Origin: an archaeon
Lineage (GTDB): Archaea; AGJL01; Methanococci; Methanococcales; Methanocaldococcaceae
Direction: 5' to 3'
Assembly: GCA_024278985.1 (NCBI GenBank)
Contig: JAJRSC010000026.1
Location: 1 to 44,690, forward strand
DNA: 44,690 nucleotides
Position 1 is the stretch's first letter, and each line of letters opens with the position of its first letter. Below, piece after piece: positions 1-44,690 of the stretch. The notes beneath the pieces were generated by a model. It saw only the letters and a program-made list of their open reading frames with translations, had not been told where the DNA came from and did no database searches. Both the position numbers and the translations under genes were made by a program.

Positions 1-423
1 ATAGCTGGGGCTTTACTCCATGATATTATGAAACCATATAATTATGTAAAAACAGAGGAAGGTTTTGACCATTATGATTTATTCAACTTAGACCATCTAA
101 CTCTTGCAGTTGCTGAACTATATAAAAGGAATTTTCCTTTAGATGTTATAAAAATAGTTGCTTCTCATCATGGAGAACATTCTCCAACAAGACCAAGCTC
201 CTTAGAGGCATTAATAGTTCATTATGCTGATGAAGCTGATTCTAAAATAAATGATGTAGCAATTAGGGTATGTTCTGCAAGAAGTAGAGATTTAGGAATA
301 GATGAACAAGAAATTTATAAAAATATAACACCTCTTAAAGTGTTTGAAATTAGAAGTAGAGAAGGAAAAGAGAAAACTTTAGAATTCTTAAGGGAGATAT
401 TAAGATTAATAGAAGAAGATTAA
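1..423 (+). CDS. HD-domain phosphohydrolase, 5' end outside window
   Basis: The frame is open from base 1, so this is the C-terminal part of a longer gene. The first visible residues include LLHDI, the His-Asp pair of an HD metal-dependent phosphohydrolase. A second cluster, ASHHGEH, follows about 50 residues later, and HYADEAD near residue 80 supplies another typical metal-ligand Asp. The ending is a plain helical tail. The family hydrolyses phosphate esters or nucleotides, but the substrate cannot be told from this fragment. The internal ATG at 28 lies after the HD motif and cannot be the true start. The stop is 4 bases from the 3' end of the convergent tRNA-Thr gene. Confidence 0.8.
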   Translation: MAGALLHDIMKPYNYVKTEEGFDHYDLFNLDHLTLAVAELYKRNFPLDVIKIVASHHGEHSPTRPSSLEALIVHYADEADSKINDVAIRVCSARSRDLGIDEQEIYKNITPLKVFEIRSREGKEKTLEFLREILRLIEED

Positions 424-427
424 AAAA

Positions 428-504
428 TGGAGCCTCGGGCGGGGTTTGAACCCGCGACCTCCTGCTTACCAAGCAGGCGCTCTACCAGGCTGAGCCACCG
501 AGGC
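428..504 (-). tRNA. tRNA-Thr (anticodon GGU)
   Basis: On the minus strand the gene reads with a 7-bp acceptor stem (GCCTCGG with CCGAGGC), a D-arm, an anticodon stem CCTGC/GCAGG closing the loop TTGGTAA, and a T-arm with GTTCAAAC. The anticodon is GGT, which decodes ACC/ACU threonine. The discriminator is T and CCA is encoded at 430-428. There is no intron. A run of six T (minus strand, 427-422) follows at once and probably ends transcription. Confidence 0.97.
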
Positions 505-530
505 ACGCGTTAATATAATATTTTAGCAGA

Positions 531-545
531 TATATATAAAATTTT
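531..545 (-). promoter_or_regulatory. TATA box of tRNA-Thr
   Basis: The minus strand reads TTTTATATATA here, 27-37 bases before the first base of tRNA-Thr. This is the position and sequence expected of an archaeal TATA box for a tRNA starting close to its mature 5' end. Confidence 0.6.
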
Positions 546-601
546 CGGTTTGTGTTTTATAATGTATTAAAATAATAAAATATTAAAATATAGTTAAAAA
601 A

Positions 602-1183
602 TTATTTTTTGATTAATTTAATAACTTCAGCAACTTTTTTACCTAAGTTTCTTGCTGTTTCTATTCCTATACTATCATTTTTACAATCTTCAGCCTTTCT
701 ACCAACTCCTGTACCCCCATAATGAGCTGTTGGTTCGCTATCACCAACGACAATCATAGAGTGGATTAAATAAAAATTATGTATTTGTTGAATAGTTGTT
801 TCTTGTCCTCCGTTTCTACTACCTCCTACTGCTATAGCCCCTCCAACTTTATTTTTTAATTGAAAACCAACTCTTAAAGGTCTTGACCTATCCATAATCA
901 TTTTTAATTGAGCAGTAACTCCACCAAAATAGACTGGAGAACCCATAATTATTCCATCTGCTTCTTTCATTTTTATTAAAATTTCTTCAACATCATCAAC
1001 AATTTCACATTTTCCACTTTCTTTACATAAGTCACAAGCTATACAAGGGTTAAGTTCTTTGTCATATAATGGAATATATTCTACATCAATACCTTCCTTT
1101 TTAATAACATTTAAAGCTTCTTTTATTAAAAATGCTGTATTTCCCTCAGGTCTTGGACTTCCACAAATCCCTACTACTTTCAT
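602..1183 (-). CDS. Iron-sulfur flavoprotein (Isf-type, NADPH-dependent FMN reductase fold)
   Basis: This 193-residue protein has a flavodoxin-like fold. The FMN phosphate loop GSPRPEGNT lies near residues 9-17, and the compact cysteine motif C-x2-C-x2-C-x5-C near residues 47-59 is the [4Fe-4S] signature of the methanogen iron-sulfur flavoprotein family. GSPVYFGG near residue 83 is the usual flavin-contact stretch. Isf proteins are soluble electron carriers tied to ferredoxin and to oxidative-stress defence; the specific partner here is unknown. I start at the ATG because a TTG three codons upstream is part of the ribosome binding site GGTTGAT, four bases before the ATG. It is transcribed divergently from the FAD gene at 1372. 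Confidence 0.85.
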   Translation of the reverse strand: MKVVGICGSPRPEGNTAFLIKEALNVIKKEGIDVEYIPLYDKELNPCIACDLCKESGKCEIVDDVEEILIKMKEADGIIMGSPVYFGGVTAQLKMIMDRSRPLRVGFQLKNKVGGAIAVGGSRNGGQETTIQQIHNFYLIHSMIVVGDSEPTAHYGGTGVGRKAEDCKNDSIGIETARNLGKKVAEVIKLIKK

Positions 1184-1325
1184 AGTTATCAACCAAAATT
1201 TTTAATGTTTTTATAATTAGTTTATTATAATGTTTATTTATATACCTATCTTTTAAATTTGGTGTAAGTTTAAAAATATAAATTAAAGATAAGACTTAAA
1301 TATTATGATTATTATATTTTACATT

Positions 1326-1343
1326 ACATTAATACATTAATGT
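1326..1343. promoter_or_regulatory. Inverted repeat upstream of FAD oxidoreductase gene
   Basis: ACATTAAT, two bases, ATTAATGT is a perfect 8-bp inverted repeat centred about 37 bases before the ATG at 1372, in the divergent promoter region shared with the iron-sulfur flavoprotein gene. Its position would suit an operator for a dimeric repressor. In DNA this A+T-rich, such palindromes also arise by chance, so the role is a guess. Confidence 0.25.
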
Positions 1344-1371
1344 TTATTTTATTACTTGGTAGGGATTTATT

Positions 1372-2472
1372 ATGTTGTTAGGAATTGTAGGGGCTGGTTT
1401 ATCAGGATCAGTTTTATATTCACTGCTAAAAAAGACGGGATTTTCTGTAGATATATATGACCATACTTTAGTTAGAGGGTGTAAAAGTTCAATTTTCTTT
1501 TTTAATAACTCATTAGAATATAAAAATTTAGTTACTGTCTTAAAAATGTGTGGGGTTAATTTTAAAGATTACATTATTAGAGATATAAAAAATATAATAG
1601 TAAATGGAGATGAATACAAGCTAAAAACAATGATAATATTATGTGTAGATAAATCAAAATTAATTGAAGACTTAGTACCAAGAACTGTAGTTATTGATAG
1701 GGAAATATCATCTGCAACAGATAGATATATAACAAAAGTAACAGAAACAGGGCATTTAGTTAAACATTCTGAAACAGTTGCTGAGCTTATGAATTATAAG
1801 GTGTTAATTGACTGTTCTGGTTCTGCAAAAATATTAATTCCAGGAAGTAAAAAATATGACTATGATATTAGAACTTGTCAATTTTTAGTAAAATTTGAGA
1901 AAGATATAGATTTAGATAACTCAATAATAATTAATCCATTAAAAATTAGAAAAGGTCATACAATTATAGAACATTTTAGATTATATCCTTTAGCAGATAA
2001 TAATGGCTCTACTATATATCATGCCTGTATAATGGGATATAAAACAGATTTAGAATTATGGAGATCTCTTGAAAAAATTTTAAGAAATAAATTTGGAAAC
2101 TTTGAAAGATTATGTGGATGTAATTTTAAAATTTCTGGAAGTATCCCAATGGAATCTTTTATATGTGGAAGTTATGAAAAAAGATATCTTTTTGGATGTG
2201 GGGAAAGTATTGGATTAACTGACTGTTTTGGAAATGGAAATGTTTATTCAATTTTGTCAGCATATTATTTATTTCAGGCTATAAGGAAATATGATATTAA
2301 TGAAGCAATTAACATTTATAGATCAACTATATTAAAAAAATTCAAATATTTAAATTATGAAAAAGAAAGTATTAAAAAAGGAAATATGTTAAGTATAGCA
2401 AGTATTTTAAAATCTAAATTAGGAATCACTTTCCCAAATGCTATGAAAATAATATTAAGTTCCTTAATTTAA
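1372..2472 (+). CDS. FAD/NAD(P)-binding oxidoreductase, geranylgeranyl-reductase-like
   Basis: This 366-residue flavoprotein starts with a Rossmann dinucleotide motif GIVGAGLSG at residues 4-12. A second FAD-contact segment, FGCGESIGLTDCFGNG, falls near residues 280-295, where geranylgeranyl reductase-type enzymes carry GDAAG-like motifs, followed by a helical C-terminal domain. Those enzymes hydrogenate isoprenoid chains of archaeal lipids, but similarity here is only at fold level. The four-residue acidic end of the first strand (DIYD) is the ribose-binding site. It is followed after 9 bases by riboflavin synthase, so a flavin-enzyme/flavin-supply pairing is possible. Substrate unknown. Confidence 0.6.
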   Translation: MLLGIVGAGLSGSVLYSLLKKTGFSVDIYDHTLVRGCKSSIFFFNNSLEYKNLVTVLKMCGVNFKDYIIRDIKNIIVNGDEYKLKTMIILCVDKSKLIEDLVPRTVVIDREISSATDRYITKVTETGHLVKHSETVAELMNYKVLIDCSGSAKILIPGSKKYDYDIRTCQFLVKFEKDIDLDNSIIINPLKIRKGHTIIEHFRLYPLADNNGSTIYHACIMGYKTDLELWRSLEKILRNKFGNFERLCGCNFKISGSIPMESFICGSYEKRYLFGCGESIGLTDCFGNGNVYSILSAYYLFQAIRKYDINEAINIYRSTILKKFKYLNYEKESIKKGNMLSIASILKSKLGITFPNAMKIILSSLI

Positions 2473-2949
<477 letters not shown>

Positions 2950-2953
2950 TCTT

Positions 2954-4992
<2,039 letters not shown>

Positions 4993-5003
4993 ATCTTATA
5001 ATT

Positions 5004-5013
5004 TTTATATATG
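5004..5013 (+). promoter_or_regulatory. Probable TATA box for DP2 gene
   Basis: TTTATATATG lies just after the aspartokinase stop. Transcription would start about 25 bases on, leaving a leader of roughly 70 bases before ATG 5107. The call rests on motif and position only. Confidence 0.35.
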
Positions 5014-5106
5014 AATTTACTATTTTTAAAAATATTATATTGAGTGAAAGATAATTATTAAGTAAGGTTTTACAATTAAATAAATTTAAATTAATTAGTG
5101 ATAAAT

Positions 5107-8100
5107 ATGCATGTTGCATGCTCTGAGGAGATGAAAAAATATTTTGAGAATTTAGTTAAAGAAGTAAAAAGAATTTACAAAATTGCAGAAGAATGTAGAA
5201 AAAAAGGATTAGATGTTTCTGATAATGTTGAGATTCCATTAGCTTTGGATATGGCTGATAGAGTTGAGGGTATTGTTGGGCCAAAAGGAGTTGCCAAAAG
5301 AATAAGGGAATTAGTTGAAGAGTATGGAAAAGAAGAGGCAGCTTTAAAAATAGCTGAGGAAATAGTTCAGGGAAAATTTGGAGATATGCCAAGAGAAAAA
5401 AGAGCTGAACAAGCTGTTAGAACAGCTTTAGCAGTATTAACAGAGGGAATTGTTGCTGCTCCATTAGAAGGAATTGCTGATGTTAAAATTAAAAAAAATC
5501 CTGATGGTAGTGAGCATCTTTCTATATACTATGCTGGACCTATAAGAAGTGCTGGAGGTACTGCTCAGGCATTATCTGTTTTAGTTGGAGATTTTGTTAG
5601 GAAGGCAATGGGATTAGATAGATATAAACCTACTGAGGATGAAATAGAGAGATATGTTGAGGAAGTTGAGTTGTATCAATCTGAGGTTGGAAGTTTTCAA
5701 TATTCCCCTACAGCAGATGAAATTAGAAAAGCAGTAAAAAATATTCCTATAGAGATTACTGGGGAAGCTACTGATGATGTTGAAGTTTCAGGACATAGAG
5801 ATTTACCAAGAGTTGAAACTAATCAAATAAGAGGAGGGGCATTACTGGTTATTGTAGAGGGAGTTCTTCTTAAAGCTCCTAAGATATTAAAGAGAGTTGA
5901 AAAATTAAAATTAGATGGTTGGGATTGGCTTAAAGATTTTGTAAATAAAGGAAGTGAAAAAGAAGAAGAGGAAGAAGACACTGAAGAAACAGAAGAAATA
6001 AATAAATACTGGAGAGATTTTAAGATTGAAGAAAATAAAAAATTTATTAAGGAAGTTATAGCAGGAAGGCCTGTTTTTGCTCATCCTTCAAAAATTGGAG
6101 GATTTAGATTAAGATATGGAAGAAGTAGAAATACAGGTTTTGCTACTCAGGGAATACATCCTGCATTAATGTATTTAGTAGATGAATTTATAGCAATTGG
6201 TACTCAACTAAAAACTGAAAGGCCTGGGAAGGGAACAGTTGCTGCTCCAGTTGATTCCATAGAGGGGCCAATAGTCAGATTAAAAAATGGAGATGTAATT
6301 AGAGTTGATACTGTTGAAAAAGCATTAGAAATTAAAGATAGAGTAGATAAGATATTATTTTTAGGAGATATATTAGTAAATTATGGAGATTTTTTAGAAA
6401 ATAATCATCCATTAATTCCAAGTTGCTGGTGTGAAGAGTGGTATGAGGAAGAACTAAAAAGTAAAAATATAGAATATAGCAAAGATTTTATAAAAAATCC
6501 TAAACCTGATGAAGCTGTTGAGTTTGCTATAAGAACAAAAACTCCTTTACATCCAAGATATACATATAGATGGCATGATGTTAGTAAAGAAGATATTTTA
6601 ATTTTAAGAGAACACTTATTAAATGGATATGAAAAAGATAACTTATGGATTATAGATTATGATAAAAAAGTAAAAAATATATTGGAATATATAGGTTGTT
6701 GTCACATAGTTAGAGACAATAAAATAATTTTAGATGAATATTATCCACTATTATACTCTCTTGGCTATGATGTTAAAAATAAGGAGGATTTAGTTAAAAA
6801 TATTAAAGAATGTTATGAAACTGCAAAGAATTCCATGCATTTTATTAATCTCTTAGCACCTTTTGAAGTTAGAAGGAACACATATGTATATGTTGGAGCA
6901 AGAATGGGAAGACCTGAAAAAGCAGCTCCAAGAAAAATGAAACCCCCAGTTAATGGTTTATTTCCAATAGGAAATGCTGGGGGAAATGTTAGATTAATAA
7001 ATAAGGCTGTTGATGAAAATAAAGTAGATACTATTGAAGTTAGTTATGGTATTTGTAAATGTGGTAAAATTTCATTATATAGAACTTGCCCATTTTGTGG
7101 AGAAAAAGTAGAACTTAATAAATTTGGAAAAATAAAAGCTCCTCTTAAAGAGTATTGGTTTAAAGCCCTTGAAAGATTAAAAATTAAAGGTGGGGATGTA
7201 AAGTGTATTAAGGGAATGACATCAAAATATAAAATTGTTGAACCTTTAGAAAAAGCAATATTAAGAGCAAAACATGATGTTTATGTCTTTAAAGATGGTA
7301 CTGCAAGATTTGACTGTACTGATATGCCTTTAACTCATTTTAAGCCAAAGGAAATTAATGTAAGTGTTGAAAAACTTAGAGAATTAGGTTATACAAAGGA
7401 TATATATGGTAATGAATTAGTTGATGAAAATCAGATTGTTGAACTAAAACCTCAGGATATTATTCTTCCAGAAGCAGGTGCTGAATACTTTATTAGAGTT
7501 GCCAATTTTATAGATGATTTATTAGAAAGATTCTATAAGGTAGATAGATTTTACAATGTTAAGAAAAAAGAGGATTTAATTGGGCACATAGTTATAGGTA
7601 TGGCTCCACACACTTCTGCAGGAATGGTTGGGAGAATAATAGGATATGTTAAGGCAAATGTTGGATATGCACATCCATATTTCCATGCTGCAAAGAGAAG
7701 AAACTGTTTTCCAGGAGAGACAAAGATATTAGTTAATATAAATGGAAAAAAAGAAAAAATAACATTTAAAGAATTGTATGAGTTATTTGAAAATGAAAAA
7801 TATGAAAAATTTGCATATATTAAAAATAAGCCTAAAGTTGATATTAAAATATACTCCTTCAATCCAGAAAATAAAAAGGTAGTTTTAACTGATATAGAAG
7901 AAGTTATAAAAGTAAGAGCTCCAAATCATTTAATAAAAATAGTTCTTGAGGATGGTAGAAGTTTTACAACAACACCAGACCATCCAGTTATAATATACAA
8001 TAAAAAACTAATTAAAAAAATGGCTATGGAAGTTAGTGATGAGGATTATATTATAGTTTTAGATAATGATAAATTTAATATTTTAAGAGTAAGAGAAATT

Positions 8101-8946
8101 AAATATATTAAATCTAAAGATAGATATGTGTATTCAGTAAATGCAAAAAAGTATCATAATGTAATAATTAATGATAATATATTAGTACATAATTGTGATG
8201 GAGATGAAGATGCAATATTTTTACTTTTAGATGCATTTTTAAACTTTTCAAAACTCTTTTTACCTGATAAAAGAGGAGGACAAATGGATGCTCCTCTTGT
8301 TTTAACTACCATATTAGACCCAAAAGAGGTAGATGGAGAAGTTCATAATATGGATGTTATGTGGAGGTATCCATTAGAATTTTATGAAAAAACCTTAGAT
8401 ATGGTTTCTCCTAAAGAAGTTAAGGAATTTATGGAAACTGTTGAGGATAGATTAAGCAAAGAAGAGCAGTATGAAAATCTTGGTTATACTCATGAAACTA
8501 CATCTATAGATTTAGGCCCTAAATTATGTTCATATAAAACATTGGGAACTATGTTAGAAAAAACAGAGGCACAACTTAAAGTTGCCAAAAAAATAAGGGC
8601 AACTGATGAGAAAGATGTAGCTGAAAAAGTTATACAATCTCACTTTATACCTGATTTAATTGGAAATTTAAGAGCTTTCTCAAGGCAGGGAGTTAGATGT
8701 AAGTGTGGAGCTAAATTTAGAAGAGTTCCATTAAAAGGAAAATGTCCAAAATGTGGGTCATCATTAATATTAACTGTATCTAAGGGAGCAGTTGAAAAAT
8801 ATATGGACGTAGCTGAAAAAATGGCAGAGCAGTATAAAGTAAATAACTATATAAAACAGAGGTTAAAGTTAATAAAAGAAGGAATTAACTCAATATTTGA
8901 AAATGAGAAAAATAAACAAACTAAAATAAGCGATTTCTTTGGATAA
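5107..8946 (+). CDS. polC: DNA polymerase D large subunit DP2, intein-containing precursor
   Basis: This is the catalytic large subunit of the archaeal replicative D-family polymerase, partner of DP1. The precursor is 1279 residues; removing the 163-residue intein leaves 1116, the usual DP2 length. Visible segments are [20 protein letters not shown] near residue 140, the zinc motifs C-x-C and CPFCG near 655, the catalytic acidic motif DGDED directly after the intein, and a second zinc module CKCG...CPKCG near the end. The last residues, QTKISDFFG, form a PCNA-interacting (PIP) box. GTG 5098 is part of the ribosome binding site GTGAT, so I start at ATG 5107. It appears to be transcribed alone. 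Confidence 0.97.
7705..8193 (+). other. Mini-intein in DP2 (no endonuclease domain)
   Basis: Residues 867-1029 of the precursor are a 163-residue intein. It starts with Cys in CFPGETKIL (block A). It has the TxxH-type block B TTPDHPV, with His at intein position 93, and block [17 protein letters not shown], and ends HN followed by Cys of the C-extein (block G). There is no room for a LAGLIDADG endonuclease, so it should splice but not home. It sits between AAKRRN and CDGDED, at the polymerase active site. Pyrococcus DP2 proteins carry mini-inteins of similar size, to my recollection at the same site, with Gln rather than Asn as last residue; here the end is the standard Asn. Confidence 0.95.
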
Positions 8947-9014
8947 TATTTTAATCTTATTATTTAAAATATTAAAGTACTAAACTTAAATACATATTAT
9001 TAGAAGAGGGTAAT

Positions 9015-9213
9015 ATTGAATTTGTTAAATTAATGGGGATATTATTTAATTTTATTGTAATGTTTAAGCTACAAAAATGGAACATCGTTTTATGATGTTG
9101 TTAAAAAGTGTAGTAAAGAAATGTTTATCATAATTACCACTGTTAGTATATTTAAGTTTTTAGTTCAATATTATTCTACATTGTCAGAATTCACACTATC
9201 AGTAAATTTATAA
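9015..9213 (+). pseudogene. Remnant of a membrane protein (DUF401-like?)
   Basis: This lies in a 347-base gap without an intact gene (8947-9293). Two open stretches in different frames join into one plausible polypeptide. The frame of ATG 9033 reads MGILFNFIVMFKLQKWN. About 9076 the adjacent frame continues NGTSFYDVVKKCSKEMF and then a hydrophobic segment, ending at TAA 9211-9213. A ribosome-binding-like GAGGGTAAT precedes 9015, where ATT replaces a start. The pattern resembles the beginning and a later helix of DUF401 family membrane proteins, recognised from memory. A frameshift, a lost start and a probable internal deletion would make it dead. The rest of the gap is A+T-rich with no other feature. 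Confidence 0.35.
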
Positions 9214-9293
9214 TTTATTTTAAATATTTAAAATATTAAATTTAAATGATTAATTATAAATATTATTACTAAATTTATTATAGGTTGATAAAT

Positions 9294-10604
9294 ATGAAAA
9301 AGATATTAATTGTATTAGGGTTAATATTGATAAGTCCAATAGCATTTGGAGAACTTATGGGAGATGTTAATGGAGATGGCTCAATTAATATTGCAGATGT
9401 AGTTTATCTTTTCATACATAGAGATGTTGGATTAGACAAAGGAGATTTAAATTGTGATAATTCCGTTGATATTGCAGATGTTGTATATTTATTCAATAAC
9501 TATCAAAAATGGAGAGAACCCGTAGTGTTTGCTAAAGATTTTGAGATTCAATATTATGATAAAAATGGTATTCCTATATCTTATTTAGATGCATTAAAAA
9601 ATGGTTGGGAATACAAAATATTAACAACAAAATATGGAGATGACGTTTATAATAAGTACTGTATTGTAAAAGAAGGTGAAAATCCTCCAAGTAACTTACC
9701 TTCAGATGTAAAAGTTATATACACTCCTAAAGTTGCTGCATTAAATTCCTTCCATGTAGCAATGCTAGTAGCATTAAATGATAGTAATGTACTAAACTCA
9801 ATAAAAGGAGTGTCTACTAGTACATATGAAAGAATAAAAGATGGTATATTTCCAGAATTAAAACCCTATGTTGATAATGGAAATATTATTTCAATTGGTT
9901 CTTGGAGTACAATAAATAAAGAGGCTTTATTAAATATAAGTCCTGATATAGTGTTTATTCCATGGTCACATGGTTACTTAGTTACAGATATTGAAACTGT
10001 AAAAGATTTAGGCTTAAATTATCTTGTAACTGTTGAGTCAAATGAACCAGATTTCCTTGGAAAAGCAGAGTGGGAAAAAGTATTTGCTTCATTATATAAC
10101 TTAGATAGCAAGGGAAATGACTATTTACAAAAAGTTTGGATGAAAAGAAATGAACTTATAAGAAAAACAAGAACCGCTACAGATAGACCAAAAGTAGGAA
10201 TGCTTTATTGGAGTAAAGATTTAGGTCCTTGGATATACTGTGCTCAAAACTATTATGTAAAATGGATTTTAGATGTAAAAGGAGATTATTGCTTCCTTGA
10301 CTTCCCTGGAACAAGTTATGAGAATATTGATCCAGAAACTGCTTTAGAACATTTGCAAAATTGTGATGTTTTAATATATATGAATTGGAATTCTATATAT
10401 GAGCCAATATATACACTTGAAGATTTAGAAAAATATAAACCAGAGTTAATTCCAGTAATAGAACATGCAAAAAGAGTTTATGTAACTAAACCAAACTACT
10501 CATATGATGGAAATGTCCATATGGACTTATTAATGGAGGACTTTGCAAGAATGGTCCATCCAGAATGCTTTGATGGAGGAGATAGTGAATTACATTATTT
10601 ATAG
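9294..10604 (+). CDS. ABC transporter substrate-binding protein with N-terminal dockerin domain (iron/corrinoid type)
   Basis: This 436-residue secreted protein has a signal peptide at residues 1-19 (cut after AFG by signal peptidase I; no lipobox Cys). Two dockerin-type F-hand repeats follow at 23-42 and 50-70, with calcium ligands D24/N26/D28/N32/D35 and D51/N53/D55/D59/D62. The rest is a periplasmic-binding-protein fold of the Fe3+-siderophore/vitamin B12 class; ISPDIVFIPWSH near 220 is the conserved helix-strand. It delivers its ligand to the two permeases downstream. I start at the ATG after GGTTGAT. A dockerin on a binding protein is unusual, and there is no lipid anchor or C-terminal membrane helix. 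A 19-base tandem duplication spans its stop. Confidence 0.85.
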   Translation: MKKILIVLGLILISPIAFGELMGDVNGDGSINIADVVYLFIHRDVGLDKGDLNCDNSVDIADVVYLFNNYQKWREPVVFAKDFEIQYYDKNGIPISYLDALKNGWEYKILTTKYGDDVYNKYCIVKEGENPPSNLPSDVKVIYTPKVAALNSFHVAMLVALNDSNVLNSIKGVSTSTYERIKDGIFPELKPYVDNGNIISIGSWSTINKEALLNISPDIVFIPWSHGYLVTDIETVKDLGLNYLVTVESNEPDFLGKAEWEKVFASLYNLDSKGNDYLQKVWMKRNELIRKTRTATDRPKVGMLYWSKDLGPWIYCAQNYYVKWILDVKGDYCFLDFPGTSYENIDPETALEHLQNCDVLIYMNWNSIYEPIYTLEDLEKYKPELIPVIEHAKRVYVTKPNYSYDGNVHMDLLMEDFARMVHPECFDGGDSELHYL

Positions 10605-10619
10605 TGAATTACATTATTT
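10582..10619 (+). repeat. 19-nt perfect tandem duplication across the stop codon
   Basis: The 19 bases at 10582-10600 are repeated exactly at 10601-10619. The stop TAG (10602-10604) falls at the start of the second copy, so the duplication sets the present C terminus (SELHYL). Confidence 0.95.
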
Positions 10620-10626
10620 CATAAAA

Positions 10627-10678
10627 TTAAAGTAATTTAAGTAAAATAACTTTAATATATTTTTAATTTTTTATTTTT
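10627..10678 (+). terminator. Possible terminator/attenuator between binding protein and permeases
   Basis: TTAAAGT at 10627-10633 pairs with ACTTTAA at 10649-10655 (7-bp stem, 15-base loop). A T-rich tract runs to about 10678. It could end many transcripts after the abundant binding protein while letting some through to the permeases. The stem is weak and A+T-rich, and archaeal termination may need only the T tract. Confidence 0.35.
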
Positions 10679-10722
10679 ACAAAAATTAAATTTAGGAATT
10701 ATATTATGAATTGGTGATATTA

Positions 10723-11766
10723 TTGAAATTCAAAATATTCATAATTTCTATAATTCTTTTTTTTATTTTAGTCTTATTTTCAATTTTAAGTATAACAACC
10801 GGAACTATTAAAATTGACACAGAAAAAATTTTTAATTATTTTTTATCAGGAACTACTGGAAATTCTTTATATGATAATATAATTGGAAAATGTAGGATTC
10901 CAAGAACTGTTGGGGCAATATTTGCAGGAATGGGTTTAGCAGTTGCAGGATTATTAATGCAAAGTTTTTTTAGAAATCCATTAGCAGATCCATATTTAAT
11001 AGGTGTTTCAAGTGGAGCATCTCTTGGTGTGGCCTTGTATGTATTTACATCTTTATTATTTAAGTTTGGATTTCCAAAATCTATATGGGGATTTATATTA
11101 TCTGCCTATATTGGGGCATTATTTACAATGTTAATTGTTATTTCTCTTGCAAAAAAAGTTAAACAAATTACTACCTTGTTAATAGTTGGAATAATGATTT
11201 CATATATTTCTTCAGGATTAATAACCATTGTTATATCCTTTAGTGATTTTATAGGTGTTGATAACAATGTTTTAGCAAGCTTTATAATGTGGGGCTTTGG
11301 AACTTTAAATAATATAACTCTAAAACAATCAACAATTATGGGAGTTATTGTTTTATTATGTTGTTTTATTACTTTTTTCCTCTCAAAATATCTTGATACA
11401 TATTTACTTGGAGAAAATTATGCAAGAAGTTTAGGAGTTAATATAAAAAATTTAAGAGTGACAATTATCTTATTGTCTTGTATGATCACTGCAACTATTG
11501 TTGCATTTACAGGACCTATTGGTTTTGTAGGATTAGTATGCCCTATAGTAACAAGATTATTATGCGGAACTTCTAAACATCTTTATGTAATTCCTAATGC
11601 TATGCTAATTGGGAGTATATTTTTAGTTATGGCTGATATTCTTGTAAGACCTGGAGTTATTATTCCTTCAACTAATCCAGAATTACCTTTAATGTGCCCT
11701 TTAGCAGTTATAGGTGCACCAATTGCCATATATATTTACTTAAAAAAGAGAGATATTGGGATATAA
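10723..11766 (+). CDS. ABC transporter permease, FecCD/BtuC family (first of pair)
   Basis: This 347-residue integral membrane protein has about ten hydrophobic segments and the hallmarks of FecCD/BtuC permeases: [19 protein letters not shown] near residue 55, [20 protein letters not shown] near 80, the coupling-helix segment [12 protein letters not shown] near 235 that contacts the ATPase, and [12 protein letters not shown] near 270. It moves iron chelates or corrinoids delivered by the binding protein upstream. The start is TTG 10723, four bases after the strong GGTGAT; TTG 10711 overlaps that site. It is directly followed by a second, different permease, so the channel is probably a heterodimer. 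Confidence 0.92.
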
Positions 11767-12786
11767 ATGAAGAAAATGATTATAATTATATTTTTAATGT
11801 TGTTAGTATTTATATTATCTATTCTCAGTATATTTTTAAGTGGTACTGCAAAATCTATAACTGTTGAAGATGTTAAAAACTTTATATTGTATGGTACAAC
11901 AGGAGATAAATTTAAAGATACTATTTTATGGGATGTTAGAATACCTCCCTTAATAACAGCAATAATTGTTGGTGGAGTGTTATCTGTTGCAGGTTTAATA
12001 TTACAAACATTATTTAGAAATATATTAGCATCTCCATATACAACAGGAATATCAAGTGGAGCTATACTTGGAGTAGCTATATCTATATTTTTAGGATTAT
12101 CATTACCTTCCTTTTTTGATATTAATAAAGATATTATTGGAGGATGGATAGGTTCAGGATTAGCATTAATTGTTTTGTTATATCTTGCTATAAAATTAAA
12201 AGATACTACTGGAGTTTTAGTTTGTACATTGTTATTTTCTTATTTATACTATGGAGTTGAGAGTTATCTTATAAGTTTTGCAGATAATACACAAATTCAA
12301 GAATTTTGGATGTTTTTGCAGAGTAGTTTTTTTGCTCCAAAATGGAAAGATTTAAAGATAATGGCAATATCATCAATAATCTTTCTACTTTCTACATATC
12401 TACTATCAAAACAATTAAATGCATTACTATTTGTAGAAAATTATGCAAAAAGTTTTGGAATTAATATAAAACACCTTATAGTAATTATTTTATTTCTTTC
12501 AGGTTTTATTGTTGGAGTTATTATTCCTCTTGTTGGAATAATCCCATTCATTGGATTGGCATCTCCATATATTGCAAGAATAATAATGAATACTTCAGAC
12601 CATAGATGGACAATTCCAGCATCAATTCTAATAGGAATACTTATTTCACTAATATGTTATTTAATATCCATAAAACTATTTGCTCCAAAAGTTATTCCTG
12701 TAAAATCAATTTTAGATTTATTTGGAGGAATGTTGGTTATTTATTTAATTTACAGAGCAGAAAAAAGAAATATTATAAATTTATAG
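11767..12786 (+). CDS. ABC transporter permease, FecCD/BtuC family (second of pair)
   Basis: This 339-residue paralogue of the preceding permease shows the same landmarks: RIPPLITAIIVGGVLSVAG, QTLFRNILASPYTTGISSGA, AKSFGINIKHLI (coupling helix) and PFIGLASPYIAR. Its ATG follows the upstream stop with no gap, so the two are translated together. No ABC ATPase follows; the next gene is convergent and overlaps the end by 14 bases. The ATPase must be encoded elsewhere or shared with another uptake system. Confidence 0.92.
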   Translation: MKKMIIIIFLMLLVFILSILSIFLSGTAKSITVEDVKNFILYGTTGDKFKDTILWDVRIPPLITAIIVGGVLSVAGLILQTLFRNILASPYTTGISSGAILGVAISIFLGLSLPSFFDINKDIIGGWIGSGLALIVLLYLAIKLKDTTGVLVCTLLFSYLYYGVESYLISFADNTQIQEFWMFLQSSFFAPKWKDLKIMAISSIIFLLSTYLLSKQLNALLFVENYAKSFGINIKHLIVIILFLSGFIVGVIIPLVGIIPFIGLASPYIARIIMNTSDHRWTIPASILIGILISLICYLISIKLFAPKVIPVKSILDLFGGMLVIYLIYRAEKRNIINL

Positions 12787-13450
12787 ACTTAAATCTTAAA
12801 TAACTAAGGACTAAAAATACAACTATACCAATTAAAATGGCTTCATTCTTTTTTAATCTGTAATTTAGTGGGTAGAATGGTTTTATTCCCTTTGGTGTTG
12901 TAGCATCAGCTAAAATATGAGATAAATATCCTGTAAAAATAGGAAGAAAATAACTAAATAAATTAATACTACTTTTATATCCAATAATTGATAATATTGT
13001 CCATCCAACAATAGCAAAAAATATTATCCTACCAAGTATTTTTTCAGATGTTACTAAACATAAGATTAATAAACTTGCCAAAGTTGGAGATATTGTAGAT
13101 AATTTAAGTTGAAAGTATGCTAAAATTAGAGATACAAAAATTAAAGCATAAAATGTATGTGTATAAGTTCTATGCTCAGAGAAATATGGAAAAAGAAATA
13201 TAAAAAAAATTAAAACTGCTAAAATAAAAAATTCTATGTTAAATAAACTTTTATTTAAATAGTATAATAATATGTTTATTAAAATAACTGAACCAGAAAT
13301 AAATAATGCTCTTTTTACAATTTCTTCCTTAACTTCATGGTCTAAATCTGGATACAATGAGCCAGCAATGGCTAAGAACAAATGTTCAGGAGCATAAATA
13401 ACTGGCAAAGAGTAAAGAAGTCCAATAATAATATGTTCCTTCCAATTCAT
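12773..13450 (-). CDS. YdjM-family membrane-bound metal-dependent hydrolase
   Basis: This 225-residue protein has several membrane segments. The motifs are those of the YdjM/LexA-binding inner-membrane family (PF04307): GSLYPDLDH near residue 33, SEHRTYTHT near 94 and GYLSHILADATTPKG near 180, with conserved His/Asp likely to bind metal. The substrate is unknown for the family. I start at ATG 13450 rather than a TTG three codons upstream inside the GGTTGGAT ribosome binding site. It is divergent from nifB and convergent with the permease, overlapping it by 14 bases. Confidence 0.8.
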   Translation of the reverse strand: MNWKEHIIIGLLYSLPVIYAPEHLFLAIAGSLYPDLDHEVKEEIVKRALFISGSVILINILLYYLNKSLFNIEFFILAVLIFFIFLFPYFSEHRTYTHTFYALIFVSLILAYFQLKLSTISPTLASLLILCLVTSEKILGRIIFFAIVGWTILSIIGYKSSINLFSYFLPIFTGYLSHILADATTPKGIKPFYPLNYRLKKNEAILIGIVVFLVLSYLRFKSINL

Positions 13451-13565
13451 AATATCCAACCATATAATCCTTAATTTTTTAATGTATAAAGTTTTAATAT
13501 TATTTATAACTTAAAAAAACATTTAAAAAATATAATTAAATAAGGTGATTTCTATAAATAATTAA

Positions 13566-14462
13566 AAATATGAAAGATTTTCACATTTAACTAAAACCCA
13601 TCCATGTTTCAATGAGAAAGTTCATGATAAATATGGTAGAGTCCATCTTCCTGTTGCTCCAAGGTGTAATATTGCATGTAAGTTTTGTGTTAGAAGTTTA
13701 GGAAGTGATGAAAAAAGGCCAGGAGTCTCATTTAAAGTTTTAAAACCTGAAGATGTTGAAGAATATTTAAAAAGAATATTAAAAGAGATTCCTAATTTAA
13801 AAGTTGTTGGTATTGCAGGACCAGGAGATAGTTTATTTAATAAAGAAACTTTTGAGACTTTAAAAATAATTGATGAAAAATTTCCTGACTTAATAAAGTG
13901 TATATCAACTAATGGGTTATTACTTCCAAAATATTATAAAGATTTGGCTAATTTAAATGTTAGAACTATAACAGTAACAGTTAATGCAATAAAACCAGAA
14001 ATATTAAAGGATATAGTTGAATGGGTATATTATAATAAAAAAGTATATAGAGGTGAAGAAGGGGCTAAGATATTAATAGATAACCAATTAGAGGGAATAA
14101 AAAAGGCCTATGATGAAGGATTGATAATTAAGGTTAATAGTGTTTTAATTCCTGATATTAATATGAAGCATATAGTTGAGATTGCAAAAGAACTTAAAGA
14201 TTATATATATATACATAATATTATCCCATTAATCCCTCTTTATAAAATGAAACATCTTAGACCTCCAACCTGTGAAGAGATTAAAAAGGTTAGAGAAGAA
14301 GCAGAAAAATATGTTCCACAATTTAGAGCATGTGGTCAATGTAGAGCAGATGCTGTTGGATTAATTAAAGAGAAAAAGATTTTAGAGGAGTTTTTTAGAG
14401 AAAAAAATAAACCATTGAATAAAAATATTGATTTATTTGATTTAAAACATTTCTCCCATTAA
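13566..14462 (+). CDS. nifB: NifB-type radical SAM protein, 5' end disrupted (no legal start codon)
   Basis: The open frame codes for 298 residues closely like methanogen NifB without the NifX domain: HLTKTHPCFNEKVHDKYGRV, then the radical-SAM cluster C-x3-C-x2-C (Cys codons 13665, 13677, 13686), then GIAGPGDSLF, STNGLLLP and the end FRACGQCRADAVGL. NifB builds the NifB-co iron-sulfur-carbide precursor of nitrogenase cofactor. The frame holds no ATG, GTG or TTG until TTG 13944, after the cysteines. A good GGTGAT (13544-13549) is followed after 4 bases by ATA (13554) and then in-frame TAA (13563). ATG 13570 is out of frame and stops after six codons. It may be a recent pseudogene, an unusual start or a sequence error. 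It heads a run with mmp12, mtxX and uppS. Confidence 0.85.
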   Translation, partial: KYERFSHLTKTHPCFNEKVHDKYGRVHLPVAPRCNIACKFCVRSLGSDEKRPGVSFKVLKPEDVEEYLKRILKEIPNLKVVGIAGPGDSLFNKETFETLKIIDEKFPDLIKCISTNGLLLPKYYKDLANLNVRTITVTVNAIKPEILKDIVEWVYYNKKVYRGEEGAKILIDNQLEGIKKAYDEGLIIKVNSVLIPDINMKHIVEIAKELKDYIYIHNIIPLIPLYKMKHLRPPTCEEIKKVREEAEKYVPQFRACGQCRADAVGLIKEKKILEEFFREKNKPLNKNIDLFDLKHFSH

Positions 14463-14476
14463 GAGAGATGATAAAA

Positions 14477-15454
14477 ATGATAACTGTTGGAATTGACCAT
14501 GGAACTTCTGGAATAACAACATGTATAAAAAATAATAAAAAAAAAATTATTTTTAAATTAAAGAGGTCAGAACTTATAAACAAAAGTTATTTAGAAGAAT
14601 TAAAAAAGCATGTTAATATTGATGATATTGACTTATTAGTTTTAACATACTCTATGGGAGATGGAATTGATAGAATTTTACCAATAGAAAAAGTAAAAAA
14701 TAGAGGAGTTAAGAGTATAGAAGGAGCTGGGAAAAAGATAGGTGGTGGAACTAAGGTTTATGATGAAATTAAAGAGAGTGGAATACCAACAGTTGTAATT
14801 CCTGGATTACATAGAAATATAAAATGTTTAGATGAAAGATTTAGAGCTTTATTTTCTCATATAGCCTCACCAGAAAAAATTTCCATTGCATACTATGCCC
14901 ATAAGGTTTTTAGATTAGATAATTTTATTCTTTCAGATATTTCTTCTAATACTGTAACATTATTAATAAAAAATAAAATATTTTTTGGAGGATTTGATGC
15001 TTGTATTGGAGCTATTGGAATGTTACATGGTCCAATTGACTTAGAATTTATTAGATTAATAGATGAGAAAAAAATAACTGCAAATGATGCCTTTTCTCAG
15101 GCTGGGGCTGTTAAGATAGCTAAGTTATATAAAGGTGTGGAAAATACAAAAGAAGAAATTTTAAAAAATTATCATAAAAATAAAAATTGTAAGTTGGCAG
15201 TTGATAGCTTAGTTTTAAGTGTATCTATGGAAATTAATTCACTTCTACCTCTATCAAATAAAAAGATTGTTGTTTTATCTGGTTCAGTTGGAACATATAG
15301 AGAAAATATAGATATTCCTAAAATGATAAAGAAGTATGTTAATGCAAAAATATTTACTCTCTCAGGAGAAAGTGGAGCAATTGGTGGAGCAATAATTGGA
15401 GAAGATATTTTAAAAGGAAAAAGAGATATTTTAGGAATTCCTGTGGAATTATGA
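14477..15454 (+). CDS. Methanogenesis marker protein 12 (ASKHA-fold)
   Basis: This 325-residue protein matches methanogenesis marker 12, found in nearly all methanogens and of unknown function. VGIDHGTSGITTCI at residues 3-16 is the phosphate-1 loop of the actin/hexokinase ATPase fold. ILSDISSNTVTLLI near 150 would be phosphate-2, and VVLSGSVGTYREN with SGESGAIGGA near the end are the adenosine and closing segments. So ATP binding is likely. ATG 14468 is part of the site GATGAT, and I start at ATG 14477 four bases later. The end overlaps mtxX by four bases (ATGA). Confidence 0.85.
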   Translation: MITVGIDHGTSGITTCIKNNKKKIIFKLKRSELINKSYLEELKKHVNIDDIDLLVLTYSMGDGIDRILPIEKVKNRGVKSIEGAGKKIGGGTKVYDEIKESGIPTVVIPGLHRNIKCLDERFRALFSHIASPEKISIAYYAHKVFRLDNFILSDISSNTVTLLIKNKIFFGGFDACIGAIGMLHGPIDLEFIRLIDEKKITANDAFSQAGAVKIAKLYKGVENTKEEILKNYHKNKNCKLAVDSLVLSVSMEINSLLPLSNKKIVVLSGSVGTYRENIDIPKMIKKYVNAKIFTLSGESGAIGGAIIGEDILKGKRDILGIPVEL

Positions 15455-16164
15455 TAGGTTTAGGAATTGGAGATAATAAAGAAGAAATTTTAAAGGCATA
15501 TAATAAGTTGATTAAAGAGGGTTATAAAGTTAAACTTATTGATAACTATAAAGAGTTAGTAGATAAAGTATTAAATAAGGAACTTTCTGGAGCAGTGAGG
15601 GGTTCTTTATCATCAAAAACCATACTTTACCTTAGAGAAAAAATAGGAAAATTTTACAGAGCTTCAATTTTAAAAAATCCATTTTACAAGGATGAAGTTT
15701 TTTTATTGGTTCCTGTTGGTATTGATGAACTACCAGAAAATCCTGAAGAAAGAATTAAAGAAAAAATTAAAATTATTGAGCTATCAAGGAATTTTTTAGA
15801 ATCTTTAAATAAAAAACCTAAAATTGCTCTACTTTCTGGGGGAAGATTGGAAGATTTAGGAAGAGGAAAAAAAATTGATGAGACAATATTAGAAGCTGAA
15901 AAAATTAAAGAATCTTTAAAAAATTATGATATTATACATAAAGGTATAGTAATAGAAGAATATTTAAAAGATAAATGTAATATTATTATAGCCATAGATG
16001 GAATTACTGGAAATTTAATTTTTAGATGCTTAGGATTGGTTTGTAAGATAGAAGGATATGGGGCTATTCTTCTAAACAAAAATATCAAATTTATAGATAC
16101 CAGTAGAAATGCAGATTGGAGAAGGTATTATAATGCAGTAAAGCTTTTAGGTGAGAAAGAGTGA
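15451..16164 (+). CDS. mtxX: Methanogenesis marker protein 4 (MtxX-type, phosphotransacetylase-like fold)
   Basis: This 237-residue protein has the features of the MtxX/marker 4 family: MIGLGIGDNKEEI at the start, GAVRGSLSS near residue 49, IALLSGGRLEDLGRG near 125 and IIAIDGITGNLIFRCLG near 180. It resembles phosphate acyl/butyryltransferases. The early label methyltransferase-related comes from gene neighbourhood in other methanogens; no activity is established. It is translationally coupled to marker 12 upstream and overlaps uppS downstream by four bases. Tight coupling to another methanogen-specific gene suggests a shared task. Confidence 0.85.
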   Translation: MIGLGIGDNKEEILKAYNKLIKEGYKVKLIDNYKELVDKVLNKELSGAVRGSLSSKTILYLREKIGKFYRASILKNPFYKDEVFLLVPVGIDELPENPEERIKEKIKIIELSRNFLESLNKKPKIALLSGGRLEDLGRGKKIDETILEAEKIKESLKNYDIIHKGIVIEEYLKDKCNIIIAIDGITGNLIFRCLGLVCKIEGYGAILLNKNIKFIDTSRNADWRRYYNAVKLLGEKE

Positions 16165-16973
16165 AAAAATATTTAAAAAGGATTTTATTAGATATCTATG
16201 AATTTACGGAAAAATCTGGATTATGTAAAATTTATGAGAAAATTTTAGAGGAGAAAATAGATAAAAATAAGTTACCTAAACATGTTGGAATAATTATGGA
16301 TGGAAACAGAAGAACAGCAGAAATTTATGGAAAAGAAAAATATTATGGTCATTATTTAGGTGCTAAAAAAGCAAAAGAAGTTTTAAGATGGGCAAGAGAT
16401 TTAGGAATTAAAGTAGTGACATTATATTCCTTTTCATTAGAAAATTTTAATCGTCCAAAAGAGGAAGTTAATGTTTTAATGGATTTGTTGGAAAAAGAGT
16501 TTTATGAAGCTGCAGAAGATGAAGAGATTCATAAATACAGGGTTAGAATTAAAGCCATTGGAAGAGTGCATCTTCTACCTAAAAGAGTACAGAGAGCAAT
16601 AAAATATGCTGAAGAGAAAACTAAGAATTATAACAATTTTTTTATAAATGTAGCAGTTGCCTATGGAGGTCAGCAGGAAATTATAGATGCTGTTAAAAAA
16701 ATTGCTGAAAAAGTTAAAAAAGGAGAATTAAATCCTAAAGATATAGATAAGAAAACAATTGATAAACATTTATATACAGCAGATATTCCATTCCCAGAGC
16801 CAGATTTAATAATAAGGACATCAGGAGAAGAAAGAATAAGTAATTTTTTAATATGGCAAAGTTCATACTCAGAACTATATTTTACTGATGTATATTGGCC
16901 ATTTTTTAGAAGGATAGATTTTTTAAGAGCTATAAGAGAATATCAAAGAAGACAGAGAAGATTTGGAAGATAA
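16161..16973 (+). CDS. uppS: Polyprenyl diphosphate (undecaprenyl-type) cis-prenyltransferase
   Basis: This 270-residue cis-prenyltransferase makes the long isoprenoid diphosphate that carries glycans for archaeal N-glycosylation and cell-surface assembly. HVGIIMDGNRRTAE near residues 40-53 contains the catalytic Asp and Arg. YSFSLENFNRP near 90 and the C-terminal RTSGEERISNFLIWQSSYSE with FTDVYWP are the pyrophosphate-binding and dimer motifs. The start is GTG 16161, overlapping the mtxX TGA. An N-terminal extension of about 35 residues before the conserved core is usual in archaea. Confidence 0.95.
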   Translation: MKKYLKRILLDIYEFTEKSGLCKIYEKILEEKIDKNKLPKHVGIIMDGNRRTAEIYGKEKYYGHYLGAKKAKEVLRWARDLGIKVVTLYSFSLENFNRPKEEVNVLMDLLEKEFYEAAEDEEIHKYRVRIKAIGRVHLLPKRVQRAIKYAEEKTKNYNNFFINVAVAYGGQQEIIDAVKKIAEKVKKGELNPKDIDKKTIDKHLYTADIPFPEPDLIIRTSGEERISNFLIWQSSYSELYFTDVYWPFFRRIDFLRAIREYQRRQRRFGR

Positions 16974-16976
16974 AAT

Positions 16977-17441
16977 ATGAAAAAAATAATTTTAATTATA
17001 TTAATATTTTTATTGTTTTGTGGATGTTTTGAATATAAAAAGAATTTTGAAAATACTAATAATAACCCTTCCAATACAGGAAATAAAGACAATAAACATT
17101 TAAATAATATAAATTTAAGTATATCAAATAATAAATCTATAAATTATATTAAAAATATCTCATATGAAGTTATAGAATTTGGACAATGGGGTGAAAAAGA
17201 AGAAGGTTATTATTTTTATTCCAAAGATAACAAAACAATAATTGTTATTAATGCAGGATTTAAGCCATTTGGAGGATATAAAATAAAGATAATTAATATA
17301 ACTTTAGAAAATAACACATTATTAATTTATTATAAAGTTATTCCACCAAAAAATTTTTCAATAGCAGTAATAACCTATCCCTATATAAAGATAGCTGTTA
17401 ATGGAACGTTTAAGGATGTGAAAGTTTATGAATCTAAATAA
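16977..17441 (+). CDS. Putative lipoprotein with PrcB-like domain
   Basis: This 154-residue protein has a short signal sequence ending in the lipobox-like LLFCGC (Cys near residues 15 and 17), then about 45 Asn-rich, low-complexity residues. A small beta domain follows in which GGYKIKIINITLENNTLLIYY resembles the PrcB C-terminal fold, in which a GGY turn is typical. It is likely anchored outside the cell membrane. It starts 3 bases after uppS and overlaps the next exported gene by 14 bases. The function is unknown; the domain match is by pattern only. Confidence 0.6.
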   Translation: MKKIILIILIFLLFCGCFEYKKNFENTNNNPSNTGNKDNKHLNNINLSISNNKSINYIKNISYEVIEFGQWGEKEEGYYFYSKDNKTIIVINAGFKPFGGYKIKIINITLENNTLLIYYKVIPPKNFSIAVITYPYIKIAVNGTFKDVKVYESK

Positions 17442-18027
17442 TAAAAATATTATTTTAATTTCTTTAGTTTTATTATCAATATTAGGAACAGTTTATTTAT
17501 TTATTAATCCTATCAAGGCAGAGAATAAAAAAATATCTGAAGTTGAAGAAGGAGACTATGTAAAACTCTCTGGACATATTCAAAAACTTTATTTAAAAAG
17601 AGATGAATATAGAAAACCAATAGATATTTACAAAATAACTATTAATGATGGTTCTGGAAACTTGGATATTGTTGTTTTTGGAGAAAATAGGAAAAAACTT
17701 TTAGATTATCTACTCTCCTATACACCAATGATTAAAGAAGGAGACTTAATTGAAGTTGAAGGAAAAATAAATGTTTATAATGGAAAATATCAAATAATAT
17801 TAAATGATATTTCAAACTTTAAATTATTGAAAAAAATAAACTTTGAAAGAGATATTTATCTATCTGAATATCCTACAAATATATATGCATCAAAATATGG
17901 AAAAATATATCATATAAAAGAAGATTGTCCTTATGGCCAAAAAATTAAAAATAAAATCTATTTTTATAGTGAAGAAGATGCAAAAGCTTTAGGTTATAGA
18001 TTATGTAAAAAATGTAATAATTCATAA
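17428..18027 (+). CDS. Exported OB-fold protein with Ada-like zinc module
   Basis: This 199-residue protein has one N-terminal hydrophobic segment (residues ~7-27, signal peptide or anchor). An OB-fold domain follows (residues ~35-135) with ITINDGSGNLDIVVFG and IKEGDLIEVEGKINVYNGKYQI, as in tRNA-anticodon/nuclease-associated OB domains. The C-terminal module has ASKYGKIYH, then Cys, and ends GYRLCKKC, matching the Ada-type metal-binding motif also found at the ends of secreted nucleases. Nucleic-acid binding outside the membrane is the obvious guess, without a catalytic domain in view. It follows the putative lipoprotein with overlap, so the two are likely coexpressed. Confidence 0.7.
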   Translation: MNLNNKNIILISLVLLSILGTVYLFINPIKAENKKISEVEEGDYVKLSGHIQKLYLKRDEYRKPIDIYKITINDGSGNLDIVVFGENRKKLLDYLLSYTPMIKEGDLIEVEGKINVYNGKYQIILNDISNFKLLKKINFERDIYLSEYPTNIYASKYGKIYHIKEDCPYGQKIKNKIYFYSEEDAKALGYRLCKKCNNS

Positions 18028-18213
18028 TTTTAATGCAATTGTTATAATATAATAAAGAATTATTAAAATAGCAACACCTAAGAACATATAATTTAATCTC
18101 ATCATTCTTTTCCTTTTTTGTAAATATTCCAACCTACATTTTTCTGAACAAAATACTTTATCTGGTGGAATTGAAATTCCACAATTTAAGCAATGTCTAT
18201 GTTTCTCAACCAT
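18022..18213 (-). CDS. Small zinc-ribbon membrane protein (DUF2116-like)
   Basis: This 63-residue protein has an N-terminal zinc ribbon HCLNCGISIPPDKVFCSEKC (C-x2-C ... C-x3-C), a basic stretch QKRKRMMR and one membrane helix (residues ~42-61). This is the DUF2116 arrangement widespread in Euryarchaeota, function unknown. The ribbon should lie in the cytoplasm by the positive-inside rule. It follows the unknown membrane gene by 14 bases and its end overlaps the convergent exported gene by 6 bases. Confidence 0.8.
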   Translation of the reverse strand: MVEKHRHCLNCGISIPPDKVFCSEKCRLEYLQKRKRMMRLNYMFLGVAILIILYYIITIALKL

Positions 18214-18227
18214 TTAAATCATCTCCT

Positions 18228-19517
18228 TCAACTATTTAGAACTTTTGTTTTCTTATATTCAATAATTTTTATACCACAATATAATCCAATAAATATAGAT
18301 ATCAATATTATCCAAAATTCTAATGATAAATTAAGAATTTCAAAATGTTTAAAATACTCCTCTAACCCAGATGTTACGATTAATACATGTGTTGCTTCTA
18401 AAGCATAGATTCCAAATATTCCAATCTCTAAAACTTCCATTGCTTCTCCTAAAGCAACCTGATATTTTGTATTTTGAGCTAATTGCTTAACAATTTCCCT
18501 TTCTAAATCTTCTGATATTGTTGTTAATAATCTTGTTAAACTTGTTGCCAACTCACTATTACTTTTTAAAAGATTATCAATTTCAGTTAATCTATATCTT
18601 ATCCTACTTATCTTTTTATCTGTATCTATTAACTCTAAAATTGTTTTTGTAAAATCATCAAAATCTGGAGGATAATTTTCATGAATTATATTAATTATTT
18701 CCTCCAAATAACCCAATACAATCTCAATAACTGAAAGTTCTTTATCTATACTACTTAACTCAGCTCTAATTTTATCAATCTCTTCAATATCCATTTTTTT
18801 TAATTTGTCACTAATATACTCTAATTTTGAGGATATATAAACTAATCTGAAAAATAAATCTCTTGAAACACCTGTTAAGCTTCTAATAAACGAATAGTAT
18901 CCTAAAAAATTTTCAAATTTTTCTGGTTTCTTTGTTGATATATATATCCCAAAATCTCCAAATATTATATCTCCATCACTAAGTTTTAAAATTTTCTTTA
19001 TACCTCCAATTATTTGAGTTAATTTGTGAAGTTCTTCATTATTAAAATTTTCTTCTGATATAACTCCAATATGTTTATATATTTTAAATCTTCCATATAA
19101 TATTTCTAATAAGTACCTCTGTGAGGATGAAATTAAAGGATACATTATATGGGATGATTTTAATATTAAATTAGGAATAATACATGAAAGTTTTTTTAAG
19201 CTACTACTTTCCAGCTCAACTGCATATATAACCCTTCCAAGATAATCAACAGAAATAAAAAAGCTAAGGTCTTCATCTAAAACATTTGAAGTAAATTGGA
19301 CATATGTCTCAGGTTCAAACTCAATAATATTTACAGCAGTTTTATATTCAAACACTTCAAATATACCTTTATCTCTTATATCTCCTTTACCTACAGAAAA
19401 ATACCTCTTTCTTTTACTTTGATATTCTTTAAGTGTAATTCTATCTATAAATTCATTCATGTAGTTTTTACCAAAAGGAATCCATTCAGTTAAAATAATT
19501 TTTGGATTCTTTAACAT
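18228..19517 (-). CDS. Unknown protein with long helical region and C-terminal membrane segments
   Basis: I do not recognise this 429-residue family. Residues ~1-215 look like a mixed alpha/beta domain (EFEPETYVQFTS, FFISVDYLGRVIYAVELE, DGDIIFGDFGIYIST). Residues ~225-360 are charged and heptad-rich, likely coiled coil (KLEYISDKLKKMDIEEIDKI and following). The end has a hydrophobic stretch near 365-385 and a clear membrane helix FWIILISIFIGLYCGIKII near 400-418. The large part should be cytoplasmic and membrane-tethered. It follows the NIL-ferredoxin gene by 18 bases and precedes the DUF2116 gene, all on the same strand, so it may be in the homocysteine operon or merely read through. Confidence 0.6.
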   Translation of the reverse strand: MLKNPKIILTEWIPFGKNYMNEFIDRITLKEYQSKRKRYFSVGKGDIRDKGIFEVFEYKTAVNIIEFEPETYVQFTSNVLDEDLSFFISVDYLGRVIYAVELESSSLKKLSCIIPNLILKSSHIMYPLISSSQRYLLEILYGRFKIYKHIGVISEENFNNEELHKLTQIIGGIKKILKLSDGDIIFGDFGIYISTKKPEKFENFLGYYSFIRSLTGVSRDLFFRLVYISSKLEYISDKLKKMDIEEIDKIRAELSSIDKELSVIEIVLGYLEEIINIIHENYPPDFDDFTKTILELIDTDKKISRIRYRLTEIDNLLKSNSELATSLTRLLTTISEDLEREIVKQLAQNTKYQVALGEAMEVLEIGIFGIYALEATHVLIVTSGLEEYFKHFEILNLSLEFWIILISIFIGLYCGIKIIEYKKTKVLNS

Positions 19518-19535
19518 AGCTATTTCTCTCCATTA

Positions 19536-19934
19536 TTATTCTAAAACTTTCAATGCTTTAAATGGGCATGCCTTAACACAGTTTTTACAACCAACACATT
19601 TATCTTTATCAAATTCTATACTATAATCTTCACTAACATATATAACATCAAATGGACACTGAGTTACACAACAACCACAATGAACACATCTTTCTTCATC
19701 TCTCTTTATAATGTCTTTTATCTCCTCTAATTCTCCATATTTTGATAAGTATTCTAAAGCTTTATTTACAACCTCTTCATCTCCAATAATTTCCAATATT
19801 AAAAATGCCTCCTGTGGTTCAACTTTTGCCTTTAATATATTAATTTTTACTCCAGTATTTAAAATTACATCTGCAATAACTGGCTTACTTATATACTTTG
19901 AATATGTCCAAAAATATATTCTTTTTTTTATCAT
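19536..19934 (-). CDS. NIL domain plus 2x[4Fe-4S] ferredoxin (homocysteine biosynthesis partner)
   Basis: This 132-residue protein has an N-terminal NIL-type domain of about 75 residues (KRIYFWTYSKYISKPVIADV onward) and a bacterial-type ferredoxin with two CxxCxxCxxxCP clusters (CVHCGCCVTQCP and CVGCKNCVKACP). Homologues in Methanosarcina (MA1822) work with a DUF39 protein (MA1821) to make homocysteine from aspartate semialdehyde and sulfide, supplying electrons or handling sulfur. The gene lies downstream of DUF39 and CBS genes and its ATG overlaps the CBS stop by four bases, which supports the same role here. Confidence 0.9.
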   Translation of the reverse strand: MIKKRIYFWTYSKYISKPVIADVILNTGVKINILKAKVEPQEAFLILEIIGDEEVVNKALEYLSKYGELEEIKDIIKRDEERCVHCGCCVTQCPFDVIYVSEDYSIEFDKDKCVGCKNCVKACPFKALKVLE

Positions 19935-20416
19935 TTTTCTCTCCCTATCAATCTTGATAAATCTTCAGATGTTACAATTCCTACGATTCTTCTATTTTTA
20001 TCAATTATTGGAATCCCTGATATGTCATATTTCTCCATTTTTTTAGCTATAATTTCAATAGGTTCGTCTTCATATGCAGTTATAACCTTTTTTGTCATTA
20101 TCTCATTAATATCTTTTTTACCTAAAGCAACAGCCTTGGCAATATCCCAAGATGTAACAATTCCTATTAAAATCCCATTTTCATCAACTATAGGGAGATA
20201 ATTTATATCATACTCAACCAAAATTTTTGAAGCCTTTTCTAAAGTAATATCTTTTCTTGCAGTTATAACAGGTGTGGTCATAATATCCTTAGCCAATATA
20301 ACTGGAGATTTCATTGGTTTAAATTCACCTTTTCCTATAGGACTTACTCTTTCAGTTAGTAAAAACTCTCCTCTTAAAATCCATTTTTTTAATTCTTCAG
20401 CAACTTCTCTGGACAT
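19931..20416 (-). CDS. CBS-domain pair, detached C-terminal half of DUF39-CBS protein
   Basis: This 161-residue protein has a short helical lead (SREVAEELKKWILRGEFLLTERV) and then two CBS domains (KDIMTTPVITARKDITLEKA near residue 43; NEIMTKKVITAYEDEPIEII near 104). In M. jannaschii MJ0100 such a pair is fused to DUF39 and, in published work as I recall it, binds S-adenosylmethionine and methylthioadenosine, so it probably senses methionine status. Here it is separate from DUF39 by one in-frame TAA. There is no ribosome binding site before ATG 20416, and the 10 sense codons between that stop and this ATG continue the same frame. Confidence 0.85.
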   Translation of the reverse strand: MSREVAEELKKWILRGEFLLTERVSPIGKGEFKPMKSPVILAKDIMTTPVITARKDITLEKASKILVEYDINYLPIVDENGILIGIVTSWDIAKAVALGKKDINEIMTKKVITAYEDEPIEIIAKKMEKYDISGIPIIDKNRRIVGIVTSEDLSRLIGREK

Positions 20417-20446
20417 TTTATAACTTGAAACTGAACCTGTTTTTAT

Positions 20447-21454
20447 TTATTTTAAGACTTTTTTATTATCAATTTCAACCTCTAAACAAATTTTTCCACT
20501 TCTTAATTCTTTATAGTTTGTTATTCCAACTACTGGTCTTTCTCTTCTTGGTATTCCATAGTCATAAATTTTTACTTCAATATCTTCATCTTTTATAGCA
20601 CATCTTTTAGCTATTTCCTCATTCAAAACAGGAATTGGCACACCAATACCAATATACAACGTAGGCCCATATTTTGGCATTGTTGCAGCTCTTACATATC
20701 TTGGATTCATCTTTTTTAAATCCCCTTTAACCATTAGAGTACCAAATGGAGGATTATGTTGGGTTCCCTCTCCTATTATAAAACCTTCTCCACCACCTAA
20801 GAAAATTTTAGTGCCTATACCAATGGTATTATAGCCTTTGGTTTTGGGATTATAATCATTTTGTAGAGGATTTAATTGTCCTGCTCCTGAAAAGTGTATA
20901 TTTCCATACTCTGGCCAAAGAATTCCCATATAGGTATAAATTTTTTCTTCTCTACTATTTGTAGCAGCAGGATATGCCTGATAACAGTTTCTTGGATTAA
21001 CCATTATTGCCTGATTAACATCATCTAATGTTATTTTAACATTAACCTCTTTTCTTGGATAACAGTCAGTAGTATATCCTTCAGCATATAACTCTATTTC
21101 TTTTCCTCTTACTAAGTCCTCAATAACATGAGCTCCTCCATATTCAATATCAATATCTGGGTCTTCATTTGGCTGAGCGGCTCCTATATAAGTATCTACT
21201 GCGGCCAATCCTCCGTATGCTTCCACATTATTTAAATATATATTGAGCATTTTTATTGGTGGGTCTGAATGACCAAAGTTTATAAATACTCCAGATGAAC
21301 ACATAGCTCCAAAGGTTCCTGTTGTAACAACATCAACATAATCAGCAGCCTTTTTAGCTCCTTCTTCTTCAACTATTTTAATCATTTCCTCAGCAGTAAC
21401 TACAACTGCCTCTCCTTTCTTAATTTTTTCATTAATTTCTTTTATAGTTTTCAT
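20447..21454 (-). CDS. DUF39 homocysteine biosynthesis protein, cut short by in-frame TAA
   Basis: This 335-residue COG1900/DUF39 enzyme corresponds to Methanosarcina MA1821 and M. jannaschii MJ0100, proposed L-aspartate-semialdehyde sulfurtransferase. Cys52 in GAMCSSG and the Cys of NPRNCYQAY near 154 are candidates for the sulfur-carrying residues. [19 protein letters not shown] near 220 is a family signature. The ribosome binding site GGAGAT stands four bases before ATG. The usual fusion partner, a CBS pair, follows in the same frame after one TAA (20449-20447), and the codons between read IKTGSVSSYK, like the normal linker. The catalytic domain looks complete, so activity may persist while regulation changes. 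Confidence 0.9.
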
Positions 21455-21515
21455 AAATATCTCCAGATTATATGCTTTAAGATAAAAAATAAGGGAAATA
21501 TATTTATGTTACTAA

Positions 21516-21526
21516 TTTATATATAG
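21516..21526 (-). promoter_or_regulatory. Probable TATA box of the DUF39 operon
   Basis: The minus strand reads CTATATATAAA about 62-72 bases before the DUF39 ATG. Transcription starting about 25 bases later would leave a leader near 40 bases with GGAGAT close to the ATG. Confidence 0.45.
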
Positions 21527-21590
21527 TTCTTACTTTTAAAATATAACATTTAAATTAAACATAAAAATAGAAAACTAAATATTGGTTGGG

Positions 21591-22205
21591 TTATATTATA
21601 TCTAAGATATCATCAAATTTTATTATTCCCTCTCTAACTAATTTTATATTATTATTTTCAATTTTAATAACAGTTGAAGGTTTTTTATATTTACACTCTC
21701 CTATATCTACAACATAATCAACCTTTTTAATAACTTCCTTATCAATATCCTCAACTCTATAAGCTTCTTTATTCCCTGATATATTGGCAGATGTTGTAGT
21801 TAATGGAACTGTACATAAATCTCTTGTAAATTTAACATCTGGAACTCTAATTCCAATATATTCCTTTGCAACAATATCAGGAATAATATCTTTCTTCTTT
21901 AAAATTATTGTTAAAGGTCCTGGCAAGAAGTTATCTATAATTTTTTTGGCCAAATCATTTACATAGGCATATTTTTCTATCTCATTGGTATCTTTTAGAC
22001 ATATAGAAATTGGTTTTGAGAAATCTCTTTTTTTTATCTCATATATTTTTTTAACTACATCTACATCTAAGGCATTTCCTGATATTCCATAAACTGTATC
22101 TGTTCCAACAATAATAATTTTACCCTTTATGAGTTCTTTCATCAAAAATTGTAAAATATTTTCATCATAATTATTAATATCAGTAATTTTTATGAATTTG
22201 TTCAT
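21591..22205 (-). CDS. L-threonylcarbamoyladenylate synthase (Sua5/YrdC)
   Basis: This enzyme forms threonylcarbamoyl-AMP from threonine, bicarbonate and ATP, the first step of t6A modification of ANN-decoding tRNAs. KEOPS, whose Cgi121 subunit is encoded at 29559, uses the product. The 204-residue protein is the YrdC domain alone: GTDTVYGISGNA near 33, KKRDFSKPISICL near 58, PGPLTIILKK near 94 and TTTSANISGN near 137, with a short C-terminal tail. It lacks the extra Sua5 domain. GGTGA precedes the ATG by about six bases. It is divergent from aIF1A. Confidence 0.9.
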   Translation of the reverse strand: MNKFIKITDINNYDENILQFLMKELIKGKIIIVGTDTVYGISGNALDVDVVKKIYEIKKRDFSKPISICLKDTNEIEKYAYVNDLAKKIIDNFLPGPLTIILKKKDIIPDIVAKEYIGIRVPDVKFTRDLCTVPLTTTSANISGNKEAYRVEDIDKEVIKKVDYVVDIGECKYKKPSTVIKIENNNIKLVREGIIKFDDILDII

Positions 22206-22311
22206 ATTTCTTCACCTTAATATTAAATAATAAAAGTTTCTATAACTATTTTATATAGGTTAATTTAAAAGTCATAAGAGTATAAAAAATAAAAAAATAC
22301 AAGGTGAGAAA

Positions 22312-22608
22312 ATGGAAGAACAACAAATTAGAGTTAGAATACCAAACAAGGAAGAAAATGAAATATTAGGGATTGTTGAGCAAATGTTAGGAGCTAGTAG
22401 AATGAGAGTAAGATGTTTAGATGGAAAAACAAGATTAGCAAGAATTCCAGGAAGATTAAAGAGAAAAATATGGATTAAAGAGGGAGATATAGTTATAGTT
22501 AAACCTTGGGTTGTTCAAGGAGATGAAAAATGTGATATTATTTGGAGATATACAAAAACACAGGTAGAATGGTTAAAAAGAAAGGGATATTTAGATGAAC
22601 TTTTATAG
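22312..22608 (+). CDS. eif1A: Translation initiation factor aIF-1A
   Basis: This 98-residue S1/OB-fold factor binds the ribosomal A site during initiation. The sequence is typical: [38 protein letters not shown] and [17 protein letters not shown], with a short C-terminal tail. GGTGAG stands 3 bases before the ATG. RIO1 kinase begins immediately after its TAG, a pairing of translation and ribosome-assembly genes that I also recall from M. jannaschii (MJ0445-MJ0444). Confidence 0.97.
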
Positions 22609-23436
22609 ATGGTGATAAATATAGATTTTGAAGATTTATTAAGTAAGAAGGATTTAAAAAAAGTAGATGAAGAAATTCAGGAATTAATTGAAAGAGAAAG
22701 AAAATTTTTTGAAGAGTTAAAGACAGCAAATGAAATATTTGATAAAAGAACATTAATGAATCTATTTAATTTATTGGTTGGGAAACATCTAACTGAATAT
22801 ATAGGAGTTATTAACTCTGGGAAGGAGGCAGTTGTTATTAAAGCAAGAAAAGGTAAATTTTATAGAGCAGTAAAAGTTTATAGAGTTGCAACCTGTGATT
22901 TTAAAACAATGAGTAAATATATACAAGGAGACCCAAGATTTCATTTAAAAAAAAGTAGTAGAAGGGCAATTATACATGCATGGGTTGAAAAAGAATTTAG
23001 AAATTTAAAAAGAGCATCAGAAATTATAAATGCACCTAAGGCAAGAGTTAGAAGGGAGAATATTTTAGTTATGGACTTTGTAGGATATAGAGGAGAACCT
23101 GCTCCAAGATTAAAGGATGTTAATGTTGATTGGAACAAATTTTATAAAGAAATTAAGGACAGTATGATTAAGTTATACAATGAGGGAGAAATGGTTCATG
23201 GAGATTTAAGTGAATACAATATTTTAGTTAAAAATGATGAACCTGTTATTATTGACTTTTCTCAAAGTGTAGTTATACAGCATCCTCTTGCAGAGCCATT
23301 ATTAATAAGGGACTGTATAAATATAGCCAACTTTTTTAGTAAAAAAGGAATAAATACAAATTATAAATCATTGTATAAAGAAATTACAGGGAGGGATATA
23401 AATCCAGTAGATGAAGCTATGGTAAAATGCTTATAA
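22609..23436 (+). CDS. rio1: RIO1 serine/threonine kinase
   Basis: This atypical kinase/ATPase acts in small-subunit ribosome maturation. In about 275 residues it has the glycine-poor nucleotide loop SGKEAVVIKARK, the ATP-binding Lys in YRAVKVYR near 87, the catalytic loop HGDLSEYN near 202 and the metal-binding IDFSQSV near 220. The true start is uncertain. ATG 22609 directly abuts the aIF1A stop and partly overlaps the ribosome binding site GGTGAT (22611-22616), whereas the codon four bases after that site is ATA (22621). Use of ATG 22609, GTG 22612 or ATA 22621 cannot be settled from sequence. The 3' end overlaps the convergent radical SAM gene by six bases. Confidence 0.95.
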   Translation: MVINIDFEDLLSKKDLKKVDEEIQELIERERKFFEELKTANEIFDKRTLMNLFNLLVGKHLTEYIGVINSGKEAVVIKARKGKFYRAVKVYRVATCDFKTMSKYIQGDPRFHLKKSSRRAIIHAWVEKEFRNLKRASEIINAPKARVRRENILVMDFVGYRGEPAPRLKDVNVDWNKFYKEIKDSMIKLYNEGEMVHGDLSEYNILVKNDEPVIIDFSQSVVIQHPLAEPLLIRDCINIANFFSKKGINTNYKSLYKEITGRDINPVDEAMVKCL

Positions 23437-24258
23437 AGGTTTCCATTCTCTTTTTATATCTGGCACTTCTGAAAATATATCATATTTTATATTTTCTAAT
23501 AAAAAACTATCCATATCCCTTATATTATATAATAAACATCCTTTTATAGTTATGTTGGTTTTATTGTTAAGTTTTCTCATCTCATCAACCATTAGAAGAA
23601 GATGCTTTAAAGACCCAAGTTTTTCTTTATCAATATTTAGAATATCTATAATTTTTTTGTCATAAACAATAAGATGATGAACCATAATTTCATCAACATT
23701 CAATTTAGCAATTTCTAATAAATCATTTTCATTAACTCCTGGGATATATATGGTTCTAATTATTGTATGAAATCTTTCATTACACAACTTAATATTTTCT
23801 AAAACCTTTTTTAAATAGTCTTTTCCACAGATTTCTTTATATCTATAATAAGCAGGGAGGGAAATCATAACTAAATCTAACTCAAGTTTTTCAAATTCAT
23901 CCAATATTTTTTCATTTAAGAGAAGACCATTAGTTTGTAAATCTACTCTTAAATTATACTCTTTACCTATCTGAATTGCCTTTTTAACACCTTCAATATC
24001 TAATAATGGTTCTCCATACTGGGATATTGTAACAGCTTCTGCTTCTTCTAAGTTCCCATATATTCCTCTTCTAACTTTTTTTAGTTTTGAGTAGCAAAAT
24101 AAACAACATAAATTACATTTTTGAGTTAATTCTATTGATGGGTGATGATAGGGATTTTCTTTATTAGTTATTCCCTCACATCCATAGCAATGTTTAACAT
24201 ATTTTAATTCTTTAACAATCTTTTTTAGTTTTTTAGATGTTTCACTTCTTAAAATCAT
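23431..24258 (-). CDS. Radical SAM protein of unknown substrate
   Basis: This 275-residue protein has the radical SAM cluster in KCNLCCLFCYSK near residue 48 (C-x3-C-x2-C, with one extra Cys), QYGEPLL near 80 as the SAM-binding Gly-Glu segment, and QTNGLLLNE near 108. An extra CYGC pair lies near residue 24, before the cluster, and HHLIVYDKK sits near 190. There is no second ferredoxin-type SPASM domain. Its start overlaps the stop of the probable methanogenesis marker 17 gene by four bases. That coupling makes a role in methanogen cofactor or methyl-CoM reductase maturation a fair guess, not shown by the sequence. Confidence 0.75.
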   Translation of the reverse strand: MILRSETSKKLKKIVKELKYVKHCYGCEGITNKENPYHHPSIELTQKCNLCCLFCYSKLKKVRRGIYGNLEEAEAVTISQYGEPLLDIEGVKKAIQIGKEYNLRVDLQTNGLLLNEKILDEFEKLELDLVMISLPAYYRYKEICGKDYLKKVLENIKLCNERFHTIIRTIYIPGVNENDLLEIAKLNVDEIMVHHLIVYDKKIIDILNIDKEKLGSLKHLLLMVDEMRKLNNKTNITIKGCLLYNIRDMDSFLLENIKYDIFSEVPDIKREWKPL

Positions 24259-24806
24259 TTTATCATTTCAAGTTTCTCTTTTAATTTTTTTGCTTCTTCA
24301 ATCTCTTCAGGTTTTAAAGGTCTTTCAGAAGCAAGTAAAACAATAGCTTTGTCTATAAAGCTTTTTCTTATTCTCATACCTTCAGGGAAAACTCTATTCA
24401 TAAAATCTAAGACCTTATCAACAAAATCCTTACTTGTATCATATATTTCCATATCCAAATCAATATTTGAGTCAGTTATTATTTCAAATCTTGTAGGTTG
24501 TTCAATAACATGAATCTTTTTTAATAAATATGGGAGATAAGTTTCATCAGTTATTTTTAGTTTATAAATGATTTTTCCATTTTCTTTTTTCTGTTCAACA
24601 ATTTCAGCCATATCTCTCAATTTAATTATTTTTCTTGTTGGTTTTGGTAATGCACCTAAGATAAAATAAGGATCTTTTTCTCTTGCAATAAATTCAACTC
24701 TAATTAATGACTTTCCTAACAGTAAATCCTCTAAAGCAGTCTGAATAACTTTAGTGTATATTTTTTTCGCTGCTTCATCTTTACAATCAACATAAATATC
24801 TGCCAT
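24255..24806 (-). CDS. Probable methanogenesis marker protein 17
   Basis: This 183-residue soluble protein has no catalytic motif. The order of segments (DPYFILGALPKPTRKIIKLRD near 46, YLPYLLKKI near 89, QPTRFEIITDSN near 102, FPEGMRIRKSFIDKAIVLLASE near 140) matches my recollection of marker 17, a protein nearly confined to methanogens and implicated by association in maturation of methyl-coenzyme M reductase. I could not check this against a profile. It is translationally coupled to the radical SAM gene at 23431 and divergent from the DASS transporter. Confidence 0.55.
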   Translation of the reverse strand: MADIYVDCKDEAAKKIYTKVIQTALEDLLLGKSLIRVEFIAREKDPYFILGALPKPTRKIIKLRDMAEIVEQKKENGKIIYKLKITDETYLPYLLKKIHVIEQPTRFEIITDSNIDLDMEIYDTSKDFVDKVLDFMNRVFPEGMRIRKSFIDKAIVLLASERPLKPEEIEEAKKLKEKLEMIK

Positions 24807-24883
24807 ATTTTAACACCTACAATAAATTTTTATTTATGATAAACATTTAAAGTTTAATCTACATAAAATTAACTGGGATTTTT

Positions 24884-26170
24884 ATGAGGAGCTTAATATT
24901 AAGTGTAGTTATATCTCTAATATCTTATATAATACTTTCAAATTTTTTATTACCAGTTGAAGCCAAATTTATTGGAGTAGTTATTTTATTAATTTTACTT
25001 TGGAGTTTAGAGGCTTTACCTTTAGGAGTAGTTTCTTTACTACCTATAATTATTTTCCCAATATTGGGAATTTTAGATATTGGAGATGTAACTTCCAACT
25101 ACTCAAAACCCATAATTTTTTTATTTTTAGGAGGTTTTTTAATTGCTATTGCAGTTGAAAAATATAATCTTCATAAATATATTGCTACAAAATTTTTAAA
25201 AATATTTCCAAAAAATCCATTTGGAATAATATTTTCTATTTCTTTTACATCTGCTTTATTAAGTTCTTTTCTTTCAAACACAACAACCACATTATTACTT
25301 CTACCTATGGCTATATCCTTAATTGAAAAATTAGATATTCAGAAAAAGTTGGTTTTAGCAACTGCATATGGAGCAAGTATTGGAGGAATATTAACACCTA
25401 TTGGAACTCCACCCAATTTAATACTCATAGGATTTCTGGAGGAATTTGGACTAAAAAAAATTAGTTTTGTTGATTGGATAATAATGATGTTTCCATTAGT
25501 TATAATAATGCTAACAATTATGAGCTTTTTGTTATCCTACGATATAAAAGAGATTAAATTAGATTACAACAAAAAAATGACTTTAGATAAAAATCAAAAA
25601 AAGATTTTAGTAATTTTAATTTTAATGATTATCTCACTGTTTATAAACTCTTTCTATTTAAAGTTAAATGATAGTATTATATTACTAACTTTTGGATTAT
25701 TATTATTTTTACCAAAAATATCACTTTTAGATTGGGAAGACACTAAAAAAATTCCATATCAAATAATATTTTTATTTGGAGCTGGTTTTACAATAGCTAA
25801 GGGATTTGTAGAGATTGGATTAGCTGATAAAATTGCAATATTTTTATTAAACTATACTAATTTACCAGATATACTATTAACTTTATTAGTTGCTGGAATA
25901 GTTACATTTTCAACAGAAATAACCAGTAATACTGCATTAACATCAATTATTTTACCAATAATATATAAATTAGGATATTATAAGTTGTTAATTGTTTCTA
26001 CTATATGTGCAAGTTATGCATTTATGCTACCTATTGCAACCCCTCCAAATGCCATAGCCATGAGTTCAGGAGTATTAAAAACTAAAGATATGATAAAATA
26101 TGGATTTATATTAAATATAATTGGTATTACTTTAACTACAATTATATCAACAATTTATTGGAGGATATAA
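24884..26170 (+). CDS. DASS/SLC13-family sodium:anion symporter
   Basis: This 428-residue membrane protein has about 11 helices in two inverted repeats. It carries the family's paired SNT signatures, LSNTTTT near 130 and TSNTALTS near 345, each followed by a Pro-Asn turn ([10 protein letters not shown] near 174; [10 protein letters not shown] near 388). These form the Na+ and substrate sites of dicarboxylate, sulfate or phosphate symporters. The carried anion cannot be told. GGGAT stands a few bases before the ATG. The end overlaps the purine-rich leader of the UPF0200 gene, so the two are probably cotranscribed. Confidence 0.88.
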
Positions 26171-26172
26171 AT

Positions 26173-26757
26173 ATGTTATTAATAGGGATAACTGGAATGC
26201 CAGGAGCTGGAAAGAGTGCAATATTTAAAGTGGCAGAAATGCTAAATATTCCAATAATAGCAATGGGAGATGTAGTTAGAGAAGAGACAATAAAAGAGGG
26301 ACTTAAATTAACACCTGAAAATGTTGGAAAGACAGCTATAAAATTAAGAGAAAAGTATGGGAATGAAGCAGTTGCAGTTGTTTGTTTAGAAAAAATAAAT
26401 AAAGAGTTTAAAAATAGGGATATTGTTATTGTTGAGGGAATAAGAAGTTTATATGAATTAAACTATTTTAGAAAAAACTATCCTCTTGTCTTAATAGGGA
26501 TTCATTCTTCTCCTTTAACAAGATATAACAGAATCAAAGAAAGAAAAAGAGAAGATGATTCTTCTGATTGGAATATCTTTATAGAGAGAGATTTAAGAGA
26601 GTTAAACTTTGGAATTGGTAATGTTATTGCACTCTCTGATTTTATGGTTATTAATGAAGACAGTTATGATAATTTAGTAAATAACTTAAAGAATATTGTA
26701 GAAAATATTATCAAGAATAAAGATAAATTTAAAGAACATAAATTTATATATAGATGA
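26173..26757 (+). CDS. UPF0200 P-loop nucleotide kinase (dephospho-CoA kinase-like)
   Basis: This 194-residue P-loop protein has [14 protein letters not shown] at residues 4-17 (Walker A), an IVIVEGIRS strand near 93 in the Walker B position, and [18 protein letters not shown] with a LID-like Arg cluster near 120. It belongs to the archaeal UPF0200 group related to dephospho-CoA and nucleotide monophosphate kinases; the substrate is not established. I start at ATG 26173 because GGAGGAT lies just before it; TTG 26158 is part of that region and overlaps the transporter. glmS follows after 4 bases. Confidence 0.85.
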
Positions 26758-26761
26758 AAAT

Positions 26762-28546
26762 ATGTGTGGGATTATTGGATATATTGGGAATAAAAAGGCT
26801 TCAGAAATTTTATATAAAGGATTAAAAAGGTTGGAGTATAGAGGATATGATAGTTGTGGTATAGGAGTAATAAATAAAAAGTTAATAATTAAAAAAGATG
26901 TTGGTAAAGTTGAAGATGTTGCTAAAAAGGAGAAATTTTTAGAAGTTGAGGGAAATATTGGATGTGGCCATGTTAGATGGGCAACACATGGGAAAGTTTC
27001 TAAAGAAAATGCTCATCCACATTCAGATTGTTCTGAAAAAATAGCTGTAGTTCATAATGGTATTATTTCCAATTATAAAGAGCTAAAAGAAGAGTTAATA
27101 AGAAAAGGACATATATTTAAATCTGAGACAGATACTGAAGTTGTAGCACACTTAATTGAAGAAGAGCTTAAAAATCTTGATAGGAATGGAGAGAATTATA
27201 TAACTGCTGTTAAAAATGCATTAAAAAAAATATCTGGAACTTATGCATTAGTTATAATAAATGAAGATTATCCTAATATTCTAATTGGAGCAAGAAATGA
27301 AAGTCCTCTAATTTTGGGAATTGGAGAAAATGAGTATTTTTTAGGAAGTGACATTTCTGCTTTTTTAGATTTTACAAATAAAGCTGTGCCATTAGAAGAT
27401 GGTGACGTTGTAGTTATAAAAAATAATTCCTATGTAATTGAAAATAACAATAAAATAATTAAAAGAAAACCAATAACTATATCATGGTCTCCAGAAGAAG
27501 CTGAAAAATCTGGATATGAGCATTTTATGCTCAAAGAGATTATTGAACAAAAGGATACTTTAAAAATATCTGCTAAAATATCCTCAGAAGAGATTAATGA
27601 ACTTGTTAAAATAATTGATAAAGTAGATAAAATATATTTTGTTGGAGCTGGAACCTCTTTACATGCTTCAATATATGCAGAGTACTTATTTGCTAAATTA
27701 GGGAAATTAGTGGTTGCCGTTGATTCATCAGAATTTTTAAATAAGGGTGTTGTAGATGATAATACCCTTGTAGTTGGAATTACACAAAGTGGAGAAACTT
27801 ATGATACACTAAAAGCTTTAAAATATGCTAAAGAAAAAGGTGCTAAAACTGCAAGTATAGTTAATGTTCTTGGTTCTACAGCAACAAGAATCGTAGATAT
27901 TCCTATTTTAATGGGTGCAGGTTTAGAAGTGGCTGTATGTGCAACAAAAACATTCACATCCCAATTAATGATAATATATAGATTGTTTATTAAGTATGGA
28001 GAACTTTTAGGTAGAGATATGGAAATTTATAAAAAAGAAATTGAAAATATCCCCAAATATATTGAAGATGTTTTAAATAAAAGGGAAGATATAAAGGTAA
28101 TAGCTGAAAGTTTAAAAGCAAATAACTATATATTCATTTCAAAAGGTATTAATATTCTAAGTGCTTTAGAGGGAGCATTAAAATTTAAAGAAATCACATA
28201 TTTACATGCTGAAGGTATGAGTGCAGGAATGTTAAAGCATGGAACAATTTCATTAATAGATGAAAATTTTGATACTATAGCTATAGTTCCTCCAAAAAGT
28301 TCTAATGTATATAATTCAATATTATCAAACATTGAAGAAGTTAAAGCAAGAAATGGAAGAGTTATTGCAATATCTCCATACAACTTAGAAAATACTGATA
28401 ATATTATTGTTCCAGAGGTTTTAGAAGAAATTTCTCCAATAGTTTATGCTCCTGCATATCAACTCTTAGCATATTATAAAGCTGTTCAGTTGGGGAGAGA
28501 TGTAGATAAACCAAGAGGTTTGGCTAAAAGTGTAACAGTTGAATAA
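26762..28546 (+). CDS. glmS: Glutamine:fructose-6-phosphate aminotransferase
   Basis: The enzyme makes glucosamine-6-phosphate, the entry to UDP-GlcNAc and surface glycans. It has 594 residues. Met is removed so Cys2 (MCGIIGYIG) is the glutaminase nucleophile, with HVRWATHG near 74 and HNGIISNYKE near 97. Two SIS sugar-isomerase domains follow (GAGTSLHAS near 295; ITQSGETYDT near 340; GAGLEVAVCATKTFTSQ near 385). The end DKPRGLAKSVTVE is the standard Lys-containing tail. The coding sequence is uninterrupted; the M. jannaschii orthologue contains an intein, absent here. Confidence 0.97.
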   Translation: MCGIIGYIGNKKASEILYKGLKRLEYRGYDSCGIGVINKKLIIKKDVGKVEDVAKKEKFLEVEGNIGCGHVRWATHGKVSKENAHPHSDCSEKIAVVHNGIISNYKELKEELIRKGHIFKSETDTEVVAHLIEEELKNLDRNGENYITAVKNALKKISGTYALVIINEDYPNILIGARNESPLILGIGENEYFLGSDISAFLDFTNKAVPLEDGDVVVIKNNSYVIENNNKIIKRKPITISWSPEEAEKSGYEHFMLKEIIEQKDTLKISAKISSEEINELVKIIDKVDKIYFVGAGTSLHASIYAEYLFAKLGKLVVAVDSSEFLNKGVVDDNTLVVGITQSGETYDTLKALKYAKEKGAKTASIVNVLGSTATRIVDIPILMGAGLEVAVCATKTFTSQLMIIYRLFIKYGELLGRDMEIYKKEIENIPKYIEDVLNKREDIKVIAESLKANNYIFISKGINILSALEGALKFKEITYLHAEGMSAGMLKHGTISLIDENFDTIAIVPPKSSNVYNSILSNIEEVKARNGRVIAISPYNLENTDNIIVPEVLEEISPIVYAPAYQLLAYYKAVQLGRDVDKPRGLAKSVTVE

Positions 28547-28564
28547 ATATATGGAGATGATAAA

Positions 28565-29056
28565 ATGCCTATTGATGAATTAAAAAGGTTCTTTAAAAAA
28601 ATAGCAGGTAATAAAAAAGTTCCTGAGCCAGTTCCAGTCCCTGAGATGGAAGAGTATGAAGAAATTTCAATAACTCCAGATACAGAGAAGAGTGAAAGTT
28701 TATTATTAAAAAGGAAGGAAGAAGAAAAAAAAGAGGAAGAGGTTAAAGTAGAAGTTAAAGAAGTAATTAAAGAGGTTAAAATATATCCAAAAATGTATAT
28801 TGTTAGAATAAAGCATCCTAAAGATTTTGATGAAATAAAGAGATTTTTAGATAATTATGACATAATTATACTTAACTTAGAAGAGGCTCCTATGGAGGCA
28901 ATAAGTAAAAATATAAAGGATTTTATTGATTATGCTTCAATACTTGGATTTAAATTAGGTTTAATAACAGAAACTGTTATGTTAGCTTTTAAAAATGAGG
29001 TTGAGATAGATAAGTATGTTTCAAATATAAAAGAAGATGCCGAACGTGTTGAATAA
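28565..29056 (+). CDS. sepF: SepF-like cell division protein
   Basis: This is the archaeal FtsZ membrane anchor. Of 163 residues, the first ~15 (MPIDELKRFFKKIAG) can form the membrane-binding amphipathic helix. A highly charged Glu/Lys linker spans ~20-75, and the SepF (DUF552) core domain fills ~78-155 with DYDIIILNLEEAP-type strands and helix FIDYASILGFKLGLI. The stop TAA shares its last base with the ATG of the next gene, giving close translational coupling. Confidence 0.9.
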   Translation: MPIDELKRFFKKIAGNKKVPEPVPVPEMEEYEEISITPDTEKSESLLLKRKEEEKKEEEVKVEVKEVIKEVKIYPKMYIVRIKHPKDFDEIKRFLDNYDIIILNLEEAPMEAISKNIKDFIDYASILGFKLGLITETVMLAFKNEVEIDKYVSNIKEDAERVE

Positions 29057-29562
29057 TGAGAATAGCAATAACTGGTACTCCTGGAGTTGGAAAAACAACA
29101 ATATCTAAAATTTTATCTAAAAAATTAGGATATGAACATATTGATATAACTGAAATTGTTAAAAAATATCATCTTTATAAAGAGTATGATGAAGATATGG
29201 AGAGTTATGTTATTGATTTTAATAAGCTAAACAACTTTTTAAAAAATAAGAATAATGTTATATTAGATGGACATGTCTCCCATTTATTAAATCCTGATTA
29301 TACAATAGTTTTAAGATGCAATCCTGAGATTATTAAAGAAAGATTAAAAAAAAGAGGGTATAAAGAAAAAAAAATATTAGAAAATGTTCAGGCTGAAATA
29401 TTGGATGTATGTCTTTGTGAATCTAAGGGTAAGGTTTATGAAATAGACACTACTAATAAAACACCTGAAAAAATTGTTGATGAAATTATTTTGGCTATTA
29501 ATGGAAAGAGAGAAAGAAAGGGAGTTGTTGATTGGCTATCTAAATATTATTATCTACTCTAA
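29056..29562 (+). CDS. AK6/Fap7-type adenylate kinase
   Basis: This 168-residue P-loop kinase has GTPGVGKTT at residues 7-15, ILDGHVSHLL near 72 (the GH motif of the AK6 group), TIVLRCNPEIIKERLKKRGY near 86 and a C-terminal GVVDWLSKYY. Eukaryotic Fap7/AK6 has adenylate kinase activity and acts in 18S rRNA maturation with Rps14. Archaeal forms are thought similar. It is coupled to sepF upstream and overlaps the convergent cgi121 gene by four bases. Confidence 0.88.
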   Translation: MRIAITGTPGVGKTTISKILSKKLGYEHIDITEIVKKYHLYKEYDEDMESYVIDFNKLNNFLKNKNNVILDGHVSHLLNPDYTIVLRCNPEIIKERLKKRGYKEKKILENVQAEILDVCLCESKGKVYEIDTTNKTPEKIVDEIILAINGKRERKGVVDWLSKYYYLL

Positions 29563-29993
29563 TCTTTTTTAACCTCCATAAGAGCTATTTTTTCTAAAAC
29601 TCTCTCTACAATTCCTCCAAAACCCTTTATATTAAAAACATTTTTTATTATTCTTTCTTTTTCTTCATTTAATTCTAAAACAGAGTCATCAATTTCTCCA
29701 CCAATTATTTTATAAATCTTGTTAAAAGTCTCCTCATCTTCACATACAACACATACATCTCCATCCTTAGCCCCAAAAATTTTAATTGCTTCCGATATTT
29801 GCCTTCTTCCTGATGCCCTAACTAAAATTTCCATCCAAAAATCTTTTGAAATCATATTTTTGGTTTTTGCCTGATTTATGGCATGTAAAATATGTTTTTT
29901 AGTGGCTATAACTTTGGCATTCAATATTTGACAATTCTTTATTTTAAATACTTCATCCTTTATTTTAGCCCCTCTAATCCCTCTAATATACAA
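29559..29993 (-). CDS. cgi121: KEOPS complex subunit Cgi121
   Basis: This 144-residue subunit of KEOPS binds the Bud32 kinase and the CCA tail of tRNA during t6A synthesis. The sequence fits: NAKVIATKKHILHAINQAKT near 25, FWMEILVRASGRRQISEAIKIFG near 52 and a C-terminal LEKIALMEVKKD. It uses threonylcarbamoyl-AMP made by the Sua5 encoded at 21591. No other KEOPS gene is in the window. It follows the CBS-ParB gene by 14 bases on the same strand. Confidence 0.88.
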   Translation of the reverse strand: MYIRGIRGAKIKDEVFKIKNCQILNAKVIATKKHILHAINQAKTKNMISKDFWMEILVRASGRRQISEAIKIFGAKDGDVCVVCEDEETFNKIYKIIGGEIDDSVLELNEEKERIIKNVFNIKGFGGIVERVLEKIALMEVKKD

Positions 29994-30007
29994 AATAGCT
30001 CACCATT

Positions 30008-30769
30008 TTAGTATATTTTAGAATATTTCCCATCTTCAACTATTTTAACATCTTTTAAACTTTTTAGATTTAAGTTTTTAGCAGTCTTTTCTATTCCTAA
30101 TTCTTTATCAGTATCAATATAAACAACATATGCCTCCAACTCCTTAATACCTAAGTTATAGGCAGCAACTGCTCTATGATGTCCATCTACTAATATATAA
30201 TGATTATTTCTATTTGTTTTAATAACTATTATTGGTTCGGCTAATCCTTTTTTAAGTTCATATATTCTCCCCATATATTCATCAGCATCAATTTTTGCCT
30301 GTGTAGGCTTTAATAGACTTACAGGAACTTTTTTTCTCTCAACTTTAACATTATAACCAAGATTTTTATATGTCCTAATTAAGTTTTCCAACTTTTTTGG
30401 AGTTGTTTTTTCTATTTGAGACCTAATAACATCCATATTTGAAATAATTCCAACTAAATTATTCTCTTCATCAACAACTGGTAACTTGGAAAATCCTGTC
30501 CTAAACATTATTCTACCAACATCCATAATATTGGCATCTGGATAGGTAACTACTAACTTATCTCTTTTTGTCATAACATTTTCTACTCTCTCATCTAAAT
30601 CTTTTCCAACTATATCCCTAACAGATACAACACCTATAAGTTTTCCATTTTCAACAACAGGGAAAGAACCATGTTTTGTTTTATTTATAAGTTCAATAAC
30701 ATCTCTTATTTTCAAATCTTTAGATACTGTATATACTTTTTTAGTCATATAATCCTTAACTTTAACCAT
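30008..30769 (-). CDS. CBS pair fused to ParB-like (SerK-type) domain
   Basis: This 253-residue protein begins with two CBS domains (VKDYMTKKVYTVSKDLKI near 4; VENVMTKRDKLVVTYPDANI near 62), a regulatory module that binds adenine nucleotides. A ParB/sulfiredoxin-like domain follows, with VPVSLLKPTQAKIDADEYMGR near 150 and VDGHHRAVAAYNLG near 195. In this superfamily the GHHR segment binds a nucleotide phosphate. Archaeal relatives include ADP-dependent serine kinase (SerK), so free-serine or small-molecule kinase activity under nucleotide control is possible; chromosome partition is less likely. It lies 9 bases after pyrK. Confidence 0.75.
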   Translation of the reverse strand: MVKVKDYMTKKVYTVSKDLKIRDVIELINKTKHGSFPVVENGKLIGVVSVRDIVGKDLDERVENVMTKRDKLVVTYPDANIMDVGRIMFRTGFSKLPVVDEENNLVGIISNMDVIRSQIEKTTPKKLENLIRTYKNLGYNVKVERKKVPVSLLKPTQAKIDADEYMGRIYELKKGLAEPIIVIKTNRNNHYILVDGHHRAVAAYNLGIKELEAYVVYIDTDKELGIEKTAKNLNLKSLKDVKIVEDGKYSKIY

Positions 30770-30778
30770 TTTAATCTC

Positions 30779-31531
30779 CTAAAATTTTATTTTTTTCCCA
30801 GATGCATCTCTTTTATAATTTCCAAACTCTTCTAATAATTTTAACTGTTCTCCAGTAAATACTGGTCCATCCTTACAAACAGTAAATTCTCCAATACAAC
30901 ATATTCCACATATTCCAATAGCACATTTCATATATCTCTCTAAAGATGCCTGAATAGGAATATTATGTTTATTGGATATATCAAAAACCTTTTTCATCAT
31001 TATCTCTGGCCCACATGTAATAATTAAATCATACTTATCTTTTTTTAGTATTTCTTTTAATTTATCAGTTGTAAATCCCTTATAACCACAAGAACCATCA
31101 TCTGTACAAACCTCTAAATTACAATATTTATTAAATTCCTCCCTGAATAATAATTCTTTTTCTGTTCTTGCTCCTAAGATAACAGTAATGTCTAAATCTT
31201 TATATTCTCTAACAAAGCTCATTATTGGAACAGCCCCTACACCTCCAGCAACTGCCAAAATTTTCTCCCCATATGGTTTAAAGTAAGAACCATAAGGTCC
31301 TCTTATTCCAATTTTATCTCCCTCTTTTAGTTTGAACATTTTATTTGTAAAGTCTCCAACTCTTGCAATGGTAAATTTATCTTTATCCATAAAACTAAAG
31401 GGTTTTTCATCTACACCAGGAAGCCAGAGCATAGCAAACTGTCCTGGCTTAAAATCTATTTTTTCATTAATAACAAATGTTTTTATATTTGGAGTCTCAT
31501 CAATTATTTTTTTAATCTTCACTATCTTCAT
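30779..31531 (-). CDS. pyrK: Dihydroorotate dehydrogenase electron-transfer subunit
   Basis: This 250-residue FAD/[2Fe-2S] subunit passes electrons from dihydroorotate dehydrogenase B to NAD+ in pyrimidine synthesis. The FAD-binding KPFSFMD and GPYGSYFKP lie in the first 95 residues, and the NAD domain AGGVGAVPIMSF begins near 105. The C-terminal cluster has Cys in CAIGICGICC and VCKDGPVF, followed by the family ending FGNYKRDASGKK. The catalytic PyrD is not in the window. The ATG overlaps the MCM stop by four bases. Confidence 0.9.
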   Translation of the reverse strand: MKIVKIKKIIDETPNIKTFVINEKIDFKPGQFAMLWLPGVDEKPFSFMDKDKFTIARVGDFTNKMFKLKEGDKIGIRGPYGSYFKPYGEKILAVAGGVGAVPIMSFVREYKDLDITVILGARTEKELLFREEFNKYCNLEVCTDDGSCGYKGFTTDKLKEILKKDKYDLIITCGPEIMMKKVFDISNKHNIPIQASLERYMKCAIGICGICCIGEFTVCKDGPVFTGEQLKLLEEFGNYKRDASGKKIKF

Positions 31532-33510
31532 AATATCCTATACCTCCCTGGCCTTGCTTCATCAATATCTCCATATTTTATTAATTTTTTAATAATATTA
31601 CTTACCTCTTCTTCATCATAACCTTTTTTCTTTGCTATTTCAACAATATCCTCAAACTCTACCAATTCAAATTTTTCATTTAACTCTTTAATTATATTGT
31701 ATATCTCAGATAATTTTTCTCTCTCTTTCTTAGAAACTCCAATAATTTTATCAACATCATATATTCCTGTTTCTGGGTCATAGGCAATTTCTTTTAAACA
31801 TTCAGTTATTATTTTTAATGCTTCTTTGACATCTTCTTCATCAACAACATCCTTTAATCTTGCTTTTGCATGTGCCTCTGCTAACCTTATAGCAGCCTCT
31901 AATTGTCTGGCAGTTATTTGATGTTCTTTTCTCATTTGAATATAGAAATCTACCAATATTTTTTTAGCTTTCTCTCCTATAACAGGTTTTTTTTCTCTTG
32001 CATAAAAAATGTACTTTATTATTAATTCTCTATCAACCTTTATCCCCTCTATCTCAATATAATCCAAACCTATTTTTTTGTTTATATCCTCATCTAAATA
32101 AGCCCTATGTAAATCAACAATATACTCAGCAACATCTTTATCTCTACTTTTATCAGAAATATCTTTAATTGGAAATATTAAATCAAATCTACTTAATAAA
32201 GGTGGAGGAATATTTATTTGCTCTGCAACTGATTTATCATTATCAAATCTTCCCCACTTAGGATTACATGCTGCTAAAACAGAACATTCTGCAGGAAGTT
32301 TAACATTTATTCCTCCTTTACTTATATGAATTGTCTGACTTTCCATAGCCTCTAAAACATAATTTTGTATTTCTTTATTAACTGTTAGCTCATCAATACA
32401 TGCAGTTCCTTTATTTGCCTTTACCAATAAACCAGGTTTTACTACCCACATCTCTTCTCCTATCTCTGTCCTCTCTTTAACAACAGCAGCAGTTAATCCC
32501 ACACCTGTAGCAGTTGTAATAGAACCATACACATTTCCAGGAATATCTGCAATTTTTCTTAAAATAACAGTTTTTCCAATTCCTGGGTCAGTTATTAGTA
32601 AGATATGAATATCTGCCCTCTTTCCTGGTTTTTTAACACCTTTAATTTGCTGTAAAAAAACAGCTTTTTTAATTAATATATTCCCTCTAATTTCAGGAAT
32701 TAATCTATCTGCTAAAATATCAATGATGTTATTTATTTTAGATAATTTTTTTATTTTTTCTTTGTCTTCTTCAGTAATTTTTATCTTTGCCTTACTGTCT
32801 AATATTTCATATCCATAAGCTTTAACATATATATCATAAATTGGAAGTTTTTTACTTTTTTTAACTTTTATTGGCTCTCCTAATATCTTAATCCTTCCTG
32901 CATATATCCCAGGACTGTTTTCTATAAAAACAGTTATATACTTAGGAGGCTCTTCAGGATTTTCCATAAATTCAACTGGTTCCTGAATCTTTAATTCTTG
33001 AAAATCTGTAAAAATAGATTTTTCATCTATCAACTCAACATCTCCACAACATAATTTTTTTTCTTCAAATAAATCAATATCTTCATAAAATGCTTTCCCA
33101 CATTTCTTACATATAAAATAACCTCTTTTTAAAATAGGTCTCAACTTAGAAGCTGAAACAATAATTCCCTCAAATTCTATTAACTTTCCTATATCCCTAC
33201 TTTTAATATCTCTTATTCTATACTCCCTTCCTCCAACAGTTTTAAAAATTTTTGGTAAATTTTTTATTCCAAAAATTAAATTATAATCAGGATAATATCC
33301 TTTTAATGAAAAAAATGCCTCTTTAAAACATTCTTCTAAAAATTTTGTATTTTTTGGATTATTAACTATTTTCTCAACAACTTCCATAAAACCAAATTTA
33401 TACATATCTTCCAAATCTATCATAATATAGTTATTTTCAAAAATAATATCCTTAAGATAGACATTTTTAAAATAGGTTATTAAGTTATCCTTTATTTCTT
33501 CAAGTTCCAT
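31528..33510 (-). CDS. mcm: MCM-family replicative helicase (divergent ATPase motifs)
   Basis: This 660-residue MCM protein has an N-terminal OB/zinc region (CKKCGKAFYED ... CCG near residues 134-155) and an AAA+ core. The Walker A is TDPGIGKTVIL near 308, where most MCMs have GDPGxxKS. Walker B is ACIDELTVNK near 368 instead of CIDEFDKM. Sensor 1 is ACNPKWGRFD near 414 and the arginine finger SRFDLIF near 443. A C-terminal winged helix ends in ARPGRYRIL. All ATPase positions needed for activity are present, but the loop after Walker B differs from the consensus. Methanococcales often carry several MCM paralogues, and I cannot tell whether this is the main one. Confidence 0.9.
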   Translation of the reverse strand: MELEEIKDNLITYFKNVYLKDIIFENNYIMIDLEDMYKFGFMEVVEKIVNNPKNTKFLEECFKEAFFSLKGYYPDYNLIFGIKNLPKIFKTVGGREYRIRDIKSRDIGKLIEFEGIIVSASKLRPILKRGYFICKKCGKAFYEDIDLFEEKKLCCGDVELIDEKSIFTDFQELKIQEPVEFMENPEEPPKYITVFIENSPGIYAGRIKILGEPIKVKKSKKLPIYDIYVKAYGYEILDSKAKIKITEEDKEKIKKLSKINNIIDILADRLIPEIRGNILIKKAVFLQQIKGVKKPGKRADIHILLITDPGIGKTVILRKIADIPGNVYGSITTATGVGLTAAVVKERTEIGEEMWVVKPGLLVKANKGTACIDELTVNKEIQNYVLEAMESQTIHISKGGINVKLPAECSVLAACNPKWGRFDNDKSVAEQINIPPPLLSRFDLIFPIKDISDKSRDKDVAEYIVDLHRAYLDEDINKKIGLDYIEIEGIKVDRELIIKYIFYAREKKPVIGEKAKKILVDFYIQMRKEHQITARQLEAAIRLAEAHAKARLKDVVDEEDVKEALKIITECLKEIAYDPETGIYDVDKIIGVSKKEREKLSEIYNIIKELNEKFELVEFEDIVEIAKKKGYDEEEVSNIIKKLIKYGDIDEARPGRYRIL

Positions 33511-34685
33511 TTTTTCACAATATCCTTATATACTTTTAAAACTCCCATTGCTATTCCTTCTACTTCAATTCCACCCTTTCCTTTTACTCCATCACCAACT
33601 AAATATAATTTATCATTAACTTTATTATCCAATAAATTTTCATATGAATGATTAACAGGCCATTCATCTCTATAACTTTGTATTAAAAGAATTTTGTAGT
33701 CTTTTCCTTTAAAGAGGTTATCAATATCTTCTAAACCTAAATCAATCTCTTTTTTTATATTTTTACTTCTTAAATATTGATGACTCATTACTAAATGCCA
33801 ACCATCTTTTGCTAAACTTTTATCAACATTACTTACTTGATTTAAGCCATTAATTCTTTCACATTCAGGAGTAAATAAGACACCACTATGCTTAATTAAA
33901 CCAGATTTTGTGGCTATATTTATTTTAATCCCTCCAGATGGCTTTAATTTTTTATTTAAAAATTTTATATTACAAATTTTTTCTGTTTTTTGTGGGGAGA
34001 TATTACTAATAACAATATCAAATTCCTCACCATCAATATATGCATTATCATCAATTTCAATATTTTTAATTTCTTTTTCTAAAATAATCTCTCCATTATT
34101 GTTTATTATTATTTTGGCTAATTCATCAACTACTTTTTTACATCCCCCAATAGGAACTCCTGGACCTCCAAATTTATAGTAGTTGTTTGCTATCATTGTA
34201 ATTTCATCCATCTTAACATCATAAGGACTTACTGACAAACTCCAACCAGTAAAAGCCTCTCCTATTTTTAAACCTAATTCAATATCTTCTAAAAACTCTC
34301 CAAATGACATATTAGGATTAACTTGATTTAACTTTAATTTAGCTGCTTTTTCTATAGCTCTTAGCTTATCCCTAACATTTAATAAAGAAAATAGTTCATT
34401 ATATAAATATTCTTTTCCATTAATTAAAAAAGTACCATCAGGTTGAGAATTAACTATTTTAACATTTGCATTAACCATTTTTAATATTTTAGCTAAATAA
34501 CCATCAGCTCCATGAGGAATCATATGCAAAGCTCCAGTAGTTAATTTAAATCCATCATAATCAAAGTGTGTAAATCTTCCTCCAATAAAAGGTAGTTTTT
34601 CAAAAATCTTAACCTTAAAATACTTAGATAACAAAGCTCCAATTAATAACCCACCTAACCCAGCTCCAACAATTCCAATTCTCAT
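33492..34685 (-). CDS. FAD-dependent phytoene-desaturase-like oxidoreductase
   Basis: This 397-residue flavoprotein of the amine-oxidase/phytoene desaturase fold has GIVGAGLGGLLIGALL at residues 3-18, EKLPFIGGRFTHFDYDGFKL with the second flavin Gly-Gly-Arg near 35, and a closing FAD site LYLVGDGVKGKGGIEVEGIAMG near 365. Homologues handle isoprenoid chains; the substrate here is unknown. GTGAT precedes ATG 34685 by four bases, and the apparent GTG start at 34694 is that site. It overlaps the mcm start by 19 bases, yet no functional link to replication is evident. Confidence 0.8.
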   Translation of the reverse strand: MRIGIVGAGLGGLLIGALLSKYFKVKIFEKLPFIGGRFTHFDYDGFKLTTGALHMIPHGADGYLAKILKMVNANVKIVNSQPDGTFLINGKEYLYNELFSLLNVRDKLRAIEKAAKLKLNQVNPNMSFGEFLEDIELGLKIGEAFTGWSLSVSPYDVKMDEITMIANNYYKFGGPGVPIGGCKKVVDELAKIIINNNGEIILEKEIKNIEIDDNAYIDGEEFDIVISNISPQKTEKICNIKFLNKKLKPSGGIKINIATKSGLIKHSGVLFTPECERINGLNQVSNVDKSLAKDGWHLVMSHQYLRSKNIKKEIDLGLEDIDNLFKGKDYKILLIQSYRDEWPVNHSYENLLDNKVNDKLYLVGDGVKGKGGIEVEGIAMGVLKVYKDIVKKWNLKK

Positions 34686-34816
34686 AGTTATCACAAAAGA
34701 TTTTAATCTTCACCCAAAAATAAACATAATTAATTATAAATTATAAAAATATCTTTCATTGTAGTTATTACTTTTGGTATAAAAACATCAATTTAATTTC
34801 TATAGAAAAATATTTA

Positions 34817-34833
34817 TTTTATAACTTATAAAA
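34817..34833. promoter_or_regulatory. Palindrome in divergent FAD/pycB promoter region
   Basis: TTTTATAACTTATAAAA is a perfect inverted repeat (8-bp arms, 1-base centre) in the 240-base gap between the FAD gene and pycB. It contains TATA-like sequence readable on both strands and could be a bidirectional promoter element or operator. Apart from this and general A+T richness I see nothing else in the gap. Confidence 0.25.
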
Positions 34834-34925
34834 CTAAAAACATAACATATCAGATTTTAAATTTTAGCTATTTTTATAGAATAATAAATCTATTTTTTGA
34901 TTAAAAATAATATTGAGGGAGTACT

Positions 34926-36629
34926 ATGGTTAAAATTTCTGATGTTACATTAAGAGATGCTCAACAGTCATTAATGGCCACAAGATTAAGAACTGAGGAT
35001 ATGCTTCCTATAGCTGAAATGATGGATGAAGTTGGATTTTATTCTATGGAAGTCTGGGGAGGAGCTACTTTTGATGTGTGTATAAGATATCTAAATGAAG
35101 ACCCTTGGGAAAGATTAAGAGCTTTAAAACAAAAAATCCAAAATACTCCATTAGAAATGCTTTTAAGAGGGCAAAATTTAGTTGGATATAGACACTATCC
35201 TGATGATATTGTTGAGAAATTTGTAGAAAAAGCTTTTAAAAATGGAATTGATATTTTTAGAGTTTTTGATGCTTTAAATGATATAAGAAATATGATTACA
35301 GCTATAAAGACTGCTAAAAAGTTAGGTGCTGAAGTTCATGGATGTATTTGTTATACCATTAGCCCAGTACATACAATAGAGAAATTTGTAGAATTTGCTA
35401 ATGAACTTGCAAGTTTAGACGTTGATGTAATAGATATTAAAGATATGGCTGGACTTTTATCTCCATATGAAACAGAAAAATTGATAAAATCTTTAAAAAA
35501 AGAAGTTGGTTTGCCTGTTAAGTATCATAGCCATTGTACATGTGGATTATCTCCAATGTCTATAATCAAAGCAATAGAGGCAGGTGTAGATATAGTACAT
35601 ACTGCTATATCTCCTCTATCCATGGGAACCTCTCACCCACCAACAGAGAGTTTAGTGGCTGCTTTAAAAGGAACAAAGTATGATACAGGTTTAGATTTAA
35701 ATCTTCTTTTAGAGATTAGAGATTACTTTATAAAAATTAGAGAAAAATACAGAGCTTTAATTCCAGACCATGCTTTAATTCCAGATGCAAGAGCTTTATA
35801 TTATCAAATTCCTGGAGGAATGCTAACAAATTTAATATCTCAATTAAAAGAGCAGGGTGCTTTAGATAAATTAAAAGAAGTTTTAGAAGAAGTTCCAAGA
35901 GTTAGAAAAGATTTAGGATATCCTCCATTAGTTACTCCTATATCTCAAATTGTTGGTACTCAGGCAGTTATGAATGTTTTAACTGGAGAGAGATATAAGA
36001 TAATTACCAATGAAGTAGCAAACTATGTTAAAGTATTTTATGGAAAACCTCCAGCTCCAATTAGTAAAGAATTGTTAAAAAGAGTATTAGATGAAGATGA
36101 AAAACCAATAACTGTAAGACCTGCAGATTTATTAGAACCAGAATGGGAGAAGGTCAAAGAAGAAGCAGAAAAATTGGGAATTGTTAGTAAAGAAGAAGAT
36201 ATCTTAACTTATGCATTATTCCCTCAAATAGCCATTAAGTTCTTAAGAGGAGAGTTAAAAGCAGAACCTATTCCACAACCAAAGAAAATAGAAAAAATTT
36301 TAGATATTCCAACTGAGTATATTGTAGAAGTTGATGGAGAAAAGTTTGAGGTTAGAATTGAACCAAAAATAGGTACTGAACTCAAAAGAAAGAAGGAAGT
36401 TATTAAGGCAGATATTGAAGGAGCAGTTACATCTCCAGTTAAAGGAATGATAACAAAAATAAAAGTCAAGGAAGGGGATAAAGTTAAAAAAGGAGATATT
36501 ATAGCAGTTGTTGAAGCTATGAAAATGGAGCATCCTATTGAAAGTCCAAGGGATGGAGTTGTTGAGAAAATTTTAATTGATGAGGGAGATGTTGTCAATA
36601 TTGGGGATGTAATCATGATTATTAAATAA
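34926..36629 (+). CDS. pycB: Pyruvate carboxylase subunit B (carboxyltransferase and biotin carrier)
   Basis: This 567-residue subunit of two-part archaeal pyruvate carboxylase makes oxaloacetate for the partial TCA cycle of autotrophic methanogens. The TIM-barrel carboxyltransferase begins DVTLRDAQQSLMATR at residue 6, with metal ligands in the KYHSHCTCG region near 200 and DIKDMAGLLSP near 173. The C-terminal biotinyl domain (residues ~495-567) has EAMKMEHP, Lys533 being the biotin site. GAGGGAGT stands just before the ATG. It is followed by a Zn-ribbon gene and pycA, likely one transcript. Confidence 0.96.
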   Translation: MVKISDVTLRDAQQSLMATRLRTEDMLPIAEMMDEVGFYSMEVWGGATFDVCIRYLNEDPWERLRALKQKIQNTPLEMLLRGQNLVGYRHYPDDIVEKFVEKAFKNGIDIFRVFDALNDIRNMITAIKTAKKLGAEVHGCICYTISPVHTIEKFVEFANELASLDVDVIDIKDMAGLLSPYETEKLIKSLKKEVGLPVKYHSHCTCGLSPMSIIKAIEAGVDIVHTAISPLSMGTSHPPTESLVAALKGTKYDTGLDLNLLLEIRDYFIKIREKYRALIPDHALIPDARALYYQIPGGMLTNLISQLKEQGALDKLKEVLEEVPRVRKDLGYPPLVTPISQIVGTQAVMNVLTGERYKIITNEVANYVKVFYGKPPAPISKELLKRVLDEDEKPITVRPADLLEPEWEKVKEEAEKLGIVSKEEDILTYALFPQIAIKFLRGELKAEPIPQPKKIEKILDIPTEYIVEVDGEKFEVRIEPKIGTELKRKKEVIKADIEGAVTSPVKGMITKIKVKEGDKVKKGDIIAVVEAMKMEHPIESPRDGVVEKILIDEGDVVNIGDVIMIIK

Positions 36630-36680
36630 ATTAAATAAAATAATTCTCTTTTTTTTATTTTATTATTTTAAAGGGAAATT

Positions 36681-36902
36681 ATGGAGAAAAAATGGAAATG
36701 TCCAAAATGTGGAAATTCAGATGTTTTTGAAAGAGAGGTTTCTATGACAGGTGGAATATTTTCAAGAATTATGAATGTTCAATACAATCGTTTCATAGCA
36801 ATAACCTGCAAAAAATGTGGATATACTGAATTTTATGACAAAAAAGTTTTGAGAGGGAAAAATACCTTAGCAGATATCTTAGATATTATATTTGGAGGGT
36901 GA
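36681..36902 (+). CDS. Small Zn-ribbon protein (DUF2082-like)
   Basis: This 73-residue protein has two zinc knuckles, CPKCGN near residue 8 and CKKCGYTEFYDK near 43, joined by VSMTGGIFSRIMNVQYNRF. This matches DUF2082, described as a nucleic-acid-binding Zn-ribbon, though no function is proven. It sits 51 bases after pycB and 6 bases before pycA, so it is inside the pyruvate carboxylase operon. A link to carboxylase assembly or regulation is possible but only by position. Confidence 0.75.
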   Translation: MEKKWKCPKCGNSDVFEREVSMTGGIFSRIMNVQYNRFIAITCKKCGYTEFYDKKVLRGKNTLADILDIIFGG

Positions 36903-36908
36903 AGTGTT

Positions 36909-38402
36909 ATGTTTAATAAAATATTAATTGCTAACAGGGGAGAAATTGCCATAAGAGTTATAAGAGCATGCTGGGAATTAGGAATTAAGGCTGTTGCTGT
37001 ATATTCTGAAGCTGACAAAAAGGCATTACATGTTTCTCTTGCTGATGAGGCATATTGTATAGGTGAAGCTCCTGCTATTAAAAGTTATTTAAATATTGAG
37101 GCAATTATTAACGCTGCTGAAAAGGCTGGAGTTGATGCTATACATCCAGGATATGGTTTTTTAGCTGAAAACGCAGATTTTGCAAGAGAAGTTATAAAAC
37201 ATGGTTTTGAGTGGATTGGACCTCATCCTGATGCAATTGAAGCAATGGGTAGTAAGATAAATGCTAAAAAAATTATGCAAAAGGCAGGTGTTCCAACAAT
37301 TCCAGGGAGTGATGGAGCTGTTGAAGATATTGATGAGGCAAAAGAAATTGCTAAAGAAATTGGTTATCCTGTGGCTATTAAAGCATCTGCAGGTGGGGGA
37401 GGAATAGGAATAAGTATAGCACATAATGAGGAGGAGCTTGTTGAGGTTATAGAATCTGCTAAAACATTAGCAAAAAATGCCTTTGGAGACCCTACTATAT
37501 TTATAGAGAAATATTTATCTAATCCAAGACACATAGAAATCCAAATTTTGGCAGATAAGTATGGAAATATTGTCCATCTTGGAGAGAGAGAATGTTCCAT
37601 TCAAAGAAGAAGACAAAAACTAATTGAAGAAGCTCCTTCTCCAATAATAGACGAAGAACTTAGAGAAAGAATGGGAAAAGCAGCTATAAAAGGGGCTAAA
37701 GCTATTAATTATGATAGTGTAGGAACTTTGGAGTTTTTATATCAAGATGGAAACTTCTACTTTTTAGAGATGAACACAAGAATACAAGTAGAACATACAG
37801 TTACAGAACAAATAACTGGCATTGATTTAGTTAAAGCAATGATAAGAGTAGCTGAAGGAGAAAAATTAAATTTAAAACAGGAGGATATAGAATTTAGAGG
37901 ACATGCAATACAATGTAGAATTAATGCTGAAGACCCATTAAATGATTTTGTCCCATGTCCAGGAAAAATTAGATTGTACAGGTCCCCAGGTGGTCCTGGA
38001 GTTAGAATAGATAGTGGAGCCCATTCAGGAGTAGAGATTCCTCCATATTATGACCCATTAATTGCAAAACTTATAACTTATGGAAAAGATAGGAATGAAG
38101 CAATTGCAAGAATGAGAAGAGCTTTAAAAGAGTATGTAATTGTAGGAATAGAAACAAATATTCCATTCCATAGAGCAGTAATGGAAGAAGAAAACTTTTT
38201 AAAAGGTAATTTAAGTACTCATTATATTGAGCAAAACAAAGACAAACTATTACCAAAAGTTAAAAAATATGCTGCTGAGACTAAAGATATGTATAAAGTG
38301 CTCTCTGAAAAGGTATTTGAGAGAAGAAAAGAAGTTGTAGCTGCAATTGGTGGATTAAGTATGTATATTTCTCAAGCTATGAAAGATTATAAAGGAGAGT
38401 AG
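36909..38402 (+). CDS. pycA: Pyruvate carboxylase subunit A (biotin carboxylase)
   Basis: This 497-residue ATP-grasp subunit carboxylates the biotin of PycB with bicarbonate and ATP. It starts [17 protein letters not shown], with [14 protein letters not shown] near 78, the glycine-rich ATP loop [11 protein letters not shown] near 159, [20 protein letters not shown] near 228, [14 protein letters not shown] near 290 and RINAEDP near 337. A GGAGGGTGA motif lies just before ATG and overlaps the stop of the Zn-ribbon gene. The last ~50 residues are a helical tail seen in archaeal PycA. Confidence 0.96.
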
Positions 38403-38438
38403 ATATATTATTTATAATAAATTTTTTTTATGATTATT

Positions 38439-39653
38439 ATGGAAATGTTCATAAAAATAGAAAAGATGTATAAAATATATAAAATAGTATTAATATCATC
38501 AATTATTGGAATAATTGGAGGACTAAGTTCTGTTATTTTGTCTTTAATTATTTTTAATTTTCCATATCAAAAAAATATTTTTATGTTGCCTATAATATTT
38601 TTTATTGTTGGTTTAATAATTGATTATAACAAAAAATTAAAAGGTTCTGGGATAGATATATTTTTAAAATCTCTTTATGAAAATTTACCTCTATCCTGGA
38701 TAGAAGGGATATTAAAGGTTATCTTATCTGGAATTATTATAGGTGTTGGTGGAAGTGCTGGAAAAGAAGGACCTTGTGTATTTTCAAGTGGTGCATTTGC
38801 TTATAGTTTTATAAAAATAAAAAAAATGAATATTAAAAATAAAATTTTGGCAAGTTTAGCAGCAATTTCTGGAGGATTAGCAGGGGCTTTTTCTTCACCT
38901 CTTGGAGCTGCTGTTTTTGCATGTGAATTAATTGAAAGTGAAAATTTTAAGTACTTTGATTTATTACCCTGTATATTAGCCAGTATTTCAGGATATACAA
39001 TTTATTATATTATAACAAAAAAGAATTTAAAATATTATATTAGTGGATTAAATATTTACTATAATTATTTTCCACCAGACTTAATATTTTTTATTTTAGC
39101 TGCTTTTATTTGTTCATATATAGCTCTCTTATATATAAAAATTTACAGATATGTATCTAACTATTTTGATAAACTAAATTGTCCTTGGAGCATAAAATTA
39201 TTAATTGGAGGTTTAGTAGTTTCAGGAATTGGCTATTTTTATCCTCAAACCTTAGGTTTAGGATTAGATTTATTGAGAGATATCTTTATAGACATATATA
39301 ATTATGGAGTTATATTCTTTTTACTATTGTTAATAAGTAAAATTTTAACAACAACCTTTACAGTTGGTTCTGGAGCTCCTGGAGGTTTAGTATTTCCATC
39401 TCTTTGTATTGGTGCAATTGCTGGAGCATTATCTTATTCTCTTATATCTTTAATTTATCCAATAAGCCCAATACCTTTTATAATATTGGGTATTGCTACA
39501 GTTGTATCAGCTACAACAAACACACCTTTAGGAACAGCAATTATATGTATTGAATTATTTGGGCATGATTTTATTATCCCTGCAACAATTGGTGCAATTA
39601 TAGGATTTAAAATGACCAAATCAGAAACAATATTCAAATATATAAGATTCTAA
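38439..39653 (+). CDS. ClC-family chloride channel/transporter
   Basis: This membrane protein of 404 residues has the ClC selectivity motifs: KGSGIDIF near 65 (usual GSGIP with Asp in place of Pro), GGSAGKEGPC near 105 with the gating Glu, and GSGAPGGLVFPSL near 310. ISGGLAGAFSSPLGAAVFACEL near 148 is a family helix. There is no C-terminal CBS pair. With the gating Glu present it may be a Cl-/H+ exchanger. I start at ATG 38439, four bases after ATGAT; ATG 38430 is within that site. The stop touches the convergent tRNA-Arg gene. Confidence 0.88.
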   Translation: MEMFIKIEKMYKIYKIVLISSIIGIIGGLSSVILSLIIFNFPYQKNIFMLPIIFFIVGLIIDYNKKLKGSGIDIFLKSLYENLPLSWIEGILKVILSGIIIGVGGSAGKEGPCVFSSGAFAYSFIKIKKMNIKNKILASLAAISGGLAGAFSSPLGAAVFACELIESENFKYFDLLPCILASISGYTIYYIITKKNLKYYISGLNIYYNYFPPDLIFFILAAFICSYIALLYIKIYRYVSNYFDKLNCPWSIKLLIGGLVVSGIGYFYPQTLGLGLDLLRDIFIDIYNYGVIFFLLLLISKILTTTFTVGSGAPGGLVFPSLCIGAIAGALSYSLISLIYPISPIPFIILGIATVVSATTNTPLGTAIICIELFGHDFIIPATIGAIIGFKMTKSETIFKYIRF

Positions 39654-39726
39654 TGCCCCGGCCGGGATTTGAACCCGGGTCTAAGGATCCGCAGTCCTTG
39701 AGGATATCCAACTACCCCACCGGGGC
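39654..39726 (-). tRNA. tRNA-Arg (anticodon GCG)
   Basis: On the minus strand the gene has a 7-bp acceptor stem GCCCCGG/CCGGGGC, an anticodon stem AAGGA/UCCUU with loop CTGCGGA (anticodon GCG, Arg CGC/CGU) and a T-arm with GTTCAAATC. The discriminator is A at 39654. The next bases are TTA, so CCA is not encoded, unlike tRNA-Thr at 428. The gene directly abuts the ClC stop codon and lies 11 bases after mfnB, with an 8-base T run between them. Confidence 0.95.
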
Positions 39727-39737
39727 AAAAAAAAGTT

Positions 39738-40442
39738 TTAGCATAGAAATTTAAGCTCTTTAACTAGTTCTCTATCTATTTTTCCTGTATTCCTATCTCC
39801 ACCTTTACAAGCAGCTCCTCTTACACCTACTATATCAGTTCCTATTTTTTTGAGAATAGGGAAATGTTCCTTCTTTATAGACCCTGCTAAGGCACATTTT
39901 AGTCCATATTTATGGCATTCTTCAACAAATTCAGATAATATTTTTTCATCTAAGAAATCAAATAATGTTTTTCCATCTTTAATAGCAGTATCAAGCATAG
40001 CCACATCTGCACCTGCATCTCTTGCAATTTTTGGGATTATTAAAGGTTCAACAGCTCCAACTCTATAAGCATCTGCATATCCTGCTGCAACAACTATTTT
40101 ATTTTCATCAAAATCTTTAACAGCTTTAACAATATTTTTCATTAACTCAACTCCTTCTCTATAATTTTTTACACCATACAAACCAACTTTTATATAATCT
40201 GCTCCAGAATATGCTGCTCCTAAAGCTGCCAATGAAATAGTCCCTGGTTTAAAAGGAACATCTCCAACTGTTGCACTAACTAATAAATTTTTTGGTGTAA
40301 TTTCTCTAATCTCTTTAATAACCCATGGAAAATTTGCTCCTAATGACCCCTCCTTAGGATTTTTAACATCTATTATATCTGCCCCTCCTTCAATTGCTTC
40401 AATTGCTTCCTCTCTATTAATTGGACTAACTAATAGTAACAT
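39738..40442 (-). CDS. mfnB: (5-Formylfuran-3-yl)methyl phosphate synthase
   Basis: This enzyme makes the furan precursor of methanofuran, the first C1 carrier of methanogenesis, from two glyceraldehyde-3-phosphate. The 234-residue TIM barrel shows Lys27 in [12 protein letters not shown] and Lys85 in DYIKVGLYG, the residues known as catalytic in MJ1099, plus [12 protein letters not shown] near 208. It is divergent from argJ. The T run after its stop probably ends the transcript before tRNA-Arg. Confidence 0.95.
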
Positions 40443-40546
40443 TAAAAATCACCATCCTTATTTATAATATTTATAACTTAAAATAATCTTATTAGAAATA
40501 CTTATTTAAATATTTTTTATACTAATCTTTATAAGGTGATATTTTT

Positions 40547-41716
40547 ATGATTCCTAAAGGCTTTAAATTAAATGGTATTAAAAAAGATGGTTATGGTGTT
40601 TCAATAATCTACTCAGAAGTTCCTGCTGTTGGAGTAGGAGTTTTTACTCAAAACAAAATAAGGGCTTATCCTGTAGAAATTTCTGAAAAGTTAATTAAAA
40701 ATAAAGATAAATTTAGAGTTATTTTAGCAAATAGTGGAAATGCAAACTGTTATAATAAAAATGGATTACTTGCCTGTAAGGAGATGATTAATTTAACATC
40801 AAAGTTATTAAATGTTGAAAAAGATGATATTTTAATAGCTTCTACTGGAGTTATTGGTAGGGATATAGATATAGATAAGGTTAAAAAAAGGATTGAGGAA
40901 TGCTATAACTTATTAAAAAATGAAAGTAATGTTGAAAATGCTGCTAAAGGAATAATGACTACTGATAAGTATCCAAAATATAGATATGTAACTTTTAGAG
41001 TTAAAGATAAAGAAGTTAAAATTTTAGGAATAGCAAAAGGGGCAGGAATGATACATCCAAATATGGCCACTATGTTGGCATTTATTATAACAGATATTGA
41101 AATTGATAGAAAAGAATTAGAAAAACTATTAAAAATAACTGTTGATAAAACATTTAATAATATATCTGTTGATGGAGACACGTCAACAAATGATACTGTT
41201 TTTATCTTAGCTAATGGACAGAGTAATGTAAATTATAATGAATGTAAAAATGAATTTAAAGAAGCTTTAAATTACATATGTGAAGAACTTAGTAAGGAAA
41301 TAGTTAAAGATGGTGAGGGAGCAACAAAATTAATGGAGGTTGTTGTTAAAGGAGCTAAGGATAGAGAAGATGCTAAAAAAGTAGGTAAAGCAATAATAAA
41401 CTCATTATTAATTAAAACTGCTTTATTTGGTAATGACCCAAACTGGGGAAGAATTTTAGCAGCAGTTGGTTACAGTGGGGCAGATTTTAAAGATTTAGAT
41501 ATTATTTTATCAGACTATAATGAAAGTGTTTATTTAGTTAAAGATGGAGAGCCAGTTGCAGTTGAAGGGGAGATATTAAAAAAAGCTGAAGAAATAATAA
41601 AAGCTAAAGAAATTCAACTAACAATTAATTTAAAAATAGGTAGATATGAGGAAAAATTTTATGGCTGTGATTTAAGTTATGGGTATGTCAAAATCAACTC
41701 AGAATATACTACATAA
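40547..41716 (+). CDS. argJ: Glutamate N-acetyltransferase / ornithine acetyltransferase
   Basis: This enzyme recycles the acetyl group from N-acetylornithine to glutamate in arginine synthesis. The 389-residue precursor cleaves itself before the Thr in HPNMATMLAF (near residue 178) to give alpha and beta chains. GKGAGMIHP and GDPNWGRILAAVGYSG near 298 are family motifs, and ILANSGNANCYNKNG near 62 lies in the alpha chain. GGTGAT stands 6 bases before the ATG. The 3' end overlaps the glycosyltransferase gene by 38 bases. Confidence 0.96.
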   Translation: MIPKGFKLNGIKKDGYGVSIIYSEVPAVGVGVFTQNKIRAYPVEISEKLIKNKDKFRVILANSGNANCYNKNGLLACKEMINLTSKLLNVEKDDILIASTGVIGRDIDIDKVKKRIEECYNLLKNESNVENAAKGIMTTDKYPKYRYVTFRVKDKEVKILGIAKGAGMIHPNMATMLAFIITDIEIDRKELEKLLKITVDKTFNNISVDGDTSTNDTVFILANGQSNVNYNECKNEFKEALNYICEELSKEIVKDGEGATKLMEVVVKGAKDREDAKKVGKAIINSLLIKTALFGNDPNWGRILAAVGYSGADFKDLDIILSDYNESVYLVKDGEPVAVEGEILKKAEEIIKAKEIQLTINLKIGRYEEKFYGCDLSYGYVKINSEYTT

Positions 41717-42398
41717 AACAGTTGTTGTTATTCCTGCTTATAATGAGGAAAAAAACATTATTAGGGTTTTAAAAGATATTGAAAAAATAGGTTTGGATTG
41801 TATAGTTGTAGATGATGCCTCAACAGATAACACCTATAAAGTTATTGAAGAGTTTAAAAAGAATAGTAAATTAAAAATTTTTCTTATAAAAAATAAAAAA
41901 AATTTAGGTAAGGCAAAAAGTTTAGAAAGAGGAGTTAAATTAGCTCTTTCTCTTGGATATGAATATATAGTTTTTATGGATGGAGACTATCAACATAAAC
42001 CTAAGGATATTCCTAAACTATTAGATAAAATTAAAGATGCTGATGCTGTTTTTGGTGTTAGAAACTATAAATTGTTACCAATAAAAAGGAGAATTATGAA
42101 TTATATAGCATCTTTTTTAACATCCTTAGCTATATCATTGTACTCTAAAAAGTTTTATTATTTTTGTGATATACAATGTGGATTTAGAGTTATAAAATCT
42201 AAATATTTAAAAGATATTTATTTTGGAGAAGGTTATGCTGTTGAGCATTTGATAGCTTTTCAACTTGCAAAAAAAGGAGTTAAAATAAAGGAGGTAAATG
42301 TTAATATTGAGTATCATGATAATGCTATTTCTTATATAACTAAAAAGAAAGTTATTGATGTTATAAAACAGATAATTTTATTTTTACTAAAAAAATAA
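41679..42398 (+). CDS. Family 2 glycosyltransferase (dolichol-phosphate sugar transferase type)
   Basis: This 239-residue GT-A fold enzyme has VVVIPAYNEEKNI near 15, VVDDASTDNT near 42, the metal-binding MDGDYQHKP near 98 and CGFRVIKSKY near 162. It resembles polyprenyl-phosphate mannose/glucose synthases, which charge the lipid carrier for N-glycosylation; UppS at 16161 makes such carriers. There is no obvious membrane helix apart from a hydrophobic C-terminal tail. GTGAT precedes ATG 41679 by 7 bases; ATG 41685 is an alternative. The start overlaps argJ and the end overlaps the convergent YedE gene by 38 bases. Confidence 0.85.
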   Translation: MGMSKSTQNILHKTVVVIPAYNEEKNIIRVLKDIEKIGLDCIVVDDASTDNTYKVIEEFKKNSKLKIFLIKNKKNLGKAKSLERGVKLALSLGYEYIVFMDGDYQHKPKDIPKLLDKIKDADAVFGVRNYKLLPIKRRIMNYIASFLTSLAISLYSKKFYYFCDIQCGFRVIKSKYLKDIYFGEGYAVEHLIAFQLAKKGVKIKEVNVNIEYHDNAISYITKKKVIDVIKQIILFLLKK

Positions 42399-42879
42399 CT
42401 ATATAATAATATAATAATAAATTTACTAATGGAGCTATAAATTTATGGAATATAATAGCTCCAACAGCTAATCCAAGTAAATAAGCAATTGCTGTTTTAT
42501 TTCCTTCAGCAGCCATAACATAGTTTCTTAATGGACAACCACCCTGAATAACTGAGAAGAATCCTACACCAAAACCCCCTATAATAGCTAATATTAAATG
42601 CCCTATTAAAGTACCACTTGCACCTAAAGGGTCTCCTGGAATTGGAGCTAATCCCTTATCAGCTATCCATGGAAACGCTGAAATTAATCCAACAGCACTA
42701 AAAATAATAAATTCAATTAATGCTCCAGCAAAGAACCCAAATAATCCTTTAATTAACCATGTATCTCTTATTAAGTAAAAGTCCCTCATTCCTCCAATAA
42801 AACACATTCTTGCCCTTTGGAACAAATAACCTAAAATTATACCAAATATAAATGTTCCTATTACATGGAGATATTCCAT
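42361..42879 (-). CDS. YeeE/YedE-family transporter, second of a pair
   Basis: This 172-residue membrane protein of about four helices belongs to the sulfur-transport (PF04143) family. The signature is GCPLRNYVMAAEG near 120, where the Cys relays thiosulfate or a related sulfur or selenium compound; GYLFQRARMCFIGGMRDF near 18 is the first Cys motif. Half-length proteins of this family pair to form a full transporter, and the partner is just upstream at 42900. The partner is frameshifted, so this half may be left alone. Confidence 0.85.
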   Translation of the reverse strand: MEYLHVIGTFIFGIILGYLFQRARMCFIGGMRDFYLIRDTWLIKGLFGFFAGALIEFIIFSAVGLISAFPWIADKGLAPIPGDPLGASGTLIGHLILAIIGGFGVGFFSVIQGGCPLRNYVMAAEGNKTAIAYLLGLAVGAIIFHKFIAPLVNLLLYYYIVIFLVKIKLSVL

Positions 42880-42899
42880 AAAACCACCTTAAAACATTT

Positions 42900-43357
42900 T
42901 TAGAGATTTCTTTTTAAATAAACCTCACTTGCTACAACTACTCCAATAAACATAGCTATTAAACTAATTAATGCAATAATATCTCCATAAGCTGTTCTTA
43001 AAGTCTCTCTAACTGGACACCCTCCCATTATTAAAGCAAAGTTAATAACCAAAATTCCTAAAATAAAACCAATTACTGGATTATGAGTTTGTTTTAATTT
43101 AAACTCTTTATGTGCAAATGCCCCTATTAAAGCTCCAATAAATATTCCTACAACAGTTAAAACAGGAAAAACCTTAGAAACAGGAGCTAATCCCAATGAT
43201 GTCCCAAATAAATGATTAACAATCCAATTTACTAAATCTCTTGTGTGGCATGCTATACAAATACCATATGCTGGTGGGGGAAACACTTTAAACAATGCTG
43301 CAACATTGCTGCAATAAAACCTCCTATCAATCCAGCAGTTAATGGGGATACTCTCAT
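42900..43357 (-). pseudogene. YeeE/YedE-family transporter, first of a pair, frameshifted by 11-nt duplication
   Basis: From ATG 43357, preceded by GGTGA, the gene reads MRVSPLTAGLIGGFIAA and then loses frame. The matching frame resumes at TTG 43295 (LFKVFPPPAYGICIACHTRD ...) and runs to the stop at 42900, with GGCPVRETLRTAYGD near the end. Between them an 11-base unit (43302-43312) is repeated with one mismatch (43291-43301). Removing one copy restores a continuous first membrane helix. As written the gene yields either a 5' fragment or, by starting at TTG 43295, a protein lacking the first helix. Intended role: sulfur/selenium compound uptake with the gene at 42361. Confidence 0.75.
43291..43312. 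repeat. 11-nt imperfect tandem duplication
   Basis: AACAATGCTGC (43291-43301) is followed directly by AACATTGCTGC (43302-43312), with one mismatch. It lies inside the YedE-family gene and shifts its frame. Confidence 0.9.
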
Positions 43358-43554
43358 AACTTCACCATTATTAGAATTTTTAATATGAGTATTATAATTT
43401 ATCTTAATTAAATTATATCTTATAAATATTCCTATAAAAAAGTTAATATGTAAATAAGGTAAAAAAATTATTAAATGATTAGGAAATATAGCAAAATATT
43501 TATTGAACTATTATTAAATAATAACAAACACTAAAATATTGTGTGGGGGTGTAG

Positions 43555-44690
43555 ATGATTGATATAAAATCTATAAAATTTAGATTATATGCAGTTATTA
43601 TTTTTATTATCTTAATTTTCACAGGTACAGCTGCTATTAGTTATGAATTATTAAAAGATGTTAATAATAATAGTAAATTAGTTGATATTGCAGGTTATCA
43701 AGGGTCTTTAATTGTTCAAATACTTGCACATAGTTTTATTTATGCATATTATCCTACAGAAGACAATAAAAAAATTTTATTGGAAAAAATTAATACATTT
43801 GAAAATAGATTAAACCTACTGATAAATGGTGGAACTTTAGAGATTGATGGTAAAAAAATATATATCAGCCCAGCACCACCTGAAATTAAAAAGCAGTTGC
43901 TAAAAGTTAAAGAGATGTGGGAAACAGAATTTAAACCTAAAGTTCAGATAATTCTCAATTCACCAACCTCACCTGAAAGTAAAGAGGCATTACTATATTT
44001 GGATAAAAACCATGATAAGCTACTATCTGAAATGAATAAAGTAGTTTTATTATATAGGAACATAATTATCAAAGATAACAACTTATTAAGTACAATATTA
44101 GCAGGAGCGGTAGTATTATCTATAATTCTTGGTATTTTATCATTATTCTTAATAGATAGATTAGTTATTAGACCAATAAAAGAACTTGAGTATATAACAG
44201 ACATGATGGCACAAGGAAATTGTAACGTACAACCAAGAATTAAGTTTTTAGATGATGAAATAGGTAAAGTCTATAATAATCTAAAAAGAATCTGCGAGGA
44301 ATTACACAAAAAAGTTGAACTTGAAACTAAAGAGAAAGAGAAAATTAAAAAGGTATTTGATGATATCATTAAAGTTATGGAGGCAATAGCAAATGGAGAT
44401 TTAAGAGTTAGATGTAAAAGATATGAAGGATTTGAACGTGTTGCAGATATTATTAATAATTCTTTAGATAAGCTCTCTAAGATGATAGTTGATATTAAAA
44501 AAAGTATAGTTACATTAAATAATGGAATTGATACTATAAATAATGAACTTAGTAGAGTAAGAGAAGTATCAGACCAAGTAGCGGATGCAACACAACAAGT
44601 AGCGACAGCGGCAACAGACCAATCTACAAAGTTACAAGATATAAGTCAAGAGTTAGAAGAAGTTACCAACATTGCGAAGGGTGTTTATGA
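43555..44690 (+). CDS. Methyl-accepting chemotaxis-type transducer, 3' end outside window
   Basis: The frame is open from ATG 43555 to the window end (378 codons). A first membrane helix (residues ~12-30) is followed by an extracellular helical sensor (~31-180, with VDIAGYQGSLIVQI like the PilJ/type IV pili receptor sensor). A second helix (~182-205) leads to a HAMP domain (RLVIRPIKELEYITDMMAQG ... EIGKVYNNLKRI), then a second HAMP-like unit (IANGDLRVRCKR ... IINNSLDKL), and the start of the coiled-coil signalling domain (VADATQQVATAATDQST). GGGGGTGTAG precedes the start. The last part uses several GCG codons, rare elsewhere here. No che genes are in view. Confidence 0.85.
   Translation, partial: MIDIKSIKFRLYAVIIFIILIFTGTAAISYELLKDVNNNSKLVDIAGYQGSLIVQILAHSFIYAYYPTEDNKKILLEKINTFENRLNLLINGGTLEIDGKKIYISPAPPEIKKQLLKVKEMWETEFKPKVQIILNSPTSPESKEALLYLDKNHDKLLSEMNKVVLLYRNIIIKDNNLLSTILAGAVVLSIILGILSLFLIDRLVIRPIKELEYITDMMAQGNCNVQPRIKFLDDEIGKVYNNLKRICEELHKKVELETKEKEKIKKVFDDIIKVMEAIANGDLRVRCKRYEGFERVADIINNSLDKLSKMIVDIKKSIVTLNNGIDTINNELSRVREVSDQVADATQQVATAATDQSTKLQDISQELEEVTNIAKGVY

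Follow-up and report, generated by a model that had tools for sequence, protein, structure and literature searches.

An in-frame TAA in the DUF39-CBS gene of a Methanocaldococcus draft genome is most likely an assembly error

In the draft genome of a Methanocaldococcus, the gene for a DUF39 (HcyBio) enzyme with a C-terminal pair of CBS domains is interrupted by a single in-frame TAA. Most likely, this codon has arisen by an erroneous base substitution in a draft assembly of low quality, superimposed on an ordinary fused gene that is intact in the living organism. The gene is uninterrupted in all other genomes of the genus, and comparable stops are found in 28 other genes of the same draft, including essential single-copy genes, which points to base errors of the assembly. 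All positions given below refer to the window, i.e. the complete stretch of 44,690 nt that was analysed, unless a contig of the genome is named.

The interrupted gene and its relatives

The locus has the following features:

20449-20447, minus strand: TAA, codon 336 of the read-through frame
20447..21454, minus strand: DUF39/HcyBio (PF01837) open reading frame of 335 aa, with its ATG at 21454; the HcyBio domain is incomplete at its C-terminus
20417..20446, minus strand: ten sense codons (IKTGSVSSYK) after the TAA, i.e. the second half of a predicted beta strand and the start of the conserved HcyBio C-terminal piece
20357..20446, minus strand: HcyBio C-terminal tail, residues 337-366, with a predicted helix at 345-360; Pfam positions 318-349, matched only with read-through
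19931..20416, minus strand: CBS open reading frame of 161 aa, consisting of the remaining DUF39 tail and the CBS (Bateman) pair, in the frame of the DUF39 open reading frame and with TGA at 19933-19931
19536..19934, minus strand: gene for a NIL and 4Fe-4S ferredoxin protein (PF09383 and Fer4), a partner of the MA1822/MJ0099 type

The original prediction was that one fused gene has been cut by a single nonsense codon, and that the locus does not hold two independent genes. The sequence bears this out. The TAA is present, and the frame stays open behind it through the ten sense codons to the ATG at 20416, so the CBS pair is encoded in frame directly downstream of the DUF39 part, with the TAA between the two in the assembly. 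When the TAA is taken as any residue, the read-through product comprises 507 aa. This fits the length of the fused gene in the genus, because all 13 other genomes contain it without interruption and match over 506-507 residues. At its 3' end, the fused gene overlaps the NIL/ferredoxin gene (TGA with ATG), as it also does in those genus relatives that were examined for it. Immediately behind the NIL/ferredoxin gene lies a gene for a protein of 429 aa (18228-19517, minus strand), which has no match in Pfam or NCBIfam. An Rfam scan of the window yielded two tRNAs and nothing else.

The gene is also uninterrupted in 22 genomes of the same order, one of which (G024) has two full-length DUF39-CBS genes (C1:757977-759494 and 1834809-1836326), both about 73% identical to the window gene. 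One further draft of that order (G030) gave only weak matches. Relatives with DUF39 and CBS in two clearly separate genes, without similarity in the linker, would have spoken against a fused ancestor; this arrangement was found neither in the relatives examined from the genus and the order nor in any of 47 further, more distant DUF39 loci. At these loci, archaeal DUF39 is fused to CBS, and bacterial DUF39 occurs without CBS. For one distant archaeal homologue of the fused gene (G042:C1:59918-61390, 58% identity), a single TGA is reported inside the match.

Judged by its sequence, the fused gene is the Methanocaldococcus L-aspartate-semialdehyde sulfurtransferase of the MJ0100/MA1821 type (COG1900a, DUF39-CBS; PMC5764234). 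It shares the domain order, the length, the conserved cysteines and the NIL and ferredoxin operon partner with MA1821 of M. acetivorans and MJ0100 of M. jannaschii, and it differs from both in that a single TAA occupies codon 336, with 30 residues of HcyBio still to follow. The cysteines, C52 of the MCSSG motif and C131 of the TDCYPR motif, hardly vary across the alignment; their counterparts in MA1821 are Cys54 and Cys131, the roles of which have been described (PMC12068725). The solved structures nearest to the CBS pair are those of the MJ0100 CBS pair (3kpc and 3kpb), and the gene for the NIL/ferredoxin partner is adjacent (19934-19536). The same genome contains a second, distant gene of the DUF39 family (C7:8746-9474, 32% identity), presumably of the methanogenesis marker 16 or ComF type.

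Position of the stop within the catalytic domain

The stop had been thought to separate the enzyme from its sensor, and the codons behind it to be a normal linker. Their homology to the relatives was confirmed, and KTGSVSSYK is identical in several Methanocaldococcus genomes. The assignment as a linker did not hold, because these codons encode the end of HcyBio (Pfam positions 318-349). In the open reading frame as given, the Pfam match covers profile positions 1-317 of 349 (438.5 bits), whereas with read-through it is complete (positions 1-349, 472 bits) and extends to residue 366. In the predicted structure of the read-through product (mean pLDDT 87), residue 336 lies inside a strand formed by residues 331-341, which is followed by a confidently predicted helix at 345-360 (pLDDT 93-98). 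The stop therefore does not fall at a domain boundary; it cuts the predicted strand, with the conserved helix downstream of it.

The same tail of strand and helix is present in the CBS-less bacterial homologues, and S344, L355 and F364 are invariant in an alignment of 23 sequences. Both the alignment and the predicted structure thus place the strand and helix after residue 336 in the catalytic domain, rather than in a linker to CBS. CBS-less bacterial DUF39 proteins, e.g. of Desulfovibrio and Omnitrophota, have a catalytic domain that includes the tail, and they end after it, at 382-404 aa. The 335-aa open reading frame of the window, in contrast, ends before the tail and therefore looks unlike an enzyme that naturally stands alone. 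If the stop were real, its position in the middle of a strand and the loss of the conserved helix would lead to a truncated catalytic domain and not to a clean enzyme with a free sensor; from the domain data, the 335-aa piece is predicted to be unstable or inactive.

In-frame stops across the draft

The genome of the window, placed in Methanocaldococcus by its named relatives, comprises 1.1 Mb in 30 contigs and is 86% complete. We compared 767 kb of it (about 70% of the genome) with the proteins of a sister genome, G002, its closest relative. A stop was counted only in a genuine gene and at a distance of at least 15 residues from both ends of the match; some apparent stops, located in four antisense or spurious query frames, were discarded manually. 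This yielded 29 in-frame stops (18 TAA, 7 TAG and 4 TGA), each in a different gene and distributed over 18 contigs, together with 8 frameshift candidates. The two sister genomes G002 (97% compared) and G010 (60% compared) served as controls for the same procedure, and neither had an in-frame stop in a genuine gene: stops occurred in two spurious open reading frames of G002 and in one of G010.

The interrupted genes include those for IleRS, PurA, PurD, GatA, IlvD, a LeuA-type synthase, uS2 and uL5. Four of them have the following positions:

C4:9667-10317: uS2, interrupted
C27:988-1539: uL5, interrupted
C1:12348-15410: IleRS, interrupted
C20:11626-12654: PurA, interrupted

The genes for uS2 and uL5 are whole in all 13 other genomes of the genus and broken only here, that for uL5 twice. 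For IleRS and PurA, no second intact copy was found. Free-living cells cannot lose uS2, uL5, IleRS or PurA, so these stops must either be absent from the cells or be read through.

As a rule, there is one stop per gene. The local conservation at the stops equals the background (0.76 versus 0.72, p=0.34), i.e. the stops have no bias towards variable regions. The residues that they replace are unevenly distributed. Glu is the source residue in 13 of the 29 cases, or 17 if either sister is counted, compared with an expectation of 15% (p=1e-4), and only one case is derived from Leu, Tyr, Cys or Trp, for which 45% would be expected. The source codons are mostly those for Glu and Gly, and the changes are G>T-like, a direction documented for sequencing libraries that were oxidatively damaged ex vivo (PMC12390751). 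Artefacts of DNA damage (G>T) or of low-quality assemblies likewise appear as scattered in-frame stops, mostly at Glu and Gly codons and in essential genes as well. Damage is usually demonstrated by strand asymmetry on the reads (PMC12390751), whereas the evidence here comes from the assembled sequence.

With the two sisters used for polarisation, the numbers of unique amino-acid changes are similar (9453 here, 8550 and 9188 in the sisters), whereas conserved sites show a modest excess of radical missense changes (123 versus 96 and 94). G>T missense changes in conserved neighbourhoods are mildly raised (92 versus 61 and 81). Both excesses are compatible with errors near 1e-3, but are no proof of them. 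If errors are assumed to be uniform, their rate works out at about 9e-4 per base, equivalent to about 40 wrong bases in the window. Nothing points to a true mutator phenotype through lost 8-oxoguanine repair, as an Ogg-type glycosylase is present and intact (C13:21900-22517). The corresponding family, NF002305, was undetected in four genomes of the genus (G004, G008, G009 and G013), had a weak match in G002 and is present in the others.

Alternative explanations and consequences

In view of these data, we infer that sequencing, damage or assembly error, rather than mutation in the cells, has generated the TAA. Counting it, at least 29 false in-frame stops would then be present in the roughly 70% of the genome that was compared. 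In the living cell, one intact gene would encode a DUF39/HcyBio domain with a CBS pair, i.e. the catalytic subunit of the L-aspartate semialdehyde sulfurtransferase, and it would probably be co-transcribed with the adjoining gene for the NIL/ferredoxin partner.

Several observations count against an error. The codon at the position of the stop is ACN, GCT, GAG, TCT, AGT or TGC in the relatives; ACN is the most common in the genus, GCT is found in the closest relative (G002) and GAG in G010. A single substitution cannot lead to TAA from GCT or ACN, and the only one-step origin would be GAA, a state that is suggested by the GAG of G010. In addition, the codon two positions before the TAA differs from GAA in the relatives: codon 334 (20453-20455) is TTA and specifies Leu, in contrast to the Glu of nearly all relatives and the Asp or Gln of a few. 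It is a second unusual change in this A-rich stretch. The rise in G>T missense changes in conserved neighbourhoods, too, is only mild.

An alternative is a genuine recent nonsense mutation, which would leave a truncated, probably inactive DUF39 protein and a CBS fragment in low amounts, if any, with methionine auxotrophy or loss of regulation as the result. The sequence as given contains the stop, the change from GAA to TAA is one step, and the Glu-to-Leu exchange at residue 334 means that the stretch differs from the relatives by more than one base. The conserved state of the codons behind the stop would require the change to be recent. We nevertheless consider such a mutation, also as a local event in a genome with many errors, unlikely, because 28 other stops of this kind exist, several of them in genes that no cell can lose, and because the operon partner is intact. 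Furthermore, the part behind the stop has not evolved relatively faster than on comparable branches: from branch lengths on a fixed tree, the ratio of amino-acid evolution after versus before the stop position is 4.2 here, 5.0 for G002 and 2.9 for G010. Relaxed selection after the stop was therefore rejected, since this part is also the faster one on the two comparable long branches and the branch of the window gene is unexceptional.

A free SAM-sensing subunit, stop readthrough or lost feedback had been proposed as outcomes, and none of them gained support from the analysis, given the comparable stops in other genes, essential ones included. Two working polypeptides, with the DUF39 enzyme as one and a CBS subunit that senses SAM and is produced by reinitiation at the ATG at 20416 as the other, might be suggested by the presence of this in-frame ATG 30 nt behind the stop and by the preserved sequence of the CBS part. 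The arrangement is extremely improbable. The ATG had been described as devoid of a ribosome binding site, which is a fair description: the only Shine-Dalgarno-like match upstream of it is AGGT at a distance of 16 nt, compared with AGGTGA at 4 nt for sua5 and GGAG at 4 nt for the DUF39 gene. The cut would also interrupt a beta strand of the catalytic domain and remove a helix that is found in the CBS-less bacterial homologues, and no relative is organised in this way. Readthrough of a real stop, as part of frequent UAA, UAG and UGA readthrough in this archaeon, would account for the many essential genes that are interrupted with both sides conserved, and the replaced residues are mostly hydrophilic. 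It has very little probability, however, because all three stop codons are involved, the 8 frameshift candidates accompany the stops, and the usual stops still terminate the genes, with unremarkable frequencies (TAA/TGA/TAG 306/99/40, versus 273/130/44 in the sister). No suppressor tRNA for UAA or UAG was detected in about 70% of the genome, and the sole stop-reading tRNA was the expected tRNA-Sec. Even less can be said for real stops that this Methanocaldococcus tolerates or decodes by general readthrough of UAA, UAG and UGA in about 4% of its genes, DUF39-CBS included.

An assembly error thus remains the best explanation of the TAA, and the underlying gene is that of a known enzyme. The draft appears to contain about one base error per thousand, and single-base oddities in it, e.g. 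broken genes, odd codons or lost motifs, should be regarded as suspect until the reads have been checked. For the enzyme family, the finding that the strand and helix are predicted to be part of the catalytic domain may aid the design of constructs.
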